A stretch of 64,000 nucleotides of DNA from Actinomyces radicidentis (GTDB lineage: Bacteria > Actinomycetota > Actinomycetes > Actinomycetales > Actinomycetaceae), in contig NZ_CP014228.1 of assembly GCF_001553565.1 (NCBI RefSeq), positions 1,116,001 through 1,180,000 of the forward strand, given 5' to 3'. Made by a program: the position numbers and the translations under genes. Under the pieces are notes generated by a model, which was not told where the DNA came from, made no database searches, and worked only from the letters and a program-made list of their open reading frames with translations. This document shows, piece after piece, positions 1-64,000 of this stretch (position 1 is its first letter; every line of letters begins with the position of its first letter).

Positions 1-472
1 CCATCTGGACGCTGGTCAGCAGCGGGAGGGTCTCGTCGCGGGAGGCGGCGATGGAGACCTGGCTGACGGCCTGGGCGAGGTCGTGGGCGTCGATGGTGCC
101 GGCGACACCGGGCATGACGGGCAGCGCCGGGTAGTCGTCGGCGGCCATGGCGGCCAGGGAGAAGCGCGAGGAGCCGCAGGAGACGGTGACCTTCGTGCCC
201 TCGACCTCGAGCTCGACGGGCTTGGAGGGCAGGGCCTTGGCGATGTCGGCGAGGAGGCGTCCGGAGACGAGGACGACGCCGTCCTCCTCGACGTCCGCGG
301 GGACCTCGCAGTGGGCGGAGACCTCGTAGTCGAAGGAGGACAGGACGAGGGAGGCGTCCTTGGCCTCGAGGCGCACGCCGGCGAGGACGGGCACCGGCGG
401 ACGGGCCGGCACCGAGCGGGCGGTCCAGGTGACGGCCTCGGCGAGGACGTCTCGATCAACCCTGAGCTTCAC
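1..472 (-). CDS. dnaN: DNA polymerase III beta sliding clamp, N-terminal part
   Basis: Processivity clamp that encircles DNA and tethers the replicative polymerase. Only the first 157 codons are in the window; the gene continues past base 1. The start is a GTG at 472-470 giving MKLRVDRDVLAEAVTWTARS, the usual beginning of domain 1, and the rest (for example the LSSFDYEVSA stretch and the ALPSKPVELEVEG stretch) fits beta-clamp domain 1. It is read in the same direction as dnaA and lies downstream of it across a 528-bp spacer, the classical dnaA-dnaN order. Confidence 0.95.
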   Translation of the reverse strand, partial: MKLRVDRDVLAEAVTWTARSVPARPPVPVLAGVRLEAKDASLVLSSFDYEVSAHCEVPADVEEDGVVLVSGRLLADIAKALPSKPVELEVEGTKVTVSCGSSRFSLAAMAADDYPALPVMPGVAGTIDAHDLAQAVSQVSIAASRDETLPLLTSVQM

Positions 473-1000
473 GGTGGGGTGCCTCCTGTGTCGGCGGGCG
501 GCGCGCGCGTGCGCGGCGACTGGCTTGTCTGCGGTCCTGCGCGCCGCCCTCACGACGAGGTGCGACGGGTCAGGACGATCCACGTGGAGTCTAGACGCAA
601 GGCAGGACGCTCATCCACGCGCTGAGTGCCGCTGCGGGCGACCGGAGTCCGGGGACCCGGCCGGCCCTCGTCGCGCTGAGTCGCTCGCGGGTCGGGCCTG
701 GGCCGATCCCGCCCTCGGTGGCAGGTTCGTGGGATCCCGGATGAGTTTGTAGTTAGTAGATGTAGTAGGTGGTGTGGGAACTGGGGATAACCGGGTTCGG
801 CGGCGTCGCCGGGCCGACGACGGCTGTGGAAGCACAGATGAGTGATTCGGTGCGCGAATGACACGATCGGTGGAGACGCGCAGCGCGTCCCGGGCCCAGT
901 CCCCAGGAGGGGCTCCTCGGTGCACAGGGGAGTGACGCCTTCTCCACGTGCTCTCCTCCGGACGGCCCACAGGGCCGACGGCGCTCAGGGGCGACGGCGC
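473..1000. other. dnaA-dnaN spacer, probable oriC
   Basis: A 528-bp stretch without a credible gene between the dnaA stop and the dnaN start. The part at about 735-795 is clearly more A+T-rich than the surroundings and contains TAG triplets beside a DnaA-box-like 9-mer (separate entry). The rest is G+C-rich with only weak further box matches, for example at 825-833. In Actinobacteria oriC usually lies between dnaA and dnaN, so this is the best origin candidate. Boxes on the other side of dnaA (2838-3007) leave a two-part origin possible. Confidence 0.7.
754..790 (-). promoter_or_regulatory. DnaA box with adjacent DnaA-trio-like triplets
   Basis: Read on the minus strand there is a DnaA-box-like 9-mer TTATCCCCA (782-790, one mismatch to TTATCCACA), then 13 bases of G+C-rich sequence (769-781), then five in-phase triplets CTA CTA CAT CTA CTA (754-768). 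This is the order and polarity described for the bacterial basal unwinding system: box, GC cluster, DnaA-trios. The motif is visible; its role as the strand-opening site is inference. Confidence 0.6.
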
Positions 1001-2746
1001 TCAGGACTGGGGCGACTGCGCCGCCTGCTTGATGCGGCTCGTCAGCTCGGTGACCTGGTTGAAGGTGGAGCGGCGCTCCGCCATCTGGGTACGGATCTTC
1101 TTGTCCGCGCTCATGACGGTGGTGTGGTCGCGGCCGCCGAACTCGCGCCCGATCTTGGGCAGGGACAGGTCGGTGAGCTCGCGGCACAGGTACATGGCGA
1201 TGTGCCGGGCGTTGACGATGGTGCGGGAGCGGTTCGCGCTGCACAGGTCGTCGATGGTGATCCCGAAGTAGTCGGCCGTCTGCCCCATGATGAGGGAGGT
1301 CGTGACCTCCTCGCCGGCGGGGTCGGAGATGATGTCCTTGAGGACCATCTCGGCCAGGGTCTGGTCGATCGGCTGCTTGTTGAGCGAGGCGAAGGCCGTG
1401 ACGCGGATGAGGGCGCCCTCGAGCTCGCGGATGTTGGTCGTCACACGGCTGGCGATGTACTCGAGCACGTCCATGGGCAGGTCGAGGCCGTCGGCGCGGG
1501 CCTTGCGGGACAGGATCGCGATGCGGGTCTCGAGGTCCGGCGGCTGGACGTCGGCGAGCAGGCCCCACTCGAAGCGGGAGCGGAGGCGCTCGTCGAGGCC
1601 GTTGAGGGCCTTGGGCGGCTGGTCGGAGGTGATGACGACCTGCTTGCCCGAGGAGTGCAGCGAGTTGAAGGTGTGGAAGAACTCCTCGAGCGTCGACTCC
1701 TTGCCGGAGAGGAACTGGATGTCGTCGACGAGGAGGATGTCGACCTCGCGGTAGCGGCGCTTGAAGGCCTCGAGGCGGCCGTCGTCGCGGGCGCCGTCGC
1801 GCAGGCAGGCGATGAACTCGGCCGTGAACTCCTCGGAGTTGACGTACTTGACGCGCGTGGAGGGGTTGAGGGTGCGCGCGTAGTGGCCGATGGCGTGCAG
1901 GAGGTGGGTCTTGCCCAGCCCTGAGCCGCCGTAGATGAACAGCGGGTTGTAGGCGCGGGCCGGCGCCTCGGCGACGGCGATGGCGGTCGCGTGCGCGAAG
2001 CGGTTCGAGGAGCCGGTGACGTAGGTGTCGAAGGTGTAGCGCGGGTTGAGGACGGAGCCGTCGGTGGGGCGCGGGGCGCCGGCGCCCTCGCGGGGGCCGG
2101 GGGCCTGGGCGGGGTGCGGGCTCGTCACGTACTGGGCGCGGTTCTCGGTGCGCGCCGGCTCCTCGGAGTAGCGCGGGGTCGCGTAGGCGGTGTCGTAGCC
2201 CTGCTCGTAGCCGGACTCGTACCCGTCCTGACCTCGGGCGGCCTCGGCCCCGCGCGGGAAGGACGGGGTCTCGGCGACGCGCTGGTCGTAGGGGCGGCGC
2301 TCCTCGTAGCGCTCGGGCGCGGGCTCGTGGCCGGACTCCTGCGGGGCGGGGGCCTCGTAGGAGGGGCGTGCCGGCTGCTCGACGGCGCGGGGGCCCGGGC
2401 GTCCGTCGCCGCTGCGCTCCCCCGGGTACTCGGTGGCGTACTCGCCTGCCGGTGCGGCGCCGGTCGGCTGGCCGAAGGAGCCGGCCGAGGCGTCCACCGA
2501 GGTGTCCATGGTGACCTCGAAGGGGACCTCGCGGCTCCAGACCTGCGTGAGGGCGCGGCTGATCGGCCCGCGGGAGCGCTCGACGACGTCCTTGACGAAG
2601 CCGGAGCCGACGACGAGGACGAGGGTGCCGTCGACGTCGATGACCCGGGTCATCCGCAGCATGGTGACCTTGCCCTGCCCGAGCTCGCCGGAGGAGGAGA
2701 GGAGCTCGAGGGTCTGGTGCCACCTCGTGGTCGCTTCGTCGGGCAC
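1001..2746 (-). CDS. dnaA: Chromosomal replication initiator DnaA
   Basis: AAA+ ATPase that binds DnaA boxes and opens oriC. It has 581 residues from a GTG start at 2746, preceded by AGGAGA. Visible are an N-terminal helicase/DnaB-interaction domain, a long low-complexity domain II (about residues 95-220, rich in E, P, R and Y), Walker [16 protein letters not shown] near residue 275, Walker [15 protein letters not shown] near 337, and the C-terminal DNA-binding signature [15 protein letters not shown] near 540. The variable domain II makes it longer than E. coli DnaA, as is common in high-G+C Gram-positives. Confidence 0.98.
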
Positions 2747-2837
2747 GCTGTCTCCTGGCTGAGGGTCGTCGGGGCGGGGCCGGTCAGGGCCGGCGCCCCG
2801 CGGGCGGGAGGCCCGCGAGGGGACCCATCATGGAGCG

Positions 2838-2858
2838 GTGTCCACAGAGTTGTCCACA
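2838..2858 (+). promoter_or_regulatory. Tandem DnaA boxes upstream of dnaA
   Basis: GTGTCCACA at 2838-2846 and TTGTCCACA at 2850-2858 lie in the same orientation, 12 bp apart start to start. The consensus is TTRTCCACA. They sit about 100 bp upstream of the dnaA start, so autoregulation by DnaA is likely. Confidence 0.7.
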
Positions 2859-2998
2859 CGTGGGGACTGAGGTCCCGGCCGGTCCCGGACACCCCCAGAG
2901 TGAGGGAAAACCTGTGGTTTCCCGGGATCGCGCGGCTCGTGGACCCACAGGGGGTGGACGCCGGTCGTGCACATTCCCACAAGCAGGACCGGTCGACC

Positions 2999-3007
2999 TG
3001 TGAATAA
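2999..3007 (-). promoter_or_regulatory. DnaA box
   Basis: The minus strand reads TTATTCACA, an exact match to the relaxed box TTATNCACA. It lies between the tandem boxes near dnaA and the rpmH promoter. Confidence 0.55.
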
Positions 3008-3155
3008 CATCGGTGACATTCCCGACGGCGTTGCGCCGGCCGCCCCGGCGCCGCTCCTCGGGCAGCCTCATCCGGCTCGGCCGCCGGCCTCCGAGCCGCC
3101 GTCCGGCGGCTCCGGGGACGTGTTCGGACTCTCACCGTCCTGGGCCCCGGGAGGT

Positions 3156-3185
3156 TTGACCCCCCTGAAACCGGAACCGTATTGT
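3156..3185 (+). promoter_or_regulatory. rpmH promoter
   Basis: TTGACC at 3156-3161 and TATTGT at 3180-3185 are separated by 18 bp and lie about 110 bp upstream of the rpmH start. It is the best sigma-A-type promoter match in this spacer and would drive rpmH-rnpA-yidD and perhaps further genes. Confidence 0.6.
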
Positions 3186-3297
3186 GGTGCGGACGTTCGC
3201 GTGGACTCACGCCCCGGACCATGGGGCAACCAGCGCGAGCGACAGTGCCGCGATCCCCGCGACGCACTGTTCCGATCGTCCGAGCAGGAGTACACCC

Positions 3298-3435
3298 GTG
3301 AGCAAGCGGACCTTTCAGCCGAACAACCGCCGTCGCGCCAAGGTGCACGGCTTCCGCAAGCGCATGAGCAGCCGCGCCGGCCGCGCCGTCCTCGCCTCGC
3401 GCCGCCGCAAGGGCCGCGCGCGTCTCGCCGCCTGA
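3298..3435 (+). CDS. rpmH: 50S ribosomal protein L34
   Basis: A 45-residue ribosomal protein, [19 protein letters not shown] onward, ending [11 protein letters not shown]. That is the full normal length with the family's Arg/Lys-rich pattern. The start is GTG at 3298 with AGGAG upstream; longer in-frame openings extend into the promoter and are not credible. rnpA begins one base after its stop. Confidence 0.97.
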
Positions 3436-3436
3436 G

Positions 3437-3805
3437 GTGCTTCCTGCGGCGCACCGGATGCGGCGCTCCGAGGACTTCTCGGAGGCGCTGAGAACCGGTG
3501 CGCGCAGCGGTAGCCGCAGGCTGGTCATCCACTACCGCGCCGGCGAGACCGGGGACTCCTCCCCGGCGCTCGTCGGCGTCGTCGTGCCCAAGAAGCAGGT
3601 TGCACGAGCCACGCACCGCAACCGGATCAAGCGCCGGGTGCGCGCCCTCATGAGTGAGCGCGTCACCGGACTCGAGCCGGGCGCCCGCGTCGTCGTGCGC
3701 GGCCTGGCCGGGGCGGATGGGGCGACGAGCGAGGAGCTCGCCGCCGACGTCGACCGCCTCCTGGCCCGGGACCGCCGCCTGCTCTCGGAGGGACGACGGC
3801 GGTGA
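3437..3805 (+). CDS. rnpA: Ribonuclease P protein component
   Basis: Protein subunit that helps the RNase P ribozyme mature tRNA 5' ends. It has 122 residues from a GTG start giving the family N-terminus [14 protein letters not shown]. The signature [15 protein letters not shown] (RNR-type motif) is present at about residues 56-70. It follows rpmH by one base and overlaps yidD by four bases (GTGA), so the three are translationally coupled. Confidence 0.95.
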
Positions 3806-4137
3806 GCGACGACCGGGGCGCCCTGCGCGACGGACCGCTCGAGCGGCTCGTCCTCGCCCCGGTGCGCCTCTACCAGCGGTGGGTCTCCCCCGCGCTGCCG
3901 CGGAGCTGCCGCTACTACCCCACCTGCTCGGCCTACGCGGTCGAGGCGGTCCGGGGCCACGGCGCCGGCAAGGGGATCCTCCTCGCCGCCTGGCGCCTCC
4001 TGCGCTGCAACCCGCTCACCCCCGGGGGCGTGGACCACGTCCCCGAGCCCGGCCAGTGGCGCTACCACCACCCCCACGACGTCCCCCGTTTCGAGGTCGA
4101 GGACGCGGTCGGCTCGCCGGCCCGCCAGACCGACTGA
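3802..4137 (+). CDS. yidD: Membrane protein insertion efficiency factor YidD
   Basis: A small membrane-associated protein thought to assist YidC-dependent insertion. It has 111 residues, with the conserved core [20 protein letters not shown] then [12 protein letters not shown] and [15 protein letters not shown], including the family cysteines. The GTG start overlaps the rnpA stop. The C-terminal tail after PEPGQW is variable in the family. yidC starts 75 bp downstream. Confidence 0.93.
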
Positions 4138-4212
4138 CGGGGCCCTGGCCGGAGGCACCGGCTCGGGGCAACCGCCGCAACGGCCCCGCCCCACCCCACA
4201 GCAAGGAGTGCA

Positions 4213-5373
4213 ATGGACACGATCCTCTGGCCCCTCAAGGTCGCCGTCGCCTGGGTGATGGTCTACATCCACAAGTTCCTGGTCCTCATCGGCATGCCCG
4301 ACGGATCCGGCGTGGCGTGGGTGCTCTCGATCGTCGGACTGACGATCGTCGTGCGGCTGCTCATCATGCCGCTCTTCGTCAAGCAGATCCGGGCGAGCCG
4401 CGGCATGCAGCTCATGCAGCCCGAGCTCCAGGCCCTCCAGGCCAAGTACAAGGGCAAGAAGGACCCGGAGTCGCAGCGCCGTCAGCAGGAGGAGATGATG
4501 GCGCTCTACCGCAAGCACGGGACGAACCCCATGTCCTCGTGCCTGCCGATCCTCATCCAGATGCCGATCTTCCTCGCGCTCTTCCGCGTGCTCGCCTCGC
4601 TGCAGAACGTCGCCAGCGGCACCTACTCGGGACACTCCTCCATCGGCCCGCTCACCGCGCACCTCGCTGAGCAGGTCCAGGCCTCGACGGTCTTCGGGGC
4701 CCCGCTGTCCTCGTCCTTCATGAACAGCTCGGACGTCACGACCAAGGTCGTCACCGTCGTCCTCATCGTCGTCATGTCGGTGACGCAGTGGTACACGATG
4801 GCGCAGCTGAGCATGAAGAACATGCCGGAGTCCACGAAGAACTCCGACAACCCCATGATGCGCTCGCAGAAGATGATGATGACGGTCATGCCGATCTTCT
4901 TCGCCTTCACCGGTGTGCAGTTCCAGATCGGCGTCCTCGTCTACTGGGTGACCACCAACCTGTGGACCATGGGCCAGCAGTTCTTCACCATCCGCAACAT
5001 GCCCGCTCCCGGCTCCGAGGCGGAGACGAAGTACCGCGCCCGCGTCAACGCCAAGCGTGCCCGCCAGGGCAAGCCCTCCCTCGAGGAGGAGGAGGCCGCG
5101 CAGCGCCAGGCCGAGCTCGAGGCCGCCGGCAAGACGGGCGGCCAGCGCGTCCAGCCAGTCCGCAAGGACCGCCAGAAGAAGCAGCGCACCGGCCTGCCCG
5201 CCACCGTCGAGGAGCAGTACGCCGAGGAGCGGTCCGAGGAGGAGAAGGCGGTCGAGGAGATCGAGACGACCGCCGGCCTCACCCCCGAGGAGATCGCCCG
5301 CCGCCGCTACGAGAAGCGGGCCCGCCAGCGCGCCCAGCGCAAAAACGGCGGCAAGAAGCGCAAGCCGCGCTGA
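4213..5373 (+). CDS. yidC: Membrane protein insertase YidC
   Basis: Insertase/chaperone of the cytoplasmic membrane, acting alone or with SecYEG. It has 386 residues from an ATG with AAGGAG upstream. It is the short Gram-positive-type form without the large periplasmic domain. Hydrophobic segments cover about residues 8-30, 35-60, 110-130, 170-195 and 225-255; the groove arginine is in VVRLLIMPLFVKQIRAS near residue 50, and a charged cytoplasmic loop follows. The C-terminal 110 residues are strongly charged (KKQRTGLPATVEEQ, then Lys/Arg-rich), typical of actinobacterial YidC. Confidence 0.95.
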   Translation: MDTILWPLKVAVAWVMVYIHKFLVLIGMPDGSGVAWVLSIVGLTIVVRLLIMPLFVKQIRASRGMQLMQPELQALQAKYKGKKDPESQRRQQEEMMALYRKHGTNPMSSCLPILIQMPIFLALFRVLASLQNVASGTYSGHSSIGPLTAHLAEQVQASTVFGAPLSSSFMNSSDVTTKVVTVVLIVVMSVTQWYTMAQLSMKNMPESTKNSDNPMMRSQKMMMTVMPIFFAFTGVQFQIGVLVYWVTTNLWTMGQQFFTIRNMPAPGSEAETKYRARVNAKRARQGKPSLEEEEAAQRQAELEAAGKTGGQRVQPVRKDRQKKQRTGLPATVEEQYAEERSEEEKAVEEIETTAGLTPEEIARRRYEKRARQRAQRKNGGKKRKPR

Positions 5374-5435
5374 CCGAACACTTCCCCGGCGTCCTGCGCA
5401 ACGGGCCGCCGACCAGCACAGAGAACGGATCCACC

Positions 5436-5993
5436 ATGAGTGAGAACACCGCCCCGTCCAGCACCGTCAAGCGCCTCGAGGAGGAGGGCGAGGTCGGCGC
5501 CGACTACCTCGAGGAGCTCCTCGACATCGCCGACCTCGGTGGCGACATCGACATCGACGTCGACCACGGCCGCGCCTCGATCGCCGTCGTCGCCTCCGAG
5601 GAGGGAGACGAGCGCGAGCTCGCCGACCTCGTCGGCCGCGACGGCGAGGTCCTCGAGGCCGTCCAGGAGCTGACCCGTCTGGCCGTCCAGGCCAAGACCG
5701 GCAACCGCTCGCGCCTCATGCTCGACATCAACGGCTACCGCGCCGCCCGCCGCGCCGAGCTCACCAAGGTCGCCGAGGAGGCCGTCAGGCGCGTCCAGGA
5801 GGGCGGCGAGACCGTCGCCCTGGAGCCGATGAACCCCTTCGAGCGCAAGGTCTGCCACGACGTCGTCGCCGCCGCCGGACTCGTCTCCGAGTCCGAGGGC
5901 GCCGAGCCGCACCGCCACGTCGTCGTCCTCCCCGCCGAGGACGAGGTCGACGACGCCGAGGACGCCGGCGCCGACTCCGACGAGCAGGACTGA
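5436..5993 (+). CDS. jag: Jag/KhpB-type R3H domain RNA-binding protein
   Basis: SpoIIIJ-associated single-strand nucleic-acid-binding protein, the usual partner gene of yidC. It has 185 residues; the start is the ATG at 5436 (upstream in-frame codons overlap yidC in another frame). A KH-like domain has the GRDGEVLEAVQELTRLAVQ loop, then comes an R3H domain with NPFERKVCHDVV and SEGAEPHRHVVVLPA. The N- and C-terminal tails are acidic. The stop is four bases before the rsmG start. Confidence 0.92.
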   Translation: MSENTAPSSTVKRLEEEGEVGADYLEELLDIADLGGDIDIDVDHGRASIAVVASEEGDERELADLVGRDGEVLEAVQELTRLAVQAKTGNRSRLMLDINGYRAARRAELTKVAEEAVRRVQEGGETVALEPMNPFERKVCHDVVAAAGLVSESEGAEPHRHVVVLPAEDEVDDAEDAGADSDEQD

Positions 5994-5997
5994 GGCC

Positions 5998-6663
5998 GTG
6001 AGCGAGGCGCCCGGCGAGGGCACGGTCGACGGCGAGGTCGTCGTCGAGGAGCCCGGCGAGGAGGTCCGCGAGCTCTTCGGCGTGGCCTTCTCCGCGGCGG
6101 AGCACTTCGCCGACATGCTCGTCGAGGAGGGGGAGCTGCGAGGCCTCGTCGGTCCGCGCGAGCTGCCCCGCCTGTGGAGCCGGCACCTCGTCAACTCCGC
6201 GGCCGTCGTCCCCTTCCTCCCGTCGCGCGGCACCGTGGCCGACATCGGTTCGGGGGCGGGCTTCCCGGGGATCGTCGTCGCCCTCCTGCGGCCCGACCTC
6301 GAGGTCACCCTCATCGAGACCATGGAGCGGCGCGTCGAGTGGCTCGACGACGTCGTCACCGAGCTCGACCTCGACAACGTCACCATCCGCCGCGCCCGGG
6401 CCGAGGAGGTCAAGGACCGCTACGACGCCGTCACCGCGCGCGCCGTCGCGAACCTCTCCAAGCTCGTGCGGCTCACCGCTCCCCTGCTGCGCCAGGGAGG
6501 CGCGCTCCTGGCGCTCAAGGGAGCCAAGGCCGAGGCGGAGGTCGAGGACGCCAAGTACGTCATCAAGAAGGCCAAGCTGCTGCCGGCCACTGTGCACGAG
6601 GTGGTGACCCCCGGCGAGGAGGTCACCCGCGTCGTCGAGGTGCGCCGACGCGCGGCCCGCTGA
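5998..6663 (+). CDS. rsmG: 16S rRNA (guanine-N7) methyltransferase RsmG (GidB)
   Basis: Methylates the guanosine corresponding to G527 of 16S rRNA using S-adenosylmethionine. It has 221 residues from GTG at 5998. The SAM-binding motif VADIGSGAGFPGIVVALLRP lies near residues 80-100, and the family DAVTARAVANLSKLV follows. The N-terminal 20 residues are acidic and variable. It ends the jag-rsmG unit and is followed by a strong hairpin terminator. Confidence 0.95.
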   Translation: MSEAPGEGTVDGEVVVEEPGEEVRELFGVAFSAAEHFADMLVEEGELRGLVGPRELPRLWSRHLVNSAAVVPFLPSRGTVADIGSGAGFPGIVVALLRPDLEVTLIETMERRVEWLDDVVTELDLDNVTIRRARAEEVKDRYDAVTARAVANLSKLVRLTAPLLRQGGALLALKGAKAEAEVEDAKYVIKKAKLLPATVHEVVTPGEEVTRVVEVRRRAAR

Positions 6664-6723
6664 GCCCCTCCCGGCCGAGGCGGAGGCCCGCCCCCGGGCA
6701 CACGGCACCCGGTCGTCGACTCC

Positions 6724-6761
6724 GTCACGCGCCCGCTCCCCCGCTGGAGCGGGCGCGTGAC
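6724..6761 (+). terminator. Hairpin terminator after rsmG
   Basis: A perfect 16-bp stem (6724-6739 with 6746-6761) and a 6-base loop, 60 bp after the rsmG stop. There is no U-run, as usual in high-G+C actinobacteria. TAGACT at 6779-6784 is a possible -10 for parA. Confidence 0.75.
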
Positions 6762-6832
6762 GCGTCCGGGACCTCACGTAGACTGAGGCGCCCGCGGGTG
6801 CGAGCCGCGGGTCGTCGTCGGAGGAGAACAGG

Positions 6833-7738
6833 TTGTCAGGATCGTCCATCTTCGATCAGCTCCGGGCCGACCAGTCCGCCCTCCATAAGGTCGCCGCCGG
6901 CGGCTTCCCCGTCCCCGAGCGCACCCGCGTCATCGCCGTCGCCAACCAGAAGGGCGGTGTCGGGAAGACCTCGACGACCGTCAACGTGGCCGCGGCCCTC
7001 GCCGAGGCGGGGCTCAACGTCCTGGTCATCGACGCCGACTCGCAGGGCAACGCCTCGACGGCGCTCGGAGCCCCGCACGGGGAGGACGACGACTCCGTCT
7101 ACGAGGTGATCGTCGAGGGCCGTCCCATGGCCGAGGTGACCGTCCAGACGGCCTTCGCGCCCTCCCTGTGGTGCGTGCCCGCCACGGTCAACCTCGCCGC
7201 GGTCGAGATCGACCTCATCAGTGAGGAGCGCCGCGAGCTGCGCCTGCGCGAGGCGCTGGAGCAGTATGTGGCCGACCGCGGGGCCGCGGGCCTCCCCCGG
7301 CTGGACTACGTCCTCATCGACTGCCCGCCCTCGCTCGGCATCATGACGATCAACGCCTTCGTGGCCGCTCGTGAGGTGCTCATCCCCATGCAGGCCGAGT
7401 ACTACGCGCTCGAGGGCCTCGCGCTCCTGACCCGTTCGGTGGAGCGGATCGCCGAGGCGCACAACCCCGAGCTGCACGTCTCGATGATCGCCCTCACCAT
7501 GTTCGATAAGCGGACGACTTTGGCTCGGGATGTGGACGAGGAGGTCCGCACCTACTTCCCGCAGGCGACGCTCGGGACCAGGATCCCGCGCTCGGTGCGT
7601 ATCGCCGAGGCTCCTTCCTTCGGAGCGCCGGTCGTGTTCTGGGACCCGCGATCGACCGGATCGGTCGCTTACAAGCAGCTTGCACAGGAGATCGCGCAGC
7701 GCGCGATCCCCTCCCCCGACGACGCGCAGGAGGCGTGA
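6833..7738 (+). CDS. parA: Chromosome partitioning ATPase ParA (Soj)
   Basis: Deviant Walker ATPase that works with ParB-parS to segregate replicated origins. It has 301 residues. The start is a TTG at 6833 with GGAGGAG just upstream; no ATG or GTG fits better. Deviant Walker A is in [20 protein letters not shown] (about residues 37-56), Walker A' [14 protein letters not shown], and Walker [13 protein letters not shown] short N-terminal extension (about 30 residues) precedes the ATPase core. parB begins two bases after its stop. Confidence 0.96.
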
Positions 7739-7740
7739 CG

Positions 7741-9168
7741 ATGGCTCATAAGAAGCGCGGTCTCGGACGGGGCCTTCAGGCACTCATCCCGGAGGGGCAG
7801 AAGGAGACGCCGGCCCACCGGCCGACGGACGTCTTCTTCGCCGACAACTCCGCGGGCGCCGACGAGGACGGGCCGGCTACCGAGGCGGCCCCGGTGCGCC
7901 GGGAGGGTGAGCGCTCGGCCACGGACATCGCTGCGACCCTACTGGCTCCCTCGAAGCGCGCCAAGCGGGGCAAGAAGAAGCCCGTCGTGAAGGATGAGCC
8001 GGCTGTAGCGGCCGGCAAGGAGCAGGAGCCGGCCGAGGCCGTGACCTCGGTGAGCGAGGCGACTGGGGTCAAGGACTCCCCCGGGCACGGACAGGCCCCG
8101 GCGCCCAAGGACGAGTCTCAGGCACCGGCCAAGCGAACGTCCGGCGCTGCTCGCCACGTTTCACGTGATACCAGCGCGGGGCCGGAGTCTCCGTCCTCCT
8201 CCGATACCGAGGCCGTCTCCGCTGCCGCCACGACGCTCGCGTCGAGCACGGCCCCCGTCGGCGCTGCCGATGCCGCGTCGACGGAGGCCGTTGAGCCTGT
8301 TTCACGTGAAACAGTGGGAGAGGACGAGGGTCTCGTTCCAGTGCCTGGAGCGACCTTCGCAGAGCTCCCCACCGCCATCATCCACGCGAATCCCCGTCAG
8401 CCTCGTCAGGTCTTCGACGAGGAGGACATCACGGAGCTCGCGGCCTCCATCAAAGAAGTGGGGCTGCTCCAGCCCATCGTCGTCCGGCGTGTCGATGATC
8501 CCGAGACCGGTGAAGCGACGTACGAGCTCATCATGGGCGAGCGCCGCCTGCGCGCGTCTCGCGAGGCCGATCTGGAGACGATCCCTGCCGTCGTCCGGTA
8601 CACCGAGGATCAGGACCTCCTGCGTGATGCTCTTCTGGAGAACCTGCACCGGGTCCAGCTGAATCCGCTCGAGGAGGCAGCCGCGTACCAGCAGCTCCTT
8701 GATGACTTCAACTGCACCCACCAGGAGCTCTCGAAGCGGATCGCGCGGTCGCGCTCCCAGATCTCCAACACGCTCCGGCTCATGAAGCTCCCTCCGCTCG
8801 TTCAGCGTCGGCTCGCGGCCGGCGTCCTGTCTGCCGGGCACGCACGTGCTCTGCTGGGGCTGCCCGACGCTGCCGCCATGGAGCGGCTTGCGCAGCGGAT
8901 CGTCGCCGAGGGGCTGTCCGTGCGCGCGACTGAGGAGATCGTGGCGCTCCACGACGAGCCGACGGAGTCGCGAGCCTCCAAGGTGCTGCGACCCCGCAGC
9001 GTTCCGCTTCCTGCGCTGTCGACCCGGCTCTCGGACGCCTTTGATACCCGGGTGAAGGTGACGAGGGGCGCCAAGAAGGGTCGGATCACCATCGAGTTCG
9101 CCGGTGACGAGGATCTGGCTCGCATCGTCCAGGCACTGGCGCCAGGAACGTCACTCGCCGAGGACTGA
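7741..9168 (+). CDS. parB: Chromosome partitioning protein ParB, long-linker form
   Basis: CTP-dependent DNA clamp that loads at parS and spreads. It has 475 residues, about 140 longer than usual ParB. Residues 1-19 ([17 protein letters not shown]) are the conserved ParA-interacting tail. A low-complexity A/P/E/K-rich linker of about 180 residues follows, then the catalytic/CTP domain ([28 protein letters not shown] near 266), the helix-turn-helix ([20 protein letters not shown]) and the C-terminal dimer domain. ATG 7741 is preferred over GTG 7735 because AGGAGG sits 7 bases upstream of the former but only one base from the latter. Two parS sequences lie inside the linker coding region. Confidence 0.95.
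8158..8171. promoter_or_regulatory. Degenerate parS site inside parB
   Basis: GTTTCACGTGATAC differs at one position from the parS core GTTTCACGTGAAAC. It encodes V-S-R-D-T in the ParB linker. Confidence 0.7.
8298..8313. promoter_or_regulatory. Perfect parS site inside parB
   Basis: TGTTTCACGTGAAACA is an exact match to the 16-bp bacterial parS consensus. It encodes V-S-R-E-T in frame in the ParB linker. Confidence 0.97.
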
Positions 9169-9187
9169 ACACCTCGACATTCAGACG

Positions 9188-9222
9188 CGGCCGCACACCA
9201 CACGGTGTGCGGCCGTTGTCTC
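9188..9222 (+). terminator. parB terminator
   Basis: A perfect 12-bp stem (9188-9199 with 9204-9215), 4-base loop, followed by TTGTCTC, 20 bases after the parB stop. Confidence 0.8.
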
Positions 9223-9232
9223 ATGTCCCCGT

Positions 9233-9248
9233 AGTTTCACGTGAAACG
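9233..9248. promoter_or_regulatory. parS site
   Basis: AGTTTCACGTGAAACG contains the perfect 14-bp palindromic core; only the outermost pair differs from the 16-bp consensus. Confidence 0.95.
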
Positions 9249-9447
9249 GTTGGAGCTGGAGCCCCCGGAACCTCTGGAGCGTCTGCCGGCATCGAGGGGG
9301 TTCTCTCTGGGGCCCCGGAGCCCAAGGACACCGGCAGCCGCGATGGCTTCGTGCCGTTGTCACCGAGCTTCTCCGCGTGCCGCCCCTGGCGGTCACGGTG
9401 ACCGTAGACGTTCCGGTGTGGGCTCCGCAAAGACGATGCAGCCTCAA

Positions 9448-9463
9448 TGTTTCACGTGAAACC
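9448..9463. promoter_or_regulatory. parS site
   Basis: TGTTTCACGTGAAACC contains the perfect 14-bp core and a 15/16 match overall. Confidence 0.95.
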
Positions 9464-9738
9464 GCGCAGCGAGTGGATCGTCATGCTGCGTCCGGTATTA
9501 GGTTCGGCGATCCGCGTCCACCGCTCGTCGGAACCGCGCCGGCACTGACACTGACCTGAGACGGACACGAAGGTTGCACCGCCATCGAAGTATCGCGGCA
9601 CGATCAGACTCGGTGGTGGCGTCGGGTTGCTGCGGAGGCACGGAAGCTCCTCAGGCCTTGAAGGCACGCGCGGAGGACGGATTCCGACATCGCCCCTCCT
9701 GGTGGCGCCGGCTCGACGGTCGCGGTGCTCGGCGGTTG

Positions 9739-9754
9739 CGTTTCACGTGAAACA
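9739..9754. promoter_or_regulatory. parS site
   Basis: CGTTTCACGTGAAACA contains the perfect 14-bp core and a 15/16 match overall. Confidence 0.95.
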
Positions 9755-9936
9755 CCTGGCCTGGACACCTCGATAGCTTCGTTCTTGCAGCCCACCCGCG
9801 GCTGGCGGAGCATCCCGCCTTGGCTTTCCCGAGCCAATCGCGCTGAAGCACGGAAGTGCCCGAGGCGGGCGATCCATGGGTGTCTCGGTGCGGTTCGGAT
9901 CTGCAAGGTCTCATCCGCGATCAGCATCAGTCGTGT

Positions 9937-9952
9937 TGTTTCACGTGAAACA
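9937..9952. promoter_or_regulatory. parS site
   Basis: TGTTTCACGTGAAACA matches the 16-bp consensus exactly. It is the last site of the cluster, about 60 bp from the end of the ligase gene. Confidence 0.97.
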
Positions 9953-10013
9953 CGCGATGTGCCCGCCGCCTACGAGGGGCGACGGGCACATCCCGAACGT
10001 GCAGCTGTGCGGA

Positions 10014-10985
10014 TCAGGGTCGGACGGCGGGGTTCCTCACGAGGGCTTCGTATAGGGCTTCCACCGAGCCGTCCGCCTCGGCAGCGAGCGGCAGCAGTGA
10101 GGTGGAGGTCATCCCCGGGACGACGTTGACGTCGATGAACCAGGGGGTGCCGTGCCCGTCGAGGATGAGGTCGGTACGGGAGATGTTGCCCAGTCCGAGG
10201 GTCCGGTGCACCGTGAGCGCGACCTCGGTGACAGCGGCGGTCTGCGCCTCGTCGAGTCGTGCGGGGATGAAGTACTCGGAACGCCCCGGGTTGTAGCGGG
10301 CGTCGAAGTCGTACTCGCCGTCGGTGACGATCTCGACCGGGGGGAGAGCGCGTGGTCCGTCACCCGTGTCCACCACGGAGATGGCGAGCTCTGTTCCCGC
10401 GACGTAGCGCTCGATGAGGGCCCGGTCGTCGTAGGCGAAGCAGGCCACCATGGCGTTCCGCAGGGAGTCTGCCGAGTCGGCGTAGGAGACGCCCAGACCG
10501 GAACCGCCCTGGTTGGGCTTCACGACGACGGGGTAGCCCAGGTGGTCTGCGACCAGTCCGAGCACCTCCTGGGCGCCGAGCTGCGAGAAGTAGGCCTTCG
10601 GCAGGGTCACGGAGTCGGGCGTGAGAACTCCGCCGGTGCGCACGGTGCCCTTGGCCGTAGGCTTGAAGGATGCGCGCTGGCAGCCGTCCGAGTGGGTGCC
10701 CACGTAGGGGAGGCCCAGGGCGATGAGGATGTTCTGGAGTCCTCCGTCCTCGCCGGCACCGCCATGGACGAGGGGCCACACGACGTCGGGCCCGAAGGCC
10801 CGTAGCTTGGCGACGAGGGTGGCGTCGACGTCGAGGACGATGACGGTGTGCCCGGAGTGCCGCAGGGCCGAGGCGACCCGGTTCCCAGAGCGGATGGAGA
10901 CGTCGCGCTCATGGCTGAGGCCGCCGGCGATGATCGCGATGCGGAGCTCGTCCTCAGAAATTGACTGATCGGTGGATTCCGTCAT
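10014..10985 (-). CDS. D-alanine--D-alanine ligase-like ATP-grasp protein
   Basis: ATP-grasp ligase of the Ddl family (323 residues, normal length). Visible: N-terminal LRIAIIAGGLSHERDVS, the HGGAGEDGGLQ and LPYVGTHSDG segments, the ATP-grasp lysine region YPVVVKPNQGGSGLGVSYA, and the metal-binding end SRTDLILDG ... IDVNVVPGMTSTSLLP. The residue at the usual EVN glutamate is Asp (DVN), and the canonical DK-x3-K loop is not recognisable (ASFKPTAKG instead), so it may be a paralogue with another amino-acid substrate. It is the second gene of a unit with the aminotransferase, 9 bp apart. Confidence 0.8.
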   Translation of the reverse strand: MTESTDQSISEDELRIAIIAGGLSHERDVSIRSGNRVASALRHSGHTVIVLDVDATLVAKLRAFGPDVVWPLVHGGAGEDGGLQNILIALGLPYVGTHSDGCQRASFKPTAKGTVRTGGVLTPDSVTLPKAYFSQLGAQEVLGLVADHLGYPVVVKPNQGGSGLGVSYADSADSLRNAMVACFAYDDRALIERYVAGTELAISVVDTGDGPRALPPVEIVTDGEYDFDARYNPGRSEYFIPARLDEAQTAAVTEVALTVHRTLGLGNISRTDLILDGHGTPWFIDVNVVPGMTSTSLLPLAAEADGSVEALYEALVRNPAVRP

Positions 10986-10994
10986 GGTGACCCC

Positions 10995-12302
10995 TCAGAT
11001 CTGGTCGGGTGCGGGAGCGGAGACGCCCTCGGGGGAGCGGGTGGTGGTCGGCCCGAAGATCTCGTGCAGCTCGAGGTCCCGGTTGACCACCTCGGACAGG
11101 CGGCGGACGCCCTCACGGATCTCGACCGGCTCGGGATAGCAGAAGGACAGGCGCATGTGGTCCCGTCCCGCGCGCCCGCCGGCGAAGAAGGCCGTCCCGG
11201 ACACGTAGGCGACGAGGTTGGTCACGGCGCGGGGCAGCATGTCCTTGGCGTCGAGGCCCTCCGGAAGGCCCACCCAGACGTAGAAGCCGCCGTCGGGGAC
11301 GTTCCACGTGCACATGGGCATGAACTCGTCGAGAGCGGCCACCATGGCGTCCCGGCGGCCCTTGTACATCCCCCGGAACTCCTCGATCTGACGCTTCCAG
11401 TCGAAGTTGTCGAGGTACATCGAGATCGAGAACTGGCCCACCGAGGACGGGCACAGGATGGCCGCCTCGGAGGCGAGCTTCATCTTCTCGCGGATGGCCG
11501 GGGGAGCGACCGCCCAGCCGACCCGGTAGCCGGGCGCGAAGATCTTGGAGAAGGAGCCCAGGTAGACGACGTCGTTGGGGGCGAGTGTCTTGAGCGCCGT
11601 GTAGGTCTGCCCCTCGAAGCCGAGGAGGCCGTAGGGGTTGTCCTCGACGATGAGGACGTGGTGGCGCCGGCAGATCTCGATGATCCGGGGGCGGCGCTCC
11701 TCGGAGAGGGTGACGCCCGCCGGGTTGTGGAAGTTCGGCAGGCAGTAGAAGAACTTGATGGTGCGTCCCTCGCGCTCGAGGCGCTGGATCGTCACCTCGA
11801 GCGCCTCGGGGACGACGCCGTCGGCGTCGATCTCGACCTGCTGAACGTCCGCCTGGTACGTCGCGAAGATCGACAGCGAGCCCACGTAGGTGGGGGCCTC
11901 GGCGAGGATGACGTCACCCGGGTCGATGAAGAGCTCGGTGATGATGTCGACGGCTTGCTGGGAGCCCGTCGTCACGATGACGTCCTCCGGGTCCGCGGGG
12001 ATGCCCTCGAGGGCCATGATCTCGGGGATCTGCTCGCGCAGGCGGGGCAGGCCCTGGCCGTTGCCGTACTGGAGCGCCGTGCCGCCGTCCTTGCGGATCA
12101 TCTGGGCGGTGGCGTCGGCCAGCTGATCGAGGGGGAGGTCCTTGAGGTTCGGCATGCCGCCGGCCAGGGAGACGACCTCGGGGCGCGAGGCGACGGCGAA
12201 CAGGGAACGGGTCTCCGAGGCCCGCAGGCCGTGAGCTCGTGCGGCGTAGCTGTCCAGCCACGGGTCGAGTCGGTTCCCCTTCACCTGGTTCTCGTCGCTC
12301 AC
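10995..12302 (-). CDS. PLP-dependent aminotransferase (fold type I, 2-aminoadipate/MocR-type class)
   Basis: 435 residues; the start is GTG at 12302 (VSDENQVKGNR) with AAAGGAC upstream, rather than an upstream ATG without a ribosome site. It shows the class I/II aminotransferase pattern: LAGGMPNLKDLP, the TTGSQQAVD cofactor loop, the LPNFHNPAGVTLS and VEDNPYGLLGF segments, the PLP lysine in LGSFSKIFAPGYRVGW, and arginine in HMRLSFCYPEP near the end. Close relatives include aromatic or 2-aminoadipate aminotransferases; the substrate cannot be told. It is co-transcribed with the ligase downstream. Confidence 0.85.
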   Translation of the reverse strand: MSDENQVKGNRLDPWLDSYAARAHGLRASETRSLFAVASRPEVVSLAGGMPNLKDLPLDQLADATAQMIRKDGGTALQYGNGQGLPRLREQIPEIMALEGIPADPEDVIVTTGSQQAVDIITELFIDPGDVILAEAPTYVGSLSIFATYQADVQQVEIDADGVVPEALEVTIQRLEREGRTIKFFYCLPNFHNPAGVTLSEERRPRIIEICRRHHVLIVEDNPYGLLGFEGQTYTALKTLAPNDVVYLGSFSKIFAPGYRVGWAVAPPAIREKMKLASEAAILCPSSVGQFSISMYLDNFDWKRQIEEFRGMYKGRRDAMVAALDEFMPMCTWNVPDGGFYVWVGLPEGLDAKDMLPRAVTNLVAYVSGTAFFAGGRAGRDHMRLSFCYPEPVEIREGVRRLSEVVNRDLELHEIFGPTTTRSPEGVSAPAPDQI

Positions 12303-12461
12303 TGCACGGTCCTTTCCGGGTGGTCGGTCCCACCGCGTGCCCACAGTGTGCCACGGACGACACCCGCCCCCCGGGGGCCGTGCCCGAGGGATGGGTCGGG
12401 CGGTGCCGGAAGAGGAGCCTCGGCGCGCGGACGCCGGGGGCGGCCGCGCGCGGATCGGGGC

Positions 12462-13892
12462 TCAGGCCCGCAGGGCGTGCTCCTCGATGAGGGAGCGCAG
12501 GGCGTCCAGGTCGTTGTCCAGCTCCGTCACGTGCTGTGGGGCGTCCAGGAGGGCCTGGACGGCCTCGTCGACGGCCTGCTCGCCCCCGAGGGCCTCGGCG
12601 ACCGTCGCGCCGAACTTGGCGGCCTTGGCGGTCTCGAGGACGAGGGTGGGGAAGCCGGGCTCCATGAGCGCGAGGGCCACGGTGACGCCGTCGGCGGTGT
12701 GCGGGTCGATGAGCCGGCCGGTGAGCGTGTGGACGAGGCGGATCGCGGTGAGGCGCTCCTCGTGGGTGGAGGAGGCCGAGACGAAGCCGAACTCGGACTC
12801 GAATCGGGCCTGCTGGTCGGACAGGTCGAGGCTGCCCCTGGCCTCCAGCTCGGGCCAGCGGCGCGAGAACTCCTTGGCGCCGAGCAGCTCGAAGACGAAG
12901 CGCTCGAGGTTCGAGGCCTTAGAGATGTCCATGGAGGGGCTCGAGGTGGCCAGGGTGTCCTCGCGCGAGCGCGGGGTGTAGACGCCGGTGCGGAAGAACT
13001 CGTCGAGCACGTTGTTCTCGTTGGTCGCCAGGATGAGGCGCCGGATCGGCACGCCCATCTCCCGGGCCAGGTGGCCGGCGTAGATATTGCCGAAGTTGCC
13101 CGAGGGGACGGCGACGTCGACCTGCGCGCCCGAGCGCTCGGCGTCGTCCAGCTCGTCCGTGGCACGCAGCCACGCCCACACGTAGTAGACGCACTGGGCG
13201 GCGATGCGGCCGACGTTGATCGAGTTGACGGCGCCGACGGAGTTGCGGGCCTTGAACTCCGGGTCCGCGTTGACGGCCTTGACGAGGTTCTGGCAGTCGT
13301 CGAAGACGCCGTGGACGGCGACGTTGACGATGTTGGGGTCGTCCAGGGAGTACATCTGCGCGCGCTGGACGTCGCTCATGCGTCCGTGCGGGGACAGCAT
13401 GACGACGGAGACGTTGTCCTTCCCGCGGAAGGCGTGCTCGGCAGCGGAGCCGGTGTCGCCGCTCGTGGCGCCGAGGATGTTGAGGACGCGGCCCTCCTTG
13501 GCGAGGACGTAGGGGATCGCCTGGCCGAGGAACTGCATCGCCAGGTCCTTGAAGGCCATCGTGGGCCCCTCGGAGAGCCCGACGAGCTCGAGGCCATCCG
13601 CCACCCGGGTGAGCGGCCTCAGTGGGACGATAGGGGCCGGGAAGCGGTCGGGGGAGTAGGCGGCCGCGGTGAGGCGGGCCAGGTCCTCGCGGGGGACGTC
13701 CGTGGCGAACAGGCCGATGACCTCCGTGGCGAGCTCTGCGTAGCCCAGGCGGCGCCAGGACTCGAGGGTCTCCCGGGTGAGGGAGGGCAGGGCGTCGGGG
13801 ACCGTGAGGCCGCCGTCGGGGGCCAGTCCGGACAGGAGGACCTCGGTGAAGCCCGCCGGGGTCATGCCGCCGCGGGTGGAGATGAACTGCAT
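12462..13892 (-). CDS. thrC: Threonine synthase
   Basis: PLP enzyme converting O-phospho-L-homoserine to L-threonine. It has 476 residues; the start is ATG 13892 ([19 protein letters not shown]) with GGAAGG upstream. It is the long form: N-terminal domain [17 protein letters not shown] lysine in [42 protein letters not shown] and [19 protein letters not shown]. It stands alone, divergent from the acetyltransferase gene. Confidence 0.95.
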
Positions 13893-14175
13893 GCGCTGCC
13901 TTCCCTCGTGGCCGGGGAGCACCCGGATCCGATCGCCGCCATCCTATGCGGGGCGCCGGAGGCGCGGCCGGGTGGCCCGGAGGGCGGAAGGGGCGGGCCA
14001 GGCGCGCGCCGACGTCCGGGAGCGGCGCTCGGGCCCTCCGGCGGGCTGCGCCCGGCCCGCGCGTGCGCGACGATGGGAGGGGCCGGCGACCGCCGGGCCC
14101 CGTCGACGACGAGGAGGACGCACGAGCGAGCGGGAGCGCAGCGAGCTGGAGAAGCTCGAGGCGGGGGAGCCGTCC

Positions 14176-14718
14176 ATGTTGCTCGACGAGGAGGTCGCCG
14201 CCCGCAAGGAGGGCGCCGTCGTCCTCACGCGCGCCTTCAACGACGCCGACCCCACCGACCACGCCGCCCAGGACCGGATCATTCGGGAGTTGCTCGGATC
14301 GACGGGCGACTTCATCTCGGTGCAGCAGCCCTTCCACTGCGACTGCGGCCCCAACATCCACGTCGGCGACGGCTTCCTCACCAACGACGACGTCACCATC
14401 CTCGACATCGCGCCGGTGCGCATCGGCGAGCACGTGATGATCGGGCCGAACACCCTCATCTCCACGGTGGGGCACCCGCTGTCCCGCCGCGGTCGGCGCG
14501 AGTGGGGCGCCTTCGCGAAGCCCGTCACCATCGGCGACGACGTCTGGATCGGCGGCAACGTCACCATCCTCCCGGGGGTCACGATCGGCTCCCACGTCGT
14601 CGTGGCGGCGGGTGCCGTCGTCTCCAAGGACGTTCCCGACGACGTCGTCGTCGGCGGCGTGCCGGCGCGGGTCCTGCGCGAGCTGGATGATGAGGAGGAC
14701 GTCTCCGAGCCCGAGTGA
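14176..14718 (+). CDS. Hexapeptide-repeat O-acetyltransferase (maltose/galactoside acetyltransferase family)
   Basis: Left-handed beta-helix acetyl-CoA transferase. Repeats run through INVGDG-type hexads: [56 protein letters not shown], and the closing [14 protein letters not shown]. The catalytic His is in [13 protein letters not shown] 14176 is the first normal start and gives 180 residues. However, the frame continues upstream through a family-like N-terminus ([16 protein letters not shown]) to an ACG at 14122 that has AGGAGG four bases before it, with no ATG/GTG/TTG. A non-standard start or a mutated start codon is possible. Confidence 0.85.
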
Positions 14719-14812
14719 GGGGCGACTTCTCCGCGGAACGGCGGGGATCGCCATGTAAATGACACGCTGTCATGATGACTCGTCCGACCCGGTTCGGGCC
14801 CCGCGGGCACGA

Positions 14813-14846
14813 CGAAGGGCGACACCCGGGTGGGTGCCGCCCTTCG
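14813..14846. terminator. Bidirectional hairpin between acetyltransferase and trxA
   Basis: A 15-bp stem with one mismatch (14813-14827 with 14832-14846) and a 4-base loop. It lies between convergent genes and can serve both. Confidence 0.65.
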
Positions 14847-14872
14847 GTCTCCTCCCCTCGCAGCGCGAGCGG

Positions 14873-14910
14873 GGATGTCCCGATCTCGAGGTCAGGACGT
14901 CCCGATCTCG
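14873..14910 (-). repeat. 22-bp-period repeat, family A, copy 1
   Basis: Two copies of a 16-mer lie 22 bp apart: GGATGTCCCGATCTCG (14873-14888) and GGACGTCCCGATCTCG (14895-14910). On the minus strand the unit is CGAGATCGGGACATCC. The same unit with the same period occurs at 57583-57694, 43 kb away. It lies in the spacer before the end of trxA. Confidence 0.8.
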
Positions 14911-14932
14911 CGGGGTGCGGTGGGGAGGGGCG

Positions 14933-15259
14933 TCAGCTGAGGACCTTCTCGACCTCGGACTTGAAGGAGGCCTTCGGGCGGGAGCCGGCGAACTGGTGGA
15001 AGACCTCGCCGTCGCGGATGACGGCGAAGGTCGGGATGGAGCGGATGCCGTAGGAGCGGGCGGTGGCCGGGTTGGCGTCGACGTCGACCTTCACGAACTT
15101 GACGCGGTCCCCGAGCTCGGAGGCGACCTCGTCGACCACCGGGGCCATCTGGCGGCACGGGCCGCACCACTCGGCCCAGAAGTCGACGACGACGGGCGTG
15201 TCGGACTTGAGGACCTCGGACTCGAAGGTGGCGTCGGTGACGGCCTTGGCGTTGGACAT
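14933..15259 (-). CDS. trxA: Thioredoxin
   Basis: 108-residue dithiol-disulfide reductase with active site FWAEWCGPCRQMAPVVDE and cis-proline motif YGIRSIPTFAVIRDGE. ATG at 15259 with AAGGAGAA upstream. It lies 40 bp downstream of trxB in the same direction, so electrons flow from NADPH through the neighbour gene's product to this protein. Confidence 0.97.
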   Translation of the reverse strand: MSNAKAVTDATFESEVLKSDTPVVVDFWAEWCGPCRQMAPVVDEVASELGDRVKFVKVDVDANPATARSYGIRSIPTFAVIRDGEVFHQFAGSRPKASFKSEVEKVLS

Positions 15260-15299
15260 GGGGTTCTCCTTCGTTGGGGGTGTTGCGGAGGGGCGCCGG

Positions 15300-16226
15300 T
15301 CAGGCGTCCAGGGCGGCGAGGTAGTGCTCGGCGTCGAGGGCCGCGCGGCAGCCGGAGCCGGCGGCGGTGATGGCCTGCTGGTACTCGGGGTCGGCGACGT
15401 CGCCGCAGGCGAAGACGCCGGGGATCCGGGTGCGCTGGCTGGGGGCCTCGACCTTGATGTAGCCCTTGCCGTCGAGCTCGAGGACGTCCTTGACGAGCTC
15501 GGAGCGCGGCACCTGGCCGATGGCGACGAAGAGGCCCGAGGCGGGCAGGTCGCGGCGCTCGCCCGTGACCGTGTCCTCGAGGGTGACCGACTCGACGGCG
15601 TCGGCCCCGTTGATGGCGACGACCTTCGAGTTCCACGCGAAGTCGATCTTCGGGTCGTCCTGGGCGCGCTTGGCCATGACGGCGCTGGCGCGCAGCTCGT
15701 CGCGACGGTGCACGATCGTCACGGAGGAGCCGAAGCGGGAGAGGAAGGTGGCCTCCTCCATGGCGGAGTCGCCGCCGCCGACGACGACGATCGGCTGGTC
15801 CTTGAAGAAGAAGCCGTCGCAGGTGGCGCAGTAGGAGACGCCGTGGCCGGAGAGGCGGTCCTCGCCGTCGAGGCCGAGGTGGCGGTACTCGGAGCCCGTC
15901 GAGATGATGACGGTGCGGGCCTCGTAGACCTCGTCGTCGGTGGTGATGCGCTTGACGTCGCCCTCGAGCTCGAGCTCGGTGACGTCCTCGAAGCGGACGT
16001 CGGCGCCGAAGCGCTCCGCCTGCTCCTGCATCTGGGTCATGAGCTCGGGGCCCATGATGCCCTCGACGAAGCCGGGGTAGTTCTCGACCTCGGTGGTGTT
16101 CATGAGGGCGCCGCCGGCGGTGACGGAGCCGGCGAGTACGACGGGCTTGAGCTGCGCGCGGGCGGCGTAGGTCGCGGCGGTGTATCCGGCGGGGCCGGAG
16201 CCGACGATGACGACGTCGTGGATCAT
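15300..16226 (-). CDS. trxB: Thioredoxin-disulfide reductase
   Basis: FAD/NADPH flavoenzyme reducing thioredoxin, 308 residues (normal). FAD motif VVIVGSGPAGYTAATYAAR at the N-terminus, redox pair in YCATCDGFFF, NADPH motif IVVVGGGDSAMEEATFLSRF, and the C-terminal FAD segment VFACGDVADPEYQQAITAAG. ATG with AGGAGAG upstream. GATACT on the minus strand (16283-16288) is a likely -10 about 60 bp upstream. Confidence 0.97.
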   Translation of the reverse strand: MIHDVVIVGSGPAGYTAATYAARAQLKPVVLAGSVTAGGALMNTTEVENYPGFVEGIMGPELMTQMQEQAERFGADVRFEDVTELELEGDVKRITTDDEVYEARTVIISTGSEYRHLGLDGEDRLSGHGVSYCATCDGFFFKDQPIVVVGGGDSAMEEATFLSRFGSSVTIVHRRDELRASAVMAKRAQDDPKIDFAWNSKVVAINGADAVESVTLEDTVTGERRDLPASGLFVAIGQVPRSELVKDVLELDGKGYIKVEAPSQRTRIPGVFACGDVADPEYQQAITAAGSGCRAALDAEHYLAALDA

Positions 16227-16335
16227 GACTCTCCTGGTTCATCGGGTCCCCGCGAGCCGGCGCGCGCGGGTCTGCTGGAAGCAGTATCGCCCCATGGAAC
16301 CGCTGATGGGAGTGCTTTCTTCCCCCAGGAGGGTC

Positions 16336-19300
16336 CTATCGAAGAGTGATCTCCGAGATAGTCGCCTTGTTGAGCCCGTCCGAGGAGGTCGGCAGGTCGG
16401 TGATCCACACGACGATGGTCGTCGCGTTGGTCGCCGGGAAGCTGAAGGTGGTGGTGCCGTCCGTGAAGGCGCCCTCGGCGAGGAGGGTTCCTCCCTGGGG
16501 GTCGTCGGCGCTCGTGGCGCGGATCTGGACGTTGCCTCCCGTGCCGGTGCCCTGCATCTCGATGGAGGAGACCTCAGCCGCCTGCTGGAGGGTCACGGCC
16601 ACGCCGATGCCCTGCTTGAAGGCCAGCGACGGCGAGGCGTAGTAGCGCGAGTACCAGCCGCCGTCGGTGCTGCCGTCGATGAGGGTCGCGGCGAGCTCGG
16701 GGTGCTCGGAGTCGTCGCCGTAGGGGTCGAGGGACTCGGCGCTCGCGAGCGCGATCGGCGCGGCCTGGGTCGGCGACGCGGAGGCCGACGGCGTCGCCGC
16801 GGCGGTGCCGTCGCCCGCGTCCGCAGCCTGGGAGGTGACGGTCGGGACCGTCTTGGCGGCGGGGACCTCGTCGTCGGTGACGCGGACGCCGAAGAGCTGG
16901 AGGAGGTTCGACACGGCGAAGAACACGCCGATGAGGACGGCCAGGAGCATCGCGACGAGGACGACGAAGGTCGTCCGGCTCACCGAGCGCGAGACCTCGT
17001 CCTCCTCCTCGTCCGGTTCGTCCTCGTCGTCCTCGATGAGGGTGGCGTCGTCGGCGCTCACCGAGGACGGCACCGGGGCCGGGGCCTGCGGGGCGGGTGC
17101 CGGGGCGGCCTGCGCCTCCTCGGGCGGGACGACGACGAAGGCGGGGCGCTCCTCAGCGGCCGTGGCGTCCTGGCCCTCGGCGGCGACGTCGGCGGTCTGG
17201 GAGCGGGAGCCGCGCGGGGCGGCGTGGGCGGAGGAGCGGCCGCGCAGGCGTCCGAGGACGCCCAGCGGGCCGGAGGCGATGCCGGCCGAGCGGGCCGCGG
17301 CGGCCTCGCCCGACTCCTCGGTGGCGGGCAGCACCGAGGCGTCCCAGGGGGACAGGGTCCGGGCCACCTCGGCCGCGGAGATCGGCGGGCGGCCGCCCCA
17401 GGTGCGCTCCACGAGGGCGTCGACGCGGTCGATGTCGGGCACCGCCGAGCCCTCGGGCAGGAGGGTCGAGGGCGCCGCGGGGGCGTCGCCGTGGAAGGGG
17501 GCCGAGGGGATGCCGGAGCGCTTGCCCGGCCAGCGGCGGGTGAGGCCGTAGTAGAGGAGCTCGACGAGGGAGCGGGCGTCGGTCCGGTCGAAGGCGAGGG
17601 GGTCGTCCTCGTCCTCGACGTCCAGACCGAGGACGGCGGCCTCGATGCCGATGCCGGTCACCTGGACGGAGCCGTCCGGGCGCAGGCGCACCGAGTCCGG
17701 GGAGAGATGGAGGTGGTTGAGACCGCGGCGCGAGGCGATGTCGAGCGCCTGGGCGGTCTCGCCGACGACGGCGCGCACCTGCTCGGGGCTCAGCCCCTCC
17801 TCGACGAGGGAGGTGAGGGTGCGGGAGGCCGCCGGCTCCATGACGATGAAGGAGCCGTCGCCCTGCTCGACGTCGTAGACGCGCTGGACGCGGGGGTCCT
17901 CGATGAGGACGGCGCGCGAGGCGGCCCGCAGGACGTCCTCGCGGTGCTCGGTCGCGTTGCCCAGGGTGAGGACGGTGACCTCGCGGTCGAGGATCGTGTC
18001 CCGGCCCAGGTGCCGCACCACGCGGGGGAGGGTGGTCGGGAGGGTGGAGACCAGCTCGTAGCGGCCGGTGCCGATGGGCGTGCTCTCGCTCATCGTTCTC
18101 GCTCCTCCTCGGGACGTCTGGGGCTTCGGGTGCGTGCCGAGTGTACGGTTCGCGCCGCCCTCGGACCGCTCCAGCGCGCCGCCCGGGCGCGCTCCCGGCC
18201 AGTGGTACGGGGCCCCTGGGGCGGGTGCGGCTGCTGCGTCGGATGAGGTCCCGGGGCCGGAGGGGCCGCGGGACGGACCCGAGGAGGGACCGCCGTCGGG
18301 ACCGCCGGGCAGGTCGTCGGCGGAGCCCGCGTCGTCGTCGGGCTCGTCGTCGGACCCGGTGCCGGGGTGCTCCTCGGCCAGGGCGGCCACGGCCTGCTCG
18401 GTGGGCGCCGCGGCGCCGTCGACGGCGGGGATCGCCTCGGACTCCCCGGCGCGCGCGGTCACGGCGACCGGGGCCGGCGCCAGGCGCTCGGCCAGGCGGC
18501 CCGTCGCGCGACCGGCTCCGCCGGGCAGGATCCGCCCGATCCTCGCGACGACGCGCGACAGGCGGGAGAAGAGGATGGAGAGCTCGGAGATCCGCAGGAG
18601 ACGCGCCACGACGAGGTAGACGAGCGTCATGACGAGGGCGCCGAGGACGACGATGACGACGGCGTCCGTCGCGCGCGTGCCCGTCATCGTGCCGTCGGCC
18701 GGGCCGAGGACCCGGCGAAGGGCGTAGCCGACGGCGGCGGCCGGCAGGACCGCGACCACGAGGCGCGCGTAGGTCGTCATGATGCGGCGGCCGTCGAGGT
18801 GGGGCACGTGGCGCCGCAGGAGCGGGATGGTGATCGCGGTGCCGATCGTGTGACCGGCGACGATGCCCGCGCAGGCCCACGCCATCCACTGGGTCGCGGG
18901 GGCGAGCAGGTACGCGCCGAGGCAGAAGACGACCATGGTGAGGCCGACGGCGGCGTCGGCGCGCAGGAGGCGCTTGGTGTCCGCGTAGGCGAGCATGACG
19001 CGCTGGACGGTGAACCACAGGCCCTGGGTGATGACCCCGATGCCGAGGATCGTCATCATCGGCGCGGCGGCCTGTGCGGCGTCCAGCGACAGGGAGGGGA
19101 CGAAGGCCTGGAGCGCGGGCTCGCCCAAGACCGAGATGCCGAAGCCGCACAGGACCGTGAAGACACCGACGCTGCGCAGGCCGAGGGAGAAGTCGTCGCG
19201 GACGCCGTCGGAGTCCCCGGCCGCCGCCTTCTCGCTCATGCGCGTGAACAGCGCCGTGATGATCGAGGTGGTGATGAGCGACTGCGGCAGCATGAAGATG

Positions 19301-20223
19301 AGCTGCGTGTTGGCGTAGAGGGTCGTCGACGGGACGACGACGTGCGCGTAGGCGGCCGACTCGCCGGCCGTGAGGGCGCGGGAGGACAGGTTCGTCGTCG
19401 CCCAGTCGCCGACGCTCGCCAGGAGCACGCCGAGGAGGGCCCACAGCGCGACCTTCGACGTCTCGCCCAGGCCCATGCCCCGCACGCCCCAGATGAACCG
19501 CGGCTTGAAGCCGATCCTCCGCAGCGGGACGTAGAGGACGACCGCCTGCAGCACGATGCCGAGCGTCGTCGTCGCACCGATGAGGGCGATGCGGTCGAAG
19601 GTCCAGATCGAGGGGTCCTGACCGCCGGCGTACCCGCCGTAGATCTTGAGGTAGGCGACGAGCGAGGCGATCGAGATGAGGTTGTTGAGAACCGGGGACC
19701 ACATGTAGGGCCCGAAGCTCGACCGCGCGTTGAGGACCTGCCCCCACAGGGCGTAGAGGCCGTAGAAGAACACCTGCGGCATGCACCAGAAGGCGAAGGC
19801 GAAGGCCAGCGGCTGCCAGCGCCCCAGGCCGGAGGCGTAGATCATGATGACCAGCGGGGAGGCCGCCGTGAGGATCCCGGCCACGACGAGCAGCAGCATG
19901 GAGGCGGCCGTGAGGAGCCGGTTCACGAGCTCGTCGCCGTTGGGCTTGCGCAGCGCCCGGACGATCTGCGGGACGAGGATCGCGTTGAGGATGCCGCCGA
20001 TGAGCAGGTTGTAGAGCTGCGTCGACAGCGAGTTGGAGATGTTGAAGGCGTCCGCGGCGCCGGAGCCCGTGGCGCCGAGGGCGGCGACGAGGAGGGCGTT
20101 GCGGACGAAGCCGAGCAGTCGCGAGGCGAGCGTGCCCGCCGCCATGATGGCGCTCGAGCGCGCGACCGAGCCGCCGCCCTCGGCGGCCTTGCTCGCGCTG
20201 GATCCCGCGGGGGACGTGCTCAT
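16336..20223 (-). CDS. murJ: MurJ lipid II flippase fused to pseudokinase and extracellular domain (MviN-like)
   Basis: One uninterrupted frame of 1295 residues. Residues about 20-540 are the multi-spanning MurJ flippase (ASRLLGFVRNALLVAALG at the start, many membrane segments). Residues 540-710 are a disordered A/P/G/D-rich linker. Residues 711-1045 are a kinase fold whose key motifs are lost (HLSPDSV in place of HRDxKxxN, VTGIG in place of DFG). A membrane segment (SRTTFVVLVAMLLAVLIGVF) lies near 1085, followed by a 190-residue outer domain resembling discoidin-type carbohydrate modules. Mycobacterial MviN has the same architecture. Its ATG overlaps the DUF6049 stop (ATGA). An internal start at 18093 could also make the kinase half alone. 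Confidence 0.88.
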   Translation of the reverse strand: MSTSPAGSSASKAAEGGGSVARSSAIMAAGTLASRLLGFVRNALLVAALGATGSGAADAFNISNSLSTQLYNLLIGGILNAILVPQIVRALRKPNGDELVNRLLTAASMLLLVVAGILTAASPLVIMIYASGLGRWQPLAFAFAFWCMPQVFFYGLYALWGQVLNARSSFGPYMWSPVLNNLISIASLVAYLKIYGGYAGGQDPSIWTFDRIALIGATTTLGIVLQAVVLYVPLRRIGFKPRFIWGVRGMGLGETSKVALWALLGVLLASVGDWATTNLSSRALTAGESAAYAHVVVPSTTLYANTQLIFMLPQSLITTSIITALFTRMSEKAAAGDSDGVRDDFSLGLRSVGVFTVLCGFGISVLGEPALQAFVPSLSLDAAQAAAPMMTILGIGVITQGLWFTVQRVMLAYADTKRLLRADAAVGLTMVVFCLGAYLLAPATQWMAWACAGIVAGHTIGTAITIPLLRRHVPHLDGRRIMTTYARLVVAVLPAAAVGYALRRVLGPADGTMTGTRATDAVVIVVLGALVMTLVYLVVARLLRISELSILFSRLSRVVARIGRILPGGAGRATGRLAERLAPAPVAVTARAGESEAIPAVDGAAAPTEQAVAALAEEHPGTGSDDEPDDDAGSADDLPGGPDGGPSSGPSRGPSGPGTSSDAAAAPAPGAPYHWPGARPGGALERSEGGANRTLGTHPKPQTSRGGARTMSESTPIGTGRYELVSTLPTTLPRVVRHLGRDTILDREVTVLTLGNATEHREDVLRAASRAVLIEDPRVQRVYDVEQGDGSFIVMEPAASRTLTSLVEEGLSPEQVRAVVGETAQALDIASRRGLNHLHLSPDSVRLRPDGSVQVTGIGIEAAVLGLDVEDEDDPLAFDRTDARSLVELLYYGLTRRWPGKRSGIPSAPFHGDAPAAPSTLLPEGSAVPDIDRVDALVERTWGGRPPISAAEVARTLSPWDASVLPATEESGEAAAARSAGIASGPLGVLGRLRGRSSAHAAPRGSRSQTADVAAEGQDATAAEERPAFVVVPPEEAQAAPAPAPQAPAPVPSSVSADDATLIEDDEDEPDEEEDEVSRSVSRTTFVVLVAMLLAVLIGVFFAVSNLLQLFGVRVTDDEVPAAKTVPTVTSQAADAGDGTAAATPSASASPTQAAPIALASAESLDPYGDDSEHPELAATLIDGSTDGGWYSRYYASPSLAFKQGIGVAVTLQQAAEVSSIEMQGTGTGGNVQIRATSADDPQGGTLLAEGAFTDGTTTFSFPATNATTIVVWITDLPTSSDGLNKATISEITLR
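18091..18145 (-). promoter_or_regulatory. Possible internal promoter and ribosome site within murJ fusion
   Basis: On the minus strand TACACT (18140-18145) resembles a -10, and AGGAGGAG (18102-18109) lies 8 bases before an in-frame ATG (18093-18091). Translation from here would give a 585-residue pseudokinase/outer-domain protein. No stop codon separates it from the flippase half. Confidence 0.45.
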
Positions 20224-22709
20224 GCCTTCTCCTGGGGTGTGACGGTGCGTCGGCCTCGGCGCACGGTACGCGTGATGCCGGCCGCGAGCATGATGACGAG
20301 GCCGACCCCGATGACGCGTGTGCCGAGGTTCTCCCAGTCGGCGCGCACGCGCATGTGGACGGTGGTGGGCGTCCCGACTCTCGTGCCGTCGGCGGCGAGC
20401 ACCTCGATGGTGAGCTCGACGTCGCCGGAGCCCACGGCGGTCACGGGCACCTTCGAGGTGACCTCGCCCCGGGCGGGGACCGTCACGGTGGTGTCGGCGT
20501 CGGCCTGGAGCCGCTGGGTGCTCGGGACGAGGTGGACGCGGACGGTGACGTCCTGGTCGAGTGAGGAGGTGATCCGCACCGGCAGGTCGGCGTTGGAGCT
20601 GATGAGGTTGATCGTCGAGGAGGGCACGGCCGTGAGCCCGGCGGCGACGGCGTCGCCCGCCTCGCGCGCGGCCGCGATGTTCGAGTCGCGGCCGGCGGTG
20701 TCCGTGCGCCACGAGGCCGAGGCGGTCGTGGCGACGACGTCGCCCTGCCGGCCGAGCACCGCGGAGGGGTCCTCGAGGACGCTCGCGACCGAGCTGAGGT
20801 AGGAGGCCGCCTGGGTGGCGCGCGTGAGGTCCGCGGCGGAGACCTCGCTGGCGGCCCGCTGCTCCGAGGGGAGGTCCTGCCGGGCGGCGTCGCGGCCCTC
20901 CCGGGAGGACTGGTCGGCGTCGGCAAGCAGGTCGTCGAGGCCCTGGGCGCCCGTCCACCCGGAGTCGGAGAGGGCGGCGATCCTCGTGCGCAGGACCTCG
21001 GGGTCGGTGCGGGCGGCCTGGGTTCGCGAGAGCGTGACGACGACGTCGCGGGAGACGGAGGGCGCCTGGCGGGTGAGGATCGCGGCGTCGGCGCGCAGGA
21101 CCTGGCGGGCGTCGAGGTCCGACAGGTTGGTCTCCCCGGCGTCCGTGGTGAGGCGGCCCCCGAGCGCCGAGGACAGGTCGGTGTCGGGCACGAGGACGGT
21201 GCGCCCGTCGACGACGGTCGTGCCGGAGGGCGTGTAGGTGAGGTCCTCGGCGACGGGGAGGTCCCCGGGCGAGGCGATGACGGTGGTCGTCGTGCCGCCC
21301 AGCGCGCTCAGGGTGCTCGTGTCGAGGGTGTCGGCGACCCAGGCGACGCCCGTGGAGGCGCCGTCCTCGACGGTTCCCGATACGGCGGAGCGCGAGGTCG
21401 CGGAGGTGATGAGGTCGCCGCGGCCGAGGTGGGCGAGGGCGGCGACGTCGGCGTCCGACCAGGGCAGGGCGACGACGTCGCCCTCGGCGGCGGCCCCCTT
21501 GAGGGCGTCGACGAGCTCGGTGTCCGTCGTGGCGCTCGCCTCCGTGCTCGAGTCGGCGGCGGCGCCGGTGGGCTCGGTGGGGGCGACGGTGGGCTCGGTG
21601 GAGGCCTGCTCGCTCGCGGTCGCGGTGGGCGCGGCGCTCGCGGTCGGTGTCGCGGAGGCGCTGCCGGTCGCCTGCGCCGACGCGGTGGAGGAGGCCGTGG
21701 GGGAGGCGGTGGCACCCGCCGAGGCCGCGGCGTCGGAGGGGACCCCGAGGGCCTCCATGAGGGCGGGGTCGACGGCGAGGACGACGCCGTCGCCGGCCAG
21801 GGACAGCAGGCCGAGGACGCGCTCGCGGACCGCCGCGACCTGCTCGGCCGTCGAGTCCTCCTCCGCCGTGCCGGCCTGCGTCGCGGAGGCGGTCGCCTCC
21901 TCGGTGGGCTCGGCGCTCGCGCTCACCGAGGCGGCCACGGCCGCCTCGCCGCCGGGGGAGGTGAGGAGGGCGAGCTCCGCGGGTGAGGCCGTGACGGGGA
22001 CGACGGTGGTGACGCGGGTCGGGGAGACGGCGACGTCGTCGTCCCAGACGACGATCGTGCGGTCGCCGGCGAGCTCCGTGCCCGAGGCCAGGGCCGTCAC
22101 CTGCACGCCGCGCGGACCCCACTGGTCGGAGGAGAACAGGGGCAGGCTGTCGTGCGGGACCTTGAGACTGAAGGCGCGGGACGCCCCGGCCTCGACCGCC
22201 TCGTCGAGGTCCTGGGTGAGGACGGTGGTGAGGCCGCCCGTCTGGTCCTCGTCGAGCCATGCGGCGAGCTCGGCGCTGCTCAGCGCGGTGCGGTTCTGGA
22301 CGTCCACCCGCAGCGAGAGGGAGGAGACGGCGGCGTCGGTGCCGTTGGCGATGGTGCCGGTGACGGTGAGGTCCTCGTCGCCCCTGAGGACCTCGTGGTC
22401 GAGGGCGTCGATGGTGACGGTGACCTTGCCGTCGACGACCTTGTCGGCCGCCCGTGAGACCGCAGGGGTGACGGCGCCGATCGCAGCGGTGGCCGACGTC
22501 GTCGTCATCGAGGAGGTCGAGGCGGCGCTCGCCGGGGCCGTGGGGGAGGCGCCGAGGACGAGGACGAGGGCGGACAGGGCCGTGCCCAGGACGGTCAGGG
22601 CCGACGCGAGACGGCCCCGGAGCGGCTGCTCGGACCGGCGGGCCGGGGCGGGCCGGGGGCCTGCGGGCGCGGTGGCGCGGCCGGCAGGGTGCTGACCGGT
22701 CGACCTCAA
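20220..22709 (-). CDS. DUF6049 family secreted/membrane protein
   Basis: 829 residues, an actinobacterial family of unknown function normally found between NUDIX and murJ genes. The start is a TTG at 22709 whose TTGA overlaps the NUDIX stop. A signal peptide with a long basic N-region (hydrophobic LASALTVLGTALSALVLVLG) is followed by an export signal cleavage-like ASAAS. A low-complexity S/T/A-rich stretch (about residues 290-380, SAS/TAS repeats) interrupts the extracellular part. A C-terminal membrane segment (VIGVGLVIMLAAGITRTV) and a basic tail RRGRRTVTPQEKA follow. It presumably acts in cell-wall assembly with MurJ; this is inference from position. Confidence 0.85.
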   Translation of the reverse strand: MRSTGQHPAGRATAPAGPRPAPARRSEQPLRGRLASALTVLGTALSALVLVLGASPTAPASAASTSSMTTTSATAAIGAVTPAVSRAADKVVDGKVTVTIDALDHEVLRGDEDLTVTGTIANGTDAAVSSLSLRVDVQNRTALSSAELAAWLDEDQTGGLTTVLTQDLDEAVEAGASRAFSLKVPHDSLPLFSSDQWGPRGVQVTALASGTELAGDRTIVVWDDDVAVSPTRVTTVVPVTASPAELALLTSPGGEAAVAASVSASAEPTEEATASATQAGTAEEDSTAEQVAAVRERVLGLLSLAGDGVVLAVDPALMEALGVPSDAAASAGATASPTASSTASAQATGSASATPTASAAPTATASEQASTEPTVAPTEPTGAAADSSTEASATTDTELVDALKGAAAEGDVVALPWSDADVAALAHLGRGDLITSATSRSAVSGTVEDGASTGVAWVADTLDTSTLSALGGTTTTVIASPGDLPVAEDLTYTPSGTTVVDGRTVLVPDTDLSSALGGRLTTDAGETNLSDLDARQVLRADAAILTRQAPSVSRDVVVTLSRTQAARTDPEVLRTRIAALSDSGWTGAQGLDDLLADADQSSREGRDAARQDLPSEQRAASEVSAADLTRATQAASYLSSVASVLEDPSAVLGRQGDVVATTASASWRTDTAGRDSNIAAAREAGDAVAAGLTAVPSSTINLISSNADLPVRITSSLDQDVTVRVHLVPSTQRLQADADTTVTVPARGEVTSKVPVTAVGSGDVELTIEVLAADGTRVGTPTTVHMRVRADWENLGTRVIGVGLVIMLAAGITRTVRRGRRTVTPQEKA

Positions 22710-23215
22710 CCGTCCCCCACGAGGATCTCGCGGGCGGCGGCGACGATGCGCCGCTCGTTGGGGTAGGCGAGGCGTCGGGCGACGTCGTCGAGGGCGACCC
22801 ACTCGACGTCCTCGGCCTCGTGGTCCGGGTCGTTCTCGGTGGTGAGGTCCCCGCCGAGGGCCTCGAGGAGGAAGTGGTGGACCACCTTGTGGACGCGGTG
22901 GTCGTCCCCGGCGAACCAGTAGTCGATGGTGGCGAGGTGTCGCAGGACGCGGCCGTTGATGCCGGTCTCCTCCGCGATCTCGCGGACGGCGGCCTGCTCG
23001 GCCGTCTCCTCGCCCTCGAGGTGGCCCTTCGGCAGGCACCACTCGAGGCGCCCGCCCCGGTTCCGGCGCGCGATGACGGCCGTGTACGCCTGGCCGTGCT
23101 GGACGTCGACGACGAGGCCGCCGGCGCTCGTCTCGTCCACGACGGGCAGGGAGCGCGCACTCGTCCGACGCGGCTGCGAGCCGGTGCGGGGTCGTCGAGT
23201 GCGGTGGGTGGGCAT
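22706..23215 (-). CDS. NUDIX hydrolase
   Basis: 169 residues with a complete Nudix box: GHLEGEETAEQAAVREIAEE ending TGI (about residues 63-85). The N-terminus is basic (THRTRRPRTGSQPRRTSARS). It hydrolyses a nucleoside-diphosphate derivative; the substrate is unknown. It is the first gene of the NUDIX-DUF6049-murJ unit, overlapping the next gene by four bases. TACAGT (23222-23227, minus strand) lies six bases before the ATG, which predicts a leaderless mRNA. Confidence 0.9.
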   Translation of the reverse strand: MPTHRTRRPRTGSQPRRTSARSLPVVDETSAGGLVVDVQHGQAYTAVIARRNRGGRLEWCLPKGHLEGEETAEQAAVREIAEETGINGRVLRHLATIDYWFAGDDHRVHKVVHHFLLEALGGDLTTENDPDHEAEDVEWVALDDVARRLAYPNERRIVAAAREILVGDG

Positions 23216-23354
23216 GGGGACACTGTAGGCGGTTCCACGGGGAGCCCGTGCCCACCGGGAGGTGGCGCGTGCCCCTGAGGGTGGCGTCGACGGCGGTCGG
23301 ACCGGGGCGCTCGCGGGCGGGACTCCGCTCCGCTTCGTGGCAGGCTTGGCCGCG

Positions 23355-24920
23355 ATGACGAACGCCCCCACGCCCACCGAGAAAACCGCCGACGCCGTCG
23401 GAGAGCAGGCCGCCACGAGCCCCGCGGATCCCGCCGGCGCCGCGACCCCGGCCCCGGACCTCGCCGCGCTCGCGGACGAGCCCGTCGACGACTCCGGCCT
23501 CACCGCGACCGCTCGGCGCGCCCTCGAGGTGCTGCCCCCCTCGCTCGCGGCCCTCGGGCACCTCTTCGCGCGCGCCGGCCACGAGCTCTCCCTCGTCGGC
23601 GGGCCGGTCCGCGACGCCTTCCTCGGCGTCACCCCGCACGACCTGGACTGCACGACCTCCGCCCGGCCGGAGGAGACCGAGCGGATCCTCACCGCCTGGG
23701 GAGACGCCTGCTGGGACGTCGGCAAGGAGTTCGGCACCGTCGGGGCGCGCAAGGGCGACGCCGTCGTCGAGGTGACGACCTACCGCACCGAGGAGTACGA
23801 GATCGGCTCCCGCAAGCCGCACGTCGCCTACGGGGACAGCCTCACCGGCGACCTCACCCGGCGAGACTTCACCGTCAACGCCATGGCGCTGCGGCTGCCT
23901 GACCTCCAGCTCGTCGACCCCTGCGGCGGCTTCGAGGACCTGTGCGCCGGGGTGCTCCGCACCCCCGTGAGCGCCGTCCAGTCCTTCGACGACGACCCGC
24001 TGCGCATCATGCGCGCCGCGCGCTTCGCCGCCCAGCTCGGCTTCGACGTCGAGCCCGACGTCATGGCCGCCATGGAGGAGGTGGCCCCGCGCCTCGGGAT
24101 CGTCTCCGCCGAGCGCGTCCGCGCCGAGCTCGAGCGACTCCTCATCAGCCGCTGGCCGCGCCGGGGGCTCGAGCTCATGGTGCACACCGGCGTCGCCGAC
24201 GTCGTCCTGCCCGAGCTCTCCGCCCTCGTGGAGACGGTCGACGAGCACAAGCGCCACAAGGACGTCTACCAGCACACCCTCACCGTCCTCGACCAGGCGA
24301 TGGCGCTCGAGACCGGCCCTGACGGCCCCGTCCCCGCCCCCGACCTCGAGCTGCGGCTCGCCGCGATCATGCACGACGTCGGCAAGCCGGCCACGCGCCG
24401 CTTCCTGCCCGACGGCACCGTCACCTTCCACGGGCACGACCACGTCGGCGCCCGCATGACGAAGAAGCGGCTCACGGCCCTCAAGTTCGACAAGCAGACC
24501 ATCAAGGACGTCTCGCGCCTCGTGGAGCTGCACCTGCGCTTCCACGGCTACGCCGACGCCGGCTGGTCCGACTCCGCGGTTCGCCGCTACGTCACCGACG
24601 CCGGGCCGCTGCTCGAGCGCCTCCACCGGCTCACGCGCGCCGACGTCACGACGCGGAACAGGCGCAAGGCGCGGATGCTCGACGCCGCCTACGACGACCT
24701 CGAGGCGCGGATCGCCGAGCTCGCCGAGCAGGAGGAGCTCGCCGCGATCCGCCCTGACCTCGACGGCCAGCAGATCATGGCCGAGCTGGGGATCGAGCCG
24801 GGACCCGTCGTGGGGGAGGCGTACCGCTTCCTCATGAACCTGCGCATGGAGAAGGGCCCGATCGGTGAGGAGCTCGCCCGCGAGGCCCTGCACGCCTGGT
24901 GGGCCGCGCGCGGGGAGTGA
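23355..24920 (+). CDS. cca: CCA-adding tRNA nucleotidyltransferase
   Basis: Adds or repairs the 3' CCA of tRNAs. 521 residues from ATG 23355. After a variable acidic/Ala-rich N-terminus (about 60 residues) comes the class II nucleotidyltransferase head: HELSLVGGPVRDAFLGVTPH, DLDCTTSARPEE, RRDFTVNAMALRL, DPLRIMRAARFAAQLGF. An HD domain follows (IMHDVGKPATRR, FHGHDHVGA). The HD-containing form is standard in actinobacteria. Divergent from the NUDIX gene. Confidence 0.94.
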   Translation: MTNAPTPTEKTADAVGEQAATSPADPAGAATPAPDLAALADEPVDDSGLTATARRALEVLPPSLAALGHLFARAGHELSLVGGPVRDAFLGVTPHDLDCTTSARPEETERILTAWGDACWDVGKEFGTVGARKGDAVVEVTTYRTEEYEIGSRKPHVAYGDSLTGDLTRRDFTVNAMALRLPDLQLVDPCGGFEDLCAGVLRTPVSAVQSFDDDPLRIMRAARFAAQLGFDVEPDVMAAMEEVAPRLGIVSAERVRAELERLLISRWPRRGLELMVHTGVADVVLPELSALVETVDEHKRHKDVYQHTLTVLDQAMALETGPDGPVPAPDLELRLAAIMHDVGKPATRRFLPDGTVTFHGHDHVGARMTKKRLTALKFDKQTIKDVSRLVELHLRFHGYADAGWSDSAVRRYVTDAGPLLERLHRLTRADVTTRNRRKARMLDAAYDDLEARIAELAEQEELAAIRPDLDGQQIMAELGIEPGPVVGEAYRFLMNLRMEKGPIGEELAREALHAWWAARGE

Positions 24921-25076
24921 GAATCGCGCCGGTCGTTCTCACGGGCCGAGGAGGGCGGTGGGCGCCCCTACTCGCAGACGTCGCCGTCGCCGGCCCTCGT
25001 CGGTCTGCTCCTCGCCGGTACCGCAGTCCGCCGTCGTGGCCGCCGCACGGCCTGAGCCGCAGCTGCAGCACGTACA

Positions 25077-25137
25077 GGCAGACATCCTCGGCACAGGCCG
25101 ACGCCGACGGCGTCGCACTTTGCCGAGGATGTCTGCC
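25077..25137. repeat. Long intergenic hairpin, family B, copy 1
   Basis: A perfect 17-bp inverted repeat (25077-25093 with 25121-25137; arm core GCAGACATCCTCGGCA) around a 27-base loop that itself holds a 7-bp stem. It sits in the 380-bp spacer between cca and serC, which otherwise shows no gene. The second copy is at 47181-47251 with an identical arm core and loop length. There is no U-run, so it is not a plain terminator. Confidence 0.85.
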
Positions 25138-25300
25138 GCTGTGCGGGCGTGGGGTGGACGGCGCCGTCAGCGCGCCCAGCCCGACGCACAGTTCGCGGGG
25201 AGAACGCGCGGCTCCCGCCCCGAATACCCTGTGAGGTGCCCATCACCTCAATAGGTAAGACGCCATTGCCTGCCAGACGAGGTCCACGGGACCATGAGGC

Positions 25301-26389
25301 ATGCGCGTGCATAACTTCTCAGCCGGTCCCGCCCAGCTTCCCCTGCCCGTCCTCGAGCAGGCCGCGTCCGAGTTCACTGACTGGCGATCCTCCGGCATGA
25401 GCGTGCTCGAGGTCTCCCACCGCGGGAAGGACTTCGTCGAGTGCGCCGCGGACGCCGAGGCCACCCTCCGCCGCCTCGCCGGCGTCCCGGACTCCTACAA
25501 GGTCCTCTTCCTCCAGGGCGGTGCGACGGGCCAGTTCGCCGCCATCCCCCAGAACCTCACGCAGCGCGGCGACTCCTTCGCCGCCATCCTCACCGGCCAG
25601 TGGTCCAAGAAGGCCGTCAAGGAGTCCGAGCGCCAGGGCGTCACCGGCACGATCGTGTCGGACCAGGCCGAGTCGGGCTACGCCACCACCCCCGCCGAGG
25701 GCTCCTTCGAGGTCCCGGCCGACGCGAAGTACCTCTACTACTGCGCCAACGAGACCATCGGCGGCGTCGCGATGCCCTTCGTGCCCACCGCCGAGGCCGG
25801 CGACGTCCCGATCGTCGCGGACGTCTCCTCCATGTACCTGTCCCGCCCGATCGACGTCGAGAAGTTCGGCGTCGTCTACGGCGGCGCCCAGAAGAACCTC
25901 GGCCCCGCCGGCCTCGACGTCACCATCGTCCGCGAGGACCTCCTCGGCTCCGCCCGCCCCGACACCCCGTCCATCTGGGACTGGAAGGTCATGGCGGACA
26001 AGGACTCGATGCTCAACACCCCGCCGACCTTCTCGATCTACCTCTTCGGCCTCATCCTCCATTGGATCGAGGACCAGGGCGGCCTCGAGGCCATGGGGAG
26101 GCGCAACGACGCCAAGGCCGCGCGCCTCTACGACGCCGTCGACGCCTCGAGCTTCTACACCAACCCCGTCGAGAAGCGCTCGCGCTCCGCGATGAACGTC
26201 CCCTTCACCCTCGCGGACCCCGAGCTGGACAAGGACTTCCTCGCCGGCGCCGAGGCCGCGGGACTCAAGAACCTCAAGGGCCACCGCTCTGTGGGCGGCA
26301 TGCGCGCCTCGATCTACAACGCCATGACCGACGATGGCATCACCGCCCTCATCGAGTACATGGCCGAGTTCGAGCGCACCCGCGCCTGA
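25301..26389 (+). CDS. serC: Phosphoserine aminotransferase
   Basis: PLP enzyme converting 3-phosphohydroxypyruvate and glutamate to O-phosphoserine, second step of serine synthesis. 362 residues. N-terminus RVHNFSAGPAQLPLPVLEQA, GGATGQFAAIPQNL, VADVSSMYLSRPIDVEKF with the PLP lysine following in VVYGGAQKNLGPAGLDVTIV, and C-terminal GHRSVGGMRASIYNAMT. serA follows 37 bp later. Confidence 0.97.
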   Translation: MRVHNFSAGPAQLPLPVLEQAASEFTDWRSSGMSVLEVSHRGKDFVECAADAEATLRRLAGVPDSYKVLFLQGGATGQFAAIPQNLTQRGDSFAAILTGQWSKKAVKESERQGVTGTIVSDQAESGYATTPAEGSFEVPADAKYLYYCANETIGGVAMPFVPTAEAGDVPIVADVSSMYLSRPIDVEKFGVVYGGAQKNLGPAGLDVTIVREDLLGSARPDTPSIWDWKVMADKDSMLNTPPTFSIYLFGLILHWIEDQGGLEAMGRRNDAKAARLYDAVDASSFYTNPVEKRSRSAMNVPFTLADPELDKDFLAGAEAAGLKNLKGHRSVGGMRASIYNAMTDDGITALIEYMAEFERTRA

Positions 26390-26426
26390 CCCGCCGCGCG
26401 AAGCCCTCTGCACCAGGAGACACCCG

Positions 26427-27611
26427 ATGACTGACAAGACCTTCAAGGTCCAGACCCTTAACGCGATCGACGGCGCGGGCCTGTCCCGCTTCCCCGACGC
26501 CCTCTACGAGGTCGGCTCCGGCGTCCAGGAGCCCTCCGCCCTCCTCGTCCGCTCCGCCAAGCTGCACGACATGGAGGTTCCCTCCTCCCTGCTCGCGATC
26601 GGCCGCGCCGGCGCCGGCACGAACAACATCCCGGTCGCCAGGATGACCGAGCTCGGCATCCCGGTCTTCAACACGCCCGGCGCCAACGCGAACGCTGTCA
26701 AGGAGCTCGTCCTCGCGGGCGTCTTCATCGCCTCCCGCAACCTCATCCCCGCGGCCCGCTACGCCCACGAGCTCGACGACTCCGACGCCGACGCCATGGC
26801 CAAGGCCGTCGAGGCCGGCAAGAAGCAGTTCAAGGGCTTCGAGCTGCCCGGCCGCACCCTCGGCGTCATCGGCCTGGGCGCCATCGGCGTCAAGGTCGCC
26901 AACGCGGCCCTCGGCCTCGGCCTCGACGTCATCGGCTTCGACCCGGCCATGACGGTCGAGAACGCCTGGCAGCTGTCCGCCGACGTCGAGCGCGCCGCCA
27001 ACATGGACGAGGTCTTCAAGAAGGCCGACATCCTCACCGTCCACGTGCCGCTCATCGACGCGACCCACGGCATGGTCTCCATGCAGAAACTCTCGCTCAT
27101 GAAGCCGAGCGCCGTCCTGCTCAACTTCGCCCGCGCCGAGATCGTCGACGAGGCCGCCGTCGTCCAGGCCCTCGACGAGGACCGCCTGCGCGGCTACGTC
27201 TGCGACTTCCCGAGCGCCGCGGTGCACAAGCACTCCAAGTGCATCTCGCTGCCGCACCTGGGCGCCTCGACCACCGAGGCCGAGCGCAACTGCGCCATCA
27301 TGGCGGTCGACGAGCTCCGCGCCTTCCTCGAGGAGGGCCAGGTCCACAACTCGGTCAACTTCCCCGAGGCCGTCATGCCGCGCGAGGAGGGCACGCACCG
27401 CCTCGTCATCGTCAACCGCAACGTCCCCACCATGGTCGGCCAGGTCTCGACGATCGTCGCCGAGACGGGCCGGAACATCGCGAACCTGCTCAACCGCTCG
27501 CGCGGCGGCCTCGCGGTCACCCTGGTCGACGTCGAGGGCGATGTCGATGAGGCCGGCGTCGCCCGCCTGCGCGCGATCGACGGCGTCCTGTCCGCCCGCA
27601 TCATCCTCTGA
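26427..27611 (+). CDS. serA: D-3-phosphoglycerate dehydrogenase
   Basis: NAD-dependent first step of serine synthesis. 394 residues; ATG 26427 with AGGAGA upstream. It has GAGTNNIPVARMTELGIPVF, the NAD motif TLGVIGLGAIGVKVANAALG, the LLNFARAEIVDEAAV loop and LPHLGASTTEAERNC. The C-terminal ACT-like domain (LVIVNRNVPTMVGQVSTIVA) is the likely serine feedback site. It is the short type without the intervening domain. Forms a unit with serC, closed by a strong hairpin. Confidence 0.96.
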   Translation: MTDKTFKVQTLNAIDGAGLSRFPDALYEVGSGVQEPSALLVRSAKLHDMEVPSSLLAIGRAGAGTNNIPVARMTELGIPVFNTPGANANAVKELVLAGVFIASRNLIPAARYAHELDDSDADAMAKAVEAGKKQFKGFELPGRTLGVIGLGAIGVKVANAALGLGLDVIGFDPAMTVENAWQLSADVERAANMDEVFKKADILTVHVPLIDATHGMVSMQKLSLMKPSAVLLNFARAEIVDEAAVVQALDEDRLRGYVCDFPSAAVHKHSKCISLPHLGASTTEAERNCAIMAVDELRAFLEEGQVHNSVNFPEAVMPREEGTHRLVIVNRNVPTMVGQVSTIVAETGRNIANLLNRSRGGLAVTLVDVEGDVDEAGVARLRAIDGVLSARIIL

Positions 27612-27625
27612 CGCGCAGCACCCGA

Positions 27626-27664
27626 TGACGTCGGCCCCGGTCCCGCACGGACCGGGGCCGACGT
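27626..27664 (+). terminator. serC-serA terminator
   Basis: A perfect 17-bp stem (27626-27642 with 27648-27664) with a 5-base loop, 15 bases after the serA stop. Confidence 0.85.
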
Positions 27665-27772
27665 CGTCCTGCGGGTCCGAGGCCGGACGGCCCCCCGGCG
27701 GGTGGGGGACACCTCGCCGACCGGCGTCCCGGACTCATCCGCTCACCATCGGCGGGAGGGCACGATGAGGGC

Positions 27773-29101
27773 ATGCGCCTGACCGACGACCTCCGCGACC
27801 TCGCGACCGTGCGGGCCTTCCGCACCCTCCTCGGCGTCCGGCTCGTCTCCCAGACCGGCGACGGCATGGTCCAGGCCGGCCTCGCCACCCTCTTCTTCTT
27901 CCAGCCGCAGAACATGACGAGCGCCTCCGGCGTCGCCGCCGCCCTCGTCGTCATGCTCCTGCCCTTCAGCGTCGTCGGCCCCTTCACCGGGCCCTTCATC
28001 GACCGGTGGCGACGGCGCCAGACCCTGTGGTGGGGCAACCTCCTGCGCGCCGGGCTCATCGCGCTCACCGCGCTCGTCCTCTCCGTCGCGGGCATCGGGC
28101 TGCCGGTCTACGTCCTCGTCCTGGTCGCGCTCGGCGTCAACCGCTTCCTCCTGTCGGTCCTCTCCGCCGGGCTCCCGCAGGTCATCGACCACGAGCGCCT
28201 CCTCGTCGCCAACTCCATCGTCCCCACCCTCGGCGGGGCGGCGACGGCGGTGGGCGCGGTCATCGGCTTCGTCCTGCGGCTCGTCCTCCCCGCCGGTCAC
28301 GCCCAGGACGTCGCGAGCCTCCTCGCGGCCGCCGTCCTCTACGCGCTCGCGGCCCTCGTCGTCACGCGCCTGCGCCCGGACGAGCTCGGCCCCGAGCACC
28401 CCGACCTCTCCACCGGCCTCGGCGCCGCACTCGCTCGCACCGCCGGGGACCTGATCGACGCCGTCCGCTACCTGCGCCGCCGCGGCACCCCGGGGCTCGC
28501 TCTGTCGACCATGGCGCTGCACCGCTTCGTGTACGGCATGGAGCTCATCACCATGATCCTCACCGCGAGGAACCTCCTTACCTCCCCGGAGAACGCGACG
28601 ACGGGGCTGGCGATCTTCGGCAGCCTCATGGGCGCCATGGTCGTGGGCCACGGCGTCGCCGTCGTCCTCACCCCCTTGGCCCACGAGCGGGTCGCGCCCT
28701 CGACCTGGGTCGTCATGTGCCTGCTCGGCGGAACCCTCGGGCAGCTCGTCGTCGTGGCCACGCACGCCCAGGCGGCGATGACGGCCGGCTTCCTCGTCTT
28801 CGGCATCGGGGTGCAGGGGGCGAAGATCGCCGTCGACACGATCGTCCAGTCGGACACCGCCGACGCCTACCGGGGTCGCGCCTTCTCCATCTACGACGTC
28901 CTGTTCAACACGGCCGAGTGCGTGGCCGCCGGCGTGGCGGTCCTGGTCCTGCCCGACGTCGGGTGGTCGCGGCCCGTCCAGGCCTGCCTCGTCCTCTTCG
29001 TCTGGTGCGTGGCCGGGTGGTACGCGACCGGGGTGCGTCGCCTCGGCGACCGACCCCGGGAGGTCGAGGCCGTGCCCGGCGGCGGGACGACCGCCCCCTG
29101 A
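27773..29101 (+). CDS. MFS transporter
   Basis: 442 residues with about 12 hydrophobic segments and the loop motif TGPFIDRWRRRQTLWWGN between helices 2 and 3, typical of major facilitator drug/metabolite exporters (actinobacterial MDR-like subfamily). The substrate is unknown. ATG 27773 with GGGAGGG upstream; CACGAT (27761-27766) lies six bases before the start and may be a -10 for a leaderless transcript. Convergent with the GNAT gene. Confidence 0.85.
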   Translation: MRLTDDLRDLATVRAFRTLLGVRLVSQTGDGMVQAGLATLFFFQPQNMTSASGVAAALVVMLLPFSVVGPFTGPFIDRWRRRQTLWWGNLLRAGLIALTALVLSVAGIGLPVYVLVLVALGVNRFLLSVLSAGLPQVIDHERLLVANSIVPTLGGAATAVGAVIGFVLRLVLPAGHAQDVASLLAAAVLYALAALVVTRLRPDELGPEHPDLSTGLGAALARTAGDLIDAVRYLRRRGTPGLALSTMALHRFVYGMELITMILTARNLLTSPENATTGLAIFGSLMGAMVVGHGVAVVLTPLAHERVAPSTWVVMCLLGGTLGQLVVVATHAQAAMTAGFLVFGIGVQGAKIAVDTIVQSDTADAYRGRAFSIYDVLFNTAECVAAGVAVLVLPDVGWSRPVQACLVLFVWCVAGWYATGVRRLGDRPREVEAVPGGGTTAP

Positions 29102-29183
29102 GGCCGCCGCATCGGGGGCTTGAGCCTTGCGCGCCGAGGAAGATGACATCCTGTCGTGACGAACGGCGTGGGCGCCGAGCGCC

Positions 29184-29741
29184 TCAGCCCTCCGCGACCC
29201 TCGCCATGACCTCGGCGTCGACCCACTCGCCGTCGTAGAGCAGCGCGTCCCGCAGCCGCCCCTCGGCGACGAAGCCGGCCTTCTCGTAGGCCCGCCGCGC
29301 CGCCGGGTTGAAGGCGTAGACCTCGAGCGAGATGCGGTGCAGCCCCACGGACAGGCCGTAGTCCGTGATGAGCCGGGTCGCCTCCGTGCCCAGCCCGCGA
29401 CCGCGCCCCGCCCGGCACATGAGGATCCGGAAGTTGCAGGACCGGTTGCCCTCGTCCCAGTCGTTGAGGACGGCCTCGCCGACCAGGGCTCCGCTCGCAC
29501 GGTCCACGATCCCCAGGACGAGCCGCTCCTCGCTCACCGCCCACTGGCCGTAGACCTCCCGCATCCGCTCGATCGGGACGTCCTGGCTCGGCTCCTCCGG
29601 CGAGTGGACCGAGCCCATGAGGAGCGCGATCTCGGGCTCCTCGCGCAGCCACGCGTCGACGACCCCGGCGTCCGCGGCTGTGATGGGGCGCAGGGTCACC
29701 AGCTCGCCGTACAGGGTGGGCTTCTCGGTCCAGATCGTCAC
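29184..29741 (-). CDS. GNAT N-acetyltransferase (RimJ/RimL type)
   Basis: 185 residues from GTG 29741 (VTIWTEKPTLYGELVTLRPI). The GNAT fold shows in the acetyl-CoA loop RAGRGRGLGTEATRLITDYG and the C-terminal LEVYAFNPAARRAYEKAGFV. It acetylates an unknown amine or protein N-terminus. TACGGT (29748-29753, minus strand) is six bases upstream of the start, so it may be leaderless. Divergent from the MerR-type gene. Confidence 0.85.
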   Translation of the reverse strand: MTIWTEKPTLYGELVTLRPITAADAGVVDAWLREEPEIALLMGSVHSPEEPSQDVPIERMREVYGQWAVSEERLVLGIVDRASGALVGEAVLNDWDEGNRSCNFRILMCRAGRGRGLGTEATRLITDYGLSVGLHRISLEVYAFNPAARRAYEKAGFVAEGRLRDALLYDGEWVDAEVMARVAEG

Positions 29742-29765
29742 GAGCGGACCGTAGCGGAGCAGCGC

Positions 29766-29796
29766 TTGACCCTCACGCGGCGTGAGGCACCAGCCT
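29766..29796 (+). promoter_or_regulatory. MerR-type promoter/operator
   Basis: TTGACC (29766-29771) and CAGCCT (29791-29796) are separated by 19 bp, the long spacer typical of MerR-activated promoters. A perfect 8-1-8 dyad, CCTCACGC-G-GCGTGAGG, lies at 29771-29787 in that spacer. The next gene encodes a MerR/TipA-type regulator, so autoregulation is likely. Confidence 0.72.
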
Positions 29797-29845
29797 CGAG
29801 GGCGTGAGAGATGCCAGGGGAGCCCACGAGGGGGATGCTGAGCCC

Positions 29846-30664
29846 ATGAGACCCGGAGTGGCGACGACGACACCGGAGGACGGCGAGCTGACGGTCGGAG
29901 CGACCGCACGGCTCGTCGGCGTCTCCGTGCGCACGCTCCACCACTGGGACGAGATCGGGCTCGTCACCCCGTCGGCGCGCTCGTGGGCCGGCTACCGGCT
30001 CTACGACGCCGACGACGTCGCCCGGATCCACCGCGTCCTCGTGTACCGGGAGACCGGGATGCCGCTGGCGCAGGTCGCCCGCGTCATCGACGAGCCCGGT
30101 GCCGGCGCCGCCGAGCACCTGGCGCGTCAGCGCGAGCTCCTCCAGGAGCGCATCGCTCACCTGCAGCGGATGGTCCGCGCGGTCGACACCATGATGGAGA
30201 GCACGATGAACAGGAAGAACCTCACCCCCGCCGAGCAGGCCAAGGTCTGGGGCACCGGCTGGAACGCCGAGTACCAGGAGGAGGCCGAGCAGCGCTGGGG
30301 CGGCACCGACGAGTGGGCCGAGTCCGAGCGCCGGAAGAGCGCCATGACCGAGGAGGACTTCGCGCGCGCTCGCGAGGAGACGGCCGCCCTCGAGGCCCGC
30401 CTCGCCGCAGCCAGGCGCGAGGGCGTCGAGCCGGGCTCCGAGCGGGCGAACGAGCTCGCCGAGGCGCACCGGGCTGACCTGTCCCGCTGGTTCGAGGTGA
30501 CCGTCTCCAAGCACGTCCTCATCGCTCGCGGCTACGTCGCCGACCCCCGCTGGACCGCCCACTACGACGCCCTCGAGCCGGGCCTGGCCGCCTGGCTCAA
30601 GGAGGTCATCGACGCCAACGCCTCCGCGCACGGCGTCGACCACGCCACCGCAGATTGGGAGTGA
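29846..30664 (+). CDS. MerR family regulator with TipAS ligand-binding domain
   Basis: 272 residues. The N-terminal winged helix GELTVGATARLVGVSVRTLHH with GYRLYDADDVARIHRVLVYR and a coiled coil is followed by a TipAS-type helical domain (EEAEQRWGGTDEWAESERR through FYEVTV-like WFEVTVSKHVLIARGYVADP). The TipA family senses peptide antibiotics and activates its own promoter. ATG 29846 has GAGGGGGA upstream; GTG 29804 would add 14 residues and start just after the -10. Confidence 0.88.
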   Translation: MRPGVATTTPEDGELTVGATARLVGVSVRTLHHWDEIGLVTPSARSWAGYRLYDADDVARIHRVLVYRETGMPLAQVARVIDEPGAGAAEHLARQRELLQERIAHLQRMVRAVDTMMESTMNRKNLTPAEQAKVWGTGWNAEYQEEAEQRWGGTDEWAESERRKSAMTEEDFARAREETAALEARLAAARREGVEPGSERANELAEAHRADLSRWFEVTVSKHVLIARGYVADPRWTAHYDALEPGLAAWLKEVIDANASAHGVDHATADWE

Positions 30665-30776
30665 CGGCGCGCCGGGAACCGGGTCGCGCGTCCAGCAGGC
30701 ACGGGCGCGCGGCCCGCGTGCCCGCGCCCGGCCCGGGGCCGCGCTGACGCCGGAGCCGCACCCGGTGGTCCGGCAG

Positions 30777-30827
30777 CACGACGGAGCCCGTCGCCTCCGC
30801 TGGGAGGCGACGGGCTCCGTCGTCGTG
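30777..30827. terminator. Bidirectional terminator
   Basis: A stem of about 20 bp (30777-30798 with 30803-30827) with a 4-base loop and one small bulge, between the convergent MerR-type and PEP carboxykinase genes. Confidence 0.8.
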
Positions 30828-30863
30828 CGGGCCCGGTGAGCCGGTCTCAGCCGACCCGTCGGC

Positions 30864-33800
30864 TCACTTGCCGTCCACCGGGTCGCCCTCGGCGAGCACC
30901 GGCTGGAGGCCGAGCGTGCCGACGAGCTTGTCGCGGAAGGCCGGCGTCGTGACCTCCTCGAGGCGGGCGCGAGCCGCCTCGAGACGGCCCTCGATGTCGA
31001 GGCGGGCGGCGACCCGGTCGTTGCCCTCGGTCTCGATGAAGCGGGTGAGGGCCCTGATGGAGGCCTCGGCAAGCTTGCGGTCGTGCTCGACCTTGGCGTC
31101 GACACGGGCGGCGTACCAGTCGGAGGCGAGGATGTTCTCGCGCTCGAACAGGGCGCGGAACTCCGGGCTGGAGAGGGTCCAGCCCTCGGCCGACGCACCG
31201 GAGTACATGATCTCCAGGAGCGCCTTGATCGGCGGGACCGCCCACTCGATGGAGCCGTCGTCGACGTAGTGCTTGGCGACGACCTGGTGGGTCTTGACGA
31301 TGACGTCGACGGAGTCGGCGAAGATCGCCGGGTCCTGGAGCTCCGGCTTGAGCATCTCCTCGGTGAAGACGACGTCCGGGTGCAGGAAGATCCGCCCGAA
31401 GAACGCGTTCGCGAAGGCTCCGTTCATGCGGTAGCCCAGGCGCGAGGCCTCGACCGTGCGGCCCTCGTACTCGAAGTCCTCGATCTTCTCGAGGTAGCGG
31501 CCCTCGATGAGGTTGTGCGCGTCGCGCTCCTCCTCGCTCATGCGGGAGAAGATCTCCGGGATGAGCAGGGAGATGTCGTGCGCGACCTTGACCTTCGGGC
31601 CGATGTAGCCGGCCGAGGACAGCCAGCCGTCGTAACCGCCCAGCGCGTAGGAGAGCAGCGAGGCGTTGAGGTCGTAGACCGGGGGCAGCGCGTTGAAGGG
31701 CGACTTCGTGAGCGCGCCCTCGCTGCCGGCGCCCGTCGTCGACGGGGACTTGCCGGTCATCGAGGAGATGAACTCCATGAAGAGCTCCGGGAGCTCCATG
31801 TAGTGCAGCGGGTTGTAGGCGCACAGGGCCGGCACGCCCGGCTCCGGCGGGTTGTTGCGACGGCCGGCGGCGACGACGTCGACGCTGTGGCGGACCGGCT
31901 CGGTGAGCGGCACGTCGCGGAAGAGGTGGCTCGACAGGTCCGCCAGGGCCGAGGGGCGCTTGTCGGCGATGTCCGGGCGCAGCTGGAGGTAGCGCGGGTT
32001 CTTCGTCGGGACGCCGTTCACGAGGCGCGGGTTCGCGGTGGAGACCCAGTAGTACTCCTGCGACGGGTCCTCGGCGTCCTCGACGGCGGCGGCGCGGCGC
32101 ACGGCCTCCTGCATGGGGGCGGTGAAGCGCGACAGGCCGCGGGCGTCGGCGACCATGGCGCGGGCGTCGGCCGGGGTGAGCGGCTGGAAGTTCGAGATGA
32201 ACAGGCCGGTGCCGGACATGTCCTTCTCGGTCTGCTTGTCGTAGCCGCGCACGATCGCGTCGTCGGGGCGCTGGAAGAGCAGCGACTCGCAGTTGGACAC
32301 GAACTTGCGGGAGACGCTCGAGCCCTTCGTCGACTGGAAGCCGGCCGGGACGACGATCGAGGCCGAGATGTCGTCCTCGGTCTGGACCTTCGCGGCCGGG
32401 GAGAAGTCGGGGCGCAGCGACAGCAGGCGCCAGGCGCCGTCGTCCTCGAAGCCCACGCGGAGCATGTTGACCTTGACGATCTCCCCGTCCAGGCGCAGCG
32501 AGTTGCCCTGGCGGCCGTTGATGCCGGCGACCGAGAAGTGGCTGCGCCAGTCCTCGCCCCACGAGGGCTCGGAGTAGCGCTTGACCGTGTAGAGGAGCTC
32601 CTTGACGTGCGCCGGGATCGACTCGATGAGCGCGTTGTGCTCGTCGTTGAACTTCTCGGAGCGGGTGAAGAGCTTGATGACGGAGCCGAGCGAGCGGTCC
32701 GCCGCGAGGATCCCGCGGTGGTCCTTGCCGTTGCGGGCCGGGTCCTTGTAGCGGTCGGAGTAGTCGCGCCCCAGGAGGGCCTCAACGGCGTCGAGGTCGG
32801 CGTCGACGTCGCCCACGTAGGCCTCGCCGTAGACGAAGGCGTCGAGGAGCGACTTCGAGATCTCGGACTTGCCGCCGCCGGAGACGGTGGCGGGCTTGTG
32901 CGCCTGCGTGGCCCACGGGGCGGTGCCCACGAGGTGCCACTGACTGCCGTCCTCCTCGCGGTGCTTGGCGTGGACGCGGTAGCCGTTGGGCAGGACGTAG
33001 ATCTTGTCCGACAGGAGCGGGACGCTCGACTCGGCGGTGCCGTCCGTGCGGGCCCAGGTCACGGTCTGGGTGCGCATGGAGAAGCGGGCGCCGCCCGGGA
33101 CGAGGACGATCGAGGGATCGTCGAGCTTGAGCGCGGAGCCGTCGGCCTGGAGCTCGAAGACGCCGGGGTTGCGCCGCAGGACGTGCTCGATGGTGAGGCC
33201 CTCGGGGGTGCGCCCGTCGGTGTACTCCTGGCCGAGGTTGTAGCGCGGGTAGGCGAGCGCGCCGCCGGCGTGCTCCTCCTCGACGCAGCCGAAGAGGTTG
33301 GCCGAGTACCCGATCTGGGTCTTGACCTCCTTCTTGCCGTAGCCGAAGTAGTTGTCCGCGATGATCGTGACGATGACGCCGCGCTCGTCGCGGGCGACGA
33401 GCTTGAAGGCCTTGCCCTCGTTGTAGAGCTCGGACTCGTCCTTCCAGCACATGCCGTCGCGGCGCTGGCGCTCGGTGGCGTCCTCCCAGCGGGGCAGGCC
33501 GAGGGAGGCCTTGGTGACGTGGTCGAGGTGCGGGGCGAGGACGACGCAGCCCGTGGTGCCGGTCCAGGTCTCCGGGTTGAGGGAGGCGTCGTTCTCGGGC
33601 AGGTACGGGTCCCCGCCGTTGCCGAAGATGCCCTCGACGAAGTCCAGGTTGGAGACGAGGCCGCCGGGGGTGATGAAGCGTAGCTCCATGCGGCGCTCCG
33701 GCGTGTAGCCGGGGACCGCGGGGACGACGATCGGGCGCAGCTGCAGGGAGACGAAGCAGCGGGCCGGCTCCTCCTGGTTCGCGGACCAGGGGAGGGTCAT

Positions 33801-34325
33801 GAGGTCGTCGGGGGCCTGGAAGGCGAGGTCGAGGAGCTTGGCGAAGACGGAGCGCGGGACGGCCTTCTTGTCGTCCGGGATGGGCAGGCCGCCCTCGGCG
33901 ACGTGGAAGACGCCGGCGGTGGTGCGGCGGTCGTTGCGCGGGTTGTGGAGGACGCCCTGGGCGATCTTGTAGCTCTCCACGTAGGGGGACTTGAAGCTGG
34001 TGGCGTCCATCGGGATGGACAGCGCGCGGGACAGACCGGGCTGGTCGAGCACGAAGGTCTCGCCGGGCAGGCGGGGGTGGACCTCCTCCTCGGCGAGGTA
34101 GGAGTCGAGGAAGGCCTGGATGCGGCGGTCGGCCGCGCAGGGGCGGTTCGCCAGGCGGCGGCCCATCTCGCGCTGGCGGGCGATGATGGGGGAGACGAGC
34201 TTCTCGGTGACGGGGTCGCCCGCGTCCGCGGGCGCGTCCACGCCGAGGAGCTGGAGACGGAGGGCGATCGCGGAGTTGAGCGCGTCGGTCTCGGGGGTCG
34301 TAGCAGCAACGTCAGTTGAGTCCAT
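30864..34325 (-). CDS. Probable diphosphate-dependent (PPi-type) PEP carboxykinase
   Basis: A 1153-residue cytosolic protein without membrane segments. Its length and the core segment YNPLHYMELPELFMEFISSM then TGKSPSTTGAGSEGALTKSP (about residues 840-875) fit PPi-type PEPCK of propionibacteria, Entamoeba and Actinomyces, which interconverts oxaloacetate + PPi and PEP + CO2 + Pi. It is unrelated in length to the 600-residue GTP enzyme. The family call is from memory of the sequence pattern and has not been checked. ATG 34325 is preferred over upstream GTGs; TACGCT (34332-34337, minus strand) lies six bases before it. Confidence 0.72.
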   Translation of the reverse strand: MDSTDVAATTPETDALNSAIALRLQLLGVDAPADAGDPVTEKLVSPIIARQREMGRRLANRPCAADRRIQAFLDSYLAEEEVHPRLPGETFVLDQPGLSRALSIPMDATSFKSPYVESYKIAQGVLHNPRNDRRTTAGVFHVAEGGLPIPDDKKAVPRSVFAKLLDLAFQAPDDLMTLPWSANQEEPARCFVSLQLRPIVVPAVPGYTPERRMELRFITPGGLVSNLDFVEGIFGNGGDPYLPENDASLNPETWTGTTGCVVLAPHLDHVTKASLGLPRWEDATERQRRDGMCWKDESELYNEGKAFKLVARDERGVIVTIIADNYFGYGKKEVKTQIGYSANLFGCVEEEHAGGALAYPRYNLGQEYTDGRTPEGLTIEHVLRRNPGVFELQADGSALKLDDPSIVLVPGGARFSMRTQTVTWARTDGTAESSVPLLSDKIYVLPNGYRVHAKHREEDGSQWHLVGTAPWATQAHKPATVSGGGKSEISKSLLDAFVYGEAYVGDVDADLDAVEALLGRDYSDRYKDPARNGKDHRGILAADRSLGSVIKLFTRSEKFNDEHNALIESIPAHVKELLYTVKRYSEPSWGEDWRSHFSVAGINGRQGNSLRLDGEIVKVNMLRVGFEDDGAWRLLSLRPDFSPAAKVQTEDDISASIVVPAGFQSTKGSSVSRKFVSNCESLLFQRPDDAIVRGYDKQTEKDMSGTGLFISNFQPLTPADARAMVADARGLSRFTAPMQEAVRRAAAVEDAEDPSQEYYWVSTANPRLVNGVPTKNPRYLQLRPDIADKRPSALADLSSHLFRDVPLTEPVRHSVDVVAAGRRNNPPEPGVPALCAYNPLHYMELPELFMEFISSMTGKSPSTTGAGSEGALTKSPFNALPPVYDLNASLLSYALGGYDGWLSSAGYIGPKVKVAHDISLLIPEIFSRMSEEERDAHNLIEGRYLEKIEDFEYEGRTVEASRLGYRMNGAFANAFFGRIFLHPDVVFTEEMLKPELQDPAIFADSVDVIVKTHQVVAKHYVDDGSIEWAVPPIKALLEIMYSGASAEGWTLSSPEFRALFERENILASDWYAARVDAKVEHDRKLAEASIRALTRFIETEGNDRVAARLDIEGRLEAARARLEEVTTPAFRDKLVGTLGLQPVLAEGDPVDGK

Positions 34326-34753
34326 GGCACGAGCGTAGCGGTCGCGTGTGACGCGCAACCGACCGGTTCGTCCTACGTCGCGGGTCACACCGGAGGCCCT
34401 CGAGCTGCACCGCTCGCCCGCCGCGCTCGGGCCCGCCGACGGCGTCGCCGACGGGGCTGCGCACGGCGCCGATCACGAGCCCGACGGCTCCTCGCCCTCA
34501 CAGACGACGTCCGGTCCTCCTCCCGACGCCTCCGAGCACCCTCCCCGGGGGCTCGCGGATCCCGGTCGTGAGCCTCGCGCCGCACCCACCCGGAACGCAC
34601 CCGTTGGGGGAGACCATGCCCTCAGTTCCGCGCCACGGTGCGCCTCCTAGTGGTGGGGCCGGGTCTCGCCCGCCATACTTGGCCGCAGTCATGGATGGTG
34701 CGACCATCCGCCCCGTGGCCGACCCAGGCCCACTGAGGAGAATCGAGGATCGC
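34326..34753. other. Divergent spacer upstream of PBP gene
   Basis: 428 bp between the PEPCK start and the PBP start. CATACT at 34674-34679 is a plausible -10, placing the PBP transcript start near 34687. An in-frame ATG at 34691 would allow a longer PBP (835 residues). The rest shows no gene. Confidence 0.5.
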
Positions 34754-37198
34754 GTGGCAGACTCCGCGAACCAGGGCGGCCCCCGCAAGGGCAGGAAGCT
34801 CTCCGACGCCGCCAAGGCCGGACGCTCGTCGTCGCACCCCAGGCGGGGCGCCGGCTCCGGCGCCTCCGAGGACCTCCCGGCCTCGATCCCGCCCGCGGGC
34901 GCGAAGGGCTCAGGGGCGTCCTCGTCCGGGAAGGGCGCCTCCAAGGCGGCCGCGAAGTCGGCGTCGAAGGGCAAGTCCTCCAAGGGCGGCGCCAAGGCCG
35001 CCGCCGCGGGCACCGCCGTCGCCGCCAAGCCCACGGGCTGGCGCCGTCACCTCAACTACCCGCGCCGCGGCAAGGGCCCCATCCACCGCTGGGTGCCGTC
35101 GTGGCGCTTCGTGCTCGGCTGCTTCCTCGGCCTCATCGCGCTCATGGTCCTCGGCTTCGCCGTCGCCTACGCCGTCATCAAGGTCCCCCAGCCCAGCCAG
35201 TTCGCCCAGGCGCAGACCACCACCGTCTACTACGCCGACGGCAAGACGGAGATGGGCACCTTCGCCGAGGTCGACCGCACCATCATCGACACCTCGAAGC
35301 TCCCCGACTACGTCGGCAACGCCGTCGTCGCCTCCGAGGACCGCACCTTCTACTCGAACAACGGCGTCGACCCCAAGGGCATCATCCGCGCCTTCGTCAA
35401 CAACATGCGCGGCGGCGCCACCCAGGGCGCCTCGACGCTGACGCAGCAGTACATCAAGAACTACTACGTCGACACGACCTCCTCGTACTCCGGCAAGTTC
35501 AAGCAGGCCATCATGGCCATCAAGATCGACCGCGAGATGAGCAAGGAGGAGATCCTCGACTCCTACCTCAACACGGTCTACTTCGGTCGCGGCGCCTACG
35601 GCATCCAGGCCGCGTCCAAGGCCTTCTTCAACAAGGACGCCACCGACCTCACCGTCTCCGAGTCCGCGCTCCTGGCCGGCATCCTGCCCGCCCCGAGCGC
35701 CTGGGACCCCGCCATCGACGCCACCGCCGCCAAGCAGCGCTGGGAGCGCGTCATGACGTACGAGCTCGAGGACGGGTACATCACCCAGGACGAGTACGAC
35801 CAGGCCGCCTTCCCCGAGACCACCACCGAGGCCCAGCAGGAGACCTACGCCGGCACCAACGGCTACCTCCTGCAGATGGTCCGCGACGAGCTCAAGTCCG
35901 CCGGCATCTCCAACGAGAAGGTCGACACGGGCGGCTACAAGATCACCACGACGATCAACAAGACCGACCAGGACGCGGCCGTCGCCGCGGTCAACGACCT
36001 CCCCGAGGGGGCCTCCTCGAGCCTGCGGAAGTCCCTCGTCTCCGTCGACGTCTCCACCGGCGGGATCCTCGCCCTCTACGGCGGCGAGGACTACCTCAAG
36101 AACCAGGTCAACACCGCCACCGACGCGGTCGCGCAGGCCGGCTCGACCTTCAAGCCCTTCGCGCTCGTGGCCGCTCTCGAGAACGGCGACACCCTCGCCA
36201 ACGGCTACTACGGGACCTCCCCGATGACGATCGAGGGCACGTCCTTCCACAACTACGAGAACGTCTCCTACGGCTGGTGCAACCTCATCAAGGCGACCAC
36301 CTACTCGATCAACACGGTCTACCTGCAGCTCAACAAGGACCTCGGCCCGAAGGTGACCAACGAGGTGGCCGTGCGCGCCGGGTACCCGGAGGGCACCGCG
36401 GGCCTCGACGAGTACACGCAGAACGTCCTCGGCTCGGCCTCGCCGCACACCATCGACATCGCCACGGCCTACACGACCTTCGCCGGCCAGGGCACGCGCC
36501 GCACCCTCCACATCGTCTCCCAGGTGACGACCGCCGACGGCGCCGTCGCCTACACGGGCGACACCTCCGGCGACAAGGTCTTCGACGACGGCGTCATGGC
36601 GGACGCCACCTACGCCATGCAGCAGGTCGTCAACTCGGGCTCCGGCACCAAGGCGCTCGCCCTGGGGCGCCCGGTCGCCGCGAAGACCGGGTCGTCCTCT
36701 GACAACAAGTCGGCGCAGTTCGCCGGCTACACGCCGCAGATCGCCACGGCGGTCTCCCTGTTCCAGACCGGCGCGGACGGCTCCGAGGAGTCGATCACCC
36801 CGTGGGGCTACTACAGCGAGATCACCGGCTCGACGTACCCCGCCGAGATCTTCACGGAGTACATGCAGACGGCGCTGGCCGACCTGCCCGTCGAGTACTT
36901 CCCGGAGCGCACGGACGGCTCCTGGACGCCCGGCGGCCTCTACGGCAAGACCCAGGCCGTCGAGGAGGAGACGACCCTGCCGACGCAGGACGCCGTCGAG
37001 ACCCCGGAGGCCACGACCGAGCCCACCGAGGAGCCGACCCAGGAGCCCACGCAGGAGGAGCAGGCGACTCAGGACGCCGCCGACCCGCGGGCCACCGCCG
37101 GCGACGGCGGCTCCATCGACAACCCGAACTCCGGGCAGGCGACGGCGGGTACGGGCATGCAACCCGCCGCGCCGACGACGAGGGGCGCCGGAGGCTGA
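34754..37198 (+). CDS. Class A penicillin-binding protein (glycosyltransferase-transpeptidase)
   Basis: Polymerises and cross-links peptidoglycan. 814 residues from GTG 34754 with GAGGA upstream. A basic, Ser/Lys/Gly-rich cytoplasmic tail of about 110 residues and a membrane anchor at about 118-141 (FVLGCFLGLIALMVLGFAVA) come first. The GT51 domain follows with ASEDRTFYSNNGVDPKGIIR and TQGASTLTQQYIKNYYV. The transpeptidase has STFK near 464, SIN (TTYSINTVYLQL) and KTGSS near 643. The C-terminal 75 residues are E/T/P-rich repeats (TEEPTQEPTQEE). Confidence 0.94.
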   Translation: MADSANQGGPRKGRKLSDAAKAGRSSSHPRRGAGSGASEDLPASIPPAGAKGSGASSSGKGASKAAAKSASKGKSSKGGAKAAAAGTAVAAKPTGWRRHLNYPRRGKGPIHRWVPSWRFVLGCFLGLIALMVLGFAVAYAVIKVPQPSQFAQAQTTTVYYADGKTEMGTFAEVDRTIIDTSKLPDYVGNAVVASEDRTFYSNNGVDPKGIIRAFVNNMRGGATQGASTLTQQYIKNYYVDTTSSYSGKFKQAIMAIKIDREMSKEEILDSYLNTVYFGRGAYGIQAASKAFFNKDATDLTVSESALLAGILPAPSAWDPAIDATAAKQRWERVMTYELEDGYITQDEYDQAAFPETTTEAQQETYAGTNGYLLQMVRDELKSAGISNEKVDTGGYKITTTINKTDQDAAVAAVNDLPEGASSSLRKSLVSVDVSTGGILALYGGEDYLKNQVNTATDAVAQAGSTFKPFALVAALENGDTLANGYYGTSPMTIEGTSFHNYENVSYGWCNLIKATTYSINTVYLQLNKDLGPKVTNEVAVRAGYPEGTAGLDEYTQNVLGSASPHTIDIATAYTTFAGQGTRRTLHIVSQVTTADGAVAYTGDTSGDKVFDDGVMADATYAMQQVVNSGSGTKALALGRPVAAKTGSSSDNKSAQFAGYTPQIATAVSLFQTGADGSEESITPWGYYSEITGSTYPAEIFTEYMQTALADLPVEYFPERTDGSWTPGGLYGKTQAVEEETTLPTQDAVETPEATTEPTEEPTQEPTQEEQATQDAADPRATAGDGGSIDNPNSGQATAGTGMQPAAPTTRGAGG

Positions 37199-37234
37199 TC
37201 GACGGCGCCACCACGGCTCGCCGCCGTTGCGCCC

Positions 37235-37274
37235 ACGGGCGGGCCCGGGACCAGGAGGCCCCGGGCCCGCCCGT
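37235..37274 (+). terminator. Terminator after PBP gene
   Basis: A perfect 15-bp stem (37235-37249 with 37260-37274) and a 10-base loop, 36 bases after the stop. Confidence 0.75.
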
Positions 37275-37406
37275 CGTCGTCGACGGGAGGCGCACCGAGT
37301 CCTGAGCACGTGCGGACCAGCGGACCGGGCACCGCGGGAGCGGGCACGTGTCGCACCGCACGCGGTGCCGGAGGCCCCGGCCTTCCGGGGGCCCGCCGCT
37401 CTCCGG

Positions 37407-37524
37407 TAGGGTCGTGACCTGGCTGCGCCGTCGGGCACCCGCCCGCGCCGACGCGCCGAACGCATCACCCTCCTGTCACGGAGAGACCGTGACCGCCATA
37501 GTCCAGAGGAGGTGGGTACCAAGC
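37407..37524 (+). promoter_or_regulatory. rpsF promoter and leader
   Basis: TAGGGT at 37407-37412 is a plausible -10. The resulting leader of about 105 bases carries a 7-bp hairpin, GTCACGG-AGAGA-CCGTGAC (37475-37493), just before the ribosome site. S6:S18 leader elements with CCG-containing stems autoregulate this operon in many bacteria; assignment here is tentative. The rest of the 326-bp spacer holds only the upstream terminator. Confidence 0.4.
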
Positions 37525-37812
37525 ATGCGTCACTACGAGATCATGATCATCCTCGAGCCCGAGACCGACGAGCGCACCGTCGCTGCGTCCCTCGAGAAGC
37601 TGCTGCAGGTCGTCCCCAGCAACGGGGGCACCGTCGACAAGGTCGACGTCTGGGGCAAGCGCCGTCTTGCGTACGACATCAAGAAGAAGCCCGAGGGCTT
37701 CTACATCGTCGTCGACATGACCACCACGCCTGAGATCGCCCAGGAGCTCGACCGCCAGCTCGGCCTCAACGAGACCGTCCTGCGCACCAAGCTGCTGCGC
37801 CCCGAGGCCTGA
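37525..37812 (+). CDS. rpsF: 30S ribosomal protein S6
   Basis: 95 residues, [18 protein letters not shown] at the start and [17 protein letters not shown] at the end, with [18 protein letters not shown] in the middle: full family length. AGGAGG lies upstream of the ATG. First gene of the rpsF-ssb-rpsR-rplI operon. Confidence 0.97.
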
Positions 37813-37841
37813 GCCTCACTCACCAGGGAACGGAGAGAAGC

Positions 37842-38411
37842 ATGGCCGGAGACACCGTCATCACGATCATCGGGAACCTCACCGCTGACCCGGAGATGCG
37901 CTTCACGCCCTCCGGTGCGGCCGTCGCCTCCTTCACGATCGCCTCGACCCCCCGCACGTTCAACCGCCAGACCAACGAGTGGCAGGACGCGGAGACGCTG
38001 TTCATGCGCTGCTCGATCTGGCGCGACGCGGCGGAGAACGTGGCCGAGTCCCTCACGAAGGGCATGCGCGTCATCGCGCAGGGTCGTCTCCAGCAGCGGT
38101 CCTACCAGACCCGCGAGGGCGAGAACCGCACGGTCGTCGAGATGCAGGTCGACGAGATCGGCCCGTCCCTCCGCCGCGCCAAGGCGCAGGTCACCCGCAC
38201 CTCGGGTGGCGGCCAGGGCGGCTTCGGCGGCGGCAACGGCGGTGGCTTCTCCGGCAACGGAGGCGGCTACAACGGCGGCAACGGAGGCGGTTACCCCGGT
38301 AACAACGGCGGAGGCCAGCAGGGCAGCTACAACGCCCCGCAGGGCGGCGCTGCTGACGACCCGTGGGCCACTGGCGGCTCGACGTCCTTCGGCGACGAGC
38401 CCCCGTTCTGA
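37842..38411 (+). CDS. ssb: Single-stranded DNA-binding protein
   Basis: 189 residues. OB-fold domain ([58 protein letters not shown]), a glycine/asparagine-rich disordered linker of about 45 residues, and the acidic partner-binding tip [11 protein letters not shown] with GGAGAGAAG upstream. Lies between rpsF and rpsR as in most bacteria. Confidence 0.97.
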
Positions 38412-38552
38412 TCCTCCGGTCCGACGTCGTCGGCCGGCACACCCACGGCAGGACCCGTTCCCACAGCGCAGCACCCGGCGCGAGCCGGTGCGCGGCGCAC
38501 CCCCACCAATCTCGTATGAGCGTCCGGGGCGCTCGAAGCAAGGAGTACCACC

Positions 38553-38789
38553 ATGGCGAAGCCTCAGCTTCGTAAGCCGAAGAAGAAGGTCGGCCCGGTC
38601 AAGGCCATCAAGGTCGGCACCATCGACTACAAGGACACCGCCACGCTGCGGAAGTTCATCTCCGACCGCGGCAAGATCCGCGCCCGCCGCGTCACCGGCG
38701 TCTCCGTCCAGGAGCAGCGCAAGATCGCCAAGGCCGTGAAGAACGCCCGCGAGATGGCTCTGCTGCCCTACTCGAGCTCTGCTCGCTGA
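38553..38789 (+). CDS. rpsR: 30S ribosomal protein S18
   Basis: 78 residues: [20 protein letters not shown], then [20 protein letters not shown] and [20 protein letters not shown], ending LLPYSSSAR. The C+ or C- zinc status: the usual cysteines of the zinc-binding form are absent, so this is the cysteine-free type. AAGGAG upstream of ATG. Confidence 0.96.
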
Positions 38790-38804
38790 TCGGAGGCCCG
38801 AGAC

Positions 38805-39260
38805 ATGACCACCAAGCTCATCCTCACGCACGACGTCTCCAACCTCGGCACCACCGGCGAGGTCATCGAGGTCAAGGACGGCTATGCCCGTAACTACCTC
38901 GTGCCCCGCGGCCTGGCCACCCCGTGGACCAAGGGCGCCCAGAAGCAGATCGACCAGATGGCCGAGGCTCGTCGCAAGCGCTCCATCGCCTCCCTCGAGC
39001 AGGCCCAGACGGGTCGCGCCTGGCTGCAGGAGAACGTCGTCACGGTCACCGCGACCGCCGGCGCCAACGGCCGGCTCTTCGGCGCCGTCACCACCGCGGA
39101 CCTCGCCGAGGCCGTCAAGGCCGCCGGCGGCCCCGCTATCGACCGCCGCAAGATCGAGGTCGTCCCCCCGATCAAGTCGACCGGCCGCCACAGCGCCTCC
39201 GTGCGTCTGCACGAGGACGTCGTCGCGCCCCTCGAGGTCAACGTCGTCGCCGCTCGCTGA
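38805..39260 (+). CDS. rplI: 50S ribosomal protein L9
   Basis: 151 residues with N-terminal TTKLILTHDVSNLGTTGEVI and DGYARNYLVPRGLATPWT, a long connecting helix, and C-terminal LFGAVTTADLAEAVKAAGGP and GRHSASVRLHEDV. Sixteen bases after rpsR. Ends the operon; two hairpins follow. Confidence 0.97.
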   Translation: MTTKLILTHDVSNLGTTGEVIEVKDGYARNYLVPRGLATPWTKGAQKQIDQMAEARRKRSIASLEQAQTGRAWLQENVVTVTATAGANGRLFGAVTTADLAEAVKAAGGPAIDRRKIEVVPPIKSTGRHSASVRLHEDVVAPLEVNVVAAR

Positions 39261-39272
39261 CGAGCTCAGCGT

Positions 39273-39340
39273 CTGACGCCTTCGGGCGTCAGCTGACGCC
39301 GGAGCCCCGGTCCCCGTCATGGGGGCCGGGGCTCCGGCGT
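39273..39340 (+). terminator. Tandem hairpins after rplI
   Basis: First hairpin: CTGACGCC-TTCG-GGCGTCAG (39273-39292), a UUCG-type tetraloop. Second: perfect 15-bp stem (39296-39310 with 39326-39340). Together they make a strong terminator. Confidence 0.85.
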
Positions 39341-39400
39341 GCCCGCGCGGGAGCGCTGTCCCGGGCCGGACCCTCGGTTGCGCGTGCTCGGCCGCTGCGC

Positions 39401-39469
39401 CGAGCTCGTACCTTGCGCTCCGAGACCAACACCCTTGCTGGTGGTCTCGGAGCGCAAGGTACGAGCTCG
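39401..39469. repeat. Long intergenic hairpin, family C, copy 1
   Basis: A perfect 28-bp inverted repeat (39401-39428 with 39442-39469) and a 13-base loop, lying after the rplI terminator and before the end of the convergent MATE gene. Arm core: CTCGTACCTTGCGCTCCGAG. A degenerate copy lies at 43028-43100. Confidence 0.88.
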
Positions 39470-39533
39470 ACGGGGCCGGGGTCCCTGGCGCCTGGGCGGT
39501 GACTGGTCCGACCGCCGCGGCCGGGGTGCCGGC

Positions 39534-41087
39534 TCAGTGGCGCCAGGCGTCGCTGCGGGCGCGCAGGCCGGTCGTGAGGCAGCGCGCCCCCATGAACACC
39601 CACGCGAAGGCGCCCCACAGCCACAGCAGCCCGTGCGGCCCGTCGACCGGCCAGCCGTGCCCGACGGCCACCGCGAGCGGCACGTAGGGCACGAGGTTCG
39701 CCAGACCGGCCCAGGCGAGGTAGCGGCCGTCGCCCGCCCCCATGAGCACGCCGTCGAAGAGGTAGACCGCGCCCGCCAGCGGCATGGCCGTGGCCACGAC
39801 GACGAGGGCCGGCGTCGCGAGCGAGGTCACCGCCGGGTCGGAGGAGAAGACCCGCGGCAGCCACGGGCTGAGGACGGCGAGGAGGACCCCGATCGCCGCC
39901 CCGGTGCCGACGCCCCAGGTGAGGCAGCGGCGCAGGACGACGTCGATGGGCAGGGGCGCCTCGACGGAGCCGGGTGTCGTCGGAGCGCGGGGGACGTCGG
40001 TCGTCCCGACGGTGGTCGCAGTGGCCCCGGTGGCCCCGGTGCCCTCGCCACCGGACCGCGCGACCGCGCCTGGCCCCGCGGCGTCGTCGGCGGCGTGAGC
40101 GTTGTCGGCCGCGTGGGCGGCGTCGGCCTGACCGAGCGCCGTCCCGATGAGCGCCTGCGCCGCGATCGCCAGGGCGTCCAGCGCGAAGGCCGCGAAGCTC
40201 CACAGGGAGTTGACCACCTGGTGCGCGGCGAGCGGCACCGCGCCGAGCGCCGTCGCCGCCCACACGGTCGTGAGGATCGCGACGCGCAGCGAGAGCGTAC
40301 GGACCAGTAACGGGGTGCCCGCCCCCAGCGAGGCTGACAGCCCGTCGCGGTGCGGCGCGAGGCCGACGCCCTCGGCGCGGGCCGCGCGGACCACGGGCGC
40401 CGTGAGGGCCACCGCCATGGCGGTCTGGGTGATCGCCGTGCCCAGGCCGGACCCGGCGACCCCCATCCCGACGCCGTAGAGCAGGACCGCGTTGACGACG
40501 ACGTTGAGGAGCGCGCCGCCCGTCGCGACGACGAAGGGCGTGCGGGTGTCGAGCAGCCCCCGCAGCGTCCCGGTGGTCGCGTAGACGATGAGCATCCCCG
40601 GCAGTCCCGGCGCGGAGGCCCGCAGGTAGGCGACGGACGCGGAGGCGACGTCGCCGCGCGCGCCGAGGACGTGGACGAGCCAGGGCGCCAGGACGAGGAG
40701 GAGGCACCCGGCGACGAGGCCGATGAGCGCGGCGAGCCAGGCGCCGTCGACGCCGGCCCTCAGGCCCCCACGGCGGTCCCCGGCGCCGAAGAGCCGGGCG
40801 GTGCTCGCCGTCGTCGCGTAGGCCAGGAAGACGAAGAGGCCGACGGCGGTGGTGAGCACGGTCGAGGCCAGGGACAGGCCGGCGAGGCTGACCGCGCCGA
40901 GGTGCCCGACCATGGCGGAGTCGATGAGGACGAAGAGCGGCTCGGCGACGAGCGCTCCGAGGGCCGGCAGCGCGAGGGAGAGGATGCGCCGGTCGAGGTC
41001 CGCGGGTGCTCCGGGGCACCGGGGTGCGGAGGGTCGGGGGCGGGCGGGGCGTCGCCGCGGGTGGCGTCGGGGTGAGGTCTCGGGCAC
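39534..41087 (-). CDS. MATE family efflux transporter (DinF-like)
   Basis: 517 residues, GTG start with GAGGAAG upstream. Two bundles of six membrane segments: the first begins LDRRILSLALPALGALVAEP and VLIDSAMVGHLG, the second FSSDPAVTSLATPALVVVAT. Between them lies an unusually long Ala/Gly/Thr-rich insert of about 60 residues (HAADNAHAADDAAGPGAV onward). It exports drugs or metabolites against Na+ or H+; the substrate is unknown. Confidence 0.9.
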   Translation of the reverse strand: MPETSPRRHPRRRPARPRPSAPRCPGAPADLDRRILSLALPALGALVAEPLFVLIDSAMVGHLGAVSLAGLSLASTVLTTAVGLFVFLAYATTASTARLFGAGDRRGGLRAGVDGAWLAALIGLVAGCLLLVLAPWLVHVLGARGDVASASVAYLRASAPGLPGMLIVYATTGTLRGLLDTRTPFVVATGGALLNVVVNAVLLYGVGMGVAGSGLGTAITQTAMAVALTAPVVRAARAEGVGLAPHRDGLSASLGAGTPLLVRTLSLRVAILTTVWAATALGAVPLAAHQVVNSLWSFAAFALDALAIAAQALIGTALGQADAAHAADNAHAADDAAGPGAVARSGGEGTGATGATATTVGTTDVPRAPTTPGSVEAPLPIDVVLRRCLTWGVGTGAAIGVLLAVLSPWLPRVFSSDPAVTSLATPALVVVATAMPLAGAVYLFDGVLMGAGDGRYLAWAGLANLVPYVPLAVAVGHGWPVDGPHGLLWLWGAFAWVFMGARCLTTGLRARSDAWRH

Positions 41088-41131
41088 GTCTTCCTCATGG
41101 GATCGGGGGCCTGCAGTGTCTCACGCGCGCC

Positions 41132-41420
41132 TGGGGATAACTCGCCCCACGAGCACCGCGAGCCCCCGCAGCCACGACCGCAAGCGCTGAGTCACACGAG
41201 CGTCATCCACAGAGAATCCCACTTATCCACAGATTCGCCACGAATCTCGGGGTTGCGGGGCTGTGGGTCGGGGTGGTCCACGAAACTGGCGGGATGACGA
41301 GGATCGAGGAACCGGTTCCGCGTGCGGCGGACGGCCCTGCACACCCCGCTCCACACCGGAGACGGCGCGTCGCCCCCAGGATCGACCCCGTAATCCACGC
41401 CTGACACCCACTTGTCCACA
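41132..41420. promoter_or_regulatory. DnaA-box cluster upstream of dnaB
   Basis: Four DnaA-box matches lie in the 423-bp spacer before dnaB: minus-strand TTATCCCCA (41132-41140), TCATCCACA (41203-41211), perfect TTATCCACA (41223-41231) and perfect TTGTCCACA (41412-41420). The last lies 20 bp upstream of the dnaB -35. No gene is apparent in this spacer. Confidence 0.72.
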
Positions 41421-41439
41421 GCGGTGCCGTCGGCACCGT

Positions 41440-41468
41440 TTGTCAGGCCCCTGCCGCGGCGTTAGGGT
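41440..41468 (+). promoter_or_regulatory. dnaB promoter
   Basis: TTGTCA (41440-41445) and TAGGGT (41463-41468), spacer 17 bp, 42 bases before the dnaB ATG, which has its own GGAGG. Confidence 0.65.
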
Positions 41469-41510
41469 CACGCGCGCGGACCGCCCGGGAGCCGCGCTGA
41501 GGAGGCAGGC

Positions 41511-42980
41511 ATGACGGACATCGGTCAGGCGAGCGGACCCCGCTTCGAGCCCCGCCGCGGCGCGAACGACGGCGGCCCCGCCGAGTCCGGCGGCGCCCGC
41601 TTCGACGGCGTCTTCGACCGCGTCCCGCCCCAGGACCTCGACGCCGAGATGGCCACCCTCGGCGGCATGCTGCTGAGCAAGGAGGCCGTCACCGACGTCA
41701 TCGAGGTGCTGCGCGGCCCCGAGTTCTACAAGCCCGCGCACGAGGAGATCTTCGACGCCATCGTCGAGGTCTACAACCGCTCCGAGCCCGCCGACGCCCT
41801 CATCGTCGGCGACGAGCTAGCCAAGCGCGGCCAGCTCGAGCGCGTCGGCGGCGCCCCCTACCTCGCCAGCCTCATGGCCGCCGTCCCCACCGCCGCCAAC
41901 GCCGCCTACTACGCGCGCATCGTCCGCGAGAAGGCCCTCATGCGCGGCCTCGTCCAGGCAGGTACGCGCATCACCCAGCTCGGCTACTCCACCGACGCCG
42001 GCGACATCGCCGAGCTCGTCACCCTCGCCGAGGCGGAGGTCTACTCCGTCGCCCACACCGAGGGCGAGAAGGAGGACTACATCGCCGTCGGGGAGCTGCT
42101 CAACGAGGCGAACCTCGAGATCGAGGCCGGCCAGTCCCGCGAGAACGGCGCCATGACGGGCGTGCCCACGGGCTTCGTCGAGCTCGACGAGCTGACCGGC
42201 GGTCTGCACCCGGGTCAGATGATCATCGTCGCGGCCCGCCCCGCCATGGGAAAGTCGACGCTCGCCGTGGACTTCTGCCGCTCCGCGTCCATCCACTCGC
42301 GCGACGAGAACGGCGACCTCATCCCCTCGTGCTACTTCTCCCTGGAGATGGGGCGCATGGAGCTCATGATGCGCATCCTCGCCGCGGAGTCCGGCGTCTC
42401 CATGAACAAGCTGCGCGGCGGCTCGCCCATGGACGAGCGCGACTGGGAGGACGTGGCCCGCGCCTACAACCCCGTGAGCGAGGCGCCCCTCTACATCGAC
42501 GACTCCCCGAACCTCACGATGCCCGAGATCCGCTCGAAGGCGCTGCGCCTCAAGCAGCAGAACAACCTGGGCCTCATGGTCATCGACTACCTGCAGCTCA
42601 TGAGCTCGGGCAAGCGCGTCGAGTCGCGTCAGCAGGAGGTCTCGGAGTTCTCCCGGTCCCTCAAGCTGCTGGCCAAGGAGCTCGAGATCCCCGTCATCGC
42701 CGTGGCCCAGCTGAACCGAGGCCCCGAGCAGCGCACCGGCAACAAGCCTCAGATGTCCGACCTGCGCGAGTCCGGCTCGCTGGAGCAGGACGCCGACATC
42801 ATCATGCTGCTGCACCGCCCGGAGTACTACCAGGAGGAGGAGCGCCCCGGCGAGGCCGACATCATCGTCGCGAAGCACCGCAACGGCCAGACGCGCACCA
42901 TCCCCGTCGCCTTCCAGGGGCACCTGTCGCGCTTCGCCAACATGGCGCGCGACGTCACCCCCGAGCCCGACTACGAGTGA
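41511..42980 (+). CDS. dnaB: Replicative DNA helicase DnaB
   Basis: Hexameric 5'-3' helicase unwinding the fork. 489 residues, ATG with GAGGAGG upstream. The N-terminal domain (PPQDLDAEMATLGGMLLSKE) is followed by the RecA-type core: FVELDELTGGLHPGQMIIVA, Walker A ARPAMGKSTLAVDF near 245, SLEMGRMELMMRILAAESGV, LMVIDYLQLMSSG and LRESGSLEQDADIIMLLHR. There is no intein, unlike some mycobacterial dnaB genes. Confidence 0.97.
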   Translation: MTDIGQASGPRFEPRRGANDGGPAESGGARFDGVFDRVPPQDLDAEMATLGGMLLSKEAVTDVIEVLRGPEFYKPAHEEIFDAIVEVYNRSEPADALIVGDELAKRGQLERVGGAPYLASLMAAVPTAANAAYYARIVREKALMRGLVQAGTRITQLGYSTDAGDIAELVTLAEAEVYSVAHTEGEKEDYIAVGELLNEANLEIEAGQSRENGAMTGVPTGFVELDELTGGLHPGQMIIVAARPAMGKSTLAVDFCRSASIHSRDENGDLIPSCYFSLEMGRMELMMRILAAESGVSMNKLRGGSPMDERDWEDVARAYNPVSEAPLYIDDSPNLTMPEIRSKALRLKQQNNLGLMVIDYLQLMSSGKRVESRQQEVSEFSRSLKLLAKELEIPVIAVAQLNRGPEQRTGNKPQMSDLRESGSLEQDADIIMLLHRPEYYQEEERPGEADIIVAKHRNGQTRTIPVAFQGHLSRFANMARDVTPEPDYE

Positions 42981-43027
42981 ACGTGGTCGGCTGAGCCTCG
43001 CGGAGGAGGGCGCGCTCCGTCGTCGAC

Positions 43028-43100
43028 GCCGACCTCGTACCTTTCGCGCTCAGACCCACGCCCCTGCTGGTGGTCTCGGGACGCAAGGTACGAGTTCGGC
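43028..43100. repeat. Long intergenic hairpin, family C, copy 2 (degenerate)
   Basis: Imperfect inverted repeat, 23 of 29 positions paired (43028-43056 with 43072-43100). It shares the CTCGTACCTT start of the arm, the loop sequence CCCTTGCTGG/CCCCTGCTGG and the right arm GCAAGGTACGAG with copy 1 at 39401-39469. Confidence 0.78.
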
Positions 43101-43146
43101 GGTGGGCGTCGGCCGATGGTGCCGCTGAGCCGAGACCGGAGGACGC

Positions 43147-43187
43147 ACGGGCGGCCCGCACCGGATCCACCGGTGCGGGCCGCCCGT
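43147..43187. terminator. Bidirectional terminator between dnaB and pyridoxine kinase
   Basis: A perfect 18-bp stem (43147-43164 with 43170-43187) and a 5-base loop between convergent genes. Confidence 0.85.
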
Positions 43188-43209
43188 CGTCGGCGGGGGA
43201 GCCGGGGCC

Positions 43210-44028
43210 TCAGCCCTCGTACCAGCCCTGCCAGACGTAGGTGAAGGGGATGTTCCCGCGCATGCCGATGGAGGCGTTGACGACGTTCTTCGCCGTGACG
43301 GCCGCCTCGAGCGGGGTGGCGCCCTTGGCGAGCTCGGCGGTGACCGCCGCGGCCAGGGTGCAGCCGGCGCCGTGAACGCGCACGTCGCCGACGGTCTCGG
43401 TCTCGAGGACCTCGAGCGTCGTGCCGTCGTAGAAGACGTCGAGCGCGGTGCCGGTGCCGAGCGTCGGACCGGCCTTGGCGAGCACGTTCGGGACGCCCTG
43501 GTCGTGGATGCGCTTGGCGGCGTCCTTGAGCTGCTCGACGGTCGTGATCTCGTCCATGCCGGCGAGGGTCGCGGACTCGAAGAGGTTCGGGGTCGTCATC
43601 GTGGCGCGGGGCAGGATCTTGGCGCGCAGGGCGTCGTCGACCGCCTTGGCCTCGGCGAACTCCTGGCCCTTGCAGATGAGGACCGGGTCGAGGACGATGT
43701 TCTTGAAGGAGTAGGTCGTGAGGGCCTCGTCGACGGCGTCGATCGTGGGGGCCGAGCCGAGCATGCCGATCTTGACGGCGTCGATGCGCGGGTTGACGCC
43801 GACGCAGGCCTCGATCTGGTCGAGGATGACCTGAGGCTCGATGCCGACGACGCGGTGGTCGAAGTCCTTCTTCGGGTCCATGGACACGATGCAGGTCAGC
43901 GCCACGCAGCCGTAGACGCCCAGCTGCTGGAAGGTCTTGAGGTCGGTCTGGGCCCCGGCGCCGCCGGAGGCCTCCGATCCCGCGATGGCCAGTGCGATGG
44001 GCGGGGTGGTCTTGACAGGGTCGCTCAT
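43210..44028 (-). CDS. Pyridoxine / hydroxymethylpyrimidine kinase (PdxK/ThiD family)
   Basis: Ribokinase-fold enzyme phosphorylating pyridoxal/pyridoxine or HMP. 272 residues. Substrate site LAIAGSEASGGAGAQTDLKT, ADP side MTTPNLFESATLAGMDEI, and catalytic loop VHGAGCTLAAAVTAELAKG, with Cys in place of the PfkB Asp, as in ThiD/PdxK of this class. No thiamine genes or TPP riboswitch are nearby. CACGCT (44035-44040, minus strand) is six bases before the ATG. Confidence 0.85.
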   Translation of the reverse strand: MSDPVKTTPPIALAIAGSEASGGAGAQTDLKTFQQLGVYGCVALTCIVSMDPKKDFDHRVVGIEPQVILDQIEACVGVNPRIDAVKIGMLGSAPTIDAVDEALTTYSFKNIVLDPVLICKGQEFAEAKAVDDALRAKILPRATMTTPNLFESATLAGMDEITTVEQLKDAAKRIHDQGVPNVLAKAGPTLGTGTALDVFYDGTTLEVLETETVGDVRVHGAGCTLAAAVTAELAKGATPLEAAVTAKNVVNASIGMRGNIPFTYVWQGWYEG

Positions 44029-44086
44029 GGGGGAAGCGTGCCCCCGCTCGCGCCCGGGGACAAGCCCGCGGCGGCGCGTCTTGGCT

Positions 44087-44119
44087 GAAGACCGCGAACG
44101 GTTCCGTTCCGCGGTCTTC
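44087..44119. promoter_or_regulatory. Inverted repeat upstream of pyridoxine kinase gene
   Basis: GAAGACCGCG (44087-44096) pairs with CGCGGTCTTC (44110-44119), with a further inner 5-bp pairing. It lies 60-90 bp upstream of the kinase start. It could be an operator or part of the upstream gene's termination region. Confidence 0.45.
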
Positions 44120-44140
44120 CACGGACCCGTCAGGGAGAAC

Positions 44141-44189
44141 GACGGCGGGGCCGGGACCCGCTCGTGAGCGGGAGCCCGGCCCCGCCGTC
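44141..44189 (-). terminator. Terminator of NmrA-like gene
   Basis: A perfect 15-bp outer stem (44141-44155 with 44175-44189) and an inner 7-bp stem (44157-44172), 16 bases past the stop of the minus-strand gene. Confidence 0.8.
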
Positions 44190-44205
44190 GGCGGTGCGCC
44201 GCCCG

Positions 44206-44802
44206 TCAGGCGCTGGCGACCGTGAAGCGCTCGGTGCGGTGGTCGTCGTTCTCGGCCTCGTCGACGAGGGCGAGGGCCATGTCCTCGGCGGCGAGGCGCT
44301 CACCGGCGGGGGAGTCCTTGCCGACGACGTAGGCGCCGGAGGCGCGGCCCTCCGGGTACAGCGGGGCGGGGGAGACGAAGCTCCAGCGAACGGCCGTGCC
44401 GGCGGCGCGCAGGTCCTCGAGGACCTCGGCGTAGGCGAGGGCCTCGGGCTTCCAGTCCTCCGGGAAGTCCCCGTCGACGAGGCGCTTGCCCTCGGCGTCG
44501 AGCAGCGAGCCGGCGCCGCCGACGACGATGAAGCGGCCCTTGGGGGAGGCGGCGATGAGGTTGCGGTAGATCTCCGGGGCCTTCTCCGCGAGGCCGCCGA
44601 TGGCGAGGATCGTGACGTCGTTGCCGTTGATGAGGTCGACGAGGTCGGAGGTCTTGGCGACGTCGAGCTCGACGTTCTTGTCGGCGGCCTCGTGCTCGCT
44701 GCCGGAGCGGGTCGCGTTGGTGACGGTGTGGTCGCGGCGCTTGGCCTCGGCGATGACGGCCTTGCCGGTGCGGCCGGTGCCTCCGATGACGGCGATGTTC
44801 AT
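44206..44802 (-). CDS. NAD(P)-binding NmrA/atypical SDR family protein
   Basis: 198 residues, Rossmann start NIAVIGGTGRTGKAVIAEAK (GxxGxxG), then NVELDVAKTSDLVDLINGND and FIVVGGAGSLLDAEGKRLVD. Lacks the classical YxxxK catalytic pair at its usual place, as in NmrA-like sensors or reductases. ATG with GAAGGAG upstream. Single gene, divergent from the amylosucrase-type gene. Precise role unknown. Confidence 0.85.
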   Translation of the reverse strand: MNIAVIGGTGRTGKAVIAEAKRRDHTVTNATRSGSEHEAADKNVELDVAKTSDLVDLINGNDVTILAIGGLAEKAPEIYRNLIAASPKGRFIVVGGAGSLLDAEGKRLVDGDFPEDWKPEALAYAEVLEDLRAAGTAVRWSFVSPAPLYPEGRASGAYVVGKDSPAGERLAAEDMALALVDEAENDDHRTERFTVASA

Positions 44803-45029
44803 GGGCTTCTCCTTCGAGGGGACGGGTCAGGGGGCGGCGCCGGTGGCGCCGTCGTCGGCCCGGTCGGGTGCGCCGTTGAAGACGCAACTTCGTCACCGGG
44901 GACGCTACCCGCGGCACGTCGCCCCCGCACCCCCGGTGCGCCGCCGGTGAACGACGGCGCGCCGAGGCCCGTAGCGCCCCGCGCGGGACGGCCGGGCGGT
45001 CGCAGGTCGGGCAAGCGCTCCCCGAAGCG

Positions 45030-45047
45030 CCACGAATCGTGGACGAT
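45030..45047 (+). promoter_or_regulatory. Dyad and -10 before amylosucrase-type gene
   Basis: CCACGA-A-TCGTGG (45030-45042) is a perfect 6-1-6 dyad directly followed by GACGAT (45042-45047), which lies six bases before the ATG. An operator overlapping a leaderless promoter is plausible. Confidence 0.4.
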
Positions 45048-45053
45048 GGGGCC

Positions 45054-47138
<2,085 letters not shown>

Positions 47139-47180
47139 GCTGAGGACCGGGCGCGGAGCCCCCACCCACCCACCACAGCC

Positions 47181-47251
47181 GCAGAGGCAGACATCCTCGG
47201 CAGACTGCGACGCCGTCGGCGCCACGGTTTGCCGAGGATGTCTGCCTCTGC
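47181..47251. repeat. Long intergenic hairpin, family B, copy 2
   Basis: A perfect 22-bp inverted repeat (47181-47202 with 47230-47251) around a 27-base loop. The arm contains the same GCAGACATCCTCGGCA as copy 1 at 25077-25137, and the loop has the same length. It lies between the amylosucrase-type gene and sdaA. Confidence 0.88.
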
Positions 47252-47337
47252 GTGGAGCGCGGGCGGGAGCGAGCGCCCGTCGGCCCACCCGGGTGGAACG
47301 CCGGGTGGAACGCGCGCGCCCACCCTCCCGGAGGGGC

Positions 47338-47361
47338 GGGCCCACCATGCATGATGGGCCC
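47338..47361 (+). promoter_or_regulatory. Palindrome over the sdaA start region
   Basis: A 24-bp palindrome, GGGCCCACCATG-CATGATGGGCCC, with 11 of 12 pairs, ends immediately before the sdaA ATG and contains the -10-like CATGAT (47350-47355). It is a candidate operator. Two copies of CGGGTGGAACG lie 30-50 bp upstream. Confidence 0.5.
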
Positions 47362-49095
<1,734 letters not shown>

Positions 49096-49225
49096 CGGAG
49101 GTCGGCTGAGCCGGCAGGGGTGGTGTGACGCCGTCGCAGATGTCATCACCGGCGTTGGACCGACGACGCTTCGGTCTCCGAACGGAGGTCGGATTGGTGT
49201 CGGAGGCACGTGGCATCATCGGGAC

Positions 49226-50875
49226 ATGGCAGAGTCCCAGGCCGAGTCGACGAGCACCGCGTACACCATCACGCAATTGCGTGAACTGGTGTCGAGCGGA
49301 GGGCTGCGCGTCCCCCAGTTCCAGCGCTCCTTCCGCTGGGACGCCAAGGACGTGAGCAGCCTTTTCGACTCCATCGTCAAGGGATACCCCTTCGGCAGCC
49401 TCCTCCTGTGGCAGCGGGAGGCGCCGGAGGATCAGATCACGGTCGGCGCGCTGCGGATCCCGGCGCCGCAGCGCCATGACGCCCTGTGGGTGGTCGACGG
49501 CCAGCAGCGCGTGACCAGCCTCGTCAACGCCGTCGATCCGGTCGGGGCCCGGGACCCGCGCTTCGCCTTGGGCTACTCCCTGCGGCACGACGAGATCGTG
49601 CGCGGATCGGCCCTCAACGACCCCCTCGCCATCCCGCTGCCGGACCTCTACGACTTCTCCCGGGCGTTGGCCTGGCTCAGTGAGAACCCCGAGGCAGCGG
49701 ACAGAGCTGCACAGGTGCAGGAGCTTGCCGGCCGCCTCAACAGGATCACGGTCCCGGCCACGGTGATGAAGAACGCCGACGAGGGCACGCTCCGTGAGGT
49801 CTTCGACCGCATCAACTCTCGCGGCCGGCGCCTCACGGAGGCGGAGATCTTCGACGCCATCCACGGCGGTCCCGGAGCGGGCACGACGGTGGACGGGATC
49901 GCCGAGCGGGTGCAGGCGCAGACCCTCTTCGGTCACGTCGAGGCCAAGACCGTCGTGCAGGCGCTCCTGGTGCGTCGCCACACCGACATCTCCCGGGACG
50001 TCCACGGCGAGTTCAGTGAGAGCCGACGGCGTGCGAGCGACTTCCCCGAGGAGACGGAGGCGGAGGCCTTCGACGCCACGGAACGGGCCCTCGTCGCGGC
50101 GGTGCGCTTCCTCCAGGACGTCTGCGGGATCCCGCACATGACCCTCGTGCCCTTCCGCTTCCAGCTCCTCGTGCTCGTCCGCGTCTTCGCCTTCTTCCCG
50201 GCTCCGCACGACCGCAACGTCGAGCTGCTCAGTCGGTGGGTGTGGCGCACTAGCGCCGGGGCTGGGCGGCTGGGCCTCGCTGGGTCGCAGACGGACCTGC
50301 GTCGACTGGCCGGCTACGTCGTCCCGGACGACGAGTCCGGTTCCGTCCAGCGGCTCGTCCGGGACGCTGCGCTCGACGACGGGCCGGACGTCCCGGATCT
50401 CCGCGTCTTCCGGGCGACGCGTTCCGACTCCAAGATGATCCTCGCCGCCCTGTGGAACCGGGCGCCCGTCGATGCCGTCACCAGCGAGCCGATCAGCCGG
50501 GAGGTGCTCGCGGAGGCTCTGACCGGGGCGTCGACCCCGGCGCCGGTCGTCGCCGATCTCGTCCCTGCGGGTGGCCTGCCGGACGACGCCCCGATCGCGG
50601 CGGCCAAGATGATCTCGATCCGCGAGGGGCGCGATCTCCTCGACGCAATCGACGAGGGCACTGATCTAGCTTCCCTGCTCCTCGATGAGGTCATGGTGGA
50701 GCGCCTGAGGGCTCGCGACGTGTCGGGCTTCCTCGCGCGGAGGGCGAAAGCGCTCACGGTCTACCTCACGGACTTCCTCGATGCACGGACCGCCTGGGCG
50801 CAGGATGACACGCCCCCGCTGGCTGACCTCGTCTTCGACGACGATGACGAGGAGGACGGGCAGGTGGCGCTGTGA
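49226..50875 (+). CDS. DUF262 domain protein paired with HipA
   Basis: 549 residues. DUF262 (ParB/Srx-like nuclease fold) motifs: VPQFQRSFRWDAKDVSSLFD (about 27-46), GYPFGSLLLWQR, WVVDGQQRVTSL with DGQQR at 91-95, and FDRINSRGRRLTEAEIFDA. No C-terminal HNH (DUF1524) motif is seen, unlike GmrSD-type enzymes. DUF262 proteins are frequent in restriction and anti-phage systems. Its stop overlaps the HipA start by four bases, so the two are coupled. CATCAT (49214-49219) lies six bases before ATG 49226. Confidence 0.85.
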   Translation: MAESQAESTSTAYTITQLRELVSSGGLRVPQFQRSFRWDAKDVSSLFDSIVKGYPFGSLLLWQREAPEDQITVGALRIPAPQRHDALWVVDGQQRVTSLVNAVDPVGARDPRFALGYSLRHDEIVRGSALNDPLAIPLPDLYDFSRALAWLSENPEAADRAAQVQELAGRLNRITVPATVMKNADEGTLREVFDRINSRGRRLTEAEIFDAIHGGPGAGTTVDGIAERVQAQTLFGHVEAKTVVQALLVRRHTDISRDVHGEFSESRRRASDFPEETEAEAFDATERALVAAVRFLQDVCGIPHMTLVPFRFQLLVLVRVFAFFPAPHDRNVELLSRWVWRTSAGAGRLGLAGSQTDLRRLAGYVVPDDESGSVQRLVRDAALDDGPDVPDLRVFRATRSDSKMILAALWNRAPVDAVTSEPISREVLAEALTGASTPAPVVADLVPAGGLPDDAPIAAAKMISIREGRDLLDAIDEGTDLASLLLDEVMVERLRARDVSGFLARRAKALTVYLTDFLDARTAWAQDDTPPLADLVFDDDDEEDGQVAL

Positions 50876-52098
50876 CCGAGGCTGTCTACGCGGTGCGTCT
50901 CCACGGCGAGCACGTCGGCGCCATCCAGCAGCGGGACCGCTTCACCGTCTTCGCTTTCGACCCCGACTACTGGGAGCGTCCGGACCGGTGCGTCCTGGGG
51001 CTCTGGTTCGAGGACCACCCCCGGGAGCGCCCGAAGGCCACGAACGCTGTACCCGCCTGGTTCTCGGGCTTGCTCCCTGAGGGCCCCCTCCGTGAGCTGA
51101 TCGCCCGTGAGCAGGGGGTGAGCACCTATCGGGAGATGGAGCTCCTGGCCCGGATCGGCGCGGACCTGCCGGGCGCCGTCACCGTGGTGCCCGATCCTGA
51201 GGCCGGCATCGACGCCGACTTCACGCGGGTGCGCGAGGAGCGCCGGGGTCGGCGGCCCCTCCCGGCCCCCCTGCTGCACCGCGCCTCGCTGGCCGGCATG
51301 GTGATGAAGTACTCCATGAGTATGCGCGGTGGACGCATGGCGGCCCCGGCGCATGACGAGGACGGCGACTGGATCCTCAAGACGCCGGACCCCACCTTCC
51401 CGGCGCTCCCCGAGAACGAGTACACCGTCATGAGCCTCGCGAGGTGGGTCGGTATCGAGGTGCCGGAGACCGTCCTGTGGGAGCGGGACAGCATTGACGA
51501 CCTCGGGGACGGTGCGTGGCGCTCGGCGGAGACGACGGCCTACGCGATCCGTCGCTTCGACCGGTCCCCGGCAGGCAGGATCCACATCGAGGACTTCGCT
51601 CAGGTCCGGGGGACGTCGGGCACGGGCGATGCGAAGTACCGCTCCACGGTGGAGACGGTCGCAGGTATCGCCTACCGCGGCCAGGACAGTGACTCACTGC
51701 GGGAGATGGTGCGCCGGAGCGTCTTCAACCTGCTCGTGGGCAACGGGGACGCGCACCTCAAGAACTGGTCGCTCATCTACGACGACGGGCGTCGAGCGAG
51801 GCTCTCACCCGCCTATGACCTCGTGTGCACCGGGGCGTACGAGGGGCACGTGGAGCTCGCTCTGCCCTTCGGGGGAGCGACGCGCCTCGCCGACGTCACA
51901 CGTGAGTCCTTCGCGAGGCTCGCGGGGCTCCTCCACGTGGGTGAGGCGGAGGTCCTCGACGTCGTCGACGAGACCGTGGAGCGATTCCGCGAGGCGTGGG
52001 CTGAGGGTGCTGTCGGCGATCTTGCCCCCGCTCCGGTCCGCGCATGGATTGATGAGCATCTGGAGGCAACCTCGCTGTGCCTGGCGCGGCGCTCCTGA
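50872..52098 (+). CDS. HipA family serine/threonine kinase toxin
   Basis: 408 residues from GTG overlapping the DUF262 stop (GTGA). HipA layout: N-terminal subdomain with VPAWFSGLLPEGPLRELIAR, kinase core with GDWILKTPDPTFPALPENEY, YAIRRFDR, IHIEDFAQ, the catalytic loop VGNGDAHLKNWSLIYDDG (about 287-304) and the metal site LSPAYDLV. Catalytic residues look intact, so it is probably an active kinase. No HipB-type helix-turn-helix gene is adjacent; its place is taken by the DUF262 gene. Confidence 0.9.
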   Translation: MTEAVYAVRLHGEHVGAIQQRDRFTVFAFDPDYWERPDRCVLGLWFEDHPRERPKATNAVPAWFSGLLPEGPLRELIAREQGVSTYREMELLARIGADLPGAVTVVPDPEAGIDADFTRVREERRGRRPLPAPLLHRASLAGMVMKYSMSMRGGRMAAPAHDEDGDWILKTPDPTFPALPENEYTVMSLARWVGIEVPETVLWERDSIDDLGDGAWRSAETTAYAIRRFDRSPAGRIHIEDFAQVRGTSGTGDAKYRSTVETVAGIAYRGQDSDSLREMVRRSVFNLLVGNGDAHLKNWSLIYDDGRRARLSPAYDLVCTGAYEGHVELALPFGGATRLADVTRESFARLAGLLHVGEAEVLDVVDETVERFREAWAEGAVGDLAPAPVRAWIDEHLEATSLCLARRS

Positions 52099-52126
52099 GT
52101 CGTCGAGGCGCGCCGACGTGCGGTGA

Positions 52127-54340
52127 TCACCTTCCAGTGTCGTCCTCATCGTACGGCTCGGGGAGCTCGTCCCGGAGCCACGATGCAATGCCCATCAGGT
52201 TGTCGATGTGCGTCTCATCTAGGATCTGGACGGCTCGACCCACAGCGTCGATGAGCCTCCGCTGCCCCCGCGAGTCGAGAGTGTCAGGCATGGCGAGGCC
52301 GATCCGTCGGGCGCGCTCTCCAGGATTGACGATCGCCCACCACAGGCACAGGTTCGTCACCGAGAGGTCGAGGCCGGCCGCCCGGTGATGGTCAAGCTCG
52401 GTGAACGTGTTGCAGGTGAGGGGCTCCTTGACCACGTCGTAGAGCCAGGCGACGTCGTCAGGGGCCACGATGTGGCTCACGTGGGAGACCCGGAGAACGT
52501 CCGATGTGTGCTCGACCGCGTCAGCGGGGAAAGAGTCACGAAATCGGAGCTCACGATGGATCTGCTTGTAGAAGGGAGCGAGATCTTCTCCCCGCACGGC
52601 CCGCCCGCTCCGTCCGTAGTACAGGAGCATGTGCAGAAGCGCCGTGAGGCTCACTGTGGCAGATGAGGAGTAGCCAAGCAGCTCGGCATGCTCGGCTGGG
52701 GTCAGGATCGGGGTCAGTTGCAGCCTGTGCTGGGCACGCATGCGCACCTCGGCCCTCAGGGAGGGCGTGTCCTGCTGCTCCGCTTCGTCGAGGAGATCAT
52801 GGTCGACGCCCCTCTCCCAACCCATAAGATCGCGCACCGTGCTGAGCGGCAGGGTCTCATCCCCGGCGCGGTTGGTGATGGTCGCGCTCAACAGGGCTTC
52901 GATGATGATCGAGCGAGCGGTCGCAGCGGTGCGGTCGTGCAGCATGCCCCAGGGAGAGTCGCCGTGAGGGAATGTCTCACTGATGAAGCGAGAATTGAGA
53001 ATCGCCTTGACCTGGGCCGAAGTGAGGCGGCACGGGTGTCCGGTGATCTGCTTGGCGAGCTCGCGGTATGCGGCGAGGGGAACGCGTTCGAGATACCTGC
53101 TCTCGTCCGCCTCCGCTCGACGTGTGAGGCTGCGGGATGAAGACCACGGGTCGTCGTCCTTCAGGGTGAGAAGGCCTGAGAATTCATCCGCGCGGACACG
53201 TGGAGCCTTGTCGGACGTGGTGGTCCGTCCCATCATCGGTTCAGTGAGTGCGGCGTCCGCCTCGAGCAGGTCTCGTATGAGGGCGTCGGCGTCCTGGACG
53301 TCTTGAAGGACCCGGTGGAGAAGGGAGGACCTTGTTGGTCCGGGCAGATCGGCGTCGGTTGCTGCGCGGATCAGCGTGTCGCGTCGACCGTCAAGAATGC
53401 CGTTCAGTACAGCGGGGCTGGGTAGCCGAAGGGAGCGGATGAACCGACTCCGGGGGTGCCGGGAGGTCTTGACAACTCGGTCACACGCATCATGAAAGTC
53501 CAACCACCGGAATTGTGAATTGATGGTGATCGCGAGGAGCTTGCGTTGCTCGTCCTGGTCTTCTGCTCGCCTAATCAGTTCAACGATCTGGACGGTTTGG
53601 TGGCCGGACGCTTCAGAAGCGTCGTGATGGTTTCTGCGCCGCAGGAGCTCCGCATGCCCGGCCCGATAGGATCTTTGCCTATCCCAAGCGATGTCTGCTC
53701 TCGGATAACTGCTCGAACGCACTCGTCTGGCGGATAGATAAAGGATGGTGAGGACATTGAGGGTGAGGGTGGCGGCGACTACGGCAAAGGAGGCCGACCA
53801 TCTGGCGACGATGAGTCTTACGGCAAACTTGTTGACCTCTCGGTGCGACATGTATTGGCTGGCAAAGGGTGCGACGACGACCCATGCAACGGCGAGTTGG
53901 AAGATCCATGTGGACAGAATTGCCGCTGCCATCGTCCAGGAATACGAGGCGGTGTGGATGTTCTTCCCCATGTAAATGGGACCCGAATGCTGGTCGCGAG
54001 CGATGGCGGACATTGCGGTCGCCGAGAACGTGAGGAGGGTGACTAGGCCGACCGCGCCCTTGAGCATCATGCTGACTGGGGGGTTCGCGAGCGCATTGCC
54101 GCTAGTCACTATCGACCACGGCCAGAGTTGATCTCTGCTCATGGGGACCGCGGTGAGGCATGCCGTGATGGCGAGTACTAGGAACGTTGGGTATGAGGTC
54201 AATGATCTCTGGATGTGGTAGCTTCTTCGATCCCAGCGGTCGCGTAGTTCTCGGTACTGGACGTACAGCCAGTTGCCTTGCGACATACTGATCATCAAGA
54301 TTACGAGAAGTGCGACGATGGGCCAGGGAATGCCGCTCAT
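52127..54340 (-). CDS. Unknown membrane protein with large cytoplasmic domain
   Basis: 737 residues, not recognised. The N-terminal 205 residues hold about five membrane segments (IVALLVILMISMSQGNWLYV, TFLVLAITACLTAVPM, GAVGLVTLLTFSATAMSAIA, AAILSTWIFQLAVAWVVVAP, SFAVVAATLTLNVLTILYLS). The remaining 530 residues are soluble, helical, and rich in R, D, E and H, with no motif I can name. Base composition and codon use are visibly less G+C-rich than the neighbours, suggesting transfer. Convergent with hipA, 28 bp apart. TAGGCT (54348-54353, minus strand) lies seven bases before the ATG. Confidence 0.75.
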   Translation of the reverse strand: MSGIPWPIVALLVILMISMSQGNWLYVQYRELRDRWDRRSYHIQRSLTSYPTFLVLAITACLTAVPMSRDQLWPWSIVTSGNALANPPVSMMLKGAVGLVTLLTFSATAMSAIARDQHSGPIYMGKNIHTASYSWTMAAAILSTWIFQLAVAWVVVAPFASQYMSHREVNKFAVRLIVARWSASFAVVAATLTLNVLTILYLSARRVRSSSYPRADIAWDRQRSYRAGHAELLRRRNHHDASEASGHQTVQIVELIRRAEDQDEQRKLLAITINSQFRWLDFHDACDRVVKTSRHPRSRFIRSLRLPSPAVLNGILDGRRDTLIRAATDADLPGPTRSSLLHRVLQDVQDADALIRDLLEADAALTEPMMGRTTTSDKAPRVRADEFSGLLTLKDDDPWSSSRSLTRRAEADESRYLERVPLAAYRELAKQITGHPCRLTSAQVKAILNSRFISETFPHGDSPWGMLHDRTAATARSIIIEALLSATITNRAGDETLPLSTVRDLMGWERGVDHDLLDEAEQQDTPSLRAEVRMRAQHRLQLTPILTPAEHAELLGYSSSATVSLTALLHMLLYYGRSGRAVRGEDLAPFYKQIHRELRFRDSFPADAVEHTSDVLRVSHVSHIVAPDDVAWLYDVVKEPLTCNTFTELDHHRAAGLDLSVTNLCLWWAIVNPGERARRIGLAMPDTLDSRGQRRLIDAVGRAVQILDETHIDNLMGIASWLRDELPEPYDEDDTGR

Positions 54341-54991
54341 GACTCCAAGCCTATGGCGTCGGCAGAGGGGGGCGGCCCGATGGTTGGCTGGAGGTGATCC
54401 ACTGCATTCGGTCGCCTTTCGAGGTGGCCGTCAACTTGCTCCGGATCGCCGGGGTGTGCACCGGGTGTATTCGTTCTCTGAACTGGAGGGCGCCCATCTC
54501 GCCGCCGTCGGCAGTCGAGGCGAGCACAGTCCCTAGACCACCCGTGCGTCGAGGTCATGATTGGTTCCCTACCCACCTGCTCTCCGGCCATCATGTGTGA
54601 CGGTGACGCCCTGGTCGCCGGTGGCGGCTCATGGGGCTGGGGAGGCGTGCGCGGCAGCGCCATGAGCGTGCAGGTGGAGTAGGACCTTCTCGACGCAGCT
54701 GGTCGCCAGGTGCCACAATTCCACCGCCTCCAGCGCTCGGAGCTCCTCCGATCAAAGTCTCCTGGGCTGCCAGTCTGCTTGCATGGCGACGGGCGTGAGG
54801 AGTCTGTGTGCTCACGGCACGGCTCTCGACGAGTGCGCCGCAGTGGCACTCGATGCGGTGCCGCTCCTCGTCGCTCGGTGCGACTGGCGTCGTCACCGGC
54901 GGTGCGGTCGGAGGGGCCGCGCCGCCCGTCGTCGTCGGCCCAGCGCTGGGGCGCCGCCTTCGTCGTGGTGCCCGTCCGCCGCTGCAGAGCG
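54341..54991. other. Gene-poor stretch with possible gene debris
   Basis: 651 bp without a convincing gene. On the minus strand two protein-like stretches in different frames, SDEERHRIECHCGALVESRA and, further on, SEELRALEAVELWHLATSCV, suggest a decayed small gene between about 54990 and 54640. No start signal or family could be assigned. Confidence 0.35.
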
Positions 54992-55252
54992 TCACTCGTA
55001 GTGGTACCGGCACGAGGCAATGAGGACGTCGCCGTTGTCAGCGATGCGGTAGACGAGGCGGTGCTCGTCGGTGATGCGCCGTGACCAGTACCCGGAGAGC
55101 TGGAAGCGCAGCGGCTCGGGCGTGCCGATACCCTCGTGGCCGCCGCGCTGGACGTCGCGCAGGAGGCGGTTGATCCGCTTGACGACGCTGCGGTCCGAGG
55201 ACTGCCACCACAGGTAGTCCTCCCAGGCGTCGTCGTCCCAGACGAGCGACAT
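54992..55252 (-). CDS. yoeB: YoeB/RelE family mRNA interferase toxin
   Basis: Ribosome-dependent endoribonuclease. 86 residues, the full YoeB length: SLVWDDDAWEDYLWWQSSDR, then NRLLRDVQRGGHEGIGTPEP, LSGYWSRRITDEHRLVYRI, ending in the catalytic CRYHYE. It begins one base after the antitoxin stop. Confidence 0.93.
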   Translation of the reverse strand: MSLVWDDDAWEDYLWWQSSDRSVVKRINRLLRDVQRGGHEGIGTPEPLRFQLSGYWSRRITDEHRLVYRIADNGDVLIASCRYHYE

Positions 55253-55253
55253 C

Positions 55254-55511
55254 TCAGTCGGCGTCGTCGAGCTCGTGGACGGTGCCGCGGCCGTTCTCGA
55301 GGCGCTCCATGGCGTCGAGGAGGCGCCGCGCGTTGGCGGGGCTGCGCAGGAGGTAGTCCGTCTCCTTGAGGGACTGGTACTCGGCGAGGGAGACGATGAC
55401 GGCGGGCTCGTGGCCGGCGCGGGTGATGACGACTTCCTCGCGGTCGTCGACGACGGAGTCGAGCACCTCGGCGTAGCGGGCGCGTGACTCGGTGTAGGTC
55501 ATCGTCTTCAT
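55254..55511 (-). CDS. yefM: YefM/Phd family antitoxin
   Basis: 85 residues from ATG 55511 with GAGAGGGG upstream. N-terminal DNA-binding fold (KTMTYTESRARYAEVLDSVV, VVITRAGHEPAVIVSLAEYQ) and a C-terminal toxin-binding tail (LLRSPANARRLLDAMERLEN). Longer in-frame openings run into the opposite GH13 gene and are shadows. Partner of YoeB. Confidence 0.93.
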   Translation of the reverse strand: MKTMTYTESRARYAEVLDSVVDDREEVVITRAGHEPAVIVSLAEYQSLKETDYLLRSPANARRLLDAMERLENGRGTVHELDDAD

Positions 55512-55555
55512 GCGGACCCCTCTCCAGGACGATAGGACTTGGTAAGGACAGGATA

Positions 55556-55563
55556 CTGTACAG
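55556..55563. promoter_or_regulatory. TGTACA-core palindrome, likely YefM operator
   Basis: CTGTACAG lies 45 bp upstream of the antitoxin start. YefM of E. coli recognises palindromes with a TGTACA core. Only one copy with the core is present; TCACGTGA (55567-55574) lies 11 bp away. Confidence 0.5.
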
Positions 55564-55584
55564 GTGTCACGTGAGCAGGCCCCG

Positions 55585-55598
55585 GTTCCACGTGAAAC
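55585..55598. promoter_or_regulatory. parS-like site, 46 kb from the main cluster
   Basis: GTTCCACGTGAAAC differs from the parS core at one position. It lies between the antitoxin promoter and the GH13 gene. Confidence 0.5.
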
Positions 55599-55661
55599 AG
55601 TCCTTGCGCGACGGGCCGAGCGGCTCGCGCTCGGAACCGACCGCGTGGGAGGATCCGCCCC

Positions 55662-57566
55662 GTGACTGAGCAGACCCGCCTCGAGACGGCCCACCCCGAA
55701 GCCGATCCCCAGCAGACACCCGAGCAGGCCCCCGCCGCCGCCCGCGACGAGCGCGCGTGGTGGAAGGACGCCGTCGTCTACCAGGTCTACCCGCGCTCCT
55801 TCGCGGACTCCGACGGCAACGGCGTCGGCGACCTCAAGGGCGTCACCTCCCGCGTCCCCTACCTCAAGGCCCTCGGCGTCGACGCCGTCTGGCTCTCGCC
55901 CTTCTACCCCTCCGCGCTCGCGGACGGCGGCTACGACGTCGATGACTACCGCGACGTCGCCCCCGAGATCGGCACCCTCGAGGACTTCGACAAGATGTCC
56001 GCCGCCCTCCACGACGCCGGTATCCGCCTCATGGTGGACCTCGTCCCCAACCACTCCTCCAACCGCCACCGCTGGTTCCGCGCCGCCATGGCCGGCGGCC
56101 CCGACGCCCCCGAGCGCGCGCTCTACCACGTGCGCGAGGGCCGCGGCGAGCACGGCGAGGAGCCGCCCAGCGACTGGCGCTCCATGTTCGGCGGCTCCAT
56201 CTGGGAGCGCATCGACGACGTCGACGACGCCGGCCGCCCCCTCACGGGCCCCGGCACCGGCCGTCCCTACCAGTGGTACCTCCACGTCTTCGCCCCCGAG
56301 CAGCCGGACCTGAACTGGGACAACCCGGCGGTGCGCGAGGACTTCAAGGAGACACTGCGCTTCTGGTGCGACCGTGGCGTGGACGGCTTCCGCGTCGACG
56401 TCGCCCCCGGCATGGCCAAGGACATCTCCGACCTCGACCGCCCCTGGTCCGAGATCCCGTGGTGGCCGCTGCCCGAGGACGGCTCCCACCCCATGTTCGA
56501 CCGCAACGAGGTCCACGACATCTACCGCGAGTGGCGCGAGGTCCTCGACTCCTACGACCCGCCCCGCTTCGCCGTCGCCGAGGCCGGGGTCCCCGCCGCC
56601 CGCCGCCCCCTCTACGCGGCCAGCGCCGGCCAGGCCTTCAACTTCCAGATGCAGGACGCCGACTTCACCGCCGCCTCCTTCGCCTGGGCGATCGACGCCG
56701 GGCTCGCCGACGAGGCTGCGTCCGGCTCGACCACCTGGGTCCTGGGCTGCCACGACGTCTTCCGCGTCGCCTCCCGCTACGCCTTCGACATGGACACGGC
56801 CCTCGCCGAGGCCGCCGCCGAGCACGAGCGCGAGCGCCGCGCCCGTGACGGCGGCGAGGAGCTCGACCAGGCGCACGACGCCGTCGCCGAGGACGACGCC
56901 TACCCCGCCGGCCACCAGCTCCTCACCACCCGCCGCTGGGTGCTGGCCGACGGAGCCGAGCCGACGCCCGACCCGGTCGCCGGCGAGCGCCGCGCCCGTG
57001 CGGGGGCGCTCGTCATCATGGCCCTGCCGGGCGCCATGTACGTCTTCCAGGGCGACGAGCTCGGTCTGCCGGAGGTGCCCGACACCCCCGAGGACCGGCT
57101 CCAGGACCCCATCGCCTTCCGTAACCGCGCCGTCGAGAAGGGCCGCGACGGCTGCCGCGTCCCGCTTCCCTGGACCGAGTCCGGCTCCAGCCACGGCTTC
57201 GGGCCCGACGGCGGCGCCGAGCCCCACCTGCCCCAGCCTGCCGGCTGGGGATCGCACGCCGTCGACGTCGAGGCCGCCGACCCGGAGTCGACCCTCTCGC
57301 TCTACAGGGAGGGCCTGCGCCTGCGCCGCGAGCTGTGGGGAGCCTCGAACCGAGGTGAGCTCACCTGGCTGCAGCGCGACGAGCAGGTCCTCGCCTTCGA
57401 GCGCGGCGGCCTCCAGTGCTGGACCGCCTTCGGTGCCGACGTCGAGCTGCCCGCCGGTGAGGTGCTGCTCTCCAGCGCCCCGGTCGGCGCGATCGAGGCC
57501 GACGACGGCACCGCCGTGAGCGTCCTTCCCGCCGACGCGACCGCCTGGCTCCGCCCCGCCCGCTGA
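55662..57566 (+). CDS. GH13 alpha-glucosidase
   Basis: 634 residues, GTG start. Oligo-alpha-glucosidase-type barrel: VVYQVYPRSFADSDGNGVGD, VDAVWLSPFYPSALADGGYD, VDLVPNHSS, nucleophile in GVDGFRVDVAPG (D246), acid in FAVAEAG (E307), and GCHDVFRVASRY (H364-D365). It releases glucose from maltose, isomaltose or sucrose-like substrates in the cytoplasm. An acidic/Arg-rich insertion (HERERRARDGGEELDQAHDA) lies near residue 390. GAGGAT lies seven bases before the start. Confidence 0.9.
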   Translation: MTEQTRLETAHPEADPQQTPEQAPAAARDERAWWKDAVVYQVYPRSFADSDGNGVGDLKGVTSRVPYLKALGVDAVWLSPFYPSALADGGYDVDDYRDVAPEIGTLEDFDKMSAALHDAGIRLMVDLVPNHSSNRHRWFRAAMAGGPDAPERALYHVREGRGEHGEEPPSDWRSMFGGSIWERIDDVDDAGRPLTGPGTGRPYQWYLHVFAPEQPDLNWDNPAVREDFKETLRFWCDRGVDGFRVDVAPGMAKDISDLDRPWSEIPWWPLPEDGSHPMFDRNEVHDIYREWREVLDSYDPPRFAVAEAGVPAARRPLYAASAGQAFNFQMQDADFTAASFAWAIDAGLADEAASGSTTWVLGCHDVFRVASRYAFDMDTALAEAAAEHERERRARDGGEELDQAHDAVAEDDAYPAGHQLLTTRRWVLADGAEPTPDPVAGERRARAGALVIMALPGAMYVFQGDELGLPEVPDTPEDRLQDPIAFRNRAVEKGRDGCRVPLPWTESGSSHGFGPDGGAEPHLPQPAGWGSHAVDVEAADPESTLSLYREGLRLRRELWGASNRGELTWLQRDEQVLAFERGGLQCWTAFGADVELPAGEVLLSSAPVGAIEADDGTAVSVLPADATAWLRPAR

Positions 57567-57582
57567 GCCCCCGCTGCCCCGC

Positions 57583-57694
57583 CGAGATCGGGACATCCTG
57601 ACCCTGAGATCGGGACATCCCGACATCGAGATCGGGCCGGTATCCCCAGCATGGGGATACCGGCCCGATCTCGCGGTTCATATGTCCCGATCTC
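57583..57694. repeat. 22-bp-period repeat and hairpin, family A, copy 2
   Basis: GAGATCGGG begins at 57584, 57606 and 57628, an exact 22-bp period. The first two units read GAGATCGGGACATCC. The third starts a perfect 21-bp inverted repeat (57627-57647 with 57653-57673, loop 5), followed by a reversed unit ATGTCCCGATCTC (57682-57694). It lies between convergent genes and shares its 16-mer with 14873-14910. Confidence 0.85.
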
Positions 57695-57707
57695 GCGGGA
57701 CGGGAGG

Positions 57708-59540
57708 TCAGCTGTTGGTGTCGGAGGTCGACGAGCTGCTGGACGAGTCGGCGCCGTCGGTGCCGGACTGGCCGGACTGGTACTGCTGGCCCGGGCCTCC
57801 CTGGCCGCCTCCCATGCCGCCGCCGCTCACCGTGACCTCCGCGGCGGTCACCGAGGTCGAGCCGCCCGACGTCGTGCTCACCGTGTAGGTGGTGTCGCTG
57901 GTCAGGCCCAGGATCGTGAAGGAGCTGCCCGAGATCGCCGAGGTCAGGTCCCAGGAGCTGCCGTCGGAGCTCGACACCGAGATGGTGTCGCCCTCGGCCA
58001 CGGTGCCGGTGATGTTGGTGCCCGCGGCGGACAGGTCGCCGTTGACGTCGACGGAGCCGTCGGGCGAGCCGTAGGTGCCGATGATCGCGATCTCGCCGCC
58101 GGAGATCTTCGCCGAGCCGTTGGAGTCGATGCCGTCGGAGGAGGCGTTGTCGATCTGGACCTCGCCGCCCGTGATGGTGACGTAGGCGCCGTCGTCGTCC
58201 TCGGAGCCGGCGTTGTCGTAGCCCTCGATCGTGTAGTCGGAGTTGGTGGCGTTGATGCCGTCGTCGCCGGAGGCGATGTCGAGCGTGCCGCCACCCACGT
58301 TGATGAAGGCGGACTGGATGCCCTCGTCGGCGGCGTCGAGGGTGACGGTGCCGGAGTCCTGCGTGTAGGAGACGCCTGCGTCGATGCCCTTGGGCTTGGA
58401 GGTGTCGTCGCTGCTCGAGGAGTCGGTGCTGCTCGACGACGAGTCGTTCTGGCCGCCTCCCATGCCGCCGGGGCCCTGCTCGGTGGTCGAGGCGTTCTCC
58501 TGACCGCCGCCGGCGGTGACGTCGAGGGTGGTGCCGTCGACGGTGACGTCGGTGGTGGCCTGGACGCCGTCGTCGCCGGCGGTGATGGTGATGGTGGCCT
58601 CGCCGAGCTGGACGAAGCCCTTGGTCTCGTCGTCGTCCTCGGAGGACTTGAGGCCGTCGCCCTGCGCGTCCGCGGTGATGGTGCCGCCGGAGACGAGGAG
58701 GTAGTCCTTGCCGACGATGCCGTCGTCCGCCGCGGTCACGGTGATCGTGGTGTCGCCCTGGATGACGAGGCCGTTCTTCGAGGAGATGCCGTCGTTGGAG
58801 CTGCCGGTCACGGTGAGCTCGCCCGTCCCCGTGATGGTGAGGTCGTCGGAGGAGGAGAGGGCGGCGGTCGGGGCGTCGTCGGAGGCGTCGGAGTAGGTCT
58901 CCCCGTCGGCGAGGGTGTTCTCGGTGCCGTCCGCGAGGACGACGACGGCGGTGCCGGCGTCCTGGACGTCGATCGCGGCGCCGTCGGCGTTGGTGATGGA
59001 GGCGCCGTCGGCGTTGGTGATGGAGGCGCCGTTGAGGACGACGTGGACGTCGGCGTCGGAGGCGTTGACGACGAGCTCGCCGTCGTCGAGGGTGCCGGAG
59101 ACGACGAAGGTGCCGCCGCCGGTGATGGTGACGGTCGTGCCGTCCACGGTCACGGAGTCCGCGTCGGAGCCGGAGACCTCGACGGAGTCCCCGTCGAGCG
59201 TGATCGTCGTAGCGCTCGAGGTGTCCCAGGAGCCGGAGTTCTCCTCGTCGGTGGAGGCGCCGGTGGCGTCGGAGGTGTCCGCGTTGGCGGAGGTGATGTC
59301 TGAGACCGTGGCGCCGGTGGAGGCCGAGGCGACCTCGCTCGTGATGGTCGTCCAGGCGTCCGAGGAGCTGGAGGACGTGGCGCTCGAGGAGGCGCTGCTG
59401 GCGGAGCCGGAGGCCGACGCGGTGCCGCAGCCGGCGACCAGGGCGATGGCGGCGAGGGTCGCGACGGCGCCGCCGGCGCGCTTGCGGGTACCCGGTGCGG
59501 TGCGCCCGGAGCGGCTGAGGTGCTTGAGGGGGTTCTTCAT
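57708..59540 (-). CDS. Cthe_2159-type carbohydrate-binding lipoprotein
   Basis: 610 residues. Lipoprotein signal: basic start KNPLKHLSRSGRTAPGTRKR, hydrophobic ATLAAIALVAGC with the lipid-modified Cys38. The mature protein is a Ser/Asp-rich linker and then repeating beta-helix strands (DSVTVDGTTVTITGGGTFVV, AADDGIVGKDYLLVSGGTIT, DGLKSSEDDDETKGFVQLG) as in the Cthe_2159 polysaccharide-binding fold. A Ser/Thr linker interrupts the helix near residue 385. It anchors to the outer face of the membrane. ATG 59540 has AGGAGAC upstream. Downstream of the VTC gene in the same direction. Confidence 0.85.
   Translation of the reverse strand: MKNPLKHLSRSGRTAPGTRKRAGGAVATLAAIALVAGCGTASASGSASSASSSATSSSSSDAWTTITSEVASASTGATVSDITSANADTSDATGASTDEENSGSWDTSSATTITLDGDSVEVSGSDADSVTVDGTTVTITGGGTFVVSGTLDDGELVVNASDADVHVVLNGASITNADGASITNADGAAIDVQDAGTAVVVLADGTENTLADGETYSDASDDAPTAALSSSDDLTITGTGELTVTGSSNDGISSKNGLVIQGDTTITVTAADDGIVGKDYLLVSGGTITADAQGDGLKSSEDDDETKGFVQLGEATITITAGDDGVQATTDVTVDGTTLDVTAGGGQENASTTEQGPGGMGGGQNDSSSSSTDSSSSDDTSKPKGIDAGVSYTQDSGTVTLDAADEGIQSAFINVGGGTLDIASGDDGINATNSDYTIEGYDNAGSEDDDGAYVTITGGEVQIDNASSDGIDSNGSAKISGGEIAIIGTYGSPDGSVDVNGDLSAAGTNITGTVAEGDTISVSSSDGSSWDLTSAISGSSFTILGLTSDTTYTVSTTSGGSTSVTAAEVTVSGGGMGGGQGGPGQQYQSGQSGTDGADSSSSSSTSDTNS
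58978..59025. repeat. 24-bp tandem duplication within lipoprotein gene
   Basis: Two identical 24-base units (58978-59001 and 59002-59025) encode ASITNADG twice. A recent slippage duplication of one beta-strand turn. Confidence 0.85.
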
Positions 59541-59619
59541 CTGGGTCTCCTGGTGGCGCCGGGTGGCCCGGCGGGGGATCGGCTGATCGCTTCGTACGGT
59601 GCTCATGCTTCCGAGGCGC

Positions 59620-59637
59620 CTTGTGACGTTCCTGTGA
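59620..59637 (-). promoter_or_regulatory. PhoP-type direct-repeat box before lipoprotein gene
   Basis: On the minus strand: TCACAGG-AACG-TCACAAG, two 7-mers with a 4-base spacer (11-bp period), 80 bp upstream of the lipoprotein start. It closely resembles the mycobacterial PhoP box TCACAGC-N4-TCACAGC. Confidence 0.55.
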
Positions 59638-59739
59638 GGCGCGAGTGAGCGGGCTTCGGGTTCCCGGACGGTGGGGCGGGCGCGTCGCGGCAGCCGGAGC
59701 GGTGGCTGCCGGGGCCGGCGCGACGACGGCGGGCGGCGG

Positions 59740-60648
59740 TCAGGCCGCGAGATCGTGGCTCATGACCCGGTGCCACTTGTTGGCGGGCAGCTCGGGGTGG
59801 AGGAGCGCCATGCCGGTGGCGTACTTGGACACACGCGCGGGGCGGTGCCCGACCGACCACAGGAGCCTGTCCGTGGGGGAGGGGGTCGCCGGGTTCTTCG
59901 TCTCGACGACGGCGAGCGCGCCGGCCCGCCGGGACCCGCCGCAGCGACGGCCCTCCGTGTCCAGGGGAGTCCAGACGAGGTCGGTGTCGATGGTGGCGCG
60001 GGCCTCGTCGTCGGGCAGGTGGAGGGTGGTGCGCTCGTAGGTGGTGCCCATGACGGGGACGAGGGCGTCCGCGAGGCGCCGGGCGGCGTCGCCGGTGGCG
60101 GTGCCGGACTCAATGAGGCAGGCGGTGACGAAGTCGCGGCCGGTCGGGGTGAGGCGGTCGGCGTCGTCGGGGGAGTAGGGGACGCGCTTCTTGACGGTGG
60201 CGCCGCGCGGCCCGCGGGTCTTGACCTCGAGGAAGGTGAGCCCGGAGTCGAGGTAGGAGCGGGTGCGGACCTTGAAGCGACGACGGCGCTTGCGCGCGGA
60301 CAGGAGGTAGGAGTCGAGCGCGGGCGTGTCGAAGTAGGTGGAGGAGTAGGGGAAGCCGCGGCGGCCGTCGATCTCGAGGACGCGGGAGCGGTCCGCGACG
60401 GCGTCGACGACCCGCTGCGTGTCGTCCAGGGGGACGAGGTACTTGCGGTCGACGCGGGTGAGGAGGCCGGCGGCGGCGTTGAGCTCGTCGAGGCTCGTGG
60501 GCCCGACGCCGTCGGTGGTCAGGGCCGGGGCGGGCACGGAGCCGGATGCTGCCGGGGCGGGCGCGGCGCCGGATGCTGCCGGGGCGGGCACGGCGCCGGA
60601 TGCTGCCGGGGCGGTGGCGGGGCGGGCGGGTGCTGCGTGGCGGTGCAT
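59740..60648 (-). CDS. VTC-domain polyphosphate polymerase-like protein
   Basis: 302 residues. VTC/CYTH-like tunnel fold with basic and acidic signature: LLTRVDRKYLVPLDD, FPYSSTYFDTPALDSYLLSA, KRRRRFKVRTRSYLDSG, LTFLEVKTRG, ATVKKRVPYS, ATIDTDLVWTP and LAVVETKNPA. Eukaryotic VTC4 makes polyphosphate from ATP; bacterial function is unproven. An Ala/Pro N-terminus contains a variable tandem repeat. Nine bases after the DUF4956 gene. Confidence 0.87.
   Translation of the reverse strand: MHRHAAPARPATAPAASGAVPAPAASGAAPAPAASGSVPAPALTTDGVGPTSLDELNAAAGLLTRVDRKYLVPLDDTQRVVDAVADRSRVLEIDGRRGFPYSSTYFDTPALDSYLLSARKRRRRFKVRTRSYLDSGLTFLEVKTRGPRGATVKKRVPYSPDDADRLTPTGRDFVTACLIESGTATGDAARRLADALVPVMGTTYERTTLHLPDDEARATIDTDLVWTPLDTEGRRCGGSRRAGALAVVETKNPATPSPTDRLLWSVGHRPARVSKYATGMALLHPELPANKWHRVMSHDLAA
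60541..60614. repeat. 27-bp tandem repeat in VTC gene
   Basis: Units at 60541-60567, 60568-60594 and a partial third from 60595 encode PAPAASGA-type repeats at the protein N-terminus. Copy number probably varies between strains. Confidence 0.8.
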
Positions 60649-60657
60649 GCCGGCTCC

Positions 60658-61374
60658 TCAGTGCCCGGCGAGGACGGCGTCGCGGTCGGCGGCGCGGGCG
60701 TCCTGGGGCGCCGACCACGCCTCGGCGGGCGAGACGGGGTGGAGCCGAGGCGACTGGGCCGGGAGCGCGACGGGTGCGGCGCCGGGGCGGGCCTCGCGGG
60801 CGTCGTCGGCGGGGGCCTGACCGGGCAGGGCGTGGAGCTGGTAGCGGACGTCGACGAGGGTGGTGTCGTTGACGAGGTCGAGCCGCTGGACCTCGAGGGA
60901 CTGGACGCGGGCGCCGAGGAGGGTCTCGAGGTGGGCGGTGAGGGCGGCCTCGTCGGCGATGGCGCGGTCGAGCATGATGACCTGGTGGCGGTTGAGGCGC
61001 AGGATGCGCGGGTGGTCGCCGATCCAGAGGGCCACAAGGAGCAGGCCCATGAGGACGGCGGTCGGGGCGGTTCCGGCCTCGAGGCCCCCGAGGAGCCCGA
61101 GGGCGAGGGCGGCGAAGAAGTAGGCGACCTCGTGCTGGGCCAGCTCGGTGGAGCGCAGGCGGATGATCGACAGGACGCCGAAGAGGCCGAGGCCCAGTCC
61201 CGCGCCCACGGAGGCGGTGGCGAGGAGGAGGGTGACGGCGAGGACGCCGACGTTGACGCCGATGTAGGCCGCCATGAGGTCGCGACGCGAGTGCCGCGGC
61301 ACGTAGAGGGCGCCGATGAGGATGGCGAGGGCGACCAGGTCGAGCCCGACGTGGGCGAGGGCGGTGAGCGTCAT
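60658..61374 (-). CDS. DUF4956 family membrane protein
   Basis: 238 residues. Four or five membrane segments in the first 125 residues (LVALAILIGALYVP, AAYIGVNVGVLAVTLLLATA, GLGLGLFGVLSIIRLRSTEL, VAYFFAALALGLLGGLEAG, AVLMGLLLVALWIGD), then a small soluble domain (IMLDRAIADEAALTAHLETL) and a disordered tail. The family almost always lies beside VTC-domain genes, as here; its role is unknown. Confidence 0.87.
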   Translation of the reverse strand: MTLTALAHVGLDLVALAILIGALYVPRHSRRDLMAAYIGVNVGVLAVTLLLATASVGAGLGLGLFGVLSIIRLRSTELAQHEVAYFFAALALGLLGGLEAGTAPTAVLMGLLLVALWIGDHPRILRLNRHQVIMLDRAIADEAALTAHLETLLGARVQSLEVQRLDLVNDTTLVDVRYQLHALPGQAPADDAREARPGAAPVALPAQSPRLHPVSPAEAWSAPQDARAADRDAVLAGH

Positions 61375-61459
61375 GTGGAGTCCTTAGGTCGGCGTCAGGG
61401 CCGGTCCGACGGCGCTGGGCGCGGTCGTCGACCCGGTGACACCGAGTCAAGGGGGCGAG

Positions 61460-61477
61460 TCCATGAGCAGCCTGTGA
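61460..61477 (-). promoter_or_regulatory. PhoP-type direct-repeat box before DUF4956 gene
   Basis: On the minus strand: TCACAGG-CTGC-TCATGGA. Same half-site and same 4-base spacer as the box at 59620-59637. About 90 bp upstream of the DUF4956 start. Confidence 0.5.
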
Positions 61478-61501
61478 GCGGGGTTGGGCTGCGGGATGTC
61501 G

Positions 61502-61519
61502 TCACCTCCCGTTCACCTC
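61502..61519 (+). promoter_or_regulatory. PHO-box-like direct repeat before DUF4956 gene
   Basis: TCACCTC-CCGT-TCACCTC is a perfect 7-4-7 direct repeat, matching the 11-bp GTTCACC-type repeats of Streptomyces PHO boxes. It is on the strand opposite to the gene, about 130 bp upstream of its start. The rest of this 229-bp spacer shows no gene. Confidence 0.55.
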
Positions 61520-61603
61520 GTGAAGGGGTGCGCCCCGCGCGTCGGCACGGCCGTCGCACGCGGGCGGTCGTCGCACGCGGGGCGCGGGTGGAGGGGGCTG
61601 CGC

Positions 61604-62749
61604 TCAGGCTCGCGCCAGGGCCATGTCCCCGGGGCGGATCCAGCCGCGTGCGCGCATGAGCTCACTGATCGCGAGGGTGAGCGCGGCGGGGGCGACCACG
61701 TGGAACAGGACGATGGTGGCCAGGAGGCGTCCGGCCGGGACGGTTCCGCTCATGACCTGCCAGGTCATGATCTGGCCGACGAGTCCGGCCGAGCCCATCC
61801 CCGACCCCACCGCGTTGGACTCCATGTGGAGCACGAGGGTGGCGACGGGGCCGAGGATCGCGGAGGCGAGGGTGGGCGGGACCCAGATGAGCGGGTGGCG
61901 CACGATGTTGGGGACCTGGAGCATGGAGGTGCCGAGTCCCTGCGCGAGCAGCCCGGCCCAGCGGTTCTCCCGGAAGGAGGCGACGGCGAAGCCGACCATC
62001 TGGGTGGTGCAGCCGATGGTGGCGGCCCCGGCCGCGATCCCGGACAGCCCGAGGATGACCCCGAGGGCGGCGGACGAGATCGGCAGGGTGAGGACGACGC
62101 CCATGACGACGGCGACGACGATCCCCATGAGGAGCGGCTGTCGCTCGGTGCCCCAGTTGACCACCTCGCCCAGGGCGGTCATGGCCCGGGAGATCGGTGG
62201 GCCGACGAGGAGCCCGACCGCGCCGCCCACGCCGATGGTGGCGAGCGGGGTGAGGAGGATGTCGACGGGCGTGCGTCCGGAGACGAGGCGGCCGACCTCG
62301 ATCGCGGCGTAGGCGGCGATGAAGGCGCCGAGCGGCTCGCCGGGGCCGGTGAGGTGGAGGGCGGTGACGCCGTCGGCGGTCACGAGCACGGTGCCGGACA
62401 GGAGGCCGGAGGCGAGCGCACCGACCTGGCCGGCGACGGCGGCCGAGATGAGGACGAAGGTGTCGGCGCGGAGACGGTGAGCGGTGCCCAGGCCGATGCC
62501 GGCGCCCGTGACGGCGGAGGCGACCTTGCCCAGGATGAGGGCGACGTGGCCGGGGGCGCCGGGGAGGAAGGCGCCGACCTGGGTGAGGATCGTGCCGATG
62601 ATGAGGGTGGCGAACAGGCCGTGCGCCATGCCGGTGAGCCCCTCGATGAGGACGCGGTGGGCGCAGGCGCGGGCGCGGGGTTGGGAACGGGTGGTCGGGG
62701 GAGCGGGGGAGGGCGCGGGTTTCTCCTCGGGGTCGAGCGGGCGGCCCAT
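61604..62749 (-). CDS. PTS_EIIC_2-like integral membrane protein
   Basis: 381 residues with about ten membrane segments (LFATLIIGTILTQVGAFLPG, LATIGVGGAVGLLVGPPIS, LLMGIVVAVVMGVVLTLPIS, LGVILGLSGIAAGAATIGCT). Motifs ESNAVGSGMGSAGLVGQIMT and GCTTQMVGFAVASFRENRW fit the EIIC_2 family of uncharacterised PTS-like transporters. No EIIA/EIIB gene is near. The first 30 residues are Pro/Arg-rich and may not be translated; TACACA just before the ATG leaves the true start uncertain. Confidence 0.8.
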   Translation of the reverse strand: MGRPLDPEEKPAPSPAPPTTRSQPRARACAHRVLIEGLTGMAHGLFATLIIGTILTQVGAFLPGAPGHVALILGKVASAVTGAGIGLGTAHRLRADTFVLISAAVAGQVGALASGLLSGTVLVTADGVTALHLTGPGEPLGAFIAAYAAIEVGRLVSGRTPVDILLTPLATIGVGGAVGLLVGPPISRAMTALGEVVNWGTERQPLLMGIVVAVVMGVVLTLPISSAALGVILGLSGIAAGAATIGCTTQMVGFAVASFRENRWAGLLAQGLGTSMLQVPNIVRHPLIWVPPTLASAILGPVATLVLHMESNAVGSGMGSAGLVGQIMTWQVMSGTVPAGRLLATIVLFHVVAPAALTLAISELMRARGWIRPGDMALARA

Positions 62750-62915
62750 GTGTAGGTTCTCGCGACATGTGTCACACGTTCAAGGCTGTGACCTGCATGT
62801 TCTCCCACCCGTCGACGACCTGCTTCTCGCTCAACTTGGCACAAAGTTCGCAGTTTGTGTGCACGGCGTGTGTCGACGGTTCCCGCTGGTGCCTTCCCTT
62901 GGGTACAGCGGAACC
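62750..62915. other. Less G+C-rich spacer before interrupted gene
   Basis: 166 bp of visibly lower G+C content than most of the window. It has no gene; TACAGC (62904-62909) lies six bases before the next ATG. Confidence 0.4.
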
Positions 62916-63062
62916 ATGACACCGCCTGAACGGGTTGCAGTCAACGATCCCCTTTCCGGCGCAGGGCACTGGCTGGGCTCACGTAGACAGCTGTGGGCCC
63001 AGAACCGCTGCGGGGATACACGGGACCGGCTGGATTGGATTGAGCAGAGGCGGATTGGCAGT
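62916..63062 (+). pseudogene. Small gene fragment cut by the IS256-family insertion
   Basis: An open frame from ATG 62916 (TPPERVAVNDPLSGAGHWLG, RRQLWAQNRCGDTRDRLDWI) reads about 49 codons to the presumed IS end. It has the six-base -10/ATG spacing seen at other leaderless-looking genes in the window. Its 3' part is presumably beyond the insertion. Family unknown; the boundary is approximate. Confidence 0.35.
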
Positions 63063-64000
63063 AGGGGTGTGTCCCTTAGCGTGGTGGCAATTCCCGCGGG
63101 GGCCGCTGGTCGAGGTGGCTGGGGGTCATCGCGGGTGTGATTCCGCCAAGAACCATCTGAAGGGACCCGCGATGACCCACCATCAGTCTGCCTTGTCCGC
63201 CTTGATCGGGGAACTCCTGGCCGACCCTGAGGCCTCACGCGACGAGATGTTCCGCCGTCTGCTGGCCGCCGGACTGCAGGACCTCATCGACGCCGAAGCC
63301 GAAGCGGTGATCGGCGCCTCCCGCTACGAGCGCACCCCGGATCGCATCACGCGCCGCAATGGGACGCGCTCCAAGACGGTGGCGACCACTGCCGGGGAGG
63401 TCGACCTGGCCATCCCCAAGCTGCGCCGGGGTTCCTTCTTCCCGTCCCTGCTGTCCCCGCGCAGGAGGGTCGACAAGGCCCTGTACGCGGTGATCGCCAC
63501 CGCCTGGGTCGAGGGGGTCTCCACCCGCAAGGTCGATGACCTGGTCAAGGCCCTGGGCTGCGAGTCCGGCATCTCCAAGTCCCAGGTCTCACGGATCTGC
63601 GCCGACATCGACCAGACGGTCGGTGCCTTCCTGAACCGGCCTCTGGACCACACCTGGTTCCCCTACCTCTACCTGGACGCCACCTACCTCGACGTGCGCG
63701 TCGGACACCGCGTCGTCTCCCAGGCCACCGTCGTCGCGGTAGGGGTCTCCGCCGCCGGGCGCCGCGAGATCCTGGGCATGGCCGTGGGCGACAGCGAGTC
63801 CACCGACTTCTGGACCAGCTTCCTGCGCTCCCTGCGCGAGCGGGGCCTGGCCGTGTGCGGGCCCTCCCGGCCCGAGGGTGTCGCCTTGGTCGTGTCCGAC
63901 TCCCACGCCGGCCTGAAGGCCGCCGTCAAGGCGATCCTGCCCGGCGCGGCCTGGCAGCGCTGCCGCGTGCACTTCGCCCGCAACATCACCTCCCGCCTGG
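63063..64000 (+). mobile_element. IS256-family insertion sequence, left part
   Basis: A transposase gene and about 110 bp before it. The left end is set tentatively near GGGGTGTGTCCCTTA (63064-63078), which looks like an IS256-family terminal repeat. The right end is outside the window, so the inverted repeat cannot be confirmed. Confidence 0.6.
63172..64000 (+). CDS. IS256-family transposase, N-terminal part
   Basis: Mutator-type DDE transposase; 276 codons are present and the frame is open at the window end. It has QDLIDAEAEAVIGASRYERT, RNGTRSKTVATTAGEVDLAI, VSTRKVDDLVKALG, first catalytic Asp in YLDATYLDVRVGHRVVSQA (D169), and second Asp in VVSDSHAGLKAAVKAILPGA (D243). AGGG lies upstream of ATG 63172. 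The third catalytic residue lies past the end. Confidence 0.93.
   Translation, partial: MTHHQSALSALIGELLADPEASRDEMFRRLLAAGLQDLIDAEAEAVIGASRYERTPDRITRRNGTRSKTVATTAGEVDLAIPKLRRGSFFPSLLSPRRRVDKALYAVIATAWVEGVSTRKVDDLVKALGCESGISKSQVSRICADIDQTVGAFLNRPLDHTWFPYLYLDATYLDVRVGHRVVSQATVVAVGVSAAGRREILGMAVGDSESTDFWTSFLRSLRERGLAVCGPSRPEGVALVVSDSHAGLKAAVKAILPGAAWQRCRVHFARNITSRL

Follow-up and report, generated by a model that had tools for sequence, protein, structure and literature searches.

A conserved gene pair joining a DUF262 protein to a HipA-family kinase in Actinomyces radicidentis and other bacteria

Introduction

Which protein accompanies a HipA-family kinase when no HipB gene stands beside it, and what could such a couple do for its host? 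This question is raised by a locus in the 64,000-nucleotide stretch of Actinomyces radicidentis DNA analysed here (the window; contig NZ_CP014228.1, positions 1,116,001 to 1,180,000), where the gene of a DUF262 protein runs directly into that of a HipA-like kinase. A first-pass annotation of the window had proposed that a HipA without HipB, paired with a potentially nucleotide-sensing protein, would represent a new design of defence or abortive infection.

Results

Organization of the locus

Features of the locus are listed in Table 1. The DUF262 gene extends from an ATG to a TGA stop at 50873-50875, and the GTG with which the HipA gene begins shares bases with this stop in the sequence GTGA, precisely as the first-pass annotation had described. 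This arrangement of reading frames suggests translational coupling of the two genes.

Table 1. Positions of the gene pair, its domains and motifs, and the flanking genes in the window
Feature	Position	Strand	Details
Left flank of insertion site: serine-dehydratase-like gene	47293..49095	+	named by eye
DUF262 (GmrSD_N-type) gene	49226..50875	+	549 aa, first of pair, ORF intact, GC3 0.90
GmrSD_N / ParB-Srx-like NTP-binding domain	49283..49861	+	residues 20-212, Pfam PF03235, E=1.5e-26
DGQQR motif	49496..49510	+	residues 91-95
Probable vestigial HNH (DUF1524-like) core	50531..50623	+	~residues 436-466; skeleton partly retained, catalytic His lost; from sequence alignment
GTGA overlap	50872..50875	+	HipA GTG start and DUF262 TGA stop, 4 bases common
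HipA-family Ser/Thr kinase gene	50872..52098	+	408 aa, second of pair, GTG start
HipA N-subdomain (HipS-like, Couple_hipA)	50890..51186	+	Pfam PF13657, E=1.2e-20
HipA_C kinase core	51286..51999	+	Pfam PF07804, E=1.3e-45; S139, K170, D293/H295/K297/N298, D316
Right flank of insertion site: glycosidase-like gene	55662..57566	+	named by eye

Only 130 bases separate the stop of the upstream gene from the DUF262 start. The largest ORF in this gap (76 aa) extends into the DUF262 gene out of frame, and coding-like composition is absent from the gap ORFs, except for one of 54 aa on the opposite strand. No adjacent HTH antitoxin HipB was found at the locus, in agreement with the earlier observation: the upstream partner is DUF262, and the gap preceding it holds no convincing gene. 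The first gene 3' of HipA lies on the opposite strand, and a promoter and terminator scan found none.

The source genome (3.05 Mb, single contig) carries two additional HipA_C genes. One of them (L003) immediately follows the gene of an HTH protein and forms a normal hipBA pair with it; the single neighbour scanned for the other (L002) is not an HTH protein. Neutralization of the paired HipA by a HipB-like protein encoded elsewhere, which would have counted against the first-pass annotation, is thus conceivable in the source genome, but in four of seven further genomes with the pair, two MAGs among them, the paired HipA is the sole HipA_C gene found.

The HipA kinase

By its domain and residue content, the product of the second gene is assigned to the HipA kinase family, with a HipA_C core and the predicted catalytic Asp, Mg-binding Asp and ATP-contacting Lys in place. 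The catalytic loop reads D293-A-H-L-K-N298, accompanied by K170 and D316, and is thus as intact as had been claimed. S139 aligns with S150 of E. coli HipA. Among 33 aligned paired HipAs, K170, D293, H295, K297, N298 and D316 are present in all, and S139 in 32. The AlphaFold2 model of the protein has a mean pLDDT of 89.9 and a pTM of 0.89.

A type IV restriction relative with a degenerate HNH site

The DGQQR motif and the ParB/Srx-like domain attributed to the DUF262 protein on first inspection were both recovered (Table 1). DGQQR is found in 37 of 38 members of the DUF262-HipA family, the remaining one having DGQKR. When the family profile was compared with PDB, the matches were DUF262 proteins, SspE among them, the best being 7p9k (listed as a DUF262 domain-containing protein; E=1.2e-16), which we take to be BrxU. 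Furthermore, a profile comparison shows positions 14-522 of the family to be colinear with DUF262 relatives that carry an HNH (E=2.9e-63). The HNH region of these relatives reads like HHIFP...N...N, resembling the DHIYP motif known from BrxU (PMC8565348; papers are cited here and below from those portions of their text that were available).

In the family itself, the catalytic (second) His of this region is present in none of 38 members, while the scaffold Asn is retained in 30. Of 43 family loci, 4 show a loose HH..P pattern, none of them at the HNH position, and in two (L009 and L028) it lies plainly elsewhere in the protein. On the basis of these 38 members, we regard the HNH of the family as very probably dead. 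The statement that the protein lacks an HNH domain is accordingly half right, in that the catalytic residues are gone but the colinear region is still present. The domain name itself is given by alignment, since the only Pfam match to GmrSD_C was below threshold and in one HNH relative. Taken together, these comparisons identify the DUF262 protein as a full-length relative of GmrSD/BrxU-type type IV restriction enzymes, with an intact predicted NTP-binding motif and a degenerate HNH site.

The 12 HNH relatives aligned against the family had been picked for showing the motif, so that 12/12 is not a test of its frequency. Counted fairly, HH..P in the second half is present in 20 of 31 non-family DUF262 relatives (score >=100 bits) and absent in 11, three of which (L050, L069, L134) are of PDC-M55 type. 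Because none of these 11 has a HipA in the sequence examined, HNH loss is no peculiarity of DUF262 proteins paired with HipA and, as far as alignments tell, is common to several DUF262 lineages.

Conservation of the pairing

To see how far the pairing extends, DUF262 matches (E<=1e-20) were collected from 396 genomes of the order, 17 of which had one, the source genome counted. HipA follows directly downstream on the same strand in all 11 near-full-length relatives, in one (L005) with an internal stop, and it was found in none of the five weaker relatives within the sequence examined. The 4-base overlapping HipA start recurs in 10 of the 11, three of these ten having an alternative start close by; in L013 the overlap is 8 or 14 bases. 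In more distant pairs, the best HipA start lies from 17 bases before to 46 bases after the end of the DUF262 stop.

In named genomes, at least 151 stretches were confirmed by scanning, and 79 loci were kept. HipA is located downstream in 26 of the best 29 of them (L021-L049), with broken frames in L033 and L046; the count is 25 of 28 if L023, apparently the same locus as L010, is removed. L027 has a decayed HipA piece, while L028 and L031 have no HipA. Transposase-like ORFs, read by eye, occupy the HipA position in L031. Among the other 50 loci, HipA occurs in one (L055, with a fragmentary DUF262) and in none of 49, three of which yielded no DUF262 on re-search either. The 26 paired loci belong to Actinomycetota, Pseudomonadota, Thermomicrobiota, Acidobacteriota, Myxococcota and Planctomycetota, six named phyla in all, of which the last four are represented by MAG contigs only.

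Across the phylum, 396 sampled genomes yielded eight DUF262 profile matches at E<=1e-40. The four scoring >=530 bits are accompanied by HipA and the four scoring <=263 bits are not. The pair is also borne by an Azospirillum conjugative plasmid, annotated there as a DUF262 protein and a HipA family toxin. A fused DUF262-HipA gene was not observed among the mapped pairs. The pairing therefore reaches well past this strain, as the neighbourhood survey proposed with the first-pass annotation was meant to reveal, and DUF262-HipA is almost certainly a conserved module.

Phylogeny and co-divergence

A careful tree was built from 49 DUF262 proteins. A branch with 100/100 support sets the 38 members of the family, of which 36 adjoin a HipA and 2 do not, apart from the remaining eight HNH relatives and three PDC-M55 proteins. 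A quick tree (57 rows) agrees in separating the family. DUF262 and HipA distances are correlated over 33 pairs (r=0.876), a value reached by none of 2000 permutations in a Mantel test that has no species-tree control.

Paired HipAs score >=392 bits and others <=200 in a sample restricted to Actinomycetota. When plasmids were searched with HipA, 690 records matched, led by Sinorhizobium and Microvirga plasmids at 40-41% identity. In two annotated plasmid records an HTH protein is encoded immediately upstream of HipA, with an 8-base overlap. An HTH-like ORF was also read by eye upstream of HipA in an unannotated Microvirga record. Since an HTH protein is encoded upstream of the closest non-family HipAs, DUF262 appears to occupy the slot of HipB.

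HTH-paired HipAs of alphaproteobacterial plasmids score ~420 bits. As to whether they are sister to the DUF262-paired HipAs or lie inside them, the quick tree gives 84, and the careful tree leaves the matter open with 2 changes. A single clade is thus firm for DUF262, on its own tree, and not for HipA, whose two-peaked scores came from Actinomycetota only.

Gain and loss among congeners

Within 49 congeners, DUF262 was found in 19, HipA of the pair in 22, and both in 18 (broken HipAs included). Losses of either half are evident. In one DUF262-bearing genome (G800), all that was found of HipA is an N-terminal piece, and in three (G151, G797, G785) DUF262 is accompanied by a HipA with an internal stop. 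Three others (G794, G807, G823) have an intact HipA that retains its catalytic residues, with no DUF262 match in the genome; S139 is missing in two of these three solo HipAs. A frameshifted HipA without DUF262 is present in G801. Since three congeners retain an intact HipA without it, DUF262 is not always needed. Comparison of the L192 and L193 HipAs gave dN 0.178 and dS 0.494 (dN/dS ~0.36), a constraint that partly predates the loss if the two lost their DUF262 independently.

To characterize the insertion site, 20 regions beside the left-flank gene were compared: the pair is present in five, HipA without DUF262 in three, and neither in 12. In nine of these 20 regions the right-flank gene could be located as well. 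Without an insert, the gap between flanks measures ~108 bp in G788, ~75 bp in G798 and ~268 bp in G804, and in G795 it is filled by the pair alone. Empty sites and the pair-only site together indicate a two-gene unit whose members are acquired or lost jointly or one at a time; on this comparison, joint gain and loss can take place at a single chromosomal site. In G804, the genome with the longest of these empty gaps, the pair is located elsewhere.

Genomic context

Defence association was addressed through the neighbours of the pair. From 26 chosen loci, one of which (L048) contributed no gene, 168 genes were called at distances of up to 4 kb from the pair; 146 of them, all of <=900 aa, were used (22 omitted, 21 as short and 1 as long). 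At E<=1e-20, these neighbours from several phyla match 9 PADLOC families, versus 68 matched by 129 control genes, which were drawn from the central parts of 20 regions placed at round coordinates across 12 genomes of Actinomycetota. The control matches listed (25 of 68) are mostly components of type I RM and BREX. Enrichment of a defence island around the pair was therefore rejected, and location offers nothing for the defence role that had been suggested.

Two other candidates were discarded as well. Insertion linked to tRNA genes was rejected, with one tRNA across 29 loci, and so was viral origin, with no HipA in 45 viral_contigs loci. Seven phage records match DUF262, none over 80% of its length (DUF262 query only).

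Discussion

Proposed role of the pair

In our opinion it is probable that DUF262 regulates HipA. The fuller proposal, a conserved mobile two-gene sensor-effector module built of an NTPase sensor derived from type IV restriction and a kinase effector, is favoured by the conserved pairing, the co-divergence and the HTH proteins in the same slot of the nearest HipAs and stands at about even chances, and defence is a plausible purpose of it, with the balance equally poised. DUF262 would take the place of HipB and bind HipA. A foreign-DNA cue, such as modified DNA in the manner of SspE, GmrSD and BrxU, would induce NTP binding or hydrolysis by DUF262, and this step would switch the HipA kinase on. 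HipA may then phosphorylate an essential host protein, for which aminoacyl-tRNA synthetases are the precedent, growth would stop, and infection would be aborted. In SspE, modified DNA triggers the NTPase activity of DUF262, by which the nuclease domain is activated (PMC10952713), and both HipA and HipT phosphorylate aminoacyl-tRNA synthetases (PMC8262856).

The strongest competitor, a rather unlikely one in our judgement, is a classical toxin-antitoxin system, with HipA as a toxin that arrests growth constitutively, DUF262 as its antitoxin, and maintenance or persistence, rather than antiviral sensing, as the main effect. It would explain why DUF262 lies upstream and overlaps as HipB does, with HTH proteins in the same slot of the nearest non-family HipAs, and it accords with residence on a conjugative plasmid and with HipA broken in 4 of 19 DUF262-bearing congeners (G151, G797, G785, G800), a pattern to be anticipated where the toxin is the costly component. 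Its strict form is disfavoured by HipA left intact without DUF262 in 3 of 49 congeners and by the L192/L193 dN/dS of ~0.36. Usual antitoxins, in addition, are far smaller than this 549-aa NTPase-type partner. Because an intact HipA persists without DUF262, we lean towards DUF262 as an activator or licenser rather than a simple antitoxin.

The relation could also be reversed, HipA phosphorylating and controlling DUF262, which as an NTPase and perhaps a DNA-binding protein would be the effector. The conserved pairing and the nearly invariant DGQQR (37/38) would suit such an arrangement, but HipA occurs intact alone in congeners, and DUF262 has no evident effector activity, its nuclease catalytic His being gone in 38 of 38, so we consider it improbable. 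Slightly less credible still is regulation of a housekeeping function, for example of neighbouring metabolic genes. The same metabolic gene adjoins the pair in several congeners, and at other loci defence genes are not overrepresented around it, yet the pair is patchy in the genus (19/49), sites without the insert exist, and neighbours differ among the loci read by ORF. Chance neighbourhood or annotation noise is refuted by the counts of co-occurrence in the same order (11/11, 26/29, and 18/19 with broken HipAs included), as well as by the single DUF262 clade that co-diverges with HipA, and hardly deserves any credence.

In its most specific form, the preferred reading of DUF262 as a sensor is that a nuclease-less type IV restriction enzyme turns on a HipA kinase through NTP-driven recognition of foreign or modified DNA, with phosphorylation-based growth arrest in place of cleavage, adding a Hip organisation beyond the ten already recognized; we put this forward tentatively, at somewhat under even chances. 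If right, a restriction-enzyme scaffold has been repurposed as a signalling sensor, a nuclease, an ATPase system and kinase effectors have been exchanged on related DUF262 proteins, and HipA kinases have a further type of partner. Natural single-gene losses of either half among congeners provide a clean genetic system for HipA control without HipB.

Comparison with known systems

The sole PADLOC models matched by HipA are those of PDC-M03A, which we guess to be the HipAD kinase, and they match weakly, over the C-terminal part (best E=1.5e-6). For DUF262, the closest PADLOC model is PDC-M55 (E=5.6e-48), and the NsnA model, presumably of the Menshen DUF262 protein, matches weakly (E=8.8e-10).

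HipAD/DS-6 consists of a HipA-like kinase and a DUF3037/DUF1829 protein and is antiphage (PMC13092281, PMC12548924); its defence is lost on mutating a predicted catalytic (kinase) residue (PMC13092281). As far as the available text describes it, it resembles the present pair in its HipA-family kinase, non-HipB partner and two genes. It differs in the partner, here DUF262 and not DUF3037, with GmrSD_N the only domain to reach the Pfam cut-off. Because HipAD/DS-6 is known, a HipA without HipB is not new in itself, and on this point the first-pass annotation was overstated (PMC13092281). The HipA system of DefensePredictor also has a partner other than DUF262 (PMC13092281). The Gerdes 2021 survey recognizes ten Hip organisations, and a DUF262 partner is absent among those named in its accessible portions (PMC8262856). 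On these partial sources, HipA defence without HipB is already known, and the new part is DUF262 as the partner of HipA. With hipBA and hipBST the pair shares the kinase superfamily, its motifs and an overlapping partner gene upstream, but this partner is not an HTH protein. No description of DUF262-HipA was found in the literature covered, outside which lie most subscription papers and all bioRxiv preprints; in the available text of PMC11980606, DUF262 and HipA are both named, HipA solely in the reference list.

GmrSD, BrxU and SspE are similar in their DUF262 with DGQQR, and the C-terminus of the present protein is colinear with HNH-bearing relatives. The difference from these type IV restriction systems is in the HNH (DUF1524) active site, its His missing in 38 of 38 family members. 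PDC-M55 (ATPase, M55B and DUF262) has lost the HNH residues too, but its partners are the ATPase and M55B, with no kinase. Identity with PDC-M55 was rejected, the ATPase model (M55A, PDLC04707) being unmatched in the genome at E<=0.001; the M55C-type score of DUF262 is 161.9 bits, versus 441.4 for L050 and 430.7 for L134. Both of these loci match PDC-M55 components A, B and C, and L069 matches B, the only component scanned there. Being of PDC-M55 type and without HNH residues, these three indicate that related DUF262 proteins work with other effectors.

Menshen combines a DUF262 without DUF1524 with a separate OLD-like nuclease effector and is antiphage (PMC10952713), its effector thus being different from HipA. 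The predicted ptuXYZ system contains DUF262, a PtuA-like ATPase and a YoeB-like RNase, with HNH missing altogether (PMC11980606). As presented in the text available, it shares with the pair a DUF262 without HNH adjoining an effector of toxin fold, and differs in having three genes and an RNase-type toxin, whereas the pair described here appears to retain a vestigial HNH region.

Conservation of the serine in paired and solo HipA kinases

The serine aligned with E. coli S150 is present in 32 of the 33 HipAs paired with DUF262. Among the three intact solo HipAs, encoded by congeners with no DUF262 in the genome, it is gone in two (L192 and L193).

Features of the window and of related HipA loci
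Feature	Locus	Coordinates	Strand	Remark
737-aa protein gene	window	52127-54340	-	GC3 0.74
YoeB-type toxin gene	window	54992-55252	-	Pfam YoeB_toxin, E=1.3e-34
Intact solo HipA	L192	7797-9017
Intact solo HipA	L193	7679-8896
Alphaproteobacterial plasmid HipA group	L286	2903-4709
	L287
	L288	2903-4715
Third HipA-family gene of A. radicidentis	L002	G000:C1:2823418-2827113

Genes neighbouring the pair

The 737-aa protein gene, with GC3 below that of most of its neighbours, is perhaps a recent arrival. Its product gave nothing above the cut-off in Pfam and nothing in NCBIfam, PADLOC and PHROGs at the limits applied. Its N-terminal start appears membrane-like by eye. The YoeB-type toxin gene, which by eye adjoins the end of a YefM-like ORF, is separated from the DUF262-HipA pair by about 2.9 kb. 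YoeB matches were also observed close to the same insertion site in two congeners (G792 and G801).

Other HipA and DUF262 relatives

In the plasmid HipA group, the upstream gene encodes an HTH protein of roughly 200 aa, and replication or transfer genes adjoin HipA in the two annotated records. For L002, no HTH protein was found in the single neighbour scanned.

Eight further DUF262 relatives (L017, L020, L052, L056, L059, L060, L063 and L064) lack the HH..P motif, and no HipA was found in the locus DNA around them. The Paracoccus yeei mobilizable plasmid pYEE5 (L239) carries genes for an AAA ATPase, a hypothetical protein and DUF262, a set that looks like a putative operon of PDC-M55, the PADLOC system comprised of an ATPase, M55B and DUF262.
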